Part shown: positions 1 to 50,537 of the stretch, in pieces
How the letters are laid out: every line of letters begins with the position of its first letter
Numbering within the stretch: position 1 is the stretch's first letter
Assembly: GCF_019683595.1 (NCBI RefSeq)
Contig: NZ_JADGHZ010000005.1
Span: forward strand, 1 to 50,537
Reading direction: 5' to 3'
Source of the DNA: Sphaerobacter sp.
Lineage (GTDB): Bacteria; Chloroflexota; Chloroflexia; Thermomicrobiales; Thermomicrobiaceae
Length of the DNA: 50,537 nt
Translations under genes and position numbers: made by a program
The notes under the pieces: generated by a model
What the model was told of the DNA's origin: nothing
The model's input: only the letters and a program-made list of their open reading frames with translations
Database searches by the model: none

Positions 1-136
1 CACGCAGCGGGGAGATCCTTCGCTGCGCCGAGGGCGGCTGGCCGCCGCCCCCGGCTCCGCTCAGGATGACAACGCGGGGGCGCGGACGGCTGTCGCGTTC
101 ACCGGATTAATTCGACACAGTTCATCAGCCCCGGGC
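1..136. repeat. Right part of an intergenic repeat element (copy A)
   Basis: The stretch carries the split-arm palindrome seen elsewhere in the window: a GAGATCCTTCGCTGCG arm at about 13-28, a GC-rich insert, and the matching CGCTCAGGATGACA arm to 71. It ends at 107-136 with TTAATTCG, a degenerate form of the terminal repeat, and AGCCCCGGGC. The same order of parts occurs at 6096-6291 and 33329-33550. The left end lies outside the window. No coding signal is seen from 137 to 298. Confidence 0.6.
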
Positions 137-298
137 CCATGCCGGGCGTCGGGGACCCAACGCCGTAGTGCGAGCCCATTCCCCGAGCCGGCTGAGGCGA
201 GCGGGAGACGGGGCGCCCGGCATACGAGCGTCGTCGGTCAACGTCCAGCACGTGTCTGCCTGAGTTGGGTTGGACACGTCCCGCAGGGATGGACAGAG

Positions 299-335
299 AA
301 CCCCGCCCGTGGCGTATACCGCCACGGGCGGGGTT
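299..335 (-). terminator. Intrinsic terminator hairpin
   Basis: A perfect 16-bp stem (AACCCCGCCCGTGGCG paired with its complement) with a 5-nt TATAC loop lies about 70 nt downstream of the minus-strand gene that stops at 404. The AA/TT base of the stem makes it potentially bidirectional. Confidence 0.75.
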
Positions 336-403
336 TCGTACGCAGTGCCATGTGAGAAAGCGAGGCCCGCACTCCCAGAATGAGCCTTCCGGGTAGTGCG
401 AGC

Positions 404-1276
404 CTACGCCGTCCCGCTGCGGCGGTCCTCGACCATCCGCCGCACGCGCTGGTAGGCACCGGTCATCGCCCGGCGCACGCGCTCCCGCTGCTGCGGGTTC
501 AGCACGCCGAAGTACACCACGGCGCTCAGCGCACCGGCCCAGAAGAGAATCAACGCGGACTCGGTCGTCGCCGAGACGACACTAGCGCCGGCCCGCTGCA
601 CCGCGGCGCCACTGCGCTGCCGTACTCCCGGCTTGCGCGCTCGCTGCGACTGCCGGCGGCGCGACTCGATCGCTCCACTCAGCCGCGCCCCCAGTTGCTG
701 CGCCGCCGCCGTGGCCGACCCGGCGGCCAGCCCGGCGAGCGCCGCGGCCCGCGCCCCGACCTGCGGCAGGTATTCCTCTGCTGACTCGCTCAAGTCGGCG
801 GCCCGCTCCCGCGCCGCGGCCAGGATTTCCTCCGCCTCCGCGACGGCTTCCTGGGCCAGGGTGCGTGCGGCTGGCTGCACGTCGGTGCGCAGTCGCTCCG
901 TCCCCTCTTCGCGGAGCCGCTCGGCTGCCCGCAGCGCTCGCTGCGTGGCCTCTTTGGTCAGCGGCGGCAGGTCCGTCCGCGCCGCCGCCACCAGCGGCTC
1001 CACCCGCCGCGCCAGCTCACGGCGCATCGCCTCCCGATCGGAGGACTCCACCGTCGCTTTCGCCTGCTCTAGCGCGGTCCGCGCCGTCTCCGCCACCGAG
1101 CGGACACGCGGATCTTCCATGAGCGCGGCCATGGACGGGATCGTGGCCGCCGGTTTGGGCTTGGGGCGCCTGCGTCGGAGCATGGCGGCGACCAGGCTCC
1201 CCACCCCTGCAGCAGCCGCAGCGGATACCGCCACAACCGCACCAATTGCCAGTGGATCAGGCTCGCGTTGCCTCAT
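404..1276 (-). CDS. Ala-rich membrane-anchored helical protein, function unknown
   Basis: The protein has 290 residues. The start is the ATG at 1276, preceded at 5-6 nt by GGAGGTG; a longer open frame upstream has no ribosome site. Residues 9-33 form a small-residue transmembrane segment followed by an RRRRPKPK basic anchor. The middle (about 50-210) is almost entirely charged/Ala helix and could form coiled coil. A second hydrophobic stretch (ALILFWAGALSAVVYFGVL) lies near the C-terminus. I recognise no catalytic motif or named family. It is transcribed away from mnmG. A structural or envelope-associated role is only a guess from composition. Confidence 0.7.
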   Translation of the reverse strand: MRQREPDPLAIGAVVAVSAAAAAGVGSLVAAMLRRRRPKPKPAATIPSMAALMEDPRVRSVAETARTALEQAKATVESSDREAMRRELARRVEPLVAAARTDLPPLTKEATQRALRAAERLREEGTERLRTDVQPAARTLAQEAVAEAEEILAAARERAADLSESAEEYLPQVGARAAALAGLAAGSATAAAQQLGARLSGAIESRRRQSQRARKPGVRQRSGAAVQRAGASVVSATTESALILFWAGALSAVVYFGVLNPQQRERVRRAMTGAYQRVRRMVEDRRSGTA

Positions 1277-1448
1277 TGATGCACCTCCACTCCCGTGGGC
1301 GTCCCGCCGCGCTGCGGTCCCGGCCCACGCCTCCCATGTGGAGAGCGCTTCGCCAGTCCCAGTGCCCCCAACGGGCAGCCGCGACGGTGACGGCCGCCGC
1401 TGCGACCGCAAGAAGCGTGCGCGGCCGCGGAATTAGCACCAATGTCGA

Positions 1449-1477
1449 TTGTCAGCGACCGGGCCGCACCCTATACT
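1449..1477 (+). promoter_or_regulatory. Sigma-70-type promoter of mnmG, leaderless geometry
   Basis: TTGTCA (1449-1454), a 17-bp spacer and TATACT (1472-1477). Transcription is expected to start about 7 nt after the -10, which is 2-6 nt before the mnmG ATG at 1489. There is no Shine-Dalgarno sequence between the promoter and the ATG. Confidence 0.7.
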
Positions 1478-1488
1478 TCGCTGGCATA

Positions 1489-3474
1489 ATGAGCGGATAC
1501 ACTGAACAGTTCGATGTCATTGTCATCGGAGCCGGCCACGCGGGCTGCGAAGCCGCGCTCGCCGCGGCGCGGGCGGGCTGCACGACCCTGGTCCTGACCC
1601 CGAACCTCGACCGGATCGGCTTTATGCCGTGTAACCCGTCCATCGGCGGTCCCGCGAAGGGCCACCTGGTGCGTGAGGTCGATGCCCTCGGGGGCGAGAT
1701 GGGACGGGCCATCGACCGCACCGCCATCCAGATCCGCATGCTCAACACGAGCAAGGGCCCCGCGGTCCAGGCGCCACGGGCGCAGGCGGACAAGATGCTC
1801 TACCCCATGGCCATGAAGGAGGCGCTGGAGCGCCAGCCGCGGCTCACCCTGCGTCAGGAGGCCGTCACCGACATCGAGCTGGTCACCAACGGGGGACGGC
1901 ACCGCGTCCAGGCCGTCCGCACCGACGCCGGGAACCGCTACCTGGCCGGTGCAGTCGTCGTCACCGCGGGCACCTTCCTCCGCGGCCGCATGATCGCGGG
2001 CGAGTGGCGCGCGACAGGCGGCCGGGCCGGCGACCCGGCAGCTACCGCCCTCTCGGCCTCGCTGAGCGACCTCGGCATCCGCCTCCGCCGGCTCAAGACC
2101 GGCACGCCGCCCCGCATCGACGCGCGCAGCATCGACTTCAGCAAGACGGAGCTGCAAACCGGGAGCGATCGTCCACTCTGGTTCAGCTTCGACGGCGCCA
2201 ACGGCCAGATCGAGCGGCTGGAGCTGCCGCCGCTGCCGATCTACCCCGGCATCACGGACGGCTGGCGGGTCCAGATGCCCTGCTACCTGATCCACACCAA
2301 CCCCGCCACCCACGACATCATCGCGGCCAACATCGACCGCGCGCCGATGTTCAACGGCACCATCCAGGCGGTCGGCACGCGCTACTGCCCCTCGATCGAG
2401 GACAAGATCGTCCGCTTCCGCGATAAGCCGTCCCACGGCCTCTTCCTGGAGCCGGAGGGGTGGCGGACGACCGAGGTCTACGTCCAGGGCGCCAACACCA
2501 GCCTTCCCCAGGACGTCCAGCTCGCGTTCCTGCGGACGATCCCGGCACTGGCCGAGGCGACGATTACCCGCTACGGCTACGCCGTCGAGTACGACGCGAT
2601 CGACTCGTCCGAATTGACCCGTACCCTGGCCGCACGACGCGTCGACGGCCTCTTCTTCGCCGGGCAGGTCTGCGGCACCTCAGGCTACGAGGAGGCGGCG
2701 GGCCAGGGGATCGTGGCCGGCTTGAACGCCGCCTGCTTCACCCAGGGTGCTGAGCCGCTTGTGCTCCGACGCGATCAGAGCTACATCGGCGTGATGATCG
2801 ACGACCTGACCACCCAGGAGTTCGTCGAGCCGTACCGGATGCTCACCTCTCGTGCCGAGCACCGCCTGCTCCTGCGCTGCGACAACGCCGAGGCCCGCCT
2901 GTCGGGCATCGCCTATCGCTTCGGCCTGATCTCGCGCGAGCGCTGGGAGGCCGTCCAAGCCGAGTGCCGCCTCATCACCGAGACCCTGGCGCGATTGGCC
3001 GCCTATCACCTGTCGATGAATCCACGCACCGCGGAGGCGCTGGAGCGAGCCGGGTTGCCGCCGCTGGCGCGGAACCAGACGGCGCTCGACTACCTCCGGC
3101 GGCCGGAGGTGCATTACGAGGCGCTGGCGGGCGTCCTGGAGGCGCTCGGCGGCGAGCATCTGGCCCTCCCGCCCCGCCTGGCCGAGCGGGTCGAGGTCGA
3201 GGCGCGTTATGAGGCCTACATCGAGAAGGAACTGGCGCGCGTCGAGCGCATACGCCACCTGGAGGAGCGTCCGATCCCCGATGGGATCGATTACGCGGCG
3301 CTGGCGGGCCTGCGCAACGAGGCGAAAGAGAAGCTGGCGCGCTTCCGCCCCGCGACGCTGGGCCAGGCCAGCCGTATCGCCGGTGTGACGCCCGGCGACG
3401 TGGCGGTGTTGATGGTGCACCTCGAACGGGGTGCGGCGAGCGTCGAGGAGCGACCTACGGCCTTCGCGCGGTAG
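1489..3474 (+). CDS. mnmG: tRNA uridine-5-carboxymethylaminomethyl modification enzyme MnmG (GidA)
   Basis: MnmG is the FAD-dependent subunit that, with MnmE, installs cmnm5 or related groups on the wobble uridine of certain tRNAs. The 661-residue product has the family's usual length. The FAD-binding GAGHAG motif is at residues 14-19. The first GidA signature (PCNPSIGGPAKG, from about residue 48) and the second (CGTSGYEEAAGQG, starting at C395) are both present, and the C-terminal helical domain is complete. I chose the ATG at 1489 because the Rossmann fold begins nine residues later and a strong promoter sits immediately upstream; the 81 open codons before it lie inside and upstream of that promoter. 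MnmE is not in the window. The metallophosphoesterase gene follows after 27 bp. Confidence 0.96.
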   Translation: MSGYTEQFDVIVIGAGHAGCEAALAAARAGCTTLVLTPNLDRIGFMPCNPSIGGPAKGHLVREVDALGGEMGRAIDRTAIQIRMLNTSKGPAVQAPRAQADKMLYPMAMKEALERQPRLTLRQEAVTDIELVTNGGRHRVQAVRTDAGNRYLAGAVVVTAGTFLRGRMIAGEWRATGGRAGDPAATALSASLSDLGIRLRRLKTGTPPRIDARSIDFSKTELQTGSDRPLWFSFDGANGQIERLELPPLPIYPGITDGWRVQMPCYLIHTNPATHDIIAANIDRAPMFNGTIQAVGTRYCPSIEDKIVRFRDKPSHGLFLEPEGWRTTEVYVQGANTSLPQDVQLAFLRTIPALAEATITRYGYAVEYDAIDSSELTRTLAARRVDGLFFAGQVCGTSGYEEAAGQGIVAGLNAACFTQGAEPLVLRRDQSYIGVMIDDLTTQEFVEPYRMLTSRAEHRLLLRCDNAEARLSGIAYRFGLISRERWEAVQAECRLITETLARLAAYHLSMNPRTAEALERAGLPPLARNQTALDYLRRPEVHYEALAGVLEALGGEHLALPPRLAERVEVEARYEAYIEKELARVERIRHLEERPIPDGIDYAALAGLRNEAKEKLARFRPATLGQASRIAGVTPGDVAVLMVHLERGAASVEERPTAFAR

Positions 3475-3501
3475 CGTTCGCGGGAGCACAAGGATACCCG
3501 C

Positions 3502-4233
3502 ATGCGGATCCTGATCATCTCAGACGTCCACGCCAACCTCGTCGCGCTCGAGACGGTCCTGAGTGACGCCGGGCGAGTGGACGACATCTGGTCCTTGGGT
3601 GACATCGTCGGCTATGGGCCGCGGCCGCGCGAGTGCGTGGAACTGGTGCGGGTGCTGGCGCCCAACATCAGCGTCATCGGCAACCACGACTGGGCGTGCA
3701 TCGGGCGCCTCTCCCTGGACGAGTTCAACCCCGTCGCGCGTTTCGCCAGCTACTGGACCACCATGCAGCTCCAGGCCGAGCACCTTCAGTATCTGGAGTC
3801 ACTCCCCAATCGCATGATCGACGGCGACTGGACCATCGTGCACGGCAGCCCGCGGCACCCGATCTGGGAGTACATCTACAACGCCCGCATCGCAGCACTG
3901 AACTTCTCCGCCTTCGACACGCAGTTGTGCTTCGTCGGCCACACGCATGTGCCCCTCTACATCAGGGAGGATGAGGCCCTGGCGAACATCGCGCCGCACC
4001 ACCCCGACGACGGCGAGGTCCTCGATGTCTCTAGCGGCCGCTACATCATCAACCCGGGCGCGGTGGGGCAGCCGCGCGACGGCGACCCCCGCGCGTCGTA
4101 CGCCATTTTCGAGCCGGAGGCTCGGCGGGTGACCTTCCACCGCGCTGAATACCGCATCGCCGACACGCAGGCGCAGATGCGCGAGGCGGGCTTGCCGGAG
4201 TCGCTGGTGATGCGCCTGGCCTCGGGGGTATGA
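3502..4233 (+). CDS. YfcE/MJ0936-type metallophosphoesterase
   Basis: This 243-residue protein is a calcineurin-like phosphoesterase of the compact YfcE/MJ0936 type, which generally acts as a Mn-dependent phosphodiesterase. The metal ligands are all visible: D8 and H10 (ISDVHAN), D34 (GDIVGYGP), N61 and H62 (GNHD), H114 (VHGSP), H147 and H149 (GHTH). The ATG is preceded by AAGGA. It lies 27 bp after mnmG and is probably co-transcribed. The physiological substrate cannot be read from the sequence. It is soluble, with no signal peptide or membrane segment. Confidence 0.88.
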   Translation: MRILIISDVHANLVALETVLSDAGRVDDIWSLGDIVGYGPRPRECVELVRVLAPNISVIGNHDWACIGRLSLDEFNPVARFASYWTTMQLQAEHLQYLESLPNRMIDGDWTIVHGSPRHPIWEYIYNARIAALNFSAFDTQLCFVGHTHVPLYIREDEALANIAPHHPDDGEVLDVSSGRYIINPGAVGQPRDGDPRASYAIFEPEARRVTFHRAEYRIADTQAQMREAGLPESLVMRLASGV

Positions 4234-4270
4234 GCCATGCGTTTACACGACATTACCGCCGTAGACCGCG

Positions 4271-4299
4271 TTGCGTAGCGTCGTGTAGTGGGGCATACT
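4271..4299 (+). promoter_or_regulatory. Putative promoter of the usp-trkA operon
   Basis: TTGCGT (4271-4276), a 17-bp spacer and CATACT (4294-4299) lie in the gap between the phosphoesterase and usp genes. This predicts a leader of about 60 nt. Confidence 0.5.
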
Positions 4300-4364
4300 A
4301 CCGGTCCACGGCGGCGCGAATTCTGCCGGCGCGGCGTTGACTGGTCTTGTGGAGGGTACACACC

Positions 4365-4817
4365 CTGGATCGCACCGTGGTCGTCCCTGTTGATGGGGGA
4401 CCCGCTGACTTTCCCAGTATCGACCTGGCCTCGGCTCTAACGAACCGAACCGGCCGCATCCACCTGATCCTGGTGTACGTCGTGGAAGTTCCTCAGCGTT
4501 TTCCGCTCGATGCCGACCTCCCAGAGCTGATCGCGATCGGCGAGGAGGTGCTGCAGCGGGCTGAGGACCATGCCCGGGAGCGCGGGGGCCACCCTTGGGC
4601 GAGCGTAACCACGACGTTGCTCCAGGCCCGGTTAGCAGCAGCGGCAATCGTGGACGAGGCCATCGAGCGGGGCGCTGATACGATCGTTCTGGGGACGACC
4701 AACCAACGTCGCTACGGCCAATTGACTCAGGGGGACGTGGCACCCTACGTCCTCGACAATGCCCCGTGCGATGTCATCCTGCTGCGCATAGCCGGGGAGA
4801 TTGGGGAGGCACGATGA
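4365..4817 (+). CDS. Universal stress protein (UspA) family protein
   Basis: A single Usp domain of about 150 residues opens with RTVVVPVDGG and ends with the characteristic CDVILLR strand. The nucleotide-binding loop (LGTTNQRRYG...) departs from the canonical G-2x-G-9x-G pattern, so ATP binding is uncertain. The start is ambiguous. TTG 4347, CTG 4365 and GTG 4377 are in frame after a TGA at 4338. The only good ribosome site, GGAGGG at 4351-4356, has normal spacing (8 nt) only to the CTG, so I use that. The stop overlaps the next start (ATGA), so it is translationally coupled to the TrkA-N gene. This fits a role in K+ uptake control, where Usp and Trk/Ktr proteins often associate. Confidence 0.8.
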   Translation: MDRTVVVPVDGGPADFPSIDLASALTNRTGRIHLILVYVVEVPQRFPLDADLPELIAIGEEVLQRAEDHARERGGHPWASVTTTLLQARLAAAAIVDEAIERGADTIVLGTTNQRRYGQLTQGDVAPYVLDNAPCDVILLRIAGEIGEAR

Positions 4818-5233
4818 GGATCCTCATCGTCGGCTGCGGGCGCGTCGGCTGGCGCCTCGCATCAGACTTCACGACCCGGGGACACGACGTCGTGGTGGTC
4901 GACATCAAGCCACATGCGTTTCGGCAGCTACCCGAGGAGTTTCCAGGGCGCGTGATCGTCGGCACCGGCATCGATGAGGACGTACTGCGCTCGGCCGGCA
5001 TCGAGCACGCGGACGTGTTCGTCGCCGTCACCGACGACGACAACACCAACATCATGGCCGCCCAGATCGCTCAGAAGATCTACCACGTTCCCCGCGTCGT
5101 GCTGCGGGTCTATGACCCCGTGCGCGCGGAGATCTTCCGCGAGCTCGGGCTCACCGTGGTCTGCCCGACGACGACCGTCGCCAGCCTGATTGAGGAGCAG
5201 GTCCTGGCGGGCGCGGCGTCGCCGCAGGGCTAG
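4814..5233 (+). CDS. TrkA-N (RCK) domain potassium uptake regulator, N-domain only
   Basis: The protein is 139 residues, essentially one Rossmann-type TrkA-N/RCK domain. GCGRVG at the first turn and the acidic VVDIKP at the end of strand 2 point to NAD(H) binding. The usual TrkA-C domain is absent: the frame stops soon after VASLIEEQV. The ATG at 4814 overlaps the usp stop codon and follows GGGGAGG. It is followed 33 bp later by a full TrkA with both domains, so the two may form a hetero-octameric gating ring on a Trk/Ktr transporter encoded elsewhere. The hetero-assembly is inference. Confidence 0.88.
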   Translation: MRILIVGCGRVGWRLASDFTTRGHDVVVVDIKPHAFRQLPEEFPGRVIVGTGIDEDVLRSAGIEHADVFVAVTDDDNTNIMAAQIAQKIYHVPRVVLRVYDPVRAEIFRELGLTVVCPTTTVASLIEEQVLAGAASPQG

Positions 5234-5266
5234 CGCCGAGCGCGCAGACAGGCACAGGAGCGACAC

Positions 5267-5923
5267 ATGTACATCATCGTCGTCGGGGGCGGGAAGGTCG
5301 GCTACTACCTCACCAAGACCCTGGTGCACGAGGGCTACGAGGTCTTCCTGATCGAGAAGAACCCGATCAAGTGCCAGATCTACGCCGAGCGCTTCGGCGC
5401 CGTCGTCATGCAGGGCGACGGGGCCGAGGCCGCGATCCTGGAGGCCGCTGGAGCAGGGCGCGCCGACGTCGTCATCGCCGTCACCGGTGATGACGAAGAC
5501 AACCTCGTCATCTGCCAGATGGCCAAGGAGCGCTTCGGCGTCGCGCGGGCCATCGCCCGGGTCAACAACCCCAAGAACGAGGAGCTGTTCCGCAAGCTCG
5601 GCATCGACGTGACCGTGAGCCAGACCAACGTCATCCTCAGCATCATCGAGCAGCAGATCCCGGAGCGACCGTTCGTCCACCTCCTCGCGCTGCGCCACGC
5701 CGACCTGGCCATCGTCGAAGCCAAGGTGTCCGACGACTCACCGGTGGTCGATCAACCGATCGAGCGCATCCAGTTCCCGCCGGAGGTCAACGTCACGGCC
5801 GTCCTCCGCGCCGGCGACCTCATCATCCCCACCGGCCAGACCGTCATCCGCGCTGGCGACGAGATCATCGCCGTCACCAAACGCGAGCGCGAAGAGGAAC
5901 TCCGCCACCTCCTCGTGGACTGA
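5267..5923 (+). CDS. trkA: TrkA family potassium uptake regulatory protein (TrkA-N + TrkA-C)
   Basis: The 218-residue protein has an RCK/TrkA-N domain (about 1-125; GGGKVG at 7-12, acidic E30 after strand 2) and a TrkA-C domain (about 137-215; PVVDQPIERI and a typical GDEIIAVTK end). It forms the cytoplasmic gating ring that controls TrkH/KtrB-type K+ uptake through nucleotide binding; some TrkA-C domains bind c-di-AMP. The start has AGGAG at good spacing. It is the last gene of the usp-trkA-trkA operon. No membrane subunit (TrkH/KtrB) is encoded in the window. Confidence 0.92.
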   Translation: MYIIVVGGGKVGYYLTKTLVHEGYEVFLIEKNPIKCQIYAERFGAVVMQGDGAEAAILEAAGAGRADVVIAVTGDDEDNLVICQMAKERFGVARAIARVNNPKNEELFRKLGIDVTVSQTNVILSIIEQQIPERPFVHLLALRHADLAIVEAKVSDDSPVVDQPIERIQFPPEVNVTAVLRAGDLIIPTGQTVIRAGDEIIAVTKREREEELRHLLVD

Positions 5924-6095
5924 CGTGTCGGCTCACGAGCCCCAACTGGCGTCCGTGCCCGGCCCCGTGCGGCGGTACGGAACAACACCTCTCTTGGTCT
6001 GGGGGCTTGAGCGACCGTTCTGGCGGCGCGGCCCGTGCAAGGGGGTCATCGAGTTCGACGAAACATGAAATGTGTAGGTGTTCGCCGGTTGGCGC

Positions 6096-6291
6096 GTGCC
6101 CGGGGCTTATGGAGTTTGACGAATTACCATGGTACATGTACCGGTCACCGTCGTCTCGTCTTTGTCATCCTTCGCTGCGCCGGGTGCGGCTGGCCGCCGC
6201 CCCCGGCTCCCCGCGTGTCATCCTGAGCGGAGCCGGGGGCGGCTGGCGGGTTTACCGGGTTAATTCGTCAAACTCCATTAGCCCCGGGCAC
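6096..6291. mobile_element. MITE-like element (copy B) with about 31-bp terminal inverted repeats
   Basis: The left end (6096-6126) reads GTGCCCGGGGCTTATGGAGT... and the right end (6260-6291) is its reverse complement with about one mismatch. The 130-bp interior carries the CATCCTTCGCTGCGCC / CATCCTGAGCGGAGCC palindromic arms found in the window's other repeats. No transposase is encoded. I see no clear target-site duplication. It is non-autonomous if mobile at all. Confidence 0.65.
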
Positions 6292-6342
6292 GTATCTGGA
6301 CGTTGGCGACCGTATTGCCGAGATCAATGCCTCGTAGGGTTC

Positions 6343-6405
6343 CAGCCGGCTTTAGCCGGCTTTCCTTGTCAGCCCGGGGCTTGAGCCCCGGGCCCATGCC
6401 GGTAC
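6343..6405 (+). repeat. Double-hairpin intergenic repeat (copy 1)
   Basis: An AGCCGGC-TTTA-GCCGGCT hairpin, a CTTGTCAG linker, then a CCCGGGGCTTGAGCCCCGGG hairpin. A diverged second copy with the same order is at 16843-16900. The layout resembles subterminal hairpins of IS200/IS605-type ends, but no tnpA/tnpB is nearby. Confidence 0.55.
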
Positions 6406-6451
6406 TTCAGCCCCACCGAGGCTCCTACCAGCCAGACCCTCGCTTCCCCGG

Positions 6452-7207
6452 CTACTCCGACACCACCGGCTCCGCATCGGGCGCCGCCAGGGCCGCCCAG
6501 GTGATGCCGGGTTCGAGGAGGTGGTCGATCTCGCCTGGCCGGCCATAGCGCGCGAATTGGGTGACGCCGAGCCAGTCCGGGAACTGGCGTACCAGCGGGT
6601 TTGGCCCGTCCACCTGGAGGCGGCCCGAGCGCATGGCCGCCCGTGGCTCCAACTCGCCGAGGATGATGCTGGCCAGCGTCGGGGTGTCCGCAGTCACCCA
6701 CAGGTCGACGGCGAATCCCTCATCGCGGAAGCACAGCTCGACTCCCGTCGACCGCAGGATCAGCCACCACGCGTGCAGTGGGTCGTCGCGCAAGTCGACC
6801 CGGACCACAACCGTCTTCGCGGGGAGCCGGTCGACGCGGATGTACCGATGCAGGAACCACAACACCGACGGAGGATCCAGATCTTCGCCACGCAACTGCC
6901 CGAGCGCCCAGCGATAGCCCCAACCTCCCAGTAGCTCCACGACCGTCCCAAGTTCGCGCCCGGCCGGGGTCAGGTGGTACTCCGAGCCGCGACCATCCCG
7001 AGCCGGGCGGCGCTCGATGATCCCCTCCCGCTCCAGCGATCGGAGCCGGGTGGCCAGCAGGCTCTGCGACATGCGCGGTATCCCCCGCTGAATCTCAGCG
7101 AACCGGTGGCTGCCGCAGAGCAGCTCCCGCAGGATGAGCGGCGTCCAGCGTTCCGCGAAAATCTCGGCCCCCTTCGCGATCGGGCAGAACTGGCGGTAGC
7201 GCGTCAT
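6452..7207 (-). CDS. HxlR family transcriptional regulator with C-terminal extension
   Basis: The protein has 251 residues. Residues about 1-105 are a winged-helix HxlR domain: the conserved Cys at position 8, AERWTPLILRELL, then RMSQSLLATRLRSLEREGI and the wing. HxlR proteins are usually about 100-130 residues. The extra C-terminal half (about 120-250: VLWFLHRYIRVDRL..., FAVDLWVTADTPTLASIILGE) looks like an SCP2/sterol-carrier-type fold and may sense a hydrophobic ligand (inference). The start is the ATG at 7207 with GAGAGG upstream; 46 open codons before it include the operator region. It is divergent from the FAD oxidoreductase gene, its most likely target. Confidence 0.85.
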   Translation of the reverse strand: MTRYRQFCPIAKGAEIFAERWTPLILRELLCGSHRFAEIQRGIPRMSQSLLATRLRSLEREGIIERRPARDGRGSEYHLTPAGRELGTVVELLGGWGYRWALGQLRGEDLDPPSVLWFLHRYIRVDRLPAKTVVVRVDLRDDPLHAWWLILRSTGVELCFRDEGFAVDLWVTADTPTLASIILGELEPRAAMRSGRLQVDGPNPLVRQFPDWLGVTQFARYGRPGEIDHLLEPGITWAALAAPDAEPVVSE

Positions 7208-7248
7208 CGCTGGACCTCTCTCCCACCGCAGGCAGGACTTCAGAAATC

Positions 7249-7272
7249 GTACTAGTGTCCGCTCTAGTCTAC
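7249..7272. promoter_or_regulatory. Putative HxlR operator in the divergent intergenic region
   Basis: An imperfect palindrome (GTACTAG, 8-nt centre, CTAGTcTAC) sits between the two divergent starts at 7207 and 7327, where an autoregulatory HxlR-type site would be expected. No footprint evidence exists in the sequence itself. Confidence 0.4.
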
Positions 7273-7326
7273 TGTTATCACCACCATAGCCGCAATTCAG
7301 TTGCTCGTATTGAAGGAGAGCGTGCC

Positions 7327-8757
7327 ATGACGACGAGGCGTGCAACTACCAGCGCTGACACGTCCCCGCCGAGTACACCGGCGACCAGCGCGCCCTGGGC
7401 AGTGCTCCAGGAGCACGTTCGGGGCGACGTGCTCCTGCCTGCGGCCCCCGGCTACGATGAGGCGCGCGCGCTCTGGAACGCCATGATCGACAAGCGACCG
7501 GCCGCGATCGTCCGCTGCACCGGGGTGGCGGATGTGCTCGCCACGCTGCGCTTCGCCCGCGAGCGGGACATCCCGCTGGCCGTGCGCGCTGGCGGCCACA
7601 ACGTCGCTGGGACCGCCCTGCGGGACGACGGCCTGGTGCTGGATCTCTCACGCATGAAGGGGATTCGCGTGGATCCCGTGGCGCGTACGGTTCGCCTGCA
7701 ACCGGGCATCCTCAACGGGGATCTCGACCACGAGACACAGGCGTTCGGCCTTGCAGTCACCAGCGGGATCGCGTCGACCACCGGCCTCTCGGGCCTGACC
7801 CTCGGCGGGGGCATCGGCTGGCTCATGCGTGCCTTCGGCCTCACCTGCGACAACCTCCGCGCCGCAGACGTCGTCACCGCCGATGGTGCCTTCATCACCG
7901 CCAGCGAGGAGGAACATCCCGACCTCTTCTGGGCACTCCGGGGCGGCGGCGGGAACTTCGGAGTCGTGACCTCGTTCACCTTCGACCTCCATCCGCTCGG
8001 CCCGACAGTCCTCGCCGGCGCGATCCTCTACCCCGCCAGCGCGGCAGGTGAGGTGTTGCGCTTCTACCGCGACTACATCGAAGGCGTACCGAATGCCTTG
8101 GGAACGATCGTGCTGCTCAGGTACGCACCGGAAGTCCCGTGGATCCCCGCCGCGCACTGGCGCCAGCCGGTGGTCGCCATTCTGGCATGCTACGCGGGAG
8201 ACATCGCCGCGGGTGCCGAGGTGCTCAGGCCGCTGAAGGCATTCGGCTCACCCATCGCCGACATCATCGAGCCGAAGCCCTACACGCTCCACCAGCGGAT
8301 GTTCGACGCATCGGCACCGCCGGGATTGCGCTACTACTGGAAGTCGCACTACCTGGGCGGCCTGAGCGACGATGCGATCGACACGCTGCTCGCGCGGGCG
8401 TGGCGCACGTCGTCGCTCCGCTCCTACACCATCATCGGCCGAATGGGCGGGGCGGTCGGCCGGGTGGATGCGTCCGCGACGGCCTTCGCCCACCGCGATG
8501 CGCAGCACGTGCTGAACATCAACGGGGTTTGGACCGAACCGGCGGAAGACGAGGTGCATGTCGAGTGGACGCGCGACCTGTTCACCGCGATGGAGCCTTT
8601 CTCCACCGGCGGGGTCTACGTGAACTTCCTGGGGAACGAGGGCGAGGATCGCGTGCGCGCCGCCTACGGAGCGAACTACGACCGGCTGGTTGAGGTCAAG
8701 CGGCGCTATGACCCCGACAACGTGTTCAACAGCAACCAGAACATCGTGCCGGGGTAG
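7327..8757 (+). CDS. FAD-linked oxidoreductase, berberine-bridge (BBE-like) family
   Basis: This 476-residue PCMH-type flavoprotein has the FAD-binding N-domain (RAGGHNVAG, with H91 the usual 8-alpha-histidyl FAD attachment site; GLTLGGGIGWLMRAFGLTCDN) and a C-terminal BBE segment (YGANYDRLVEVKRRYDPDNVF). The cysteine that makes a second covalent link in bicovalent members is absent (IASTTGLSG in that region), so monocovalent FAD is expected. Such enzymes oxidise alcohols, sugars or aromatic side chains; the substrate here is unknown. The ATG at 7327 has AAGGAGAG upstream. No signal peptide is seen. It is divergent from, and probably controlled by, the HxlR regulator. Confidence 0.9.
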   Translation: MTTRRATTSADTSPPSTPATSAPWAVLQEHVRGDVLLPAAPGYDEARALWNAMIDKRPAAIVRCTGVADVLATLRFARERDIPLAVRAGGHNVAGTALRDDGLVLDLSRMKGIRVDPVARTVRLQPGILNGDLDHETQAFGLAVTSGIASTTGLSGLTLGGGIGWLMRAFGLTCDNLRAADVVTADGAFITASEEEHPDLFWALRGGGGNFGVVTSFTFDLHPLGPTVLAGAILYPASAAGEVLRFYRDYIEGVPNALGTIVLLRYAPEVPWIPAAHWRQPVVAILACYAGDIAAGAEVLRPLKAFGSPIADIIEPKPYTLHQRMFDASAPPGLRYYWKSHYLGGLSDDAIDTLLARAWRTSSLRSYTIIGRMGGAVGRVDASATAFAHRDAQHVLNINGVWTEPAEDEVHVEWTRDLFTAMEPFSTGGVYVNFLGNEGEDRVRAAYGANYDRLVEVKRRYDPDNVFNSNQNIVPG

Positions 8758-8799
8758 CGCTTGACCGCCCAGGTGGGGATCGGCTCGGCCAGGGAGGCG

Positions 8800-8833
8800 G
8801 CCGCGCCGCCCGGGCGAACGGGGGCGGCGCGGC
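8800..8833. terminator. GC-only hairpin between convergent genes
   Basis: A perfect 12-bp stem (GCCGCGCCGCCC) with a 10-nt loop lies between the convergent oxidoreductase and gdhA stops. There is no clear U-tract on either strand. Confidence 0.5.
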
Positions 8834-8843
8834 TGCGGGATTC

Positions 8844-10121
8844 CTAGGGGTAGATCCCGCGGACGCGGGTGAACTCGGCGACGCGCTGGATCGCCCGGAC
8901 CAGGGCCGCGGTGCGCAGTGGCACGTGGTACTGTTCGGACGCCTCATGGATCGCCATGAACGACTCGGTCATGATCCGCCGCAGGCGGTTGTTGACCTCG
9001 TCCTCCGTCCAGAGGAACGATTGCAGTGCCTGGACCCATTCGAAGTAGGACACCGTCACTCCGCCCGCGTTTGCGTAGATGTCGGGCAGCACGATGATGC
9101 CGCGGTCGTGGAGGATCCGGTCTGCGTCAGGCGTTGTCGGGCCGTTCGCCGCCTCGGCGATCAGGCGGGCCTGGATGCGCGGCGCGTTCTCCTCGGTGAT
9201 CTGCTCCTCGAGCGCGGCCGGAACCAGGATGTCGCAGTCCAGCTCCAGTAGTTCCTCGTTCGTGACGTTCTCGGCTTCGGGGAAGTCGACCACGGACTGG
9301 GTCTGGCGCTTGTACGCCATCAGCGAGGGGATATCCAGCCCGTTCGGATTGTAGATCCCGCCGTGCGAGTCGCTCACACCGACGACGCGGCATCCCATCC
9401 CGTGCAGGATCTTGGCGACGGTTGAGCCTGCATTGCCGAACCCCTGGACGACGACCCGCGACGAAAGCAGGTCGATGTCGTAGGTCCGGCAGGCCTGCTC
9501 GATGGCGAACACGCAGCCACGGCCGGTCGCCTCAAACCGCCCGGCCGAACCACCGAGCAGCAACGGTTTGCCGGTCACCACTGCGGGAACCGCGACGCCG
9601 CCGTGGTGCATGCTGTAGGTGTCGAGGATCCAGGCCATGACCTGGGGGTTGGTGTTGACGTCCGGGGCCGGGATGTCGCTGTGCGGCCCCAGCATCATGG
9701 AGATTTCGGTGGTATAGCGGCGAGTCAGGTTCTGGAGCTCGTTCTGCGACAGCACCTTCGGGTTGACCTGCACGCCGCCCTTGGCACCGCCGTACGGCAG
9801 CCCGACCACGGCGCACTTCCAGGTCATCCACATCGCGAGCGCCTTGACCTCGTCAAGGGTGACATCGGGGTGGTACCGAATCCCGCCCTTCGACGGTCCC
9901 GGCGCAATGCTGTGCTGAACGCGATAGCCGGTGAACACCTGGACGGTCCCATCGTCCATCTCCACCGGGAAGTTGACCACCAGCTCCCGCTTGCACACGC
10001 TGAGGATGCGCCTCATGTCGTCATCCAGCCCGATGACATCCGCGGCCGTATTGAACTGCTCGACCGCGATGTCGAACAGGCTGGGAGCGGGCTGGTCGTG
10101 TGCGGGACTGTCAACTAGCAC
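8844..10121 (-). CDS. gdhA: Glu/Leu/Phe/Val dehydrogenase (glutamate dehydrogenase)
   Basis: The protein has 425 residues, the length of hexameric NAD(P)-glutamate dehydrogenases, which interconvert glutamate with 2-oxoglutarate and ammonia. The N-terminal domain has GPSKGGIRYHP and the catalytic-lysine loop LPYGGAKGG, followed by IPAPDVNTNP. The nucleotide-binding domain has VVVQGFGNAGSTVA. The start is GTG at 10121 with GGAGGGA seven bases upstream. Coenzyme preference cannot be settled by eye. It is a monocistronic minus-strand gene between a convergent oxidoreductase and gatB. Confidence 0.94.
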   Translation of the reverse strand: MLVDSPAHDQPAPSLFDIAVEQFNTAADVIGLDDDMRRILSVCKRELVVNFPVEMDDGTVQVFTGYRVQHSIAPGPSKGGIRYHPDVTLDEVKALAMWMTWKCAVVGLPYGGAKGGVQVNPKVLSQNELQNLTRRYTTEISMMLGPHSDIPAPDVNTNPQVMAWILDTYSMHHGGVAVPAVVTGKPLLLGGSAGRFEATGRGCVFAIEQACRTYDIDLLSSRVVVQGFGNAGSTVAKILHGMGCRVVGVSDSHGGIYNPNGLDIPSLMAYKRQTQSVVDFPEAENVTNEELLELDCDILVPAALEEQITEENAPRIQARLIAEAANGPTTPDADRILHDRGIIVLPDIYANAGGVTVSYFEWVQALQSFLWTEDEVNNRLRRIMTESFMAIHEASEQYHVPLRTAALVRAIQRVAEFTRVRGIYP

Positions 10122-10432
10122 GTTCGTCCCTCCGTCCTTATGTCACAGCCTGGCACCGCACGCGACCTGCACCCGGACCCATCGGCAGACCGGATCACCG
10201 TCATCCCGACCGTCTGCGAACCATCACGCTTTGCGTCGGATCATGCGCTCCGCTGCGCCCAAGATGACAATGGCCCGATCCGTCCTATGTCCCGGTGCTG
10301 CTCGCCGGCGGGTCCAGGAGTTTGCCCCGCCGGTGCGTCCGGTCTGCGCGGTTCTTCCCCGTCCACTTATGCGGGCATATCCCGCACCGGCTTCCAATAC
10401 GAAAGGCCGGGAAAACCCGGCCTTTCTAAACC
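10122..10432. other. Gene-free interval
   Basis: About 310 bp between gdhA and gatB. It holds a degenerate copy of the CGCTGCGC...AGGATGACA repeat arm at about 10235-10268 and the gatB terminator at 10402-10425. No coding sequence is supported. Confidence 0.6.
10402..10425 (-). terminator. Terminator of gatB
   Basis: A perfect 10-bp hairpin AAAGGCCGGG with a 4-nt loop begins 7 nt beyond the gatB stop. The stem ends in TTT on either strand. Confidence 0.7.
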
Positions 10433-11890
10433 CTATCCCTCATCCTCAAGAGCCTGCTCGAGCAGTTGCCTGGCTACCGCCGGGTTGGCAGTGCCGCGCA
10501 TATGGCGCATGACCTGCCCGAGCAGGAACCCGATGGCCGCTTTCTTCCCTTTGCGGTAGTCCCCCACCGCCGCCGGGTTCTCGGCCAGGACGGTCTTGAC
10601 GACCTCGGCCAACTGCGCGGCATCGCTCACCTGAGCCAGTCCCCGCTCCTCCACGATGGCGTCCGGATCCCGGCCGGTCTCGTGGATGGCGATGAGCACC
10701 TCTTTGGCCGACCGCATGGTGATCGTGCCGTCGGTGACCAGTGCGATCAACCGGCGCAACTGCTGCGGGCTGACGTTGATCTCGTCGATGAGCAGGTTCC
10801 GGTCGCGCATCAATGCGAAGATCTCGCCCGTGATCCAGTTGGCCGCGTCCCGTGCCAGGGATTGATTCCCGTCGACTACGGACTCGAAGTAGTCAGCGAC
10901 CGCCCGCTCCTCCGTCAGCAGCGCCGCGTCGCTCTCGGAAAGCCCGTACTGCGCGACGAAGCGCGCCCGCCGCGCCGCCGGCAATTCCGGCATCCGCGCG
11001 CGGATCCCGGCGACATCGTCCTCAGTCAGGTAGAGCGGCGGCAGGTCGGGCTCGGGGAAGTAGCGGTAGTCTTCCGCGAACTCCTTGGTCCGCTGGGACA
11101 CGGTGATGCCCTGGTCATCGAGCCAGCCCCGCGTCTCCTGGACGAGCGTCTCGCCGTTCCGGAGCGCCGCGCGCTGGCGCTCGATCTCGTAGCTCAGCGC
11201 GCGCTCGACCGCCCGGAAGCTGTTCATGTTCTTGATCTCGACCTTGGGACCGACAACGGTGCCGTCGGTGCTGCGCTGCGAGATGTTGGCGTCGCAGCGG
11301 AAGGCGCCCTCCTCCATGTTCCCGGTCGATACCCCAAGGTAGCGGAGCACCTGACGGAGCGCGACCAGAAAGCTCCGGGCTTCCTCCGGCGAGCGGAGGT
11401 CGGGCTCGGTGACGATCTCGATGAGCGGCACCCCGGAGCGGTTGGCGTCGACTAGGCTGTAGCTCCGCCCGTTGCTCGCACGGTGCACCAGTCGTGCCGT
11501 GTCCTCTTCGAGGTGCACGCGGCGAATGCTGACCCGGCCCGTGCCGTTGGCCGTCGGGAACTCGAAGACGCCGTTCACACACAGCGGCAAGTCGTACTGC
11601 GAGATCTGGTACCCCTTCATCAGGTCGGGGTACATGTAGTTCTTCCGGTCGAACTTGCTGTAGGAAGGGATGGAGCAGCCGAGCGACAGACCGGCCATGA
11701 TCGTGTAGGCCACCGCTTCGCGGTTGATGACCGGAAGGGCGCCCGGGAGTCCGAGACACACCGGACAGACGTGTGTATTCGGCTCGGCCGCCTGGTACGC
11801 CGCCGAGCACCCACAGAACATCTTGGACCGGGTCAGAAGCTGCGCGTGAACCTCTAACCCGATGATGGTCTCAAATTCCACCTGGATCAC
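10433..11890 (-). CDS. gatB: Aspartyl/glutamyl-tRNA(Asn/Gln) amidotransferase subunit B
   Basis: GatB is the kinase/transamidase subunit that, with GatA and GatC, converts Asp-tRNA(Asn) and Glu-tRNA(Gln) to Asn- and Gln-tRNA. The 485-residue protein has the typical start ([18 protein letters not shown]), the two-Cys-pair zinc site (CGC ... CPVC), the [17 protein letters not shown] loop and the C-terminal YqeY-like tail (about 335-485; [19 protein letters not shown]). The start is GTG at 11890; an in-frame GTG three codons in is an alternative. gatA and gatC are not in this window. An extended -10 promoter is about 40 bp upstream. Confidence 0.96.
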
Positions 11891-11928
11891 CCCGCCCTGT
11901 TTGCGGTCCTGGGGACCACACCGGCGCG

Positions 11929-11937
11929 ATTATAACA
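11929..11937 (-). promoter_or_regulatory. Extended -10 promoter of gatB
   Basis: On the minus strand TGT directly precedes a consensus TATAAT. The nearest -35-like sequence (TTGCCG) is at a short 15-bp spacing, so the extended -10 is probably what matters. It predicts a leader of about 30 nt. Confidence 0.6.
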
Positions 11938-12111
11938 CGGCCAATTCCACGGCAATGCGGCCTCAATGTCAAACTCCACGCCCCCCGGATGGCGGCGCAC
12001 CGGAGCGCGGCGCCACCCACCGGTGATGCGCCCACGCCGCATCCGCGCGGAACTCGCCGGAGCCAGGAGGAGGTTCGCAACCCGCGCTGACGATGGCCCT
12101 GGTCGATCTCG

Positions 12112-13335
12112 TCAGGGGCTCAGGTCGAGGAACGGCCTAGGATCGACCGGGGTGCCGTTGATCCGGATTTCATAGTGGACGTGGGCACCGGTGGACCGGC
12201 CGGTGTTGCCGGAGAGCGCCACCACCTGGCCGCGCTCGACGCGCTGACCCGGACTCACCAGCACCGAGGAATTGTGCCCGTAGTAGGTGCTGATGCCGTT
12301 GCCGTGGTCGATCACCACCAGATTGCCATAGGCACCGGACGGCCCGGCGATCCGCACCACTCCCGGCCCGGTCGCGAGGACTGGCGTCCCCTGCGGGACG
12401 GAGAAGTCGATTCCGGTGTGCATCTCGGAAACAGCCTCGCTATCGCCACTGGCGAAGGGATTACTACGGACCCCGAAACCCGACGTAACCGGGCCGGACA
12501 CGGGCTGGCCGCGCGGTACATCGGGAGAGAACGCGGCCACGGATGGGGAAAGCCCCACGCTCAACACGCCGCTCTGCTCCACCGCCGCCAACCGCGCCTG
12601 CGCGCGCGTGCTGATCTCGTCGAGGACAGCGTGCAACGCCTGCACCCGCTGCTGGGCGTACGCAATCCGAGCGCGGGCCGCCTCACCGGGATCACTCGGC
12701 AAGTCGGCCGGTACGGCGGGGCCACCCGACGCGTCATCGCCGTCGGGTGGCCCCACGAGTTGACGCATTCGCGCGGCCAGACTCTCGACGGTGTCGATTT
12801 GCTCTTCCAGCGCCGCGATCCGGCCCTCCAGATCTTGCACCTCGTGCGCGCGCGCCTGCTCGGCCGATTGCAGCGCGGCCTGGGTCTCCGACAACTCCGC
12901 CGCCTGCTCTCGCGACAGGTGGAACAGCATGCTGCTGTCCCGTTCGGCCTGCTCCAGGTCGGCGATCAACGAGGTGAGTTGCTCCTTCAACGCCGCGGCT
13001 TCCGCCGCCGCGGCCGAGGCGTCCGCGCTGGGGGCCGACGTGACCGCCGACGACTCGCTCGCCTCCGCTGCAACGTCGGGAGTGCGAGCTGTATCCCGGC
13101 TCGTGGCATGGACCAGGAGGCCGGTCGTACCGATCATGGTCAGCAGGAGGACAGCCAGCAGCCAGGAGGGCACGACCTGAGGCGCACGCAGCCACCGGAG
13201 CGCGGCGGCGATCGGATCTGCCGCCGGCGTCCGCTGCGTAGGCGACAATCGCCCCGCCTCCGCCGGTGAGGGCGGCGATAGCGGCCGGAATACGGTGGTG
13301 GAACGCGGCGCGTACGCCGGATCATTCACGACCAT
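12112..13335 (-). CDS. M23/LytM-family peptidase with transmembrane anchor and coiled coil
   Basis: The protein has 407 residues: a cytoplasmic N-terminus (1-54), one transmembrane helix (about 55-77, VPSWLLAVLLLTMIGTTGLL), a long coiled coil (about 105-195) and a C-terminal LytM domain (about 295-400). The zinc and catalytic residues are present: H306xxxD310 and H385xH387 (HVHYEIRING). The architecture is that of envelope murein endopeptidases or EnvC/NlpD-like activators; because the metal site is intact, real peptidase activity is likely. The start is the ATG at 13335, which coincides with the predicted transcription start of the promoter just upstream and has no ribosome site. Confidence 0.88.
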   Translation of the reverse strand: MVVNDPAYAPRSTTVFRPLSPPSPAEAGRLSPTQRTPAADPIAAALRWLRAPQVVPSWLLAVLLLTMIGTTGLLVHATSRDTARTPDVAAEASESSAVTSAPSADASAAAAEAAALKEQLTSLIADLEQAERDSSMLFHLSREQAAELSETQAALQSAEQARAHEVQDLEGRIAALEEQIDTVESLAARMRQLVGPPDGDDASGGPAVPADLPSDPGEAARARIAYAQQRVQALHAVLDEISTRAQARLAAVEQSGVLSVGLSPSVAAFSPDVPRGQPVSGPVTSGFGVRSNPFASGDSEAVSEMHTGIDFSVPQGTPVLATGPGVVRIAGPSGAYGNLVVIDHGNGISTYYGHNSSVLVSPGQRVERGQVVALSGNTGRSTGAHVHYEIRINGTPVDPRPFLDLSP

Positions 13336-13341
13336 GACTTG

Positions 13342-13370
13342 ACAATACGAAGCGCGCAATTTGTGAACAA
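13342..13370 (-). promoter_or_regulatory. Promoter of the M23 peptidase gene, leaderless geometry
   Basis: Minus strand TTGTTC (13365-13370), a 17-bp spacer and TATTGT (13342-13347). The expected start of transcription falls at about 13335, which is the first base of the ATG. Confidence 0.55.
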
Positions 13371-13522
13371 TGGTACACAGGTACCGGCTGGCTCACGGCC
13401 GAAAGCCTGTGGCGCCGGGACGCGCGTCCCACATCCACCCGGACTGCTGGGCTAACCGATGAGTCACGCCAGATCGCGGACTGTATTGCAACGCCGAGAT
13501 TGTGAAAGCTTGCGCGTTCCTA

Positions 13523-13531
13523 TGGTAAGAT
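13523..13531 (+). promoter_or_regulatory. Extended -10 promoter of nuoG
   Basis: TGG followed by TAAGAT. If used, it gives a leader of about 145 nt rich in ACCGGT-type inverted repeats before the nuoG start at 13683. Confidence 0.45.
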
Positions 13532-13682
13532 CAGGCTGCCGCTGGCCCGGACAATGCGGTCGCAGAGCATACGCGGCCGCACCGGTCCCGACCGGTGACC
13601 GGAACGGCGGCACCGCGCGACCGGACCCAGTCCGAGGCCGCGACTTCGGGGGACTGGGCAGCGAGGAGGCGAGACCAACGCC

Positions 13683-16079
13683 GTGGTCGTGAAGTCTGAA
13701 GCGAAGCTGGTCACCCTGAAGATCAACGATCAGGAAGTCACCGTCCCGGAGGGCACGACGATCCTCCAGGCGTGTCAGGCGGCAGGGATCGAAGTCCCCA
13801 ACCTCTGTTATCAGCCGCTCCTGCGGCCCTGGGGCTCCTGCCGTATCTGCACCGTGGAGATTCTGGGCAGGCGGGGGGGCCTCGTCGAGTCGTGCGCGGC
13901 CCAGGTCCGCGAGGGCATGGAGGTCCGCACCCACTCGCCCGAGGTGCTGAAATCCCGCCAGTTCATCCTCCAGATGTACCTGATCGACCACGCACTCGAC
14001 TGCCCCACCTGCGACAAGTCGGGTGAGTGCTACCTCCAGGACAACACCTACCTGCACAACGTCCACCTGAACCCGTATCGTCGCCCGAAGCTCGCCAAGC
14101 CGTACACGCACCTTAGCGACCTCATCGACTACAAGTGGGACCGCTGCATCATGTGTGCACGGTGCACCCGCGTCTGCGACGAGGTTATCGGCGTGACGGC
14201 GATCGGCGTGCTCAACCGGGGGCTCGAGGCCGAGATCGGGCCCGCCTACGGCACCGACCTGCGCGAGGGCACCTGCACGTCCTGCGGCATGTGCATCGCG
14301 GTCTGCCCGGTCGGCGCGCTGACCGACCGCCGCTTCGGCATGCACCCCTGGGAGCTGGACGCGTCGGAGACGATCTGCGGGTTCTGCGACGTCGGCTGCA
14401 CGCTGAACGTCGAGCACAGCCGGGGGATCGTGCGGCGGGTGACCCACCTGTGGGACCGCGGCGTGAACCACGGCTACACCTGCGAGCGAGGCAAGTGGGG
14501 CTACGCGCAGGTCCAGCACCCGGACCGGCTGGAGAGCGCCTATATCCGACAGGGCGATGAATTCGTCACCGCCGACCTGGACGACGCGCTCGACCGCGTG
14601 GCCGAGGCCTTCCGCCGTTACCAGGGCGACCAGTTCGCCGCGCTCGCCTCGCCCGAGAACACGAACGAAGAGAACTACCTCCTGCAGCAATTCACCCGTG
14701 CCGTGATGGGCACCAACAACATCGACCGCCTGCGCCACAAGGGGCAGAGCGCGGTCAGCCAGGCGCTGCGGGATTCCTTCGGCCGCCCGGCAAGCACCAA
14801 CTCGATGCAGGAGGCATTCACCGACACCCAGTGCATGCTGGTCGTCGGCCCCAACATCGGCGAAACCGCCCCGGTCGGGAGCTACTGGCTGTACTGGTCG
14901 CGGAACTACCGGGACGCGAAGACCGTCGTCATCAGCCACGACCACTTCCCGCTCTGCGACCGCGCCGAGGTCTGGATCAAGCCGCCGCGCGGTGCCGAGG
15001 CAAAGGTCATCGACGCCATGGCGCGCATCATCCTCGACGCCGGGCTGGCGCACCCGGCCAAGGACGCCAGTGCCGGGTTCGATGCCTGGCGGGAAGGCCT
15101 GGCCAAGGTCGATCCGGAGCAGGTCGCTGCGGAGGTCGGCATCGACATCGCCACGCTCCGCCGCGCGGCGATCCTGTACGCCACGGGCGGGGTTGGCGAG
15201 GTTGACGGCCGCGATCCGGCCGACTATCCGGCCAGCGCGATCTACCAGACGCTCGGCACCGACCGCGGTGCCGACGCCCACCCGGCCGCCGTGGCACTCA
15301 ACAACCTGGCGCTGCTGACCGGCAACGTCGGACGCGCCGGTGGTGGCGTGATCGCCTTCCGTGGGTCGGCCAACTTCCAGGGCGCGACCGACATGGGGTG
15401 CGAGGCGGGCTACTTCCCCGGCTACCAGCCGGTCGACGACCCGGAGATCCGCCGGAAGTTCGAAGCGGCCTGGCTCCTACGCTGGAACGACGCGGCCGTG
15501 CCGCAGAACGGCTTCAAGCCGCTGCGCGAGCTCCCGGCCACGCCGGGCCTGGATCTCGACGGGATGATCGCCGCGATCGAAGCGGGCAAGATCAAGGCGA
15601 TGTACATCGCCGCATCGAGCCACGAGTACAGCCCCGGGATCGACGAGCGGCTGCTGGCGGTCTTGCCGAAGCTGGAGTTCCTGGTCGTCGAGGATAGCTT
15701 CCCGAGCGATCTGGCGAAGCTCGCCCATGTGGTGCTGCCCGGCGCGATGTTCCTGGAGAAGGACGGCTCCTACACCAACGCGGACCGCACCATCCAGCGG
15801 CTGCGCTACGCCGTCGCCCCGCCGGGCGACGCCCAGCCGAGCTGGTGGTTCCTGCAGGAGATCGCCAAGCGGCTCGGCTACAACATGAACTACCGGCACC
15901 CGTCCTTCGTGCTCGAGGAGATCGCCCAGCTCACACCGATCTACCGCGGCGTTTCGCTGCCGCGGCTGGAGCGCGGCCCGCTCCAGTGGCCGGTGCAGCC
16001 GTTTGGCGCGGAGCCGTCGGTGTTCCTGGAGCTCGGCGACGGGCTGGCGCCCGAGGCGGTCCGCTTCGTCGCGGACTAA
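13683..16079 (+). CDS. nuoG: NuoG/FdhA-like NADH-quinone oxidoreductase chain G
   Basis: The protein has 798 residues. The N-terminus binds [2Fe-2S] (C42, C53, C56, C71), then a His-Cys3 cluster (H103, C107, C110, C116), two [4Fe-4S] clusters (C155/158/161/165 and C198/201/204/208) and a fourth, FdhA-type cluster (C232, C235, C239, C267). The rest is a molybdopterin-oxidoreductase fold with FDH-like RGSANFQGATDMG. At the place where formate dehydrogenases have the Mo-binding Cys or Sec (after TNNID), this protein has Gly354-Gln355, so I call it an electron-transfer NuoG-type chain rather than a formate dehydrogenase. Start: GTG 13683 behind GAGGAGG. nuoI follows 62 bp later; nuoE and nuoF are not present. 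Confidence 0.86.
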   Translation: MVVKSEAKLVTLKINDQEVTVPEGTTILQACQAAGIEVPNLCYQPLLRPWGSCRICTVEILGRRGGLVESCAAQVREGMEVRTHSPEVLKSRQFILQMYLIDHALDCPTCDKSGECYLQDNTYLHNVHLNPYRRPKLAKPYTHLSDLIDYKWDRCIMCARCTRVCDEVIGVTAIGVLNRGLEAEIGPAYGTDLREGTCTSCGMCIAVCPVGALTDRRFGMHPWELDASETICGFCDVGCTLNVEHSRGIVRRVTHLWDRGVNHGYTCERGKWGYAQVQHPDRLESAYIRQGDEFVTADLDDALDRVAEAFRRYQGDQFAALASPENTNEENYLLQQFTRAVMGTNNIDRLRHKGQSAVSQALRDSFGRPASTNSMQEAFTDTQCMLVVGPNIGETAPVGSYWLYWSRNYRDAKTVVISHDHFPLCDRAEVWIKPPRGAEAKVIDAMARIILDAGLAHPAKDASAGFDAWREGLAKVDPEQVAAEVGIDIATLRRAAILYATGGVGEVDGRDPADYPASAIYQTLGTDRGADAHPAAVALNNLALLTGNVGRAGGGVIAFRGSANFQGATDMGCEAGYFPGYQPVDDPEIRRKFEAAWLLRWNDAAVPQNGFKPLRELPATPGLDLDGMIAAIEAGKIKAMYIAASSHEYSPGIDERLLAVLPKLEFLVVEDSFPSDLAKLAHVVLPGAMFLEKDGSYTNADRTIQRLRYAVAPPGDAQPSWWFLQEIAKRLGYNMNYRHPSFVLEEIAQLTPIYRGVSLPRLERGPLQWPVQPFGAEPSVFLELGDGLAPEAVRFVAD

Positions 16080-16141
16080 GCGACAACGAGCCGCGCGCGG
16101 GGCGACCGCGGGCAGCGGGCAAGAAGAGGATCGGCATCGCG

Positions 16142-16588
16142 ATGCTCGACGAAGTCAAAGGTTTCTGGGTCACCTTCCGGCGACTCTTCACGCCGAACGT
16201 GACCATTCAGTACCCCGAGGAGAAGCGGCAGATGGCCCCGCGCTTCCGCGGGCTGCCGTCCCTCCGCGCCGACCCGGAGACGGGCGAGCCGCTGTGCGTC
16301 GCCTGCGGCCTGTGTGCCCGGATTTGTCCGACGAGCTGCCTGGAGATGACCGTGGTCCCGTCCGAAGAGGGTGATCGCGAGCTGGCCGAGTTCATCCTGC
16401 GCTCCGGCCGGTGCCTCTTCTGCGGGATGTGCGCGCAGGTCTGCCCGGTCGACGCGATCACCATGAGTGGCGAGTACGAGCTGGCCACCCTGCAGCGCGA
16501 CGGGCTGATCTACACCAAGACCGAGCTGGCCGCCATCGGCGCCCAGAACCTCGGCTGGTGGGACGCGGACGCGCAGGACGCGCAGTAA
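16142..16588 (+). CDS. nuoI: NuoI-like 2[4Fe-4S] ferredoxin subunit
   Basis: This 148-residue protein has an N-terminal amphipathic segment (GFWVTFRRLFTPNVTIQYPEEK), typical of NuoI, followed by two CxxCxxCxxxCP motifs (C52/55/58/62 and C91/94/97/101). In complex I NuoI passes electrons from the NuoG arm to the membrane quinone site. It is somewhat shorter than usual NuoI. The ATG at 16142 has only a distant AGAGGA. It sits directly after nuoG, so the two probably dock together. A hairpin terminator follows, so this is a two-gene operon. Confidence 0.88.
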   Translation: MLDEVKGFWVTFRRLFTPNVTIQYPEEKRQMAPRFRGLPSLRADPETGEPLCVACGLCARICPTSCLEMTVVPSEEGDRELAEFILRSGRCLFCGMCAQVCPVDAITMSGEYELATLQRDGLIYTKTELAAIGAQNLGWWDADAQDAQ

Positions 16589-16622
16589 CCGCCCATTCCG
16601 GACATCACGCAACGCAACGTCA

Positions 16623-16655
16623 CCGCCGGCCACATTGTGGCCGGCGGTTTTCGTT
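16623..16655 (+). terminator. Terminator after nuoI
   Basis: CCGCCGGCC stem with loop ACATTGT, followed by TTTTCGTT. It lies 34 nt after the nuoI stop. Confidence 0.8.
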
Positions 16656-16842
16656 CGTCAGGCTGCACGGTCCATCCCACCGCGCCGTGGCCCGTACGGT
16701 AGTGGGTGGCGCGAGGCTCCCCGACCGGTGGCGGGATCCTTCGCACCACACATCTCGCATTTCAACGTCGGCGCGGAACCAACCCCGGCGCGCGGCCGCA
16801 GCCGCGCGATACCACAGCGGCGGTTCGGGCCGCCGCACTCCA

Positions 16843-16900
16843 CAGCCGGCGTCAGCCGGCTTTTCTTGTCAGCCCGTTGGCTTTATCCCCGGGCACACGC
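16843..16900 (+). repeat. Double-hairpin intergenic repeat (copy 2)
   Basis: Same order as the copy at 6343-6405: AGCCGGC-GTC-AGCCGGCT, TTCTTGTCAGCCC, then a decayed second hairpin ending in CCCCGGGCACA. Confidence 0.5.
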
Positions 16901-16919
16901 TGACTGCGTACACTCACAT

Positions 16920-16951
16920 TTTTCGTCAAATTCCATGATCCCCGGACACAC
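16920..16951 (+). repeat. Solitary MITE-like end (TTCGTCAAATTCCAT)
   Basis: TTTTTCGTCAAATTCCATGA followed by CCCCGGACAC matches the right terminal repeat of the element at 6096-6291 with a few changes. The partner left end is not found nearby. Confidence 0.45.
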
Positions 16952-17037
16952 ACCGAACGATGGACACGGTCCCCGGGCCAGCACACGGATTGGGGAGCCG
17001 GGTCAGGGGACGGAAACGCCGGCCCGCGTCGGCGCGT

Positions 17038-17066
17038 TGACCCGTGCTAGGCCGGGGCATATCATC
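17038..17066 (+). promoter_or_regulatory. Promoter of the aldehyde dehydrogenase gene
   Basis: TTGACC (17038-17043), a 17-bp spacer and TATCAT (17061-17066). It predicts a leader of about 70 nt. Confidence 0.65.
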
Positions 17067-17141
17067 GCAGGCATGAGGTGCGCCGGGGGCGGCTGTGACC
17101 GCACACGCATCCCGGCTACCTGCGCGATGGGAGGGCAAGCG

Positions 17142-18578
<1,437 letters not shown>

Positions 18579-18584
18579 CGGCCT

Positions 18585-18619
18585 GTCGGGCCCGGTTGAA
18601 CGGAACGGCCGGGCCCGAC
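18585..18619 (+). terminator. Hairpin after the aldehyde dehydrogenase gene
   Basis: An 11-bp stem GTCGGGCCCGG begins 6 nt past the stop codon. The loop is 13 nt and no strong U-run follows. Confidence 0.5.
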
Positions 18620-18691
18620 GCCTTGGCATACTGCGCGCGAAGACATGCCGCCGGGCAAGCTTGAGCACAGGCGGCAAGGAGCATCACCAGT

Positions 18692-20047
18692 ATGGAGACA
18701 AGAACCCGGAACCGTGCGGCGCTCATCGCCGCGACGGGCGTGCCGTTAGCTTTGCTCGCGGCGCGCCGCCGCCGTGCTCCGCACCGGGCACAGGCCACCG
18801 GCGACCGACGTGCATCCGTCGTAGTCGCCGGGGCGGGCTTCGGCGGTATCGCGGTCCTGAACGCGCTGCGGGATGCGGGGCTGGACGGAGCCGACATCCT
18901 CCTGATTGATCAGCACAACTACCATCTCTTCACCCCGCTGCTGTACCAGGTCGCAACCGGGTCGGTGGATGACCAGCACATCGCCTACCCCCTGCGCCCG
19001 TTCTGTGCCGGGGTGCCGGCCGATTTCCTCTGCACCGCGATCCGCGGGGTGAACCTGGTCGATCAGGTCGTGGAGACCGACGCCGGCCGAATCCACTATG
19101 ACTACCTCGTCCTCGCCCTCGGCAGCCAGACGAACTACTTCGGGATGCACGAGGTGGAACGCGCGGCGCTCGGGCTCAAGACCATCCCCGCCGCCAGCTC
19201 GATCCGGGCACGTATCCTCGACTCCGTCGAGCGCGCAGCCGTGGCATCGAGTCCCGAGGAGCGCCGCTGGCTTCTCACCTTCGCCGTTGTCGGCGCCGGT
19301 GCCACCGGCGTGGAGCTAGTCGCATCGCTCGACGACCTGCTGCGGAACAACCTACTGCCCTACTACCCGAGCCTTCGCGGCGAGGAGCCGCACATCGTTC
19401 TGATCGAGGCGATGGATACGATCCTCCCGGGCACCACACCCCGGATGCGCGCCATCGCCGAGCGGCGCCTCAAGGCCCTGGGCATCGATATCCGGCTCAA
19501 GACTGCCGTTGCCGGCGTGCGCAACGGTGCTCTGGTCACCCGCGGGGGTGACGAGATCGCCGCCGCGACGCTCATCTGGACGGCCGGGATCCGGCCGAAC
19601 CCGGTCGCAGCGTCGCTGCCGGTCGAGAAGAGCCGGGACGGCCGAATCGTGGTCGATGAGTACCTGCGCATCCCGAGCGCGCCCAACGTCTTCGCGCTCG
19701 GCGACAACGCCTTCGTTCCTGACCACAAGAGCGGCGCGCCGCTGCCCGCCAACGCCTCCGTCGCCGTGCGGGAAGGGGCCGCCGTCGGTCGCAACCTGGC
19801 CCGGCTGCTGACCGGCCAGCCACTCGAGCCCTTCGTCTTCCGCTCGCCGGGCGAGATGATCGCCCTCGGGCGCGGACATGCGGCGGCCACCATCGGCCCG
19901 GTGGCGTTCGGCGGCCTGCCGGCCTGGCTCGTCTGGCGTGTGTTCCACCTGTCGCAGATCATGGGTGTGCGCAGCCGGCTCGGCGTCACGCTCGACTGGA
20001 CCGCAGCGATGCTCTCCCGGCGCTACATCGCCAACACCGAGGTGTGA
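18692..20047 (+). CDS. ndh: Type II NADH dehydrogenase (NDH-2)
   Basis: This 451-residue, two-Rossmann flavoprotein of the NDH-2 family oxidises NADH and reduces quinone without proton pumping. The FAD motif is AGAGFGG (about 47-53), followed by NYHLFTPLLYQVATG, typical of NDH-2. The NAD motif is VVGAGATGVELVASL. A second FAD contact is NVFALGDN. A C-terminal amphipathic region (VFHLSQIMGVRSRLGVTLDW) would bind the membrane. The N-terminus has an unusual extension of about 40 residues with a short hydrophobic stretch and an Arg-rich run. The ATG follows AAGGAGC. It provides an alternative NADH exit next to the NuoG/NuoI pair. Confidence 0.92.
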   Translation: METRTRNRAALIAATGVPLALLAARRRRAPHRAQATGDRRASVVVAGAGFGGIAVLNALRDAGLDGADILLIDQHNYHLFTPLLYQVATGSVDDQHIAYPLRPFCAGVPADFLCTAIRGVNLVDQVVETDAGRIHYDYLVLALGSQTNYFGMHEVERAALGLKTIPAASSIRARILDSVERAAVASSPEERRWLLTFAVVGAGATGVELVASLDDLLRNNLLPYYPSLRGEEPHIVLIEAMDTILPGTTPRMRAIAERRLKALGIDIRLKTAVAGVRNGALVTRGGDEIAAATLIWTAGIRPNPVAASLPVEKSRDGRIVVDEYLRIPSAPNVFALGDNAFVPDHKSGAPLPANASVAVREGAAVGRNLARLLTGQPLEPFVFRSPGEMIALGRGHAAATIGPVAFGGLPAWLVWRVFHLSQIMGVRSRLGVTLDWTAAMLSRRYIANTEV

Positions 20048-20052
20048 AGATA

Positions 20053-20158
20053 CGGCCCTCACCCCCTAACCCCCTCTCCCAAAGTTGGGAGAGGGGGAAC
20101 AAAGGCCGCGAGTGTCTCCCCTCTCCCAGGGTTGGGAGAGGGGTCGGGGTGAGGGCCG
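20053..20158. terminator. Nested bidirectional hairpin repeat between convergent genes
   Basis: Two short CCCTCTCCCA...TGGGAGAGGG hairpins sit inside a larger inverted repeat (CGGCCCTCACCCC at 20053-20065 and its complement at 20146-20158). It fills the gap between the convergent ndh and methyltransferase genes and would stop or fold RNA from both sides. A similar unit is at 50428-50452. Confidence 0.6.
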
Positions 20159-20164
20159 TCGCTC

Positions 20165-20929
20165 CTACCCCTTCCGCGCCCCGAGCACGAGGATCGCCGG
20201 GATGACCGACAGGCGACGGACGGTGGCATCCGGGAAGCGTTCTGCGAACGCGTCGTCGGGGTAGGCCTCATCGAGCGCATCGATCAGCAGTCCATTCGCC
20301 GTCAACTGGAGGGCGTACCAGGAGAGCGGGCGATGGTAGTTCATCGTCGGAGCGGGCTGCCCGCTCTTGGCAATGGTGGACGCCGCGAAGGGCTCTCGAT
20401 ACCGCCAGACCCGCACTGAGATCCATTGTTCGTCGGTCACGTCCTGCTCGATCAGCCAGCTTGACCCTTCCGGGATCTGGAAGCAGGGGTGGAACAGCGT
20501 CGCGACGAAGCGCCCACCGGGGCGGAGGAGGCGGGCCACTTCCCGGATCGTCCCTTCGGCGTCCTCGATGTCCATCAGGACCATGCTGGCAGTGATGCGA
20601 TCGAAGCTCGCGTCGGCCAGGTCCGGCAGATGCGCGGCATCACCGACCAGATAGCGCACCCCACGCGGTCGTGCGGCCTCCCGCTGGCGCGCCAACTCGA
20701 TCAGGCGCGCGGAGACATCCACACCGGTGACCCGCGCGCCGAGGTCGGCCAGCGCGCGGCTGGTCGCGCCGTTGGCACATCCCAGGTCAAGCACGTCCAG
20801 GCCGGAAACGTCGCCCAGCACCCGCAGCAGCGCCGGCCGAACCAGCAGCCGGTGAAAGTCGTCGCCCTCCTCGCCGACCTGCTCGTCCCAGAAGTCCGCG
20901 ATCGCCTCGAAGCTCCCGCCGTTCGTCAT
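20165..20929 (-). CDS. Class I SAM-dependent methyltransferase
   Basis: The protein has 254 residues. SAM-binding motif I is VLDLGCANG (46-54). Motif II and acidic residues follow (VTGVDVSARLIELARQ), then VGDAAHLPDLADASFDRI and RLLRPGGRFVATLFHP, typical of UbiE/Methyltransf_11 proteins. The substrate is unknown. The gene starts 3 bp after the stop of the endonuclease IV gene and is the last gene of the arsC-like/nfo operon. It lacks the cysteine set expected of arsenite methyltransferases, so a link to arsenic is not supported. Confidence 0.87.
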   Translation of the reverse strand: MTNGGSFEAIADFWDEQVGEEGDDFHRLLVRPALLRVLGDVSGLDVLDLGCANGATSRALADLGARVTGVDVSARLIELARQREAARPRGVRYLVGDAAHLPDLADASFDRITASMVLMDIEDAEGTIREVARLLRPGGRFVATLFHPCFQIPEGSSWLIEQDVTDEQWISVRVWRYREPFAASTIAKSGQPAPTMNYHRPLSWYALQLTANGLLIDALDEAYPDDAFAERFPDATVRRLSVIPAILVLGARKG

Positions 20930-20932
20930 GCC

Positions 20933-21799
20933 CTACTCCTCCGGACGCGGCGCACCGACCAGGCTCCGCAGCCGCGCCAGGTTTTCCGCGTCCTCATGCA
21001 GATCGTCACTCTTGGGGGTTTCCAGCAGCCCCGGCAGGCCCTCCAGCCGCGGGTCGTTCACGACATTGTGGAACCCCGCAAGTCCGATCATCCCGGCTCC
21101 GATGTGGTCGTGGCGATCAACGCGGGAGCCGAGGTCGCGCTTGGAGTCGTTCAGGTGGAGCGCCCGCAGGTTCGCCAGCCCCAGGATGCGATCGAACGCG
21201 TCCATCGTCTCGGCGTACCCCTCGGGCGTGCGCAGCTCATAGCCCGCCGCGAAGGCGTGGCAGGTGTCGAAGCAGTAGCCGACCCGCTCCGGCTCTGCCA
21301 CGCGATCGACGATGGCCCGGAGCTGCTCAAAGCGGTAGCCGAGCGCGGAGCCCTGCCCCGCCGTGATCTCCAGCAGCGTCATCACCCGGTAGCCGGGCAA
21401 ATCGGCGTGGATCCGGTTGAGCGCATCGGCCACGCGCTGGATGCCGAACTCCTCGCCCGCGCCGGTGTGCGACCCGGGGTGCGTCACCAGGTAGGGCACA
21501 CCCAGGAGCGCGCAGCGCTCCAGCTCCACGCGGAATGCGTCGATCGACTTTTCCCACAGCGCATCGTCGGGCGAGGCGAGGTTGATCAGATACGAATCGT
21601 GCGCCACCACCGCGCGGATGCCCGCTTCCTCCTGCCGCTGCTGGAACCGTTCCACCTGCTCCGGCGGGATCGGCTTGGCGTTCCACTGGTTGTTGTTCTT
21701 GGTGAAGATCTGCACGGCGTCGCAGTCGACCTTCTCGGCACGGTCGATCGCCTTGTCGACTCCACCCGCGATCGACATATGCGCCCCGAAGAGCAGCAT
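20933..21799 (-). CDS. nfo: Endonuclease IV (AP endonuclease, Nfo)
   Basis: Endonuclease IV cleaves DNA 5' of abasic sites in base-excision repair using a three-zinc TIM barrel. The 288-residue protein shows FGAHMSIAGGVDKAI at the start, HDSYLINLASP, YLVTHPGSHTG, VGYCFDTCHAFAAGY, LRALHLNDSKRDLGSR and RHDHIGAGMIG, covering the metal ligands. I chose the ATG at 21799 because GGAG lies 6 nt upstream; ATGs at 21811 and 21826 are possible. It is in an operon with the upstream ArsC-like gene and the downstream methyltransferase. Confidence 0.93.
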   Translation of the reverse strand: MLLFGAHMSIAGGVDKAIDRAEKVDCDAVQIFTKNNNQWNAKPIPPEQVERFQQRQEEAGIRAVVAHDSYLINLASPDDALWEKSIDAFRVELERCALLGVPYLVTHPGSHTGAGEEFGIQRVADALNRIHADLPGYRVMTLLEITAGQGSALGYRFEQLRAIVDRVAEPERVGYCFDTCHAFAAGYELRTPEGYAETMDAFDRILGLANLRALHLNDSKRDLGSRVDRHDHIGAGMIGLAGFHNVVNDPRLEGLPGLLETPKSDDLHEDAENLARLRSLVGAPRPEE

Positions 21800-21848
21800 G
21801 CTCCGCTCCATCTCTCCGCTATACACGCGCCGTCCTCGACTGCCGGCG

Positions 21849-22220
21849 CTAATCCATCTTGTCAGTCCCGAACAGCGCGTCCAAACGCTTCCGGTCGAAC
21901 CCGAGGGCGCTCCCCTCGGGCGTCAGCAGCAGCGGACGCCGCAAGAGCGTCGGCTCCGCGACCATGAGGTCCAGCAGCTCGTCGTCCGACACCTCGCGCT
22001 CGGCAAGGCCCAGATCCCGGTAGGCCCGGCTGCGCTTCGACAGCGCCTCGCGGGGCGTCAGCCCCGCGCGCCGCAGCACGTCGGCCAACTCCTCACGCGT
22101 GAAGCGCTCCTTGAAATAGTCGCGCCGCACGTACTCGACCCCTCGCTGCTCAAGATACTCCTGAGCCTTGCGACAACTCGTTCACGTCGGATGGACATAG
22201 ATCTCGACCTCGCTCGCCAC
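21849..22220 (-). CDS. ArsC/Spx-family redox protein with in-frame TGA at the active-site Cys (probable selenoprotein)
   Basis: Reading from the GTG at 22220 (GGAAGGGGG about 8 nt upstream) gives 123 residues with one in-frame TGA at codon 13 (22184-22182). The context is EIYVHPT-TGA-TSCRKAQEYL. Spx/ArsC-related proteins have CTSCRKA or CTTCRKA here, so the stop sits exactly at the first Cys of CxxC. The frame then continues without another stop through the family's typical body, including the conserved RRP motif (R94-R95-P96), to 21849. A SECIS-like hairpin follows at 22148-22166. The likeliest reading is UGA-encoded selenocysteine at position 13. Alternatives are a point-mutated pseudogene or a sequencing error. 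The gene heads an operon with nfo and a methyltransferase. The family reduces arsenate or protein/glutathione disulfides; the substrate is unknown. Confidence 0.82.
22148..22166 (-). promoter_or_regulatory. Candidate bacterial SECIS hairpin
   Basis: Minus strand GCTCAGG / CTTGAGC forms a 7-bp stem (one G-U pair) with loop AGUAU. The loop begins 22 nt after the TGA and has a G at its second position. These features match the published general form of bacterial SECIS elements (loop roughly 16-37 nt after UGA, G within the first two loop bases). The hairpin is inside the coding region, as bacterial SECIS elements are. Confidence 0.65.
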
Positions 22221-22394
22221 GCCCGACCCCCTTCCATCAGGTTCCATCCCCTGCCCGACATGGTAACAGCCCGGCGCCGCCCGCGCCCGAATCGTGGCCA
22301 CGGGATCCGGCTGCTTCGGGCCGGTCACACTGCCGGCCCTACCGGACGCGCGGCCACGCGGTGTACACTCGGCGCCGAGGAGAGGAGGAGCGGT

Positions 22395-23246
22395 TTGCGG
22401 ATCCTCGTGACCGGCGGATCGGGGCAGGTGGGACGCGCCCTGCAGCGGCTGGCACCTCCTGGGTATGTCGTCGTCGCGCCCGGCTCCGACCGCTGCGACG
22501 TGACCGACTTCGAGGGAGTTATCCGCCTGGTAGCAGATGAGCGGCCCGATGTGATCGTGCACGCGGGCGCCATGACCGACGTCGACGGTTGCGAGCGCGA
22601 TCCGCAGCGTGCCTTCCGAATCAACGCGACCGGGACCCAGCACGTCGCCGCAGCCGCGCAGCAGTTCGGCGCGGCCCTCGTCTACCTCTCCACCAACTAC
22701 GTCTTCGACGGTGAGGCCGCCGAGCCCTACCACGAGTTCGCCGAGCCGCGGCCGATCAGCGTCTACGGCCGCTCCAAACTCGCCGGCGAGGAGGCTGTCC
22801 GTGCGCTGGCCCCGCGCCACTACATCGTCCGCACGGCGATGGTTTACGACGAGACGGGCCGGAACTTCGTCAACACGATGCTGCGGGCCGCCGCCGAGCG
22901 TCCTTCGCTCACCGTCGTCGCCGATCAGCGGGGCAACCCGACGTACGCAGGCGACCTCGCCGCCGCGATCTACCGCCTGATCGAGCAACCCGCCTACGGC
23001 ACCTACCACCTCGTGAACGAGGGCAGCGCCTCCTGGTACGAGTGGGCGGTTGAGATCTTCCGCCTCGCTGGAATCGAGACGCAAGTCGAGCCGATCCCGG
23101 CCTCGGCGTGGCAGCGCGCGGCCCGACCTCCCGCCAACGGTGTGCTCGCCAACACCGCCGCGGCGACGCTCGGCATTATCCTCCCGCCGTGGCAGGACGC
23201 ACTCGCGCGCTGCCTCGCCCGGCGAGCGGTGCTGCAGCCGGCATGA
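22395..23246 (+). CDS. rfbD: dTDP-4-dehydrorhamnose reductase (RmlD/RfbD-like)
   Basis: This 283-residue extended SDR protein reduces the 4-keto group in the last step of dTDP-L-rhamnose synthesis. Evidence: the NADPH motif TGGSGQVG (6-13), AGAMTDVDGCERDPQRAF with the RmlD-type DVDxCE signature, the catalytic Tyr124-x3-Lys128 (VYGRSKLAGE) and NPTYAGDLAAAIY. The start is TTG at 22395 with GAGGAGGAG just upstream. Its stop overlaps the start of the glycosyltransferase gene by 4 bp, so the two probably work together in surface glycan assembly. The earlier Rml steps are not in the window. Confidence 0.9.
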   Translation: MRILVTGGSGQVGRALQRLAPPGYVVVAPGSDRCDVTDFEGVIRLVADERPDVIVHAGAMTDVDGCERDPQRAFRINATGTQHVAAAAQQFGAALVYLSTNYVFDGEAAEPYHEFAEPRPISVYGRSKLAGEEAVRALAPRHYIVRTAMVYDETGRNFVNTMLRAAAERPSLTVVADQRGNPTYAGDLAAAIYRLIEQPAYGTYHLVNEGSASWYEWAVEIFRLAGIETQVEPIPASAWQRAARPPANGVLANTAAATLGIILPPWQDALARCLARRAVLQPA

Positions 23247-24205
23247 CCACCCCGCGCGTCGACATCATCATCCCGACTTACAACGGCCGCGACCTCCTGG
23301 CCGTCTGCCTGCCGGCTCTCGCCCGCCAGACCTACCGCGACTTCCACGTCGTCGTCGTGGACGATGCCTCTACCGACGACACAGCCGGCCTCGTCCGCAG
23401 CCTCCTGCCGGAGGCGACGTTGCTGCGGCTGCCGAGGAACAGCGGGCTTGCCGTGGCGATCAATCGCGCCCTGGCCAGCACCCGCGGGGAGTTGGTCGCC
23501 TTCCTCAACAACGACACCGAGCCGGAGCCGGGCTGGCTCGCGGCTCTGGTCGCCGCGCTCGACCGCCACCCGGACGCCGCGGCCGTCGCCAGCAAGCTGC
23601 GCCTGTTCGACCGGCGCGACGTGCTCCACTCGGCAGGGGACACCTTCTCCCGGCGCGGCGTGCCGAACAGCCGCGGCGTCTGGGAGGTTGACCGGGGCCA
23701 GTACGACCATGAGGAGGAGGTCTTCAGCGCCTGCGGCGGCGCGGCGCTCTACCGGCGGAGCACCCTGGAGGCCGTGGCCGCCATCGACGGCCACGTGCTC
23801 GATCCCGACTTCTTCATGTACTGCGAGGACGTCGATCTCTCCTGGCGGCTGCGCCTGCTCGGCTACCGGATCATCTTCGCGCCCGACGCCGTCGTCTACC
23901 ACCGGCTCTCGGCCACCGGCGGCGGCCCGCTGGCGTCGTATTATGTCGCGCGCAACACGCTGGCGGTGCTGGTGAAGGACGTGCCCGGCCCGATCCTGCG
24001 GCGAAACCTCGCGCGCATCGCGGCTCAACAGGCCCGCCTGCTCCTCGGTACCCTGCCCCACCTCCGCGAGCCGGCCGCGCGGGCGCGTCTCCGCGGGCTC
24101 CTGGCCGCCCCGGGACTCTGGCCCCGGATGCTCGCCAAGCGCCGCCGCATCCAAGCAGCCCGGCGCGTCCCCATCGAGGCGATCGAGCGGTTGCTCACGG
24201 ATTAG
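23243..24205 (+). CDS. Family 2 glycosyltransferase
   Basis: The 320-residue protein has a GT-A fold: VDIIIPTYNGRD, VVVVDDASTDDT, the DxD-like FLNNDTEPEPGW, and FFMYCEDVDLSWRLRLLGY, which marks rhamnosyltransferase-like GT2 proteins. It would add a sugar from a nucleotide donor to a surface glycan; coupling to rfbD suggests dTDP-L-rhamnose as donor (inference). The C-terminal helices are basic and amphipathic and could touch the membrane. The ATG overlaps the rfbD stop (ATGA). Confidence 0.9.
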   Translation: MTTPRVDIIIPTYNGRDLLAVCLPALARQTYRDFHVVVVDDASTDDTAGLVRSLLPEATLLRLPRNSGLAVAINRALASTRGELVAFLNNDTEPEPGWLAALVAALDRHPDAAAVASKLRLFDRRDVLHSAGDTFSRRGVPNSRGVWEVDRGQYDHEEEVFSACGGAALYRRSTLEAVAAIDGHVLDPDFFMYCEDVDLSWRLRLLGYRIIFAPDAVVYHRLSATGGGPLASYYVARNTLAVLVKDVPGPILRRNLARIAAQQARLLLGTLPHLREPAARARLRGLLAAPGLWPRMLAKRRRIQAARRVPIEAIERLLTD

Positions 24206-24237
24206 GCGTTTCCACCGCCCCACCGCTCGGGGGCCGC

Positions 24238-25041
24238 TCAGACATACAACCCTGCGTCTGGTTCCTCAGGCAGGAAGCCCCCGATAAGGACCAGGATCCA
24301 GAAGATCGCGCCGACGACGATCACGATCCACTCGATTGGATGGACGCGCGGCGTGACGGTCCGGTCGGGGAGACTCTGGAAGTAGGCGTTCAGGCCGCGC
24401 TGCCCGTGGACGACCATGACGGCAGCGCACGCAGTTGCGACGAGCGCGAGCGGCACCCAGACGACGGCAGGGATATCCTCCCGGACAATTCGATTCAGCA
24501 CCCCGAAGAGCACCACGAGGACGACCATCGCACCCGGGCGGAGACGGAGACTGGCACCGGCAGCCGCGAGCATCGTGTTGATGGTGGCGTAGTGGGCATG
24601 GACCCGAAACTGGCCGTAGATCGGGACGATCATCGAGACGGCGTGCCAGAACGGGTGCATCCCCTCGTCGCGGAGTTCGCGCTTCATCTCCGCCCAGCTC
24701 GCGCCGATCCACCAGAGCAGGTAGAGCCCGAAGGTGCACACGCTGAGGGTCGCCACCGCCCAGAGCGGGCGCTGGCGCTGGGACTCGGGCGGGGCAGCGA
24801 CCAACACGCCTCCGGTGTGCGGCACGCTCCAGGCAGCGGGTCGAGGTGGCGCAGCGACCGATCCGATGCGTATCGTGTCAGGAACCGCCGACGCCGCCGA
24901 GCGGGACTCACCGAACTCCGGTGCGCCGCCATTCGCGGCAGATACCTCGGCTGGGTACGCCGCACCACACGCGTAGCAGAAACGGTCTTCGGCCGCGCGG
25001 CGCGGCGCGCCACAGGCCGCGCAGTACCGAACCGTGACCAC
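24238..25041 (-). CDS. Zinc-ribbon DUF4234-type membrane protein
   Basis: The protein has 267 residues. The N-terminus is a zinc ribbon (C7xxC10, C22xxC25 in YCAACGAPRRAAEDRFCYAC), then a low-complexity linker, then a membrane domain with about four helices. LWAVATLSVCTFGLYLLWWI is the DUF4234 hallmark. The function of this domain is unknown. The start is GTG at 25041 behind GGAGGAGG; 57 open codons upstream lack a ribosome site. It is convergent with the glycosyltransferase gene and stands alone. Confidence 0.8.
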   Translation of the reverse strand: MVTVRYCAACGAPRRAAEDRFCYACGAAYPAEVSAANGGAPEFGESRSAASAVPDTIRIGSVAAPPRPAAWSVPHTGGVLVAAPPESQRQRPLWAVATLSVCTFGLYLLWWIGASWAEMKRELRDEGMHPFWHAVSMIVPIYGQFRVHAHYATINTMLAAAGASLRLRPGAMVVLVVLFGVLNRIVREDIPAVVWVPLALVATACAAVMVVHGQRGLNAYFQSLPDRTVTPRVHPIEWIVIVVGAIFWILVLIGGFLPEEPDAGLYV

Positions 25042-25213
25042 CGATCCCCTCCTCCCCTTTCCGCGGTGCTCGACCACTGAGGATCTTAACCGGTTGGCGG
25101 GAATGCAGTCATTCCCGTCACGCGATAGTTCGCATCCTGGGTTGATCATAGACGTCGGGCGAAGCGTATCAGATGCATCAGTGACCTGCACGCACCGTCG
25201 CGGAGAAGGCACA

Positions 25214-25241
25214 ACGAGGGCACGGCTGGCCGTGCCCTCGT
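25214..25241 (-). terminator. Terminator-like hairpin after the isocitrate-type dehydrogenase gene
   Basis: A perfect 13-bp inverted repeat (ACGAGGGCACGGC) separated by TG, 31 nt beyond the stop. The U-tract is weak. Confidence 0.6.
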
Positions 25242-25272
25242 CTCTGCTTTCTCGGCTACGGGAATCGTCGCG

Positions 25273-26355
25273 CTACCGGTTTAGCTCAGCAATGATCGCG
25301 TCGGTCATCTCGGTGGTGCTGGCCGCCTTGGTGCGGTCGCGGTCGGGGCGCAGGTCGTAGGTCACATGCTTGCCCTCGGCGATGACGGTCGCCACCGCCC
25401 GGTCGACCGCTTCCGCCGCCTCGATCTCGCCGATGTGGCGGAGCAGCATGACACCGCTGAGCAGCATGGCGACGGGGTTGGCGACGTTCTGCCCGGCGTA
25501 AGACGGGGCACTACCGTGGATCGCCTCGAACACCGCGGCCTTATCGCCGATGTTCGCGCTCGGCGCGACGCCCAACCCGCCGATCATCCCGGCGGTCAGG
25601 TCGCTCAGGATGTCACCGTACAGGTTCGGCATGACCAGCACGTCGTACAGCTCCGGCTTCTGCACGAGCTGCATGCACATGTTGTCGACGATGCGGTCGT
25701 TGAACTCGATGCTGGGGTAGTCCTTGGCCACCTCCTGCGCCACCCGCAGGAAGAGGCCGTCGGTGAACTTCATGATGTTGGCCTTGTGCACGGCCGTGAC
25801 CAGCCGCCGGCCGTTCTTGACCGCGTAGTCGAAGGCGAAGCGCACGATCCGCTCGGAGTTCTCCGGGGTGATCGCCTTGATGGAGATCGCCGCGTTCTCG
25901 GCCACTTTCTTCTCGCTGCACTGGTTGATCGCAGCGATGACCTCCTTAGCCTCGGGCGTCCCGGTGTCGAACTCGACCCCGGCGTAGAGGTCCTCCATGT
26001 TCTCGCGGACCACGACCAGGTCGACATCCTCGTATGGGCTCTGCACGCCCTTGTAGGTACGTGCGGGGCGCAGGTTCACGTAGAGGTCGAGCATCTGCCG
26101 GAGCGCCACGTTGACGCTGCGGAAGCCGCCGCCGACCGGGGTCGTGAGCGGGCCCTTCAGTGCGAGACCGTTGCGCCGGATCGACTCGATCACCGAGTCG
26201 GGCAGGACGTCCCCGTACTTCTCCAGGGCGGTCATCCCTGCTTCCTGGACGTCCCACTCGAACGGCACGCCAGTAGCCTCGAGGACGCGGCGCGCGGCCG
26301 ACGACACTTCCGGCCCGATGCCGTCCCCCGGAATAAACGTGACCTGATATGCCAT
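25273..26355 (-). CDS. icd: Isocitrate/isopropylmalate family dehydrogenase, probably NAD-dependent isocitrate dehydrogenase
   Basis: The protein has 360 residues. Family motifs are TFIPGDGIGPEV at the start, the substrate loop (GGFRSVNVALRQMLDLYVN, with the Ser found in isocitrate enzymes), NLRPAR, the catalytic Tyr region DLYAGVEF, KANIMKFTDGLF and the signature NLYGDILSDLTAGMIGGLG. It oxidises and decarboxylates isocitrate (TCA cycle) or a close homologue such as homoisocitrate; the loop favours isocitrate. A strong promoter lies upstream. It is divergent from the YprB-like nuclease gene. Confidence 0.88.
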   Translation of the reverse strand: MAYQVTFIPGDGIGPEVSSAARRVLEATGVPFEWDVQEAGMTALEKYGDVLPDSVIESIRRNGLALKGPLTTPVGGGFRSVNVALRQMLDLYVNLRPARTYKGVQSPYEDVDLVVVRENMEDLYAGVEFDTGTPEAKEVIAAINQCSEKKVAENAAISIKAITPENSERIVRFAFDYAVKNGRRLVTAVHKANIMKFTDGLFLRVAQEVAKDYPSIEFNDRIVDNMCMQLVQKPELYDVLVMPNLYGDILSDLTAGMIGGLGVAPSANIGDKAAVFEAIHGSAPSYAGQNVANPVAMLLSGVMLLRHIGEIEAAEAVDRAVATVIAEGKHVTYDLRPDRDRTKAASTTEMTDAIIAELNR

Positions 26356-26408
26356 CGGCTGCTTCCACTCCTCTACTTCGTCACCAGCCGTCCCCCAACC
26401 AGCCCCGC

Positions 26409-26438
26409 ATTCTAGGCTGGGTCAAGAACGGGTGTCAA
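26409..26438 (-). promoter_or_regulatory. Promoter of the isocitrate dehydrogenase gene
   Basis: Minus strand TTGACA (26433-26438), an 18-bp spacer and TAGAAT (26409-26414). It predicts a leader of about 47 nt. Confidence 0.75.
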
Positions 26439-26449
26439 ACAGTGCAGAC

Positions 26450-26478
26450 CTGACAGACGCCCTCCTGGTACGTACAAT
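26450..26478 (+). promoter_or_regulatory. Promoter of the YprB-like/gpmI operon
   Basis: CTGACA (26450-26455), a 17-bp spacer and TACAAT (26473-26478). Its -35 lies only 11 bp from the -35 of the divergent dehydrogenase promoter. Confidence 0.7.
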
Positions 26479-26514
26479 GCCGGGGACGAGCCGGCCCAGC
26501 GAGGGAGGGGACTC

Positions 26515-27765
26515 GTGCGGAGCCTGCGTGAGCGTCTCGCCGCCCTGCAACCCAGCCCGGCACGCCCAGCCCGCCCAAGACCGGCGGGCGTGCCGATCGA
26601 TGCCGTCGTACCCGGGAGCTATCTCCCCGGCCGGATCGGTGAGGTCTTCGTCGTCGAACGGGCGCGTGAGGAGGATGACGTACGCCGCCTGCTGGAGCAC
26701 ACCCCACTGGCGCCGTCGCTCTTCGTGCCCGGCGCGCCGGCCGTCCACCCGGAGGAGATCGTCTTCCTCGACACCGAGACGACGGGGCTGGCCGGCGGGA
26801 CCGGTACCCACGTCTTCCTGATCGGGCTCGGCCACTTTGAGGCCGGCCGGCTGGTGGTGCGGCAGTTCTTCATGCGCGGGCCGAATGAGGAGCCGGCCCT
26901 GCTCGACGCACTGCACGAGGCGCTGGCACCCTTCCGCCTGCTCGTGAGCTTCAACGGGCGCGCCTTCGACTGGCCGTTGATCGAGGGGCGCTTCATCCTC
27001 CACGGCTATCGCCCGCGCTTCGACTTCGCCCACCTCGACATCCTGCACCCCGCCCGGCGCGTCTGGCGCCACCGGCTGGCCAACTGCACGCTCAGCAACC
27101 TGGAGGCGAGCCTCTTCGGCGTCCGGCGATCCGAGGACGTGCCGGGCTGGCTGATCCCGCAGATGTACTTCGACTACCTCCGCGACGGCGATGCCCGCCG
27201 CCTGCGGCCCGTCTTCGCCCACAACCACGAGGATATCGCCACCCTGGTGCGCCTGACCGACCTGCTGGTCCGCGCCACGGCCGCGCCGGAGTCAGTGCTG
27301 GACCACCCGGCGGACCGTGCGGGGCTCGCGCTGCTGCTGCTCAACCGGGGCGAACTCATGCGGGGGATCGATCTCCTGGCCGACGCACTGGAGGACGGCG
27401 ACCAGATCGACCCGACGCTCCGCCGCCGCGCCGAAATGGAGCTGGGCCGCTGGCTCAAGCGGCTCGACCGGACGCCCGAGGCCGTGCCGCTCTGGCGCAA
27501 GATGTGCGACAGAGCCGCGCGGCGCCGCCCGCTCGACCTCTACCCGTTCGAGGAGCTGGCCAAGTACTACGAGCATCAGGCCCGCGATCTCGTGGCGGCC
27601 GAGGCCGTCGTCGAGCGGGCGCTCCGGCTCCTCGACCTGCATGGGGAGTATCATGGCAGGAGCAGCCTGCTCCACCGCCTGGAGCGCATCCGGCGGAAGC
27701 AGGCACGCGCCCGGGCACGAGTCCGGTCGCGCGAGACCGGCCCGACCGCCGGGCCGGTGGGATAG
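26515..27765 (+). CDS. YprB-type ribonuclease H-like exonuclease domain protein with TPR-like tail
   Basis: The 416-residue protein has a DEDD exonuclease core: D86 and E88 in FLDTETTGLAGGTGTH, SFNGRAFDWP, and HNHEDIATLVRL. TLSNLEASLFGVRR between them is typical of the YprB RNase H-like family. The C-terminal third (about 265-400) is helical and TPR-like. Substrate (RNA or DNA) is unproven for the family. The start is GTG 26515 behind GGGAGGGG. gpmI follows after 25 bp, so the two share a transcript. Confidence 0.85.
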   Translation: MRSLRERLAALQPSPARPARPRPAGVPIDAVVPGSYLPGRIGEVFVVERAREEDDVRRLLEHTPLAPSLFVPGAPAVHPEEIVFLDTETTGLAGGTGTHVFLIGLGHFEAGRLVVRQFFMRGPNEEPALLDALHEALAPFRLLVSFNGRAFDWPLIEGRFILHGYRPRFDFAHLDILHPARRVWRHRLANCTLSNLEASLFGVRRSEDVPGWLIPQMYFDYLRDGDARRLRPVFAHNHEDIATLVRLTDLLVRATAAPESVLDHPADRAGLALLLLNRGELMRGIDLLADALEDGDQIDPTLRRRAEMELGRWLKRLDRTPEAVPLWRKMCDRAARRRPLDLYPFEELAKYYEHQARDLVAAEAVVERALRLLDLHGEYHGRSSLLHRLERIRRKQARARARVRSRETGPTAGPVG

Positions 27766-27790
27766 AGCACGTCAGCGAGTGGAGGGTGGA

Positions 27791-29350
27791 ATGGCGTACC
27801 GGCCGGTCGTGCTGGTGATCATGGACGGCTGGGCGAATGGGCCGGACTTTCCCGGCAATGCGGTGCGAGCCGCGCAGACCCCGGTGATGGACCGCCTCAC
27901 CGCGGTCTACCCGACGACCGAACTCCGCTGCTCGGGACGCGATGTCGGGCTCCCCGACGGGCAGATGGGCAACTCCGAGGTCGGCCACCTCAACCTCGGC
28001 GCGGGCTTCGTCGTCTACCAGTGGATCACCCGGATCGATGCCGCGATCGAGGACGGGAGCTTCTACGAGAACCCCGCGCTGCTCGGGGCCATCGAGCACG
28101 CCCGCCGGCGCGGCAGCAAGCTCCACCTCATGGGCCTGGTCAGTGACGGCGGCGTCCACAGCCATCAGCGCCACCTCTACGCGCTGCTCGACCTGGCACA
28201 CCGCCACGGCCTGGAGCAGGTCTTCATCCACGTCTTCACCGACGGGCGCGACACGCCGCCCGACTCCGGCGCCGGTTTCGTCCAGCAACTGCTCGACGAG
28301 GCCGCTCGCATCGGCACCGGGCGGGTCGCCACCATCAGCGGGCGCTACTACGCCATGGACCGCGACAAGCGCTGGGAGCGAACCCAGAAGGCGTACCAGG
28401 CCATCGTCTCCGGGATCGGCGTGCCCCGCTACGATCCGGTGCAGGCCATCCGCGCCTCGTACGACACCGGCGTGACCGACGAGTTCATCGTGCCGGCGGT
28501 GCTCATGGACGAGGGACGGCCGGTCGCCACGCTGGACGACGGCGATGCCGTCATCTTCTTCAACTTCCGGGCCGACCGCGCCCGCCAGTTGACCGAGGCG
28601 ATCACCGACCCCGAGTTCACCGGATTCGCCCGTGACAAGGTCCCCCAGGACGTCTACTTCGTGACCATGACTGAGTACGAGCGGGACTTCGGCCTGCCGA
28701 TCGCCTTCCCGCCCCAGGACGTGGTCCGCCCACTCGCGCGCGTCATCGCCGATGCCGGCCTGCGGCAGTACCACACCGCGGAGACCGAGAAGTACGCCCA
28801 CGTGACCTACTTCTTCAACGGGGGCCGGGAGGAGCCCTTCCCGGGTGAGGACCGCGTGCTCATCCCGTCGCCCAAGGTCGCGACCTACGACCTGCAACCC
28901 GAGATGAGCGCGCTACCGCTGACGGACGCCACGCTGGAGGCGATCGCGAGCGACCAGTACGACTTCATCATCATCAACTACGCCAACGCCGACATGGTGG
29001 GCCACACCGGGAGCTTCGAGGCCGCGGTCAAGGCCGTCGAGACCGTCGACGCCTGCGTCGGGCGTCTCGTCGAGGCGACCCTCGCCCGGGGCGGCGTCGC
29101 GCTGGTAACCGCGGACCACGGCAACGCCGACGAGATGCTGATTCCCGGCACGCAGGAAGTCTGGACCGCCCACACGACGAATCCGGTGCCGTTCGTGCTC
29201 GTGGCCCCGGATGGCTCGCCGTTGCGCACAGTGAGCCTGCGCACGGGCGGGCGGCTGGCCGACGTCGCGCCGACCGTGCTGGACGTGATGGAAATCCCGC
29301 AGCCGGAGGAGATGACCGGCCGCTCGCTCATCCTCCGGCCAGGGGAGTGA
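27791..29350 (+). CDS. gpmI: 2,3-bisphosphoglycerate-independent phosphoglycerate mutase
   Basis: The 519-residue enzyme interconverts 3- and 2-phosphoglycerate in glycolysis using two Mn ions and a phosphoserine. Asp12 (VIMDGW), the phosphorylated Ser62 (DGQMGNSEVGHLNLG), SDGGVHSH, FTDGRDTPP, GRYYAMDRDKRWERT, HTAETEKYAHVTYFFNGG, NADMVGHTG and TADHGNADEM are all present. Length and motifs are normal. Enolase, the next glycolytic enzyme, is encoded 2.5 kb away on the other strand. Confidence 0.97.
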   Translation: MAYRPVVLVIMDGWANGPDFPGNAVRAAQTPVMDRLTAVYPTTELRCSGRDVGLPDGQMGNSEVGHLNLGAGFVVYQWITRIDAAIEDGSFYENPALLGAIEHARRRGSKLHLMGLVSDGGVHSHQRHLYALLDLAHRHGLEQVFIHVFTDGRDTPPDSGAGFVQQLLDEAARIGTGRVATISGRYYAMDRDKRWERTQKAYQAIVSGIGVPRYDPVQAIRASYDTGVTDEFIVPAVLMDEGRPVATLDDGDAVIFFNFRADRARQLTEAITDPEFTGFARDKVPQDVYFVTMTEYERDFGLPIAFPPQDVVRPLARVIADAGLRQYHTAETEKYAHVTYFFNGGREEPFPGEDRVLIPSPKVATYDLQPEMSALPLTDATLEAIASDQYDFIIINYANADMVGHTGSFEAAVKAVETVDACVGRLVEATLARGGVALVTADHGNADEMLIPGTQEVWTAHTTNPVPFVLVAPDGSPLRTVSLRTGGRLADVAPTVLDVMEIPQPEEMTGRSLILRPGE

Positions 29351-29382
29351 TCCTCCGCCGATCTGCCCCAGCACCGGCCCAC

Positions 29383-29410
29383 TGGACCTTTCTGCCGGAG
29401 GGCGTATGAT
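29383..29410 (+). promoter_or_regulatory. Putative promoter of the aminotransferase gene
   Basis: TGGACC (29383-29388), a 16-bp spacer and TATGAT (29405-29410) in the 182-bp gap after gpmI. Confidence 0.4.
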
Positions 29411-29532
29411 GGGGCCACAGGGCGAGGAGGACCGTGGCCAGGCGGGCAGGGCAGCCATCGGCCGATGACGCCGGGCTGAGCGGGTCAGGCTGCGTCCTAC
29501 CCCCGGTTCGTCCATCACGGAAGGGAGATGCC

Positions 29533-30891
29533 GTGGTTCGGGACTTCGTAGACATGGAGACCGAGGAGCGCGTCCGGCGGTACGACCGCGCGCACGTGTT
29601 CCACTCCTGGTCGGCACAGGGCAAGATCGATCCGCTCCCGATCGCGGGCGGAAAAGGCTGCGAGTTCTGGGACTTCGAGGGCAAGCGCTACCTCGACTTC
29701 GCGTCCCAGTTGGTCTACACCAACCTCGGCCACCAGCACCCGAAGGTCGTCGCCGCGATCAAGGAGCAGGCTGAGCGCCTCTGCGTCATCCAGCCGGCTT
29801 TCGCCTCCCAGCCGACCGCGGAACTGGCCCACGCCATCGCCGAGCTGGCCCCAGGCGACCTCGAGATGGTGTTCTTCACTAACGGCGGCGCCGAGGCGAA
29901 CGAGAACGCCATCCGCCTGGCGCGGATGTACACCGGCCGGCATAAGATCCTGGCGGCGTACCGCTCCTATCACGGCGCCACGCACGGCGCGATCACGATC
30001 ACCGGTGACCCGCGCCGCTGGGCCTCGGAACCGGCCATTAGCGGCGTCGTCCACTTCTGCGGCCCCTACGCGTATCGCTCCTCCTTCTTCGCCAAGGACG
30101 AGCAAGAGGAGTGCGAGCGGGCGCTGGCCCACCTGGAGGAGATCATCCAGTACGAAGGGCCGCACACCATCGCCGGGATCATCCTGGAGACGATCGTGGG
30201 CACCAACGGCATCCTGGTGCCACCCGACGGCTATCTCCAGGGCGTCCGGGAAATCTGTGACAAGCACGGGATCGTGATGATCCTGGACGAGGTCATGACC
30301 GGCTTCGGGCGCACCGGCTACTGGTTCGGCTGCGAGGGCTTCGGCGTCACCCCGGACCTGATGACCTGCGCCAAGGGCATCACCAGCGGCATGGTTCCGC
30401 TCGGCGCCGTCGTGATCTCGCGCAAGATCGCCGATGCCTTCCAGGACCGGGTCTTCTACGGCGGCCTGACCTACTCCGGCCATCCGCTGGCCTGCGCCGC
30501 GGGGCTGGCGGCGGTCACGGCGATGAAGGAGGAGGGCGTCGTCGAGAACGCCAAGATGATCGGCGACGAGGTCCTCGGCCCCGGCCTGCGTGAGCTCATG
30601 GAGAAGCATCCCTCGATCGGCCACGTGCGCGGGCGCGGCTGCTTCTGGGGCATCGAACTGGTCAAGAACCGTGAGACGCGGGAGATGCTCGTCCCGTTCA
30701 ACGCCTCGGGGGCAGAAATGGGGCCGGTCGGAGAGTTGGGCCGCGCGGCGATGAACCGCGGGCTCTCGCTGATGATCCACTGGAACGTCATCATGATCGC
30801 TCCGCCGCTGATCATCACCCCGGACGAGGCCCGGCGCGGCCTCGCCATCCTCGACGAGGTGCTGGAGATCACCGACCGGGCCGTCAGCTAG
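29533..30891 (+). CDS. Class III (omega) aminotransferase, PLP-dependent
   Basis: The 452-residue fold-type I aminotransferase has FTNGGAEANENAIRLARMYTGR, SYHGATHGAI, ILDEVMTGFGRTG and the PLP lysine K281 in CAKGITSGMVPLGA. Overall pattern (HVFHSWSAQGKIDPLPI near the start) resembles taurine- or beta-alanine-pyruvate-type omega transaminases; the substrate remains open. I start at GTG 29533, preceded at 5 nt by GGGAG; 33 open codons before it lack a ribosome site. It is probably monocistronic, with its own promoter and two hairpins downstream. Confidence 0.88.
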   Translation: MVRDFVDMETEERVRRYDRAHVFHSWSAQGKIDPLPIAGGKGCEFWDFEGKRYLDFASQLVYTNLGHQHPKVVAAIKEQAERLCVIQPAFASQPTAELAHAIAELAPGDLEMVFFTNGGAEANENAIRLARMYTGRHKILAAYRSYHGATHGAITITGDPRRWASEPAISGVVHFCGPYAYRSSFFAKDEQEECERALAHLEEIIQYEGPHTIAGIILETIVGTNGILVPPDGYLQGVREICDKHGIVMILDEVMTGFGRTGYWFGCEGFGVTPDLMTCAKGITSGMVPLGAVVISRKIADAFQDRVFYGGLTYSGHPLACAAGLAAVTAMKEEGVVENAKMIGDEVLGPGLRELMEKHPSIGHVRGRGCFWGIELVKNRETREMLVPFNASGAEMGPVGELGRAAMNRGLSLMIHWNVIMIAPPLIITPDEARRGLAILDEVLEITDRAVS

Positions 30892-30901
30892 TCATGTCAG
30901 C

Positions 30902-30929
30902 ACCAGGGGCGACGCGCGTCGCCCCTGGT
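30902..30929 (+). terminator. First of two tandem hairpins after the aminotransferase gene
   Basis: A perfect 28-nt palindrome (ACCAGGGGCGACGC and its complement) 10 nt past the stop codon. It may help protect the 3' end. Confidence 0.55.
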
Positions 30930-30944
30930 ATCCGGCGGTCGAGA

Positions 30945-30981
30945 AGCGCGGGCGTCGTCACTGACGCCCGCGCTCGTTCTT
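30945..30981 (+). terminator. Second tandem terminator
   Basis: A 12-bp stem AGCGCGGGCGTC with loop GTCACT, followed by CGTTCTT. Confidence 0.7.
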
Positions 30982-31032
30982 GGCGGATGCGGCTAATTGC
31001 CGGTTGTCGTGCCCTCCTGAACAGCCCGTGTC

Positions 31033-31108
31033 TCATCCTGAGCGCAGCGAAGGATCTCGCAGTGGGGTGGCTGCACTCGCCAGAGATCCTTCGCTGCGCT
31101 CAGGATGA
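31033..31108. repeat. Perfect 26-bp inverted repeat of the CATCCTGAGCGCAGCGAAGG family
   Basis: Arms at 31033-31058 and 31083-31108 are exact reverse complements around a 24-nt centre. The same arm sequence, often split by a GC-rich insert, occurs at 12-71, 6161-6250, 10235-10268 and 33389-33495. Confidence 0.85.
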
Positions 31109-31242
31109 CACGCACCGCTTAGAATCACATGCACCGCTCAGGATGTCGTACCAGAGCGCCTACCCGCGTTGGCTGTGACGGGTACCGGCCCCGCTGTACT
31201 GCGCCTTAACGCACTTCTCATGATTCATTGTGATCCGATACC

Positions 31243-31271
31243 TTGACACAGAACGAGTCATGTTGTATTAA
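31243..31271 (+). promoter_or_regulatory. Sigma-70-type promoter of hsp20
   Basis: A consensus TTGACA (31243-31248), a 17-bp spacer and TATTAA (31266-31271). The leader is about 70 nt and has a GCGGCC/GGCCGC hairpin at about 31284-31302. I see no CIRCE or HAIR element. Confidence 0.8.
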
Positions 31272-31349
31272 CTGAGGTGGATAGCGGCCGATGGCCGGCC
31301 GCAGAGCAAACGGCAGGTTGAACAGTATGGATCAGGAGGTGAGGTGCAC

Positions 31350-31829
31350 ATGATGGTGCGCTGGAGCCCGATGATCGAGGTCGCTCGACTGTTCAACGAG
31401 GTTGATCGCCTGCTCGACGAAGTGACCAGCACCATGATGAACCGGAACGGGCTGACGTCGGTGACGACGATCCGCCCGGCGGTGGATCTGTACGACAACG
31501 GCGACGCGCTTGTGCTCAGGGCGCTGGTGCCGGGTGCGCAGCCCGGGTCGCTGGACGTGCAAATCGAGCAGAACACGGTGCGCATCAAGGGTCGCTTCGG
31601 CGCTGAGGTCGACGAGGACGAGGCCAAGGGTTGGACCTGGTACCGCCGGGAGATCGGCAGTGGCGAGTTCTCCCACACCATGACCCTGCCGGTGCCGGTG
31701 GACAGCGAGCGCGCTGAGGCGTCGTACCACGACGGCATCTTGACCCTGACGATGCCCAAGGCGGAGCAGGCCCGGGCGCGCAAGATCGAGGTCCGCACGC
31801 CGAAGGCGCTCGCCAGCAGCGTCAACTAG
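31350..31829 (+). CDS. Small heat-shock protein, Hsp20/alpha-crystallin family
   Basis: The 159-residue protein has an N-terminal arm, an alpha-crystallin domain (about 42-135: PAVDLYDNGDALVLRALVPG ... TVRIKGRF ... ASYHDGILTLTMPK) and a short C-terminal extension. The GILTLTMPK strand is the family hallmark. It would form oligomers that hold unfolding proteins. The ATG at 31350 has AGGAGGTG 8 nt upstream; the GTG two codons earlier is too close to that site. It has its own strong promoter and a shared bidirectional terminator with enolase. Confidence 0.94.
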   Translation: MMVRWSPMIEVARLFNEVDRLLDEVTSTMMNRNGLTSVTTIRPAVDLYDNGDALVLRALVPGAQPGSLDVQIEQNTVRIKGRFGAEVDEDEAKGWTWYRREIGSGEFSHTMTLPVPVDSERAEASYHDGILTLTMPKAEQARARKIEVRTPKALASSVN

Positions 31830-31845
31830 CGATCGACCCAGCAGG

Positions 31846-31884
31846 CGAAAAAACCCGCCCGGGTGATCCGGGCGGGTTTGTGTT
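31846..31884. terminator. Bidirectional terminator between hsp20 and eno
   Basis: A 12-bp stem AAACCCGCCCGG with loop GTGAT. TTTGTGTTTT follows on the plus strand and a run of T (complement of GAAAAAA) on the minus strand. Confidence 0.88.
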
Positions 31885-31901
31885 TTCGCGTGCGCCGAGG
31901 G

Positions 31902-33262
<1,361 letters not shown>

Positions 33263-33328
33263 GGCCAGGCCCACCCGTATCCCGTCGCCGCCGCAAGCGC
33301 CGGGCCTTAGCGCCACCCAGCGGTGATT

Positions 33329-33550
33329 GCATGGAGTGTGACGAATGAGCGTGCTCCACCGGAGCCGACCCCGTCGCCTGATCGCTGTCATCCTGAGCGG
33401 AGCCGGGGCCGGCGGCCAGCCGCGCCCGGCGCAGCGAAGGATCTCTCCGCGGCGTGGCCGATCCGACGCGAGATCCTTCGCTGCGCTCAGGATGGCAGCA
33501 GCGCGGGAGCGGGTGGCAGGTAGACGAGATTAGTTCGCCAAACTCCATGC
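33329..33550. mobile_element. MITE-like element (copy C) upstream of pheS
   Basis: Left end GCATGGAGTGTGACGAATGA (33329-33348) and right end ATTAGTTCGCCAAACTCCAT (33529-33548, then GC) are imperfect inverted repeats matching those of the 6096-6291 element. The interior has the split CATCCTGAGCG / CGCAGCGAAGGATCTC arms and their intact partner up to 33492. The right end abuts the TATACT -10 box of the pheS leader. Confidence 0.55.
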
Positions 33551-33556
33551 TATACT
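33551..33556 (+). promoter_or_regulatory. -10 box of the pheST operon
   Basis: TATACT directly after the MITE-like right end. The best -35 candidate (TTAGTT, spacer 15) lies inside the repeat and is weak. Confidence 0.5.
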
Positions 33557-33562
33557 GAGCAC

Positions 33563-33860
33563 GACAATCGATCTCGGGAACGGCGACGATGGAGAGGAGT
33601 ACCCGCGTCGAAGCCGGCAGGGAGGGGAAGCCGTAGACTGAAAGCTTCCCTCGGGAGAAGCGCGGGGAAGTTCGCTCCGGAGCCGAGCGGTGAACGGTGG
33701 GCCCACGCGTCCACCCAGTAGTCGCCTCTGGTCGCTCCCCATTATCGGAGCAGGTGCTGCCGCCGCGAGCGGCGCGCCACTGAGATCGCCGGCGCTGCCG
33801 GTGAAACAGGGTGGTACCGCGTGGAGACCCCTCGCCCCTGGGCGACGGGGTTTTTTTCTT
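33563..33860 (+). promoter_or_regulatory. T-box riboswitch controlling pheST
   Basis: The leader has the Stem I start (GATGGAGAGGAGTA at about 33589), a candidate specifier codon UUC (33671-33673, Phe, followed by a purine), and the T-box sequence ACAGGGTGGTACCGCG (33806-33821), which pairs with the NCCA end of uncharged tRNA. It is followed by a terminator hairpin (33827-33857) whose CCCCTCGCCC stem ends in seven T. Uncharged tRNA(Phe) should stabilise the antiterminator and let transcription reach pheS. Confidence 0.9.
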
Positions 33861-33891
33861 GCCGCAGGCAGCCACGGGGGGAGGTTGAGCG

Positions 33892-34935
33892 GTGAACGAC
33901 GAGCTGGAACAGATTCGTCAGCGAGCGGAACAGGATCTGACCGCCGCGAGCGACAGCCAGGCGCTGGCGGCCTGGTACGCGCAGTACCTCGGCCGCAAGG
34001 GCGAGGTGACCTCGCTCACGCGCCGCCTCGGCGCGCTGCCGCCCGAGGAGCGCCCGGCCTTCGGTCAGGCGGTCAACGCCCTGAAGACCGCGCTGCAGGA
34101 GTCCTTCGACCGGCGGCAAGAAGAGGTGCGTCGCGCCGAGCTCACCCAGCGCCTGGAGGCCGAGGCGGTCGACGTCACCCTGCCCGGCCGCGCGCCGGAC
34201 ATCGGCACGCTGCACCCGGTGACCCAGATGATTCGCGAGGTAACCGACATCTTCGCTCACCTCGGATTCCAGACGGTCGAGGGACCAGAGGTCGAGGACG
34301 CCTACTACGCGTTCGACGCGCTCAACATCCCGAAGGAACACCCAGCGCGCGACGTGTGGGACACGATCTTCATCCAGAGCGCCTCGCGCGAGATCGTGCT
34401 GCGCCCCCACACCTCGCCGATGCAGATCCGGACCATGGAGCAAAGCACGCCTCCGGTGCGCGTCGTCGTCCCCGGCCGCTGCTACCGGTACGAGGCACTC
34501 GACGCCACCCACGAGTGGCACTTCCACCAGATCGAGGGGCTGGCCGTCGACGAGCGCATCACCATGAGCGACCTGAAGGGCGTCCTGGCCGAGTTCGCCC
34601 GCCAGATCTTCGGGCGCGAGCGCAAGGTCCGCTTCCGCTGCGACTACTTCCCCTTCGTCGAGCCTGGCGTCGACTTCGCCATCGACTGCATGGTGTGCAA
34701 GGGCGTGGGCTGCCGGGTGTGCAAGGGCACCGGTTGGATCGAGATCCTGGGCGCCGGGATGGTCCACCCGAACCTGCTCATCAACGTCGGCTACGACCCG
34801 GACCGCTACACCGGCTTCGCCTTCGGCATGGGCGTCGAACGGCTGGTCATGCTCAAGTACGGGGTGCAGGACATCCGCGCCTTCTACCAGGGCGACGTTC
34901 GCTTCCTGGCGCAGTTCAACCGCGCGGCGGCGTGA
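33892..34935 (+). CDS. pheS: Phenylalanyl-tRNA synthetase alpha subunit
   Basis: This 347-residue class II synthetase subunit charges tRNA(Phe) as part of an alpha2-beta2 enzyme. It has an N-terminal coiled coil (about 1-85), then motif 1 and the catalytic core: HPVTQMIREVTDIFAHLGF, LRPHTSPMQIRTM, GRCYRYEALDATHEWHFHQIEG and GFAFGMGVERLVMLKYG (motif 3). A CxxCx4CxxC knuckle (C266, C269, C274, C277) precedes GWIEILGAGMVHPN, as in many bacterial PheS. The start is GTG at 33892 with GGGGGGAGG upstream, 30 nt after the T-box terminator. pheT follows. Confidence 0.97.
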   Translation: MNDELEQIRQRAEQDLTAASDSQALAAWYAQYLGRKGEVTSLTRRLGALPPEERPAFGQAVNALKTALQESFDRRQEEVRRAELTQRLEAEAVDVTLPGRAPDIGTLHPVTQMIREVTDIFAHLGFQTVEGPEVEDAYYAFDALNIPKEHPARDVWDTIFIQSASREIVLRPHTSPMQIRTMEQSTPPVRVVVPGRCYRYEALDATHEWHFHQIEGLAVDERITMSDLKGVLAEFARQIFGRERKVRFRCDYFPFVEPGVDFAIDCMVCKGVGCRVCKGTGWIEILGAGMVHPNLLINVGYDPDRYTGFAFGMGVERLVMLKYGVQDIRAFYQGDVRFLAQFNRAAA

Positions 34936-34965
34936 GGTACGGGTCGAGAGGGGGGTGATGAGCGC

Positions 34966-37422
34966 ATGAAGGTTCCCGTCCGTTGGCTGAAGGAGTTGGT
35001 GCCGAACGACTTGCCGCCGGCTGAGATCGCGCAGCGCCTCACCATGGCCGGCCTCGAAGCCGAGGGGATCAGCGAAATCGGCGCCACCTGGGACCGCGTC
35101 TACGTCGGCGTCGTGGAGCGGGTGGAGCCGCACCCGAATGCCGACCGCCTGGTGCTGGCGACGGTCAATGCCGGCGAGCACCACCTGACGGTCGTCACCG
35201 GCGCACCCAACATCCGCGAGGGTCAGAAGGTTCCCCTGGCGCTGACCGGCGCCCGCCTGATCGACGGCTACTCCGACGAGTTCCGGATGATCACGCTCAA
35301 GCCGAGCACCATCCGCGGCGTCCGCTCCGAGGGCATGGTCTGCTCGGAGAAGGAGCTGGGACTCTCGGACGAGCACGAGGGCATCCTGGTTCTCGATCCC
35401 GACGCCCCGGTCGGCGTACCACTCCGGGACTACCTGGGCGAGTCGGTCATTGAGTTCGAAATCACGCCGAACCTGGTGCACGCCTTCTCCATGGTCGGGA
35501 TCGCTCGGGAGTTGGGAGCGTTGATCGACGCCCCGGTGCTCCTGCCGGAGCTGGCAGATCTTGAGGCCGTGCCGCGCGACCCAGGCCTGGTCACGGTGGA
35601 GGCGCCGGACCTTTGCCCGCGCTACGTCGGTGTCGTGATCGAGAACGTCCGGGTCGAGCCGTCGCCCGAGTGGCTGCAGCGACGACTGGCATCCGCGGGC
35701 GTCCGCCCGATCTCGAACATCGTCGACATCACCAACTACGTCATGCTGGAGTGGGGTCAGCCGCTCCACGCTTTCGACCGGCGTTTCCTCCACGAGGGCC
35801 GCATCGTCGTGCGCCGGGCGCGCCCGGGCGAGCGGATTGAGACGCTCGACCACGTCGATCGCGAGTTGACGCCCGACATGCTGGTGATCGCCGACGCCGA
35901 CCGGGCCGTGGCCATCGCCGGGGTGATGGGCGGCCTCGACTCCGAGATCCGCGATGACACCACGACCATCCTGCTGGAGGCGGCCAACTTCAACATGCTC
36001 AACATCCGGCACACCGCGCGGGCCCAGCGGCTGCGGACAGAGGCCTCGTCCCGCTTCGAGCGCGGCCTGGACCCGAATCTGGTCTGGACCGCCACCCAGC
36101 GCGCGGTGGCGCTCATCCTCCAGCTCAACCCCGAGGCCCGCGTCACCGTTCTGGCCGACGCTTACGCCGAGCCACGCTACCCGAAGACCGTCGTCATGCC
36201 GCGCGCCGAGATCCCGCGCCTGCTGGGGATCGACTACCCCGACGAGGTGGTCCTCGACGTGCTGAGCCGGTTGGAGCTCCAGCCGGAGATCCGCGACGTC
36301 GATGGCGTCCGCTCCGTCGTCGTGCAGGTGCCGACCTACCGGAGCGACATCAACATCCCAGCCGATGTGGTTGAGGAGGTCGCACGCATCGTCGGCTACG
36401 AGTCGCTGCCGGAGACCCTCCCCTGGGGCCAGACGCCGCACGTCACGCGCGACCCGATGCGGCGACTGATCGCCGACACGCAGGATCTGCTGGTCGCTGC
36501 CGGCATGACCGAGATCATCACCTACCCGATGGTGAGCGACGACGACTTGCGGGCACTCGCCCCGGGTGCCGAGGCCGCGCCTGACCGCTACGGCTTCTTC
36601 GCGCGGCCGGAGCTCGATCTGGTAACGGCGCGCAACCCGCTGCGCTCCGAGTGGACCATGATGCGGCCGACGCTGTTGCCGGCCTGGCTCAAGAACGTGG
36701 CCGAGAACCTGAAGCACTCGCCCGGCGTCGCCGTCTTCGAAACCGGGCGGGTCTATCTGCCGCGCGGGGTCGACGAGTTGCCCGACGAGCGCCCCACCCT
36801 CTGCCTCGGCTTCGCCGGGGAGCGCCACGCGGCGGACCTCTACCATCGGGCCCGGCCGGTGGACTACTTCGACGTCAAGGGCGTCGTCGATGCGCTCCTC
36901 CCCCGCCTTGGCGCGGTCGACATCGTCGTGCGGCCGATCACGCACCCCAGCCTGCACCCCGGCCGCGCGGCCGAGATCACGGTCAAACGCCAGCCGGTCG
37001 GCATCATGGGCGAGGTCCATCCGGTGGTGGCGGAGCAGTTCGGCATCCCGGCGGGCCAGCGCGTCGCGGTGGCGGAGATCGACCTGAAGGCGCTCTTCAA
37101 CACCGGCCTGAGCGACGTGGAGCTGCGCCCCGTGTCGCGCTATCAGCCGGTGGAGCAGGACTTCGCGGTGGTAGTCGATGAGGCCGTCCCAGCCGACGCG
37201 GTGGAAGCGGCGCTCCGTGCCGGCGCCGGCCCGTTGGCGACATCCGTGCGCCTGTTCGACATCTACCGCGGCCCGGCGATCGATGCGGGCAAGAAGAGCC
37301 TCGCCTACCGGGTGACTCTGTCGGCCCCGGACCGGGAGCTCTCGGAGAACGAGATCCAGCGCATCCGCGGCCGCATCGAGCGCCAGCTCGCGCGCCAGGT
37401 GTCCGGCACCCTCCGGGGTTAG
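34966..37422 (+). CDS. pheT: Phenylalanyl-tRNA synthetase beta subunit
   Basis: The 818-residue protein has the full bacterial PheT layout: N-terminal MKVPVRWLKELV, an EMAP-type tRNA-binding domain (about 40-150), the B3/B4 editing region, B5 domain, the catalytic-like core (about 480-700) and a C-terminal FDX-ACB anticodon-binding domain (about 725-818, RYQPVEQDFAVVVDE ... LAYRVTLSAPDRELSENEI). It lies 30 bp after pheS and is controlled by the same T-box. A large antisense open frame over it is a codon-bias shadow. Confidence 0.97.
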   Translation: MKVPVRWLKELVPNDLPPAEIAQRLTMAGLEAEGISEIGATWDRVYVGVVERVEPHPNADRLVLATVNAGEHHLTVVTGAPNIREGQKVPLALTGARLIDGYSDEFRMITLKPSTIRGVRSEGMVCSEKELGLSDEHEGILVLDPDAPVGVPLRDYLGESVIEFEITPNLVHAFSMVGIARELGALIDAPVLLPELADLEAVPRDPGLVTVEAPDLCPRYVGVVIENVRVEPSPEWLQRRLASAGVRPISNIVDITNYVMLEWGQPLHAFDRRFLHEGRIVVRRARPGERIETLDHVDRELTPDMLVIADADRAVAIAGVMGGLDSEIRDDTTTILLEAANFNMLNIRHTARAQRLRTEASSRFERGLDPNLVWTATQRAVALILQLNPEARVTVLADAYAEPRYPKTVVMPRAEIPRLLGIDYPDEVVLDVLSRLELQPEIRDVDGVRSVVVQVPTYRSDINIPADVVEEVARIVGYESLPETLPWGQTPHVTRDPMRRLIADTQDLLVAAGMTEIITYPMVSDDDLRALAPGAEAAPDRYGFFARPELDLVTARNPLRSEWTMMRPTLLPAWLKNVAENLKHSPGVAVFETGRVYLPRGVDELPDERPTLCLGFAGERHAADLYHRARPVDYFDVKGVVDALLPRLGAVDIVVRPITHPSLHPGRAAEITVKRQPVGIMGEVHPVVAEQFGIPAGQRVAVAEIDLKALFNTGLSDVELRPVSRYQPVEQDFAVVVDEAVPADAVEAALRAGAGPLATSVRLFDIYRGPAIDAGKKSLAYRVTLSAPDRELSENEIQRIRGRIERQLARQVSGTLRG

Positions 37423-37437
37423 CGACGCAGGCTTACC

Positions 37438-37465
37438 GGCCGGAGCCGGGATCCCGGCTCCGGCC
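37438..37465. terminator. Hairpin after pheT
   Basis: A perfect 28-nt palindrome (GGCCGGAGCCGGGA and its complement) between the convergent pheT and LiaI-like genes. No U-tract is evident. Confidence 0.5.
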
Positions 37466-37503
37466 CCCTCAATACCCCAGGAGCGAGGGTGTCGTGCCCG
37501 TCC

Positions 37504-37683
37504 CTACCGCTCGGACCTGCCGCCAAACAGCACCGCCAGCCCCAGGCCGATCAGCAGGATCGGCCAGACGTAGACGACCCGGAAGTCGATCGTGCCCAGG
37601 CGGTCGAGCAGGAACAGCCCGCCCAACACGATAAAGACGAGGCCGCTGATCACCGCGCCTCGGTCCACACCCTGCTCCATCAT
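37504..37683 (-). CDS. Small LiaI/LiaF-TM-like membrane protein (59 aa)
   Basis: This short gene encodes two hydrophobic helices (about 10-26 and 36-54) around DRLGTIDFRVVYVWP. The pattern (GxxFIxLGxLFLLDRLG ... WPILLIGLGLAVL) is that of the LiaI-LiaF-like transmembrane region (DUF5668), also found at the N-terminus of the next gene upstream. The ATG at 37683 overlaps that gene's stop codon (ATGA) and has GAGGTG at 6 nt. It is the third gene of the PspC-containing operon. Function: probably envelope-stress sensing or modulation with its neighbours (inference). Confidence 0.8.
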   Translation of the reverse strand: MMEQGVDRGAVISGLVFIVLGGLFLLDRLGTIDFRVVYVWPILLIGLGLAVLFGGRSER

Positions 37684-38312
37684 CGGCTCACCTCGATGTT
37701 CCCGACACCGACGCTCAGATCGAGCAGCAGGCGCCGCGACGCGGCGTCATACCCATCCGACACATAGGTTTCCTCGACATCTGCACCCGAGTAGCGTCGC
37801 TCAAAGACGTCGGCGTTGCCCGCGCCGATCTGGATGTCGGCCCGCACCGCCACATCGTCCGGAACCCGCAGGACAAGCTCCCCGATCCCCACGCTGGCCA
37901 CGATGCGTGTCTCGCCAGCCTCGAAGTTCACCTGGCGCAGGTCGATCGTCTGCTTCCCGACCGTCAACGAGTACTCGCTGCTCAGGTCGGCCGCGGTCGT
38001 CGGGGTCACGGTGCGGTCGCCGACACCGCCGCTGAAGCTGATCGGGGTGATGGAGGTCAGCACCAGCGCCAGCGTCAGAACGACGCCGAGGAAGACCAAT
38101 CCGCCGTGGTCCCGGCCGCGGGCCGTCACTACCAGCGCCGCGCCGACGAGGATCAGCGCCGAGGGCAGCAGCAGATCCCAGCCGAGGTCGAACACACCGA
38201 TCGACCGGAGCAACCAGACCAGGCCGGCCACTACGAGGAGCAATCCGAGGGCAATCTGAGCCGCGGAGGGGCCGCCGCCCCCGTAGCGGCGCTCGCGCAT
38301 TTCGACCGTCAT
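37680..38312 (-). CDS. LiaF-like membrane protein
   Basis: The 210-residue protein has about three N-terminal transmembrane helices (from IALGLLLVVAGLVWLLRSIG to LVFLGVVLTLALVLTSI) and a C-terminal beta-helical domain (about 105-210) with repeated strands (ETRIVASVGIGELVLRVPDD, ADIQIGAGNADVFER, RLLLDLSVGVGNIEV), as in LiaF/DUF4097-type proteins. In Firmicutes LiaF restrains the LiaRS envelope-stress system; no such two-component genes are nearby. It overlaps both neighbours by 4 bp and so is part of a tightly coupled operon. Confidence 0.82.
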   Translation of the reverse strand: MTVEMRERRYGGGGPSAAQIALGLLLVVAGLVWLLRSIGVFDLGWDLLLPSALILVGAALVVTARGRDHGGLVFLGVVLTLALVLTSITPISFSGGVGDRTVTPTTAADLSSEYSLTVGKQTIDLRQVNFEAGETRIVASVGIGELVLRVPDDVAVRADIQIGAGNADVFERRYSGADVEETYVSDGYDAASRRLLLDLSVGVGNIEVSR

Positions 38313-38767
38313 CGCTGCATCCCCCGGAAGATCACCGCTGCGCCGATAGCGATCAGCACGAGCGCCCAGACCACCGTTGAGTCGAACCAGGGAAGAATCC
38401 GCTCGAACAGGATGATGGCGCCGAGCGCGACCAGGACGCCGCCCACGATCAGGCGCGCCGTGTCGGCGTTCGCGGACGGCGCCGCCCTTAGCGGTTCATC
38501 GGCATCCGCCTCCGGGATCACGATCCACGACACGAAGTACAGCAGGATGCCGGCGCCGCCGGCGAACACCAGCGCCACAAAGGCAAGGCGGAGCAAGATG
38601 GGATCGATCCCGAGGTAGTGGCCCAGGCCGCCACAGACCCCGGCGACAACGCGGTCGGTCCGGCTGCGACGCAGCAGCCGTTGCTGACCCGACCCGAGCG
38701 CGTCCGATGCACCTGGGACGTACGCGCCACGTTCCTCTCCGGGTTCATCTCGATGCTGCGCTGTCAT
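38309..38767 (-). CDS. PspC-domain membrane protein
   Basis: This 152-residue protein has a PspC domain (about 30-90: RLLRRSRTDRVVAGVCGGLGHYLGIDPILLRLAFV, then LLYFVSWIVIPE) followed by two further helices (about 105-150) of LiaI-LiaF-TM type. PspC proteins bind the membrane and take part in phage-shock-like envelope stress responses. The ATG at 38767 follows AGAGGAG. It is the first gene of a three-gene operon with LiaF- and LiaI-like proteins, in which every junction is an ATGA overlap. Confidence 0.88.
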   Translation of the reverse strand: MTAQHRDEPGEERGAYVPGASDALGSGQQRLLRRSRTDRVVAGVCGGLGHYLGIDPILLRLAFVALVFAGGAGILLYFVSWIVIPEADADEPLRAAPSANADTARLIVGGVLVALGAIILFERILPWFDSTVVWALVLIAIGAAVIFRGMQR

Positions 38768-38982
38768 GGCAACTCCTCTCGCGGCAATCGAGCCTCAATG
38801 GGACGGTATATGACGCTGCATCGCAAGCGCATCGATTGATCCCGCGCAGTACAACACTCACGTCACAATCGTTCTGCGCTCCGCAGCCACCGCATCCCTC
38901 ATTCCGAGATTCGCCCATTCGGGACGAAGGAACGCCGCTCTCCTGGACAGGGAGCGACCCGTCCGACCGGCCCAGGCCTGTG

Positions 38983-38991
38983 TGATAGACT
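38983..38991 (+). promoter_or_regulatory. Extended -10 promoter of the his operon
   Basis: TGA followed by TAGACT, about 70 bp before the first his gene. There is no good -35. Confidence 0.4.
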
Positions 38992-39061
38992 CGACCAGCG
39001 GAATTCCCGCGGCTTCCCGCGGCCGGAATGTCGCGCCCGGCCGCGCTGCCGCGCCGAGCGA

Positions 39062-40564
39062 GTGAGGCAGCAGCCATTGAACGACCAACGACCCTCTCCC
39101 CGCGCCAGCCGCGCCGCGATCGAGCGCCTGCGCGGTATGGTCGACGTCGATCCCAGCCGGTACCAGGCCCGTCGCGTGGCGCTGGAACGCATCCTCGAGA
39201 CGTTCGACCGCCACGGCTACCGCCCGATCGAGACGCCGGTCGTTGAGCCGACCGAGCTTTTCCTCCGGAAGTCCGGCGGCGAGCGGGTCGCGCAGATGTA
39301 CGCGTTCCACTACCGCGACCGGGAGATCGCCCTACGCCCGGAGCACACCGCCTCCGTGCTCCGCATGTACGCCGACAGCATGCAGAGGGAGCCGCTGCCG
39401 CTTCGCCTGAGCTACGCCGGGCCGGTCTTCCGCTACGAAAAGCCGCAGGCGGGACGAACCCGCCAGTTCACCGAGGTGGGCTGCGAGCTGCTGGGCGCGG
39501 AGGGGCCCGTCGCCGACGCCGAGGTCATTCACCTGGCGCTGGAAGGGCTCCGGGCCGCCGGAGTCGAGGGCCGCCTGGTCCTGGGACACATCGGCATCGT
39601 GCTCGACTTCCTCAACCGCCTGCCGCTGCGGCAGCGTGCCCGCGACTGGCTCGTCTGGAGCATGGAGCGGCTGCGCAAGGGCCAGGAGGTCGATTTGGAG
39701 GCTGCGCTGGCGGGCCTGGTGGCGGGCGACCCCCTCGCCAGCATCTTCACCGAGATGAGCGACACCCTGCACGACATCCCGCCGGACCGGCTCGAGGGTT
39801 GGATCCTGGCGGTGCTCCGGGAGGTCGGTGTCCAGGTGCAGGGCGGCACCCGCACGCCGGAGGAGATCGTCGCCGGGTTGATCGCCAAGATGAACCGGCA
39901 GAGCGACGCCGCCGACGTGCGCCGAGCCTTCGACTTCGTGCGCGAGCTGGCCGCGATTCAAGGCCCGCCGGGCGAAGTCCTCCCTGCGGTGCGCGCCCTC
40001 ACCCGGCGGCACGGGCTGCACGACGAGCCGATCGCACGTCTGGAAGAAGTCCTCGACCTGCTCGCCGCCTACGGGCACGCCGTCGATACCATTGAGCTGA
40101 GCCTCGGCCTCGGCCGGGGGCTCCACTACTACACCGGCATGCTGTTCGAGATCTATGCGCCGGATCGCCCGGGGCTCCAGCTCTGCGGCGGCGGGCGCTA
40201 CGACGACCTGGCGCAGATGCTCGGGACGCGCCAACCGCTCCCGGCCTGCGGCTTCTCGTACGGCCTGGAACGGGTCGTCGAGGTGGCCGGGATCACCGCC
40301 GAGCCCCCTGCTCCCGAGGTTCTGGTGGTCCCCAGCAGCAGCGCCGCCAGCGCCGCCGCGATCCGGGTGAGCGAGCGGCTCCGCGCGGAGGGGCGGCGGG
40401 TCGAGATCGACGTCCGCGGCCGGTCGGTGCACGCCAGTCGCAAGTATGCGCTGCGGCGGGGTATCGCGGAGGTGATGGTGGTCGACGAGACCGGCGGCGT
40501 GACCGTCGAGCCGGCGTCCCGGCACGAGGGTACGGTCGCGGCGACGGAGGGGGACGATGACTGA
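39062..40564 (+). CDS. HisRS-like protein at the head of the his operon (HisZ or HisS)
   Basis: The protein has 500 residues. It has the class II histidyl core: motif 2 FRYEKPQAGRTRQFTEVGCELLG, the histidine-binding RGLHYYTGMLFE (R352), CGGGRYDDL and motif 3 GFSYGLERVV. It also has a C-terminal anticodon-binding-like domain (about 415-490, EVLVVPSSSAASAAAIRVSERL). HisZ, the regulatory partner of short HisG, normally lacks that domain and often loses the catalytic Arg; here both are kept. Its operon position with hisG and hisD argues for HisZ, and its motifs argue for a functional HisRS. GTG 39062 is used; TTG 39077 is an alternative. The hisG start overlaps its 3' end by 8 bp. Confidence 0.85.
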   Translation: MRQQPLNDQRPSPRASRAAIERLRGMVDVDPSRYQARRVALERILETFDRHGYRPIETPVVEPTELFLRKSGGERVAQMYAFHYRDREIALRPEHTASVLRMYADSMQREPLPLRLSYAGPVFRYEKPQAGRTRQFTEVGCELLGAEGPVADAEVIHLALEGLRAAGVEGRLVLGHIGIVLDFLNRLPLRQRARDWLVWSMERLRKGQEVDLEAALAGLVAGDPLASIFTEMSDTLHDIPPDRLEGWILAVLREVGVQVQGGTRTPEEIVAGLIAKMNRQSDAADVRRAFDFVRELAAIQGPPGEVLPAVRALTRRHGLHDEPIARLEEVLDLLAAYGHAVDTIELSLGLGRGLHYYTGMLFEIYAPDRPGLQLCGGGRYDDLAQMLGTRQPLPACGFSYGLERVVEVAGITAEPPAPEVLVVPSSSAASAAAIRVSERLRAEGRRVEIDVRGRSVHASRKYALRRGIAEVMVVDETGGVTVEPASRHEGTVAATEGDDD

Positions 40565-41578
40565 GCCGCTGCGACTCGCCCTCAGCTCCAAGGGCGCCTA
40601 CGAGGGCGCTACCATGCAGTTCCTGGAGCGCGCCGGACTTTCCGTGTGGCGGCCGAACCCGCGGCAGTACGTCGGGCGCATCAGCGGGCTGCCGAACGTC
40701 GAGGTGCTGTTCCAGCGCACGGAGGATATCGTCCACAAGGTCGTCGACGGAAGCGCCGACCTCGGCATCACCGGCTACGACCTGGTGGCCGAGCACGGCG
40801 GCGACGCGCCCAACCTGCACGTCGTGATCGAGGATTTGGGTTTCCGCCGCTGTGAGCTGGTCCTGGCCGTGCCCGAGGGGTGGCTCGACATTACGACCGT
40901 CGCCGACCTGGCCGACCTCTCGGTCGACCTGCGCCGCACCGGTCGCACCCTGCGCGTGGCGACCAAGTTCCCGAACCTGACGCGCGACTTCCTCTACCGC
41001 CACGGGGTCAACTACTTCTCGCTGGTCGACGCCCACGGCGCGCTCGAAGCCGCCCCGACCCTGGGCTACGCCGACATCATCGCCGACCTGAGCGAAACCG
41101 GGGTGACCCTGCGCGACAACCGCCTCCGCGTGCTCGACGGCGGGGTGATCCTGCGTGCCCAGGCCTGCCTGATCGCCTCGCGGCGGACGCTGCGGGACCA
41201 GCCGGACAAGCTCGAAGCGGCACGCACGATCATCGAGTTGTGCGAGGCGCGGCTTCGAACGCGCCAGTTCCGCCTCATCACTGCCAACGTGCAGGGGGAG
41301 TCGGCCGAGGCGGTGGCCCGGCACGTCATCAGCCAGATGGAGACGGCGGGCGAGCAGGGGCCGACCATCGCCGACATCTACCCCAAGCACGGCACCGTCG
41401 ACGGCGGCCCGCGCTGGTTCGGCGTCACGATCATCGTGCCCGCGCACCTGCTGCTGCCCGCGGTTGACCACCTGCGCCGCGCGGGCAGCAGCGGTATCAC
41501 CGTTACGTCGCCGGACTACGTCTTCGACGCCTGCTCGCCGGCCTACGAGCGTTTGCTGCGTTCCCTGGAGGAGTGTCG

Positions 41579-41582
<4 letters not shown>
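40557..41582 (+). CDS. hisG: ATP phosphoribosyltransferase (HisG), long form
   Basis: HisG joins ATP and PRPP in the first, feedback-controlled step of histidine synthesis. The 341-residue protein has a periplasmic-binding-like catalytic core (RLALSSKGAYEGATMQFLERAGL, GSADLGITGYDLV, and the PRPP loop EAAPTLGYADIIADLSETG) and about 100 further residues (about 240-335, IIVPAHLLLPAVDHLRRAGSSGITVT) matching the ACT-like regulatory domain of long-form HisG. Long forms are homo-hexamers that do not need HisZ, which makes the HisRS-like gene upstream unexpected. It overlaps both neighbours, so translation is coupled. Confidence 0.93.
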
Positions 41583-42922
<1,340 letters not shown>

Positions 42923-42940
42923 CGGGGATGTGGCGGCGCG

Positions 42941-43591
42941 CTACTGCGCCCCCCGCACTGTCCCATCCTCCTCGTCCGATCCGGACAGCGCCCGCTCGGT
43001 GCCGATGCCGCGCAGCAGCACATCGACCAGCAGTTCGTCCTCGCCCGGCTTTGGCTGCCGCCGAATATGCCCACGCTGGCCGAGGCCCATGACCATGCCG
43101 ACGAACATCGCGGTAACCGGCTCCACGTCCATCGGCCGCATCTCTCCGGCCGCGATCGCGCGCCGGAACAGTCCGTCGAGTGCCGCCTCCGGCGTCGGAT
43201 GCTCGGTGAAGATCTCCTGTTCGACCTCCGGCGGCAGGTGGCGGTGCACATCCTCAAGCAGGGACATGGAGACGGTCGTCACCGACTCGCGCACGAAGCG
43301 GGCAATGGCCTCGAGGGTCGCACGGAGCGGCTGACCGCTCTCAGCGATCGCGATGATCCCGGCCCAGAAGTCGTTGATCGCCCGGCGCACCACCTCCGCG
43401 AACAGCTCCTCCTTGCTGCGGAAGTGGTAATAGAGGGCGGCCTTGGTGATGCCCATTGCATCCGCGATCTCCTGCATCGAGACATCGGCATAGCCCCGAG
43501 CAGCGAATCGTTCCGCCGCCACCTCCAGGATGCGCTCCCGGGTCTCGCCACGCGCCGGCGGCACCGGCGCGTGTGGTGCACCACTTGACAC
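42941..43591 (-). CDS. TetR family transcriptional repressor
   Basis: The 216-residue protein has a TetR N-terminal helix-turn-helix (about 16-62: ETRERILEVAAERFAARGYADVSMQ..., EIADAMGITKAALYYHFRSKEEL) and an all-helical ligand domain. The GTG start at 43591 has GGAGGAGA upstream. It is divergent from a DrrAB-type exporter, with two palindromic operators in between, so it most likely represses itself and the exporter until a drug or lipid ligand binds. Confidence 0.93.
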   Translation of the reverse strand: MSSGAPHAPVPPARGETRERILEVAAERFAARGYADVSMQEIADAMGITKAALYYHFRSKEELFAEVVRRAINDFWAGIIAIAESGQPLRATLEAIARFVRESVTTVSMSLLEDVHRHLPPEVEQEIFTEHPTPEAALDGLFRRAIAAGEMRPMDVEPVTAMFVGMVMGLGQRGHIRRQPKPGEDELLVDVLLRGIGTERALSGSDEEDGTVRGAQ

Positions 43592-43610
43592 AGGGTCTCC
43601 TCCGTGCTAA

Positions 43611-43652
43611 CTTACCGACCGGTTGGTAAGTACTTACCGTCCGGTCAGTAGG
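43611..43652. promoter_or_regulatory. Double TetR operator
   Basis: Two tandem 20-bp palindromes with a 2-bp gap: CTTACCGACCGGTTGGTAAG (43611-43630, nearly perfect) and CTTACCGTCCGGTCAGTAGG (43633-43652, less perfect). They lie between tetR and the exporter, one helical-turn register apart (22 bp centre to centre). Confidence 0.85.
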
Positions 43653-43703
43653 ATTGTAGCACGCCCGCCCCCGCGGGTCGATCTGTGACAGGAGACACCG
43701 CCT

Positions 43704-44684
43704 ATGGGTGCACACTCGCCAGCAATCCTCGCCCGCGGCGTCGTCAAGCGCTTCGGCACCACCCAGGCCCTCGCCGGACTGGATTTGACTGCTGAGCCGG
43801 GTACGATCCTCGGTGTCCTCGGTCCGAACGGCGCCGGAAAGACGACCGCCGTCCGCATCCTGACCACCCTGCTCCGGCCGGATGCCGGTCGCGTCGAAGT
43901 AGCCGGGTTCGACGTCGTGCGGCAGCCGGACCAGGTCCGGACCCGCATCGGCCTGGCCGGTCAGTACGCCACGGTCGATGAGCTCCTCTCCGGCCGGGAA
44001 AACCTGGTCATGGTCGGGCGGCTCTTCCACCTGCCGCGCGCGGAGGCGCGCCGGCGTGCCGACGCGCTGCTCGAACGATTCGGCCTGACCGATGTGGCCC
44101 ATCGCCCGGTCAAGACTTACTCCGGCGGCATGCGCCGGCGGCTGGACCTCGCGGCCAGTCTCGTCACCGAGCCGCAGGTCCTCTTCCTAGATGAGCCGAC
44201 CACCGGCCTCGATCCCCGCAGCCGGCTGACGCTGTGGGAGATCATCCGCGAGCAGGCGGCGCGCGGCGCCACCGTGCTGCTCACCACGCAGTACCTCGAT
44301 GAGGCCGATCAACTCGCCGACACCATCGTGGTGATCGACCACGGGCGAGTCATCGCCTCGGGGACCGCCGACGAGCTGAAGGATCAGGTCGGCGGCGACC
44401 GCCTCGACGTGACCGTTGCAGCGGAGAGCGATCTCGAGGACGCGGTCCGCGCGCTGGAGCGGCACGCCACCGGCCCCGCCCACGTCGACGTCGCGCAGCG
44501 ACAGGTGAGCGTCCCGATCCGCAACGTCCCCGGTCTGCTCGCCGCCGTGGTGCGCGACCTCGATGCTCGGAACGTGCGCCCGCTCGACTTCCGGCTGCGG
44601 CGGCCCACCCTGGATGACGTCTTCCTGGCCCTGACCAGTGCCCCGGCTGGGCCTGCCGGGGACGAGTGCGAGGAGGCCGCATGA
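43704..44684 (+). CDS. ABC transporter ATP-binding protein, DrrA/ABC-2 type
   Basis: The 326-residue ATPase has Walker A GPNGAGKTT (40-48), signature YSGGMRRRLDLA, Walker B VLFLDEPTTGLD and the switch His region LLTTQYLDEADQLAD. The extra C-terminal domain of about 95 residues (VTVAAESDLEDAVRALERH ...) with RPTLDDVFLALT is typical of the daunorubicin-resistance (DrrA) subfamily. It energises export by the permease encoded next. The stop overlaps the permease start. Expression is probably controlled by the divergent TetR. Confidence 0.94.
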   Translation: MGAHSPAILARGVVKRFGTTQALAGLDLTAEPGTILGVLGPNGAGKTTAVRILTTLLRPDAGRVEVAGFDVVRQPDQVRTRIGLAGQYATVDELLSGRENLVMVGRLFHLPRAEARRRADALLERFGLTDVAHRPVKTYSGGMRRRLDLAASLVTEPQVLFLDEPTTGLDPRSRLTLWEIIREQAARGATVLLTTQYLDEADQLADTIVVIDHGRVIASGTADELKDQVGGDRLDVTVAAESDLEDAVRALERHATGPAHVDVAQRQVSVPIRNVPGLLAAVVRDLDARNVRPLDFRLRRPTLDDVFLALTSAPAGPAGDECEEAA

Positions 44685-45493
44685 ACACCACAGCAATGAC
44701 CGTCGATCCCGTGCCGGTGTACCGCCGGTTGTACTGGGCACTCGCCGATGCCTGGGTCGTCACCCGGCGGCACCTGCTGCACATCCCGCAGCAGCACGAG
44801 CAGTGGATCTCCGCCACCGTGCAGCCCATCATCTTCGTGCTGCTCTTCCGCTACGTCTTCGGCGGTGCGATCGTGACGCCGGAAGCGTCCTACATCAACT
44901 TCCTGATGGCCGGGATCTTCGTCCAGTCGGTCGTCATGGAGGGGATGACGGGCGGCATCGGCCTCGCTCACGACCTGAAGCGCGGCATCATCGACCGCTT
45001 CCGCACTCTGCCGATGGCGCCCTCCGCGGTGCTGGCCGGTCCGATCGTCGCGGACACGCTGCGCAACCTGTTCATCATCGGGGTGATGCTCGCGCTGGGG
45101 CTCGCGGTCGGATTCCGGCCGGAGGCAAGCGCCCTCGCCTGGTGCGGGGCCATCGGCCTCCTCCTCGCCACCAGCTTCGCCGTCTCCTGGATCGGCTCCG
45201 TCGTGGCGCTGCTCGTTCGGGATCCGGAGGCGGTGCAGGTCATGGCGTTCGTGGTGATGATGCCGCTCGCCTTCGCCAGCAGCGCGTTCGTGCCGGTGGA
45301 GACGATGCCGAGCTGGCTCCAGCCGATCGTGCGTCATCAGCCGGTGACCGTCATCGTCGACGCGGTGCGGGGCCTCCTGCTCGCCCACACGACCGGCGCC
45401 GCGCCCTGGCAGGCCCTGGCCTGGTGCGCGGGCATCGTCGCCGTCTGTGCGCCGCTGTCGGTGGTGCTGTACCGCCGGCTGGCCCGCGAGTAG
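44681..45493 (+). CDS. ABC-2 type permease, DrrB-like
   Basis: The 270-residue integral membrane protein has about six helices and the ABC-2 pattern: VTRRHLLHIPQQHEQWISATVQPIIFVLLF, then YINFLMAGIFVQSVVMEGM, LAHDLKRGIIDRFRTLPMA (coupling helix) and FVPVETMPSWLQPIVRHQPVT. It forms the export path for an amphipathic substrate such as a drug or lipid. The ATG at 44681 overlaps the ATPase stop (ATGA) and has GAGGAGG. Confidence 0.92.
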   Translation: MNTTAMTVDPVPVYRRLYWALADAWVVTRRHLLHIPQQHEQWISATVQPIIFVLLFRYVFGGAIVTPEASYINFLMAGIFVQSVVMEGMTGGIGLAHDLKRGIIDRFRTLPMAPSAVLAGPIVADTLRNLFIIGVMLALGLAVGFRPEASALAWCGAIGLLLATSFAVSWIGSVVALLVRDPEAVQVMAFVVMMPLAFASSAFVPVETMPSWLQPIVRHQPVTVIVDAVRGLLLAHTTGAAPWQALAWCAGIVAVCAPLSVVLYRRLARE

Positions 45494-45501
45494 TGGGCCA
45501 T

Positions 45502-45541
45502 GCGCCGGTCTGGCTGGCCCGGCGGTCGGCCAGCCCGGCGC
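45502..45541. terminator. Hairpin between convergent permease and ruvA genes
   Basis: Outer arms GCGCCGG/CCGGCGC and inner arms GGCTGGCC/GGCCAGCC form a long imperfect stem. No U-tract is seen. Confidence 0.5.
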
Positions 45542-45559
45542 CTTCCCGGATCACTCCCC

Positions 45560-46141
45560 TCAGGAGCGGGCAAGCGACTGCAACGCCGCGTAGACGCGCT
45601 CTTCGACCGTCTGTCCCTCGCGGCGTTCGACGCGAGCCAGGGCGTCGCGAGCCTCGGGCGCGGTATAGCCGAGTGCCATGAGCGCCTCCATCGCCTCAGC
45701 GTCGGCCGCCGCGAGGGCCTGCCCTTGCATGCCGGCCGGTTCGGGCAGCTTGCCGCGAAGCTCCAGGATGATCCGGCTGGCGGTCTTCCTACCGATGCCC
45801 GGCACCCGGCTGAGGGAGGCGATGTCCTCCGACTCGATGACCCGGTGCACCTCCTCCGGCCGGGCACTCGAGAGGATGTTCAGCGCCACCCGTGGCCCGA
45901 CGCCGGTCACGCTCATGAGCAACTCGAAGAGCTGCAACTCTTCCGGCGTGCTGAAGCCGTAGAGCGTGATGTCGTCCTCGCGCACGCGGAGGTGCGTGTA
46001 GAGCTCGGCGTGGTCGCCAACCTCACCGAGGTCGTCGACGGTCGTCTGCGACGTGAGCACGCGGATGATGAGCCCATGGAGGTCGATGAGCACGATCCCC
46101 GGGTACTTGGCGTGGATCGGACCCCGAACGCCACTGATCAT
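45560..46141 (-). CDS. ruvA: Holliday junction branch migration protein RuvA
   Basis: The 193-residue protein has the three RuvA domains: an OB fold (1-62, MISGVRGPIHAKYPGIVLID), a tandem helix-hairpin-helix region (about 66-135, LLMSVTGVGPRVALNILS and LSRVPGIGRKTASRIILEL) and a C-terminal RuvB-binding domain (about 148-193). The acidic pin and usual length are consistent with function. Its ATG overlaps the amidohydrolase stop (ATGA), an unusual partner. ruvB and ruvC are not in the window. Confidence 0.96.
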   Translation of the reverse strand: MISGVRGPIHAKYPGIVLIDLHGLIIRVLTSQTTVDDLGEVGDHAELYTHLRVREDDITLYGFSTPEELQLFELLMSVTGVGPRVALNILSSARPEEVHRVIESEDIASLSRVPGIGRKTASRIILELRGKLPEPAGMQGQALAAADAEAMEALMALGYTAPEARDALARVERREGQTVEERVYAALQSLARS

Positions 46142-46995
46142 TGGGCATCCCCGCCGGGGAGGTTGTAGACACGGATCGCGTTGCCGCCGAGCACGGGGCC
46201 CACCTCCTCCTCGCGCAGGTTCGCATCGCGCACCCGCCGCAGGAAGCGATCCTGCCGCAGCACCGGATAGTCCGACGCCATCAGCACGCGCTCAGGTCCG
46301 ACGATGTCCAGCACCGTCCGGAAGACGTCGAAGCGGTACAGGTACGTCGACGCGGCCGAGTCGTACGCCACGTTGCGCGCCAGCGACGCGACCTCCGGCA
46401 TCAACTCATAGAAGGGCAGTCCGCCACCCCAGTGCGCCGCGACCACCCGGAGATCGGGATAGGCCGCCAGGAAGTGGACGAGCTTCTCGGGCGTCGCGGT
46501 GCCCTTGCCGGGGTAGATATGCCCCACCGGCTCGCTGACGTGGAACATCACCGGACGGTCGTGCTGCACACAGACGTCGACCAGCGCGGCCAGCGGTTCC
46601 GGCTCGCGGAAGTCAAACCCCTGCGCGTCGGCATTCAACTCCCCGATCCCGACGGCGCCGAGGGCGAAGCAGCGGGCGGCCTCCTCGGCGGCGTTGGGCG
46701 CGGTCGGCACCACCGTCGCCAGCCAGCTCAACCGGTCGGGGTACGTCGCGGCGGCCGCCGCCATGTAGTCGTTGTGCATCCGGCAGAGGGCCGGGTCGCG
46801 CCACGGGAACCCGGCGATGATGGAACGGTCGATCCCCGCGGCGTCCATGCTGGCGATCAGGTCCTCGGCAGTCACCAGCGCCGCGCGCGGGTTTGAATAG
46901 AGGTGCTCAAACCAGGGATCACGCGCTACGTATGCCGCACGGTCCCGGCAGATCTCCGGGGAAAAGACGTGCGTGTGCGCGTCGACGACCACCAC
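46138..46995 (-). CDS. Amidohydrolase family (amidohydrolase-2/ACMSD-like) metal hydrolase
   Basis: This roughly 285-residue TIM-barrel protein begins VVVVDAHTHVFSPEI (HxH metal ligands). Further motifs are MFHVSEPVGH, VAAHWGGGLPFYELMP and MASDYPVLRQ (conserved Asp). Such proteins hydrolyse or decarboxylate small cyclic acids; the substrate is unknown. The start is uncertain: I use GTG at 46995, which has GGGAG 9 nt upstream; ATG 47022 would add nine residues but lacks a well-spaced site. It lies between a PP2C phosphatase gene (upstream) and ruvA (overlapping). Confidence 0.85.
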   Translation of the reverse strand: MVVVDAHTHVFSPEICRDRAAYVARDPWFEHLYSNPRAALVTAEDLIASMDAAGIDRSIIAGFPWRDPALCRMHNDYMAAAAATYPDRLSWLATVVPTAPNAAEEAARCFALGAVGIGELNADAQGFDFREPEPLAALVDVCVQHDRPVMFHVSEPVGHIYPGKGTATPEKLVHFLAAYPDLRVVAAHWGGGLPFYELMPEVASLARNVAYDSAASTYLYRFDVFRTVLDIVGPERVLMASDYPVLRQDRFLRRVRDANLREEEVGPVLGGNAIRVYNLPGGDAQ

Positions 46996-47045
46996 CGACG
47001 GCCACTCCCATGCCCGCGGCATCCGTGCGGGCGGGGCCGGCGCTC

Positions 47046-47942
47046 CTAGGCCCCGCCACCCATGAACAGGATGACCGCGACGATCGCGATGAAGACGAGG
47101 AGGCCGATCAGCACCAGCACCGGGACCAGCCACGCAGCGCGCCCGGCGGCCTCCGCCTCCACCGGCTGCGGCTCCAGCGTCGCACCGGCCGGCATCATCC
47201 AGGCGACCACCGCGCTGACGTTGTCGTTGGACGAACGCGCCAGTGCGGTCTGGACGAGCTCCCGCGCGGCCTGCTCGGGCGGTGAGCTGAGCACAATGCG
47301 CGCGAGATCCTCCTCCTCGACGTAGTCATGGACACCGTCGGTCGTCAGGACCAACCGGTCGTCTGCCAGCAAGCGGATCTCGAAGATATCGACATCGACG
47401 CGCGGCCGGTGTCCAAGCGCGCGGGTAATGATGTTGCGGTGCTGGCTTTCGCGCGCCTCCTGCTCGGTCATCGCGCCGGCTGCGACCTGCTCCGCCACCA
47501 GGGAGTGGTCCCGCGTGACCTGCGTCGCCCGGTTCGCCCGGATTAGGTAGGCACGGCTGTCGCCGACATTGCCGATCGTCAGGTCATTCCCCCGGATGAC
47601 CGCGGCGACCAGCGTCGTGCCCATCATGTTCTCGTCGCCGTTGGCCGAGCCGTTTTGATAGATCAGCTCGTTGGCGTGGCGGAAGGCCTGCTTCAGGCGC
47701 TGCGGGACCTCAGTCGGGCCGATCTCCGACCCGTAGTAGTCCTCGCGCAGCGTATCGACCGCGATCTGTGCCGCGACTTCGCCCCGCTGGTAGCCGCCCA
47801 TGCCGTCGGCGACGGCCAGGAGCACCCCGTGGCTCTGGGCCAACTCCCCTTCCGGATCGGCGACGAAGACGCTGTCCTCGTTTTCCTCCCGGACGGTCCC
47901 GGTGTCGGTCGCAGCACCGACCGCCACCCGCATTTCATCCAC
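47046..47942 (-). CDS. PP2C-family serine/threonine phosphatase with C-terminal membrane anchor
   Basis: The 298-residue protein has the bacterial PP2C (Stp/PstP) motifs in order: REENEDSVFVADP, LLAVADGMGGYQRGEVAAQ, GTTLVAAVI, NVGDSRAYLIR, QVTRDHSLV, ITRALGH, TTDGVHDYV and SNDNVSAVV, so the metal-binding Asp residues are intact. A single transmembrane helix (about 271-293) ends the protein, placing the catalytic domain in the cytoplasm by the positive-inside pattern. A partner Ser/Thr kinase is not in the window. The GTG at 47942 is used; an ATG three codons later is possible. Confidence 0.92.
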   Translation of the reverse strand: MDEMRVAVGAATDTGTVREENEDSVFVADPEGELAQSHGVLLAVADGMGGYQRGEVAAQIAVDTLREDYYGSEIGPTEVPQRLKQAFRHANELIYQNGSANGDENMMGTTLVAAVIRGNDLTIGNVGDSRAYLIRANRATQVTRDHSLVAEQVAAGAMTEQEARESQHRNIITRALGHRPRVDVDIFEIRLLADDRLVLTTDGVHDYVEEEDLARIVLSSPPEQAARELVQTALARSSNDNVSAVVAWMMPAGATLEPQPVEAEAAGRAAWLVPVLVLIGLLVFIAIVAVILFMGGGA

Positions 47943-47973
47943 GTGATCGCGCCCTTACCCTCGGTACCGTTCT

Positions 47974-48005
47974 ATTCCCCCGGAACTGCGAACATTCCCC
48001 GGTTC
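47974..48005. repeat. Direct repeats in the pp2c-lprG divergent region
   Basis: ATTCCCCCGGAAC (47974-47986) and ATTCCCCGGTTC (47994-48005) recur 20 bp apart, about two helical turns, between two divergent genes. This is a plausible site for a regulator on one DNA face, not an assigned operator. Confidence 0.35.
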
Positions 48006-48076
48006 TGGCTGCGAAATCGTAGCACAGCGGAGCGTCCCTGGCCACGCTCGCCACTCCGCGTCCGTTCACGCGCCTA

Positions 48077-48085
48077 TGTTACGAT
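48077..48085 (+). promoter_or_regulatory. Putative extended -10 promoter of the lipoprotein/MFS operon
   Basis: TGT followed by TACGAT (48080-48085), with an overlapping TATGTT. It predicts a leader of about 34 nt. Confidence 0.4.
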
Positions 48086-48125
48086 TGCGCTGTTTCGACG
48101 GTGCTCGGGATGGAGACACGAACAG

Positions 48126-48845
48126 ATGCGATGGGTCCCACTGCTACGACTCATGCCGGTACTCCTCCTCATGGCGGGGCTGGTGCTCGCCTGCGGTGGG
48201 TCCGACGAGGAACCAACCTCGACACCCTCGCCCCAGAGCCTAATCGACGCCGCTGCGGCCCGGTTCAACGAGCTCGATTCGGCCCACTACACGTTGACGA
48301 TCGACGGGGATGTCTACCTCGATTCGCAGGGGATGCTCGCTCTCCGCGGCGCTGAGGGCGACCTCCAGCGCCCCGACCGCGCCACCGCCAAGGCCGACAT
48401 CGGCTTCGCCGGCACGACGCTCTCGGTGAACGTGGTCGCCCTGGGCCAGGAGCAATACATGACCAATTTCCTGACCGGCCGGTGGGAGCGCGCCCCAGAG
48501 GATCTGGACTACAACCCGGCCGTGGTGTTCGACCCCGAGCGCGGCATCCCGGGCGTGCTCCGTGACACGCGCGACGTGACGCTGGTCGGTGAGGAAAACC
48601 TCGACGGCGCGTCGGCCTACCACCTGCGGGGCGTCGTCCCGCAAGCCGCGGTCGCGCCGATGACCGGCAACGCCTTCCAGGGCGACCCGATCGACTTCGA
48701 CCTGTGGATCGACCGCGAGACATCCGACATTCGCAAGGTTGTGCTCCACGACACGGCCGCCGCGCAGGGAGCGACACCGGCGACATGGACCCTCGTCCTG
48801 AGCAAGCACAACGAGCCGGTCACCATCGAGAAGCCGGCGACCTAG
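48126..48845 (+). CDS. LppX_LprAFG family lipoprotein (LprG-like)
   Basis: The 239-residue protein has a lipoprotein signal peptide (LLRLMPVLLLMAGLVLAC, lipidated C23) and then a Ser/Thr/Pro linker. The folded domain has the LppX/LprG pattern: SAHYTLTIDG, GAEGDLQRPDRATAKADIGF, YMTNFLTGRWERAP, DPERGIPGVLRDTRD, AYHLRGVV and, at the end, LVLSKHNEPVTIEKP. Members hold lipids in a large cavity at the outer face of the membrane. The MFS gene that follows matches the lprG-Rv1410c (P55) pairing of mycobacteria. The ATG at 48126 has only a weak GGAG. Confidence 0.9.
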   Translation: MRWVPLLRLMPVLLLMAGLVLACGGSDEEPTSTPSPQSLIDAAAARFNELDSAHYTLTIDGDVYLDSQGMLALRGAEGDLQRPDRATAKADIGFAGTTLSVNVVALGQEQYMTNFLTGRWERAPEDLDYNPAVVFDPERGIPGVLRDTRDVTLVGEENLDGASAYHLRGVVPQAAVAPMTGNAFQGDPIDFDLWIDRETSDIRKVVLHDTAAAQGATPATWTLVLSKHNEPVTIEKPAT

Positions 48846-50386
48846 CACCGGCAGCGGTCCCCGGCGCGCACAGCCCGGGGCGACTGCTCGTGCCGGTCCT
48901 GATCATCGTCGTCGTCGCTGCCCTGGACCTGACGGTCATCGCCCCGATCCTCCCCGCCGTCCTGGTCGACCTGCGCGTCAACACCGCGGAGGCCGACCGC
49001 TACGTGTGGATCGTCAGCGGCTACCTCCTGGCCTATACGCTCACGATTCCCCTGATGGGTCGGCTCTCTGATATCGTCGGCCGGCGAGCGACCTTCCTCG
49101 CAGCACTGGGCATCTTCCTTGCCGGCTCGGCGGCCTGCGCGGCCGCGCACACACTCCCAGCCATCATCGCCGCGCGAGTCGTCCAGGGCTTCGGCGGTGG
49201 CGCCATGGTGCCGGTCGCGATGGCGGTGGTCGGCGACCTGCTGCCTCCGGCACGGCGAGCGGGCGCACTCGGCGTCGTCGCCGCGGCCGATACGCTCGGC
49301 TGGGTGCTTGGGCCGCTCTGGGGCGCGGCCATCGAACAGCTCACCGGCGACTGGCGCTGGATCTTCCTCCTCAACCTGCCGATCGGCCTCACGGCCGGCG
49401 CGGTCCTGGTGGTGCGCTGGCGCGACCTGCCACTGGGAGGGCGCCAACACATGGCCCTCGACCTCCCCGGCGCGCTGCTCCTGGCAGTCGGCCTTCTGGG
49501 GTTGAGCCTGGGAGTGTCGGTCGGTGCCGAGCCGATGCCGGGAGGCGGCAGCCGCGCACTCGGGGCAGCGCCGAACCCCCTGGCCGCCTACCGCTTGCCG
49601 CTGGTCGTCGTCGGCATCGTCGCGCTGGCGCTGCTGGTCGTGGTCGAGCGGCGAGCCCGGCACCCGCTCATTCCCCTCGGCATCTTCCGTGAGCGCCTCT
49701 TCGCCGCCGCGAACGGGACGAACTTCCTCATCGGCGCGGCACTGATGGTGGCGATGGTGAACGTCCCGCTGCTGACCGCGCTCCTGGTCGAAGAGGACCG
49801 CGTCAGCCTCGTCAGTGCCGAGCTGCTGGGCGCCTTTTCGCTGGCGATGGGAATCGGTGCCCTGGCAGGCGGGCGCGTCGCGGAGCGCTTTGGCTACGTC
49901 GGGGTGACTCTGGCCGGCCTGCTCGTCGCCGCGGCCGGGTTCTGGCGCATGAGCGGGTGGGGCAACACGCTGGAGATGTCGCGCATGGGCCTCGACCTCG
50001 CGGTCACCGGGGTCGGTGTGGGCCTGGTCATCGCGCCCATCGCCGCGGCGGCCATCAACGCCGCGCGCCGTTCCGACCTCGGCATCGCCTCGGGACTCGT
50101 GATCGTCATGCGCCTGCTCGGCATGACCCTCGGCATCTCCGCGCTGACCGCCTGGGGCGTTGCCCGCTTGAACGAGGCGCTGACCAGCTTACCACCCGTC
50201 ATCCAGCAACCGGGCGAATCGCTGGCCGACTACCTGGCGCGCCAGCAGCAAGTGGCGGTGGAGCAGGCCATCCCGGCGACCATCGAGGTCATCCGCGACA
50301 CGTTCGGCGCCGCCGCCCTCATCTGCCTGCTGGCCATCCTCCCCGCGCTCTTCCTCTCCCAGCGCCCGCGCCGGGAGCGAGAGTGA
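48785..50386 (+). CDS. MFS transporter, 14-TM DHA2/P55-like
   Basis: The roughly 533-residue transporter has about 14 helices. Motif A is PLMGRLSDIVGRRATF after TM2; VQGFGGGAMVPVAMAVVGDL and LGWVLGPLWGAAIEQ follow, as in EmrB/QacA-type drug:H+ antiporters. A loop of about 50 residues before the last helix (NEALTSLPPVIQQPGESLAD...) is unusually long and recalls the periplasmic extension of mycobacterial Rv1410. The start is uncertain: ATG 48785 overlaps the lipoprotein gene by 61 bp; GTG 48890 begins just before TM1 and would also give a complete transporter. It probably works with the LprG-like lipoprotein in lipid or drug export. Confidence 0.88.
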   Translation: MDPRPEQAQRAGHHREAGDLAPAAVPGAHSPGRLLVPVLIIVVVAALDLTVIAPILPAVLVDLRVNTAEADRYVWIVSGYLLAYTLTIPLMGRLSDIVGRRATFLAALGIFLAGSAACAAAHTLPAIIAARVVQGFGGGAMVPVAMAVVGDLLPPARRAGALGVVAAADTLGWVLGPLWGAAIEQLTGDWRWIFLLNLPIGLTAGAVLVVRWRDLPLGGRQHMALDLPGALLLAVGLLGLSLGVSVGAEPMPGGGSRALGAAPNPLAAYRLPLVVVGIVALALLVVVERRARHPLIPLGIFRERLFAAANGTNFLIGAALMVAMVNVPLLTALLVEEDRVSLVSAELLGAFSLAMGIGALAGGRVAERFGYVGVTLAGLLVAAAGFWRMSGWGNTLEMSRMGLDLAVTGVGVGLVIAPIAAAAINAARRSDLGIASGLVIVMRLLGMTLGISALTAWGVARLNEALTSLPPVIQQPGESLADYLARQQQVAVEQAIPATIEVIRDTFGAAALICLLAILPALFLSQRPRRERE

Positions 50387-50394
50387 TACGCCTT

Positions 50395-50518
50395 GCGTCA
50401 TGCGTCATACGTCCCCCTCACCCCCGGCCCCTCTCCCACCAGGGGAGAGGGGAGTAGGACGGACCACGGAACACGCAATACACAATACCCATCCCGCATG
50501 ACGGTTGACGCATGACGC
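50395..50518. repeat. Intergenic inverted repeat with inner terminator
   Basis: A perfect 13-bp inverted repeat, GCGTCATGCGTCA (50395-50407) and TGACGCATGACGC (50506-50518), encloses a CCCCTCTCCC/GGGGAGAGGGG hairpin at 50428-50452. The inner hairpin belongs to the same family as that at 20053-20158 and may terminate the MFS transcript. The rest of the window (to 50537) holds no gene. Confidence 0.6.
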
Positions 50519-50537
50519 ATCACGCCTCCCCCAACGC

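Follow-up and report, generated by a model that had tools for sequence, protein, structure and literature searches.

When a frame of the ArsC/Spx kind is broken by a single in-frame TGA, does the codon specify selenocysteine, or does it mark a cysteine gene damaged by mutation or by a sequencing error? The frame in question lies on the minus strand of a 50,537-nucleotide stretch of DNA (the window) from Sphaerobacter sp., a heat-loving member of the Chloroflexota (order Thermomicrobiales), and this stretch forms a single contig in a draft assembly of 3.89 Mb (324 contigs, completeness 99.98%). The first-pass annotation, made from the letters of this stretch, had taken the frame for a probable new selenoprotein.

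The interrupted frame and its family

Reading the minus strand from GTG 22220 to TAG 21849, we recovered the frame as it had been described, interrupted once, by a TGA at codon 13 (22184-22182) in the context HPT-U-TSCRKA. Decoding this TGA as U gives VASEVEIYVHPT-U-TSCRKAQEYLEQRGVEY..., a product of 123 residues. The Shine-Dalgarno-like sequence ahead of the start codon also precedes the GTG in the nearest relative (G001). The features of the locus are the following.

21849..22220, minus strand: predicted ArsC/Spx-like selenoprotein gene for 123 residues, from a GTG start to a TAG stop with a single TGA in frame
22182..22184, minus strand: codon 13, TGA, predicted selenocysteine opening the UxxC motif; among 49 homologues, 38 have TGA and 11 have Cys here
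22173..22175, minus strand: TGT codon 16, resolving cysteine of UxxC; Cys in 49 of 49 homologues
21933..21941, minus strand: codons 94-96, RRP; Arg95 is the counterpart of the anion-binding Arg92 of Spx; neither Arg nor Pro varies in 49 homologues
22227..22235, minus strand: Shine-Dalgarno-like GGAAGGGGG, read from the sequence, six bases 5' of the GTG start
22148..22166, minus strand: bacterial SECIS element; 8-bp stem of 22166-22159 with 22155-22148, loop GUA at 22158-22156
20933..21826, minus strand: nfo, encoding endonuclease IV (deoxyribonuclease IV), conserved on the downstream side; TIGR00587 295.7 bits, cut-off 129.65
20165..20929, minus strand: class I SAM methyltransferase, next gene after nfo; below every NCBIfam cut-off, linkage only within the genus

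At this locus a standard ORF caller lists only a 93-residue ORF (21849-22130) that begins at GTG 22130, which is the truncated annotation that had been foreseen. The full-length protein matched the Pfam ArsC family (PF03960; 5e-19, 68.8 bits against a gathering cut-off of 24) and the arsC_related model of the Spx/MgsR family (TIGR01617; 86.1 bits, curated cut-off 75.05), and the genome holds no other gene of the ArsC family. The RRP motif, likewise read from the letters beforehand, was located at residues 94-96.

Conservation of the TGA codon, the hairpin and the selenocysteine machinery

Homologues were present in 26 of the 61 genomes searched, namely the source genome and 60 relatives from its genus, family and order. 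At the position of codon 13, all three species of the genus and numerous further genera have TGA, and others TGC or TGT; phylum-wide the majority of matches also carry TGA, and the tally over 49 homologues examined across Chloroflexota was 38 TGA, 8 TGC and 3 TGT. This alignment gave what marks a bacterial selenoprotein gene, an in-frame UGA at a redox-cysteine position with Cys homologues, and it agrees with the Cys-to-Sec exchange that had been proposed from a single sequence. Unrelated stops in the frames of relatives, which the first-pass annotation had named as counter-evidence, were not what we saw; the relatives, including the two other species of the genus, have TGA at the same codon, a recurrence that chance or error would not give. 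A maximum-likelihood tree of the homologues requires at least six Sec/Cys changes. Downstream of the TGA, dN/dS was 0.02-0.23, and the frame 3' of the TGA is under purifying selection. A pattern scan of the genome contigs found only Cys forms because its patterns spelled Cys, and a plasmid search gave only Cys-type ArsC-like matches, below 42% identity, among the matches listed. Two homologues are broken in other ways: one with TGA and hairpin (L023 1428-1500, genome G027) has an apparent one-base frameshift about 50 bases past the TGA, apparently an assembly error or recent decay, and a Cys homologue (L026/L027, genome G052), from a genome without selA or tRNA-Sec, is interrupted by TAG and may be in decay or misassembled.

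Folding of the RNA 3' of the UGA gave a hairpin, GCUCAGGA-GUA-UCUUGAGC, that spans 16-34 bases past the UGA, has its loop 24 bases after it and stands at z = -2.9 against shuffles; a stem-loop just 3' of the UGA with G in a small apical loop is the bacterial SECIS form. The 7-bp hairpin noted beforehand (GCUCAGG-AGUAU-CUUGAGC, its loop starting at base 23 past the TGA, with 22 bases between) is present, and the fold adds one A-U pair to it, giving 8 bp and the GUA loop. Across 11 TGA genes, several of them from distant lineages and all chosen for a common register, 97.7% of cells were paired, compared with 77.7% in shuffles and 34-57% in slid-partner controls; both sides vary in four of the eight pairs, and G is always first in the loop. 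Because the rows were picked for their shared register, it is the slid controls and a synonymous-shuffle test that carry the weight. In this test, whose p-values are indicative only because the sequences are related, G-loop hairpins were better than expected in TGA genes (median p 0.044; Fisher 4e-12 over 22 representatives) and not in Cys genes (median p 0.87; rank test of TGA versus Cys, 5e-7), and a separate folding-energy test pointed in the same direction. Within the genus, synonymous differences fell in 0 of 7 stem codons as against 17/96, 25/85 and 27/85 elsewhere. The hairpin is absent from the Cys homologues. In a few TGA homologues (G339, G030, G328) it was no better than shuffles, and a second register with a loop of four (genera g2, g5, g7 and g17) showed little covariation when taken alone, since most of its pairs hardly vary. 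An Rfam search of the region returned nothing above threshold.

The machinery for selenocysteine, which the first-pass annotation had suggested looking for, is encoded in the same genome in all four parts: selA (7.6e-159), a full-length selB (1.3e-104, model positions 2-578), selD (7.5e-114) and tRNA-Sec (selC; 74 bits, anticodon TCA, i.e. UCA). selD (L046 1501-2436, contig C179) is itself a selenoprotein gene, with an in-frame TGA (ASCAGUASK) and a hairpin 3' of it. In a panel of 28 genomes selA accompanies every TGA carrier; both selA and tRNA-Sec are missing from the Cys-only carriers (genus g12, G049, G052 and G321), three Cys carriers (G031, G033, G043) have Sec machinery, another (G360) has selA and tRNA-Sec, and G422, also a Cys carrier, has selA with no tRNA-Sec match. 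Since TGA carriers have selA and some Cys carriers have the machinery too, the Sec trait is required for the Sec form yet does not force it. Two genomes of genus g7 (G021, G028) gave no Rfam tRNA-Sec match at E 1e-9 despite a TGA gene, selA and a full-length selB, and may possess an atypical tRNA-Sec or one hidden in a gap; a 75% complete genome (G042, L021) has a TGA homologue and selA but no selB or tRNA-Sec match.

How else could the TGA be explained? It is one base away from TGC and TGT and was read in a draft of 324 contigs, so that one might suspect a misread base, or a Cys gene in decay that has acquired a nonsense mutation; against this stand the same codon in 38 homologues of many genera, the low dN/dS after the TGA and the position of the gene as the sole ArsC-family gene of its genome, and an error or decay is practically out of the question. 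Translation might instead begin at GTG 22130, as the gene caller's 93-residue listing has it, and yield a protein without the active-site loop. The residues 5' of that GTG are conserved, however, including HPT, the TGA-codon residue and Cys16, which is invariant; the product would lose the first strand and the first helix of the structural model, and the SECIS would be purposeless, yet it is under selection. An internal start is thus very improbable. Natural UGA suppression occurs in bacteria, and the UGA could be decoded as another residue, Trp or Cys, through near-cognate suppression or a reassigned code. Yet TGA is also a terminator, for genes in the window as for homologues, the homologues' only alternative at the codon is Cys, a tRNA-Sec with the UCA anticodon is present and a covarying SECIS lies downstream, and we hold such decoding to be most unlikely as well. 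We rejected all three because the TGA recurs in independent genomes, the whole frame is under selection and a SECIS follows the codon. On these comparisons of sequence, the gene is almost certainly a selenoprotein gene with selenocysteine predicted at codon 13, and the first-pass annotation is right in substance.

Relation to described selenoproteins

Selenoproteins of this general type have been described before: UxxS arsenate-reductase selenoproteins from the Sargasso Sea (PMC1088965) and UxxC (cd03032) arsenate-reductase-like selenoproteins from the selenoproteome of the Global Ocean Sampling (GOS) in 2008 (PMC2398784). Reviews name the UxxC form (PMC9312934, PMC13188914), which is now modelled as NF041106 (ArsC_rel_Se_1), and a 2026 review calls ArsC/Spx-like selenoproteins largely uncharacterised. 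The Sargasso Sea protein (ArsC 1) has Sec at the ArsC-family catalytic Cys, as here, but its UxxS lacks the resolving Cys of the UxxC in the window protein. The GOS "Arsenate reductase 2" has UxxC and an ArsC/Spx-type domain like ours and, compared by description, is probably of the same broad kind; it comes from marine metagenome reads, and in the text searched neither endonuclease IV nor Thermomicrobiales is linked to it. The "ArsC family (seleno)protein" of NF041106 shares with the window protein the ArsC fold, UxxC and Sec where the first Cys would stand, yet the window protein is far under the curated cut-off of that model (32.2 bits against 85), and nine of ten diverse homologues reached at most 43 bits or fell under the reporting limit, the highest of the ten being 51. 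With none of 251 Chloroflexota genomes above the cut-off, membership in NF041106 was rejected. The model for arsenate reductase (glutaredoxin), TIGR00014, gave 80.2 bits, short of its cut-off of 106.05.

The word "new" therefore needs dividing: it fails for the kind, since UxxC ArsC-like selenoproteins are published, and stands for a largely unannotated group below the NF041106 cut-off. Because the window protein and its homologues score under that cut-off, we regard them as a new group within a known kind, and on sequence the Chloroflexota group is a separate, largely unrecognised clade of the UxxC kind. This adds a well-supported, phylum-wide selenoprotein gene set that the current curated model misses in 251 of 251 Chloroflexota genomes, so that annotation probably shortens these genes to truncated ORFs or passes over them. 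Predicted selenocysteine is also placed in the lineage of the named species Sphaerobacter thermophilus, which the literature calls an obligate aerobe (PMC3035262).

Fold, neighbourhood and possible function

An AlphaFold2 model built from 36 homologues with Cys in place of Sec (pLDDT 90.5) matched Spx (Z 17.1, 2.2 A), ArsC-related proteins (Z 16.5) and R773 ArsC (Z 15.5). Residue 13 directly precedes helix 1 (residues 14-25), at the place of the catalytic Cys of ArsC and of Cys10 of Spx; Arg95 is kept in 49 of 49 homologues and the equivalent of Spx Arg60 is also kept, so that in the model the protein keeps the ArsC/Spx fold, the UxxC and the anion-site Arg. In oxidised Spx, Arg92 binds sulfate (PMC2801614). 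At the position of Spx Gly52, which is reported to be absolutely required for contact with the alpha-CTD of RNA polymerase and for activation (PMC2801614), the window protein has Thr, and none of 47 alignable homologues has Gly.

These observations bear on whether the product is an enzyme at all. Spx of Bacillus subtilis (PDB 1z3e, 3gfk) is its best match in both sequence and fold (E about 6e-30, Z 17), with CxxC at the same place and with both arginines matched, and the family model that it passes is named for Spx/MgsR; a redox-switched partner of RNA polymerase, with UxxC in the part of the CxxC switch, would fit these facts. Apart from Sec in place of Cys10, however, the protein differs from Spx in the Gly52 needed for alpha-CTD binding, which is replaced in 47 of 47 alignable homologues; ArsC and YffB fold matches lie only 1-2 Z from Spx, and Sec would be chemically unnecessary for a simple switch. 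We consider an Spx-type regulator unlikely. Could it then be a selenol arsenate reductase serving arsenic resistance? The PF03960 and ArsC structure matches, the invariant anion-site Arg and a genome without any other ArsC-family gene would agree with this, and ArsC of the R773 type (PDB 1i9d) and YffB are alike in fold (Z 15-16), in the position of the catalytic Cys and in the anion-site Arg. They have a lone Cys instead of UxxC, though, the 80 bits with TIGR00014 fall short of 106, no ars genes were recognised beside the gene in the window or among its conserved neighbours, and the neighbour is a DNA repair gene; we give this reading only a small chance. Because the Gly52 for the RNA polymerase alpha-CTD is lost in the homologues, we favour an enzyme, and the product is probably a selenol/thiol oxidoreductase rather than an Spx-type regulator.

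For such an oxidoreductase the following course can be proposed. SelB bound to the SECIS hairpin would bring Sec-tRNA(Sec) to codon 13, so that the ribosome would yield 123 residues and not stop after 12. Sec13, at the helix 1 N-cap, may then attack as a selenolate and reduce an oxidised substrate, be it a disulfide, a sulfenate, a peroxide or arsenate; it would form a selenylsulfide with Cys16, as the motif suggests, which thioredoxin or a small thiol could recycle.

The gene for endonuclease IV, nfo, starts 22 nt downstream of the selenoprotein gene and is found directly downstream in 19 genomes from 11 genera of the order, among Sec and Cys carriers alike. The linkage is missing from members of the order such as G023, G031, G027 and G150, and it is absent in lineages beyond the order, where no common partner gene was seen. 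Co-expression with endonuclease IV and a methyltransferase had been predicted from the window; synteny supports the former well, while the latter, linked within the genus only, is weakly supported and was rejected as a functional partner. The literature searched contains nothing that joins a selenoprotein, endonuclease IV and Chloroflexi, and a direct linkage of a UxxC ArsC-like selenoprotein gene to endonuclease IV appears to be unreported. It offers a concrete hint at the function of ArsC/Spx-like selenoproteins and suggests a role in oxidative damage: the gene and nfo may share a transcript that serves the response of an aerobic lineage to oxidative damage. That the role is coupled to oxidative DNA damage we propose tentatively, as a possibility that falls somewhat short of being the expected one. 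We find it highly probable that the locus as a whole is best explained as a recoded selenoprotein of the UxxC ArsC/Spx branch, a putative oxidoreductase whose gene may be co-transcribed with nfo. The wider proposal, a distinct and ancient Chloroflexota family of UxxC ArsC/Spx selenoenzymes that in Thermomicrobiales shares an operon with nfo and acts in the repair of oxidative DNA damage, for instance by holding a repair enzyme, or its metal or thiol state, reduced, is doubtful; if true, it would tie selenium functionally to base excision repair in aerobic thermophiles.

On the other side of the gene, a divergent dTDP-rhamnose reductase-like gene (named from sequence) lies upstream in many relatives. 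In the window the strand opposite the selenoprotein gene carries a single open frame of 554 residues (21582-23246, plus strand), a by-product of high G+C, and only its 3' half, at about 22398-23246, looks real and corresponds to this reductase-like gene.

Follow-up and report, generated by a model that had tools for sequence, protein, structure and literature searches.

The closest described counterpart of the locus reported here is the LprG-Rv1410c (P27-P55) operon, in which a lipoprotein gene of the LppX_LprAFG family (PF07161) is followed by the gene of a major facilitator superfamily (MFS) transporter, and which has been described as conserved among mycobacteria (PMC10576003, PMC10745849). 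The mycobacterial transporter needs an ion lock between Glu157 and Arg426 for its function, and a beta-hairpin between TM9 and TM10 is dispensable, its deletion having been without effect (PMC10576003). Work on the pair has treated it as a system of mycobacterial virulence and of the cell envelope, and its role has been explained by the triacylglycerol-sealed mycomembrane. Three further lipoproteins, LppX, LprF and LprA, share the PF07161 family and fold with the lipoprotein analysed in this study but match it more weakly in sequence than LprG does, and their genes are not known to lie beside such an MFS gene. LppX works with MmpL7 (PMC4709180). Within the open-access literature, no report linking LprG or LppX with the Chloroflexi was found, PF07161 (DUF1396) being named there solely for mycobacteria and their relatives, and an LprG-MFS pair outside mycobacteria is apparently unpublished in that literature.

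This study analysed a window of 50,537 nucleotides from a Sphaerobacter draft genome (3.89 Mb), in which the initial annotation had recognized an LprG-P55-type pair and a Thermomicrobia-like host (Table 1). The host was named correctly, and the pair is borne out by sequence, predicted fold, reciprocal best matches, trees and conserved adjacency. The upstream gene matches the PF07161 profile at 106.7 bits (E 1.8e-30), well above the curated cut-off of 24, and is the sole match to this profile in the genome. When its product was searched against the sequences of the PDB, LprG (3mh9) ranked first (E 7.3e-12), followed by LprF (3.1e-6) and LppX (0.044), confirming the family that had been assigned to it. 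A signal peptide and lipobox are present, and the lipobox cysteine lines up with the cysteine of 15 mycobacterial LprG proteins. The structure model (pLDDT 82.9) is closest to LprG among solved structures (3mha; Z 24.0, 2.5 A over 190 residues), with LprF at Z 23.3, LppX at Z 17.9 and a maximum of 10.8 for structures outside PF07161; the lipoprotein is therefore predicted to adopt the LprG/LppX fold. This model and that of the transporter were both built without templates from input alignments of mycobacterial relatives, and both are consequently pulled towards the known LprG and Rv1410 folds.

Table 1. Features of the lipoprotein-transporter locus, in window positions.
Feature	Position	Strand	Basis or remark
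RuvA, amidohydrolase and PP2C phosphatase block adjoining the pair	45560-47942	-	occurs likewise in genomes lacking the pair
LppX_LprAFG-family lipoprotein, 239 aa, putative LprG-type lipid carrier	48126..48845	+	ORF from ATG to stop; PF07161 profile
Lipobox cysteine Cys23, presumed lipid anchor	48192..48194	+	...GLVLAC read by eye from sequence
14-helix DHA2-type MFS transporter, LprG-partner clade	48782..50386 (alternative start GTG 48889)	+	sequence, tree, model
Possible overlap (64 bp) of lipoprotein and MFS genes, if the start is ATG 48782	48782..48845	+	ORF limits
Asp170-Thr171 in TM5, replacing Gln156-Glu157 of MHAS2168; shifted ion-lock carboxylate	49289..49294	+	alignment columns
Arg444 in TM11, equivalent to ion-lock Arg426 of MHAS2168	50111..50113	+	alignment columns
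TM11 and TM12, elongated in the prediction (36 and 37 residues); would protrude from the membrane	50078..50332	+	model, pLDDT ~70-90

As had been annotated, the transporter gene follows directly. It lies on the same strand, with a 64-bp overlap or a 43-bp gap according to which of the two candidate start codons is used. The earlier start leaves room ahead of helix 1, like the proteins of relatives, and the reading frame is open to the end given in Table 1; mycobacterial lprG-MFS gene pairs are likewise touching or almost touching. The product matches the Pfam profile MFS_1 at E 5.2e-42, and its best match in the PDB, by both sequence and structure, is MHAS2168 (8pnl), the Rv1410 homologue of M. 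hassiacum (205 bits, E 1.7e-59; second EfpA, 99.7 bits). Fourteen long helices in the model (pLDDT 72.6) agree with the fourteen transmembrane segments first counted, and the model fits 8pnl best (Z 41.6, 34% identity; second-best Z 36.7). The nearest relative genome carries a copy 94% identical to the window MFS. Of the extended loop before the last helix that had also been pointed out, the stretch itself is present, with TM11 and TM12 elongated in a model of modest confidence built on a mycobacterial input alignment, but its length is unremarkable: the distance from the Arg426 equivalent to TM12 is 64 in 32 of 32 Thermomicrobiales rows and 57-65 in five mycobacterial rows, against 63-93 in other DHA2 transporters, and loop length was therefore ruled out as a hallmark. 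The TM9-TM10 beta-hairpin of MHAS2168 is absent from the window MFS model, which has no strand and eight residues between these helices.

Reciprocal searches and two trees place the transporter with Rv1410. With the window MFS as query, the lprG-adjacent gene ranks first in all five mycobacterial genomes searched (199-215 bits; next at most 158), and with a mycobacterial MFS as query the window gene ranks first in its own genome (190 bits; next 119). A FastTree phylogeny of 114 rows divides 100 paired MFS from 14 other DHA2 transporters (EmrB, EfpA and 12 encoded in the same Chloroflexota genomes) by one branch with a support of 100. In an LG+C20 tree of 64 rows, 38 paired MFS and an unpaired Herpetosiphon-like MFS are separated, at a support of 99, from 25 other DHA2 transporters (EmrB, EfpA and 23 more, mycobacterial ones included). 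On these phylogenies, the window MFS and Rv1410 belong to one clade of common ancestry that excludes the other DHA2 transporters. EmrB, EfpA and QacA share the 14-helix MFS fold with the window MFS; of these, EmrB and EfpA were included in the trees, where they stand apart from it, and both lack a carboxylate at position 156 or 157 (MHAS2168 numbering). Inside the LprG-partner clade, Chloroflexota and Actinomycetota sequences are interleaved, and the MFS of three Chloroflexota families (f13, f23 and f26) are closer to Rv1410 than to the window MFS. A single scan of viral contigs with the window MFS found no relative.

Two departures from the usual arrangement were seen within this clade. In a Herpetosiphon-like genome (G162), the MFS (L259:3980-5542) falls inside the clade and the PF07161 gene lies at a distant position (G162:C1:3401875-3402390). 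In g2 and g3, two genera from the family that the window belongs to (L023, L024, L028, L031, L034), a divergent LprG-partner MFS is found at the PP2C-flanked place, a position that was checked in L266-L268. These MFS cluster elsewhere in the clade, with other Chloroflexota and Actinomycetota, and the two aligned rows have Asp-Asp at 156-157 and Gln in place of Arg426; an in-place replacement is possible.

The residues of the ion lock distinguish the window MFS both from other DHA2 transporters and from Rv1410 itself. In the alignment, the equivalent of Arg426 is present, and Glu157 is missing, with Thr at 157 and Asp at 156; MHAS2168, by contrast, has its own ion-lock carboxylate at 157. The arginine also occurs in 12 of the 14 other DHA2 rows, and three partial actinobacterial rows stop short of position 426. 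The equivalents of Asp35, Arg118, Gln121 and Asn184 are conserved in the window MFS and equally in other DHA2 transporters, and are thus not specific to the clade. A carboxylate at 156 or 157 was found in 100 of 100 paired MFS versus 0 of 14 other DHA2 rows, and in a second set in 38 of 38 versus 0 of 25; the acid is at 157 in 58 of the 100 paired rows and at 156 alone in the other 42. Main-type Thermomicrobiales MFS (n=32) have Asp at 156 in 28 cases and Glu in four, always followed by Thr at 157, Asp-Thr occupies these positions in 6/6 Chloroflexia rows, and Glu157 is retained in most of the remaining Chloroflexota and Actinomycetota paired rows. From this pattern, we infer that Asp170 assumes the role of Glu157; the ion lock of the window MFS would then rely on a substitute one residue away, which counts against a lipid extraction unit of the Rv1410 type. 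Because Glu157 itself is replaced, we place the window MFS on a variant branch within the LprG-partner clade and do not equate it with Rv1410.

Set against the LprG-Rv1410c operon as a whole, the window locus has the same gene order, tight spacing, a PF07161 lipoprotein with a predicted LprG fold, and an MFS of the same clade with the Arg426 and Asp35 equivalents. It may also share long TM11-TM12 helices, predicted in the model of modest confidence. It differs in the one-residue shift of the ion-lock acid, in an MFS model lacking the TM9-TM10 hairpin, and in a host that has no known mycomembrane and no detected WS/DGAT.

The pairing was found to be conserved over a wide range of genomes. Among 61 relatives, PF07161 was detected in 52, at 70 places, of which 61 were read, the window included (the nine omitted being mostly weaker or fragmentary matches). 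An MFS gene is next downstream in 45 of these 61 loci, with none in 14 and a contig end in two, so that the pair is present in 45 of the 48 genomes covered. An even draw across the phylum found PF07161 in 122/301 genomes, and outside the window's order 89 places were read (nine with E <1e-10 and all weaker matches omitted): 72 are paired with a downstream MFS, 14 are unpaired and three lie at contig ends, giving 71 of 87 genomes with the pair. In the combined Chloroflexota surveys, 28 of 150 PF07161 loci have no MFS downstream; the pair is not retained in all lineages, which was weighed against the lipid-extraction reading given below. Across the 61 relatives, PF07161 is present in 41 of the 42 genomes with an MFS above 200 bits, and such an MFS is missing in eight of the nine genomes without PF07161. 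Outside the phylum, PF07161 was found in 31 of 198 Actinomycetota genomes; of 30 places that were read, all 17 with the strongest matches (E up to 4.6e-8) are paired and none of the 13 weaker ones is. The pair thus has a wide distribution in Chloroflexota and, outside the mycobacteria, in Actinomycetota; the initial annotation was right in placing it outside mycobacteria, although it is not peculiar to Thermomicrobia. Clustering of the MFS with EmrB pumps and a pairing that relatives do not keep, the two outcomes named at the outset as telling against an LprG-P55-type pair, are contradicted by the two trees and by the conserved adjacency, respectively.

The lipoproteins themselves vary across the surveyed loci. 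A second PF07161 type without an MFS neighbour occurs in genus g4 (L026, L030, L036) and in family f3 (L038, L050, L054, L057, L062, L065, L069, L072); the proteins of family f3 seem, from their sequences, to lack a lipobox and to be secreted. In addition, inspection by eye found a carrier without a lipobox cysteine in eight of the order's 45 paired loci (L043, L047, L049, L052, L053, L064, L071, L076), which suggests that these carriers are soluble or otherwise anchored.

We assign a probability of about 0.75 to the reading that the two genes form a lipid extraction unit of the LprG-Rv1410 type, with the cargo left unspecified. This reading builds on the gene order, the families, the shared descent of the MFS and Rv1410, the conservation of the pair, the predicted folds and the carboxylate near the ion-lock site, all established here, whereas the lipid cargo, the proton coupling, the direction and the hand-over are modelled on the mycobacterial work. 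By this analogy, the proton-driven MFS would pull a hydrophobic multi-acyl lipid from the cytoplasmic membrane into its own cavity, the Asp170-Arg444 ion lock would help to raise it, and the elongated TM11-TM12 helices would guide the lipid to the lipoprotein, an LprG-fold protein anchored in the membrane, which would convey it to the outer face or the wall. Against lipid extraction, we know of no mycomembrane in Sphaerobacter. Its Gram-positive staining (PMC3035262) was weighed on the same side.

The transporter might instead be an ordinary DHA2 multidrug pump, in which case the lipoprotein would be either unrelated to its neighbour or an aid to drug efflux. The EmrB-type profile TIGR00711 is its top NCBIfam match, yet the score of 180.7 bits remains below the cut-off of 230.2, and P55 was originally described as a drug pump (PMC10576003); the separation of the clade from EmrB, EfpA and 23 other DHA2 transporters in the LG+C20 tree, the adjacency to PF07161 conserved in two phyla and the absence of the 156/157 carboxylate motif from other DHA2 transporters nevertheless make this quite improbable. 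Similarly low is the likelihood that the pair moves triacylglycerol as in mycobacteria. LprG carries this lipid (PMC4709180) and the carrier fold is the same in the model, but the acyltransferase family WS/DGAT (PF03007) was not found in the window genome, has one weak match among the 61 relatives and occurs in 3/27 Chloroflexota genomes (26 with the pair, and G162 without), as against 6/6 mycobacterial-type genomes with 9-14 matches each. Because WS/DGAT is essentially absent from the relatives, triacylglycerol made by this route is an unlikely cargo, another DGAT being possible. That the pair puts the other ligands known for LprG, acylated phosphoinositol or mannosylated glycolipids, on the surface is somewhat less improbable though still unlikely: LprG binds Ac1PIM2 and lipoglycans (PMC4709180, PMC10576003; also the title of PDB entry 3mha), and an inositol-phosphate synthase (PF01658) is present in the window genome. 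Among the 61 relatives, however, 16 have both PF01658 and the MFS, 26 have the MFS without PF01658 and 16 the reverse, so that no co-occurrence is seen.

The remaining alternative, put forward in the initial annotation, is that the exported cargo consists of the long-chain 1,2-diol lipids known from Thermomicrobia. Relatives of Sphaerobacter make diols. The membrane of T. roseum has been described as all diol (PMC2615216). However, in genus g6, which is collinear with a stretch of the T. roseum megaplasmid at ~70-75% DNA identity and from this collinearity appears to be the genus most like Thermomicrobium, neither PF07161 nor an MFS above 200 bits was found in any of seven genomes (two of them less than 65% complete). 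The PP2C-amidohydrolase-RuvA block stays in place without the pair in 4/4 g6 genomes read, and a search of the T. roseum megaplasmid alone gave no match to the pair. The pair is also common in many other Chloroflexota lineages, for which we know of no diol lipids. Because this Thermomicrobium-like genus lacks the pair, diol cargo was rejected as the general role, and it is very improbable for the window locus. The cargo is therefore probably neither triacylglycerol made by WS/DGAT nor specifically a long-chain diol lipid.

The distribution of the LprG-Rv1410-type unit bears on its origin. Since the pair occurs, slightly altered, in this thermophilic member of the Chloroflexota and in many of its relatives, the unit was probably not originally part of the mycobacterial outer membrane. 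A tentative extension, which we put at somewhat below even odds, is that LprG and its MFS constitute an ancient lipid-export module shared by Chloroflexota and Actinomycetota, older than both the mycomembrane and the triacylglycerol cargo. In the window's sub-branch, the acid of the ion lock would have moved over by one residue, from Glu157 to Asp/Glu156-Thr157, and the exported lipid would be a different multi-acyl one, in cells without a mycomembrane. The spread of the pair in Chloroflexota, where most of the genomes searched have no WS/DGAT, makes its ancestral cargo and purpose directly testable, and the coupling mechanism that has been proposed can be tested on the natural shift of the ion-lock acid.

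The surroundings of the pair are partly conserved as well. A divergent PP2C gene adjoins the pair in most paired loci of the window's order (a cluster of 30 loci), and the other members of its block, on the opposite strand, recur in 27 and 28 loci. Further clusters lie upstream on the same strand, ~4 kb away (24 loci), and downstream, mostly on the opposite strand (22 loci), the representative of the latter resembling a ribulose-phosphate epimerase by eye; comparison of the neighbour clusters of the paired loci found no conserved third gene of the unit. In the window, a DrrA-type ABC ATPase gene followed directly by an ABC-2 permease gene occupies positions 43704-45493 on the + strand. On the 3' side of the MFS gene, a short element (50383-50525) consists of inverted repeats (20 nt, 90%) around a C/G-rich hairpin (50428-50452) and is present in a single copy in the window.
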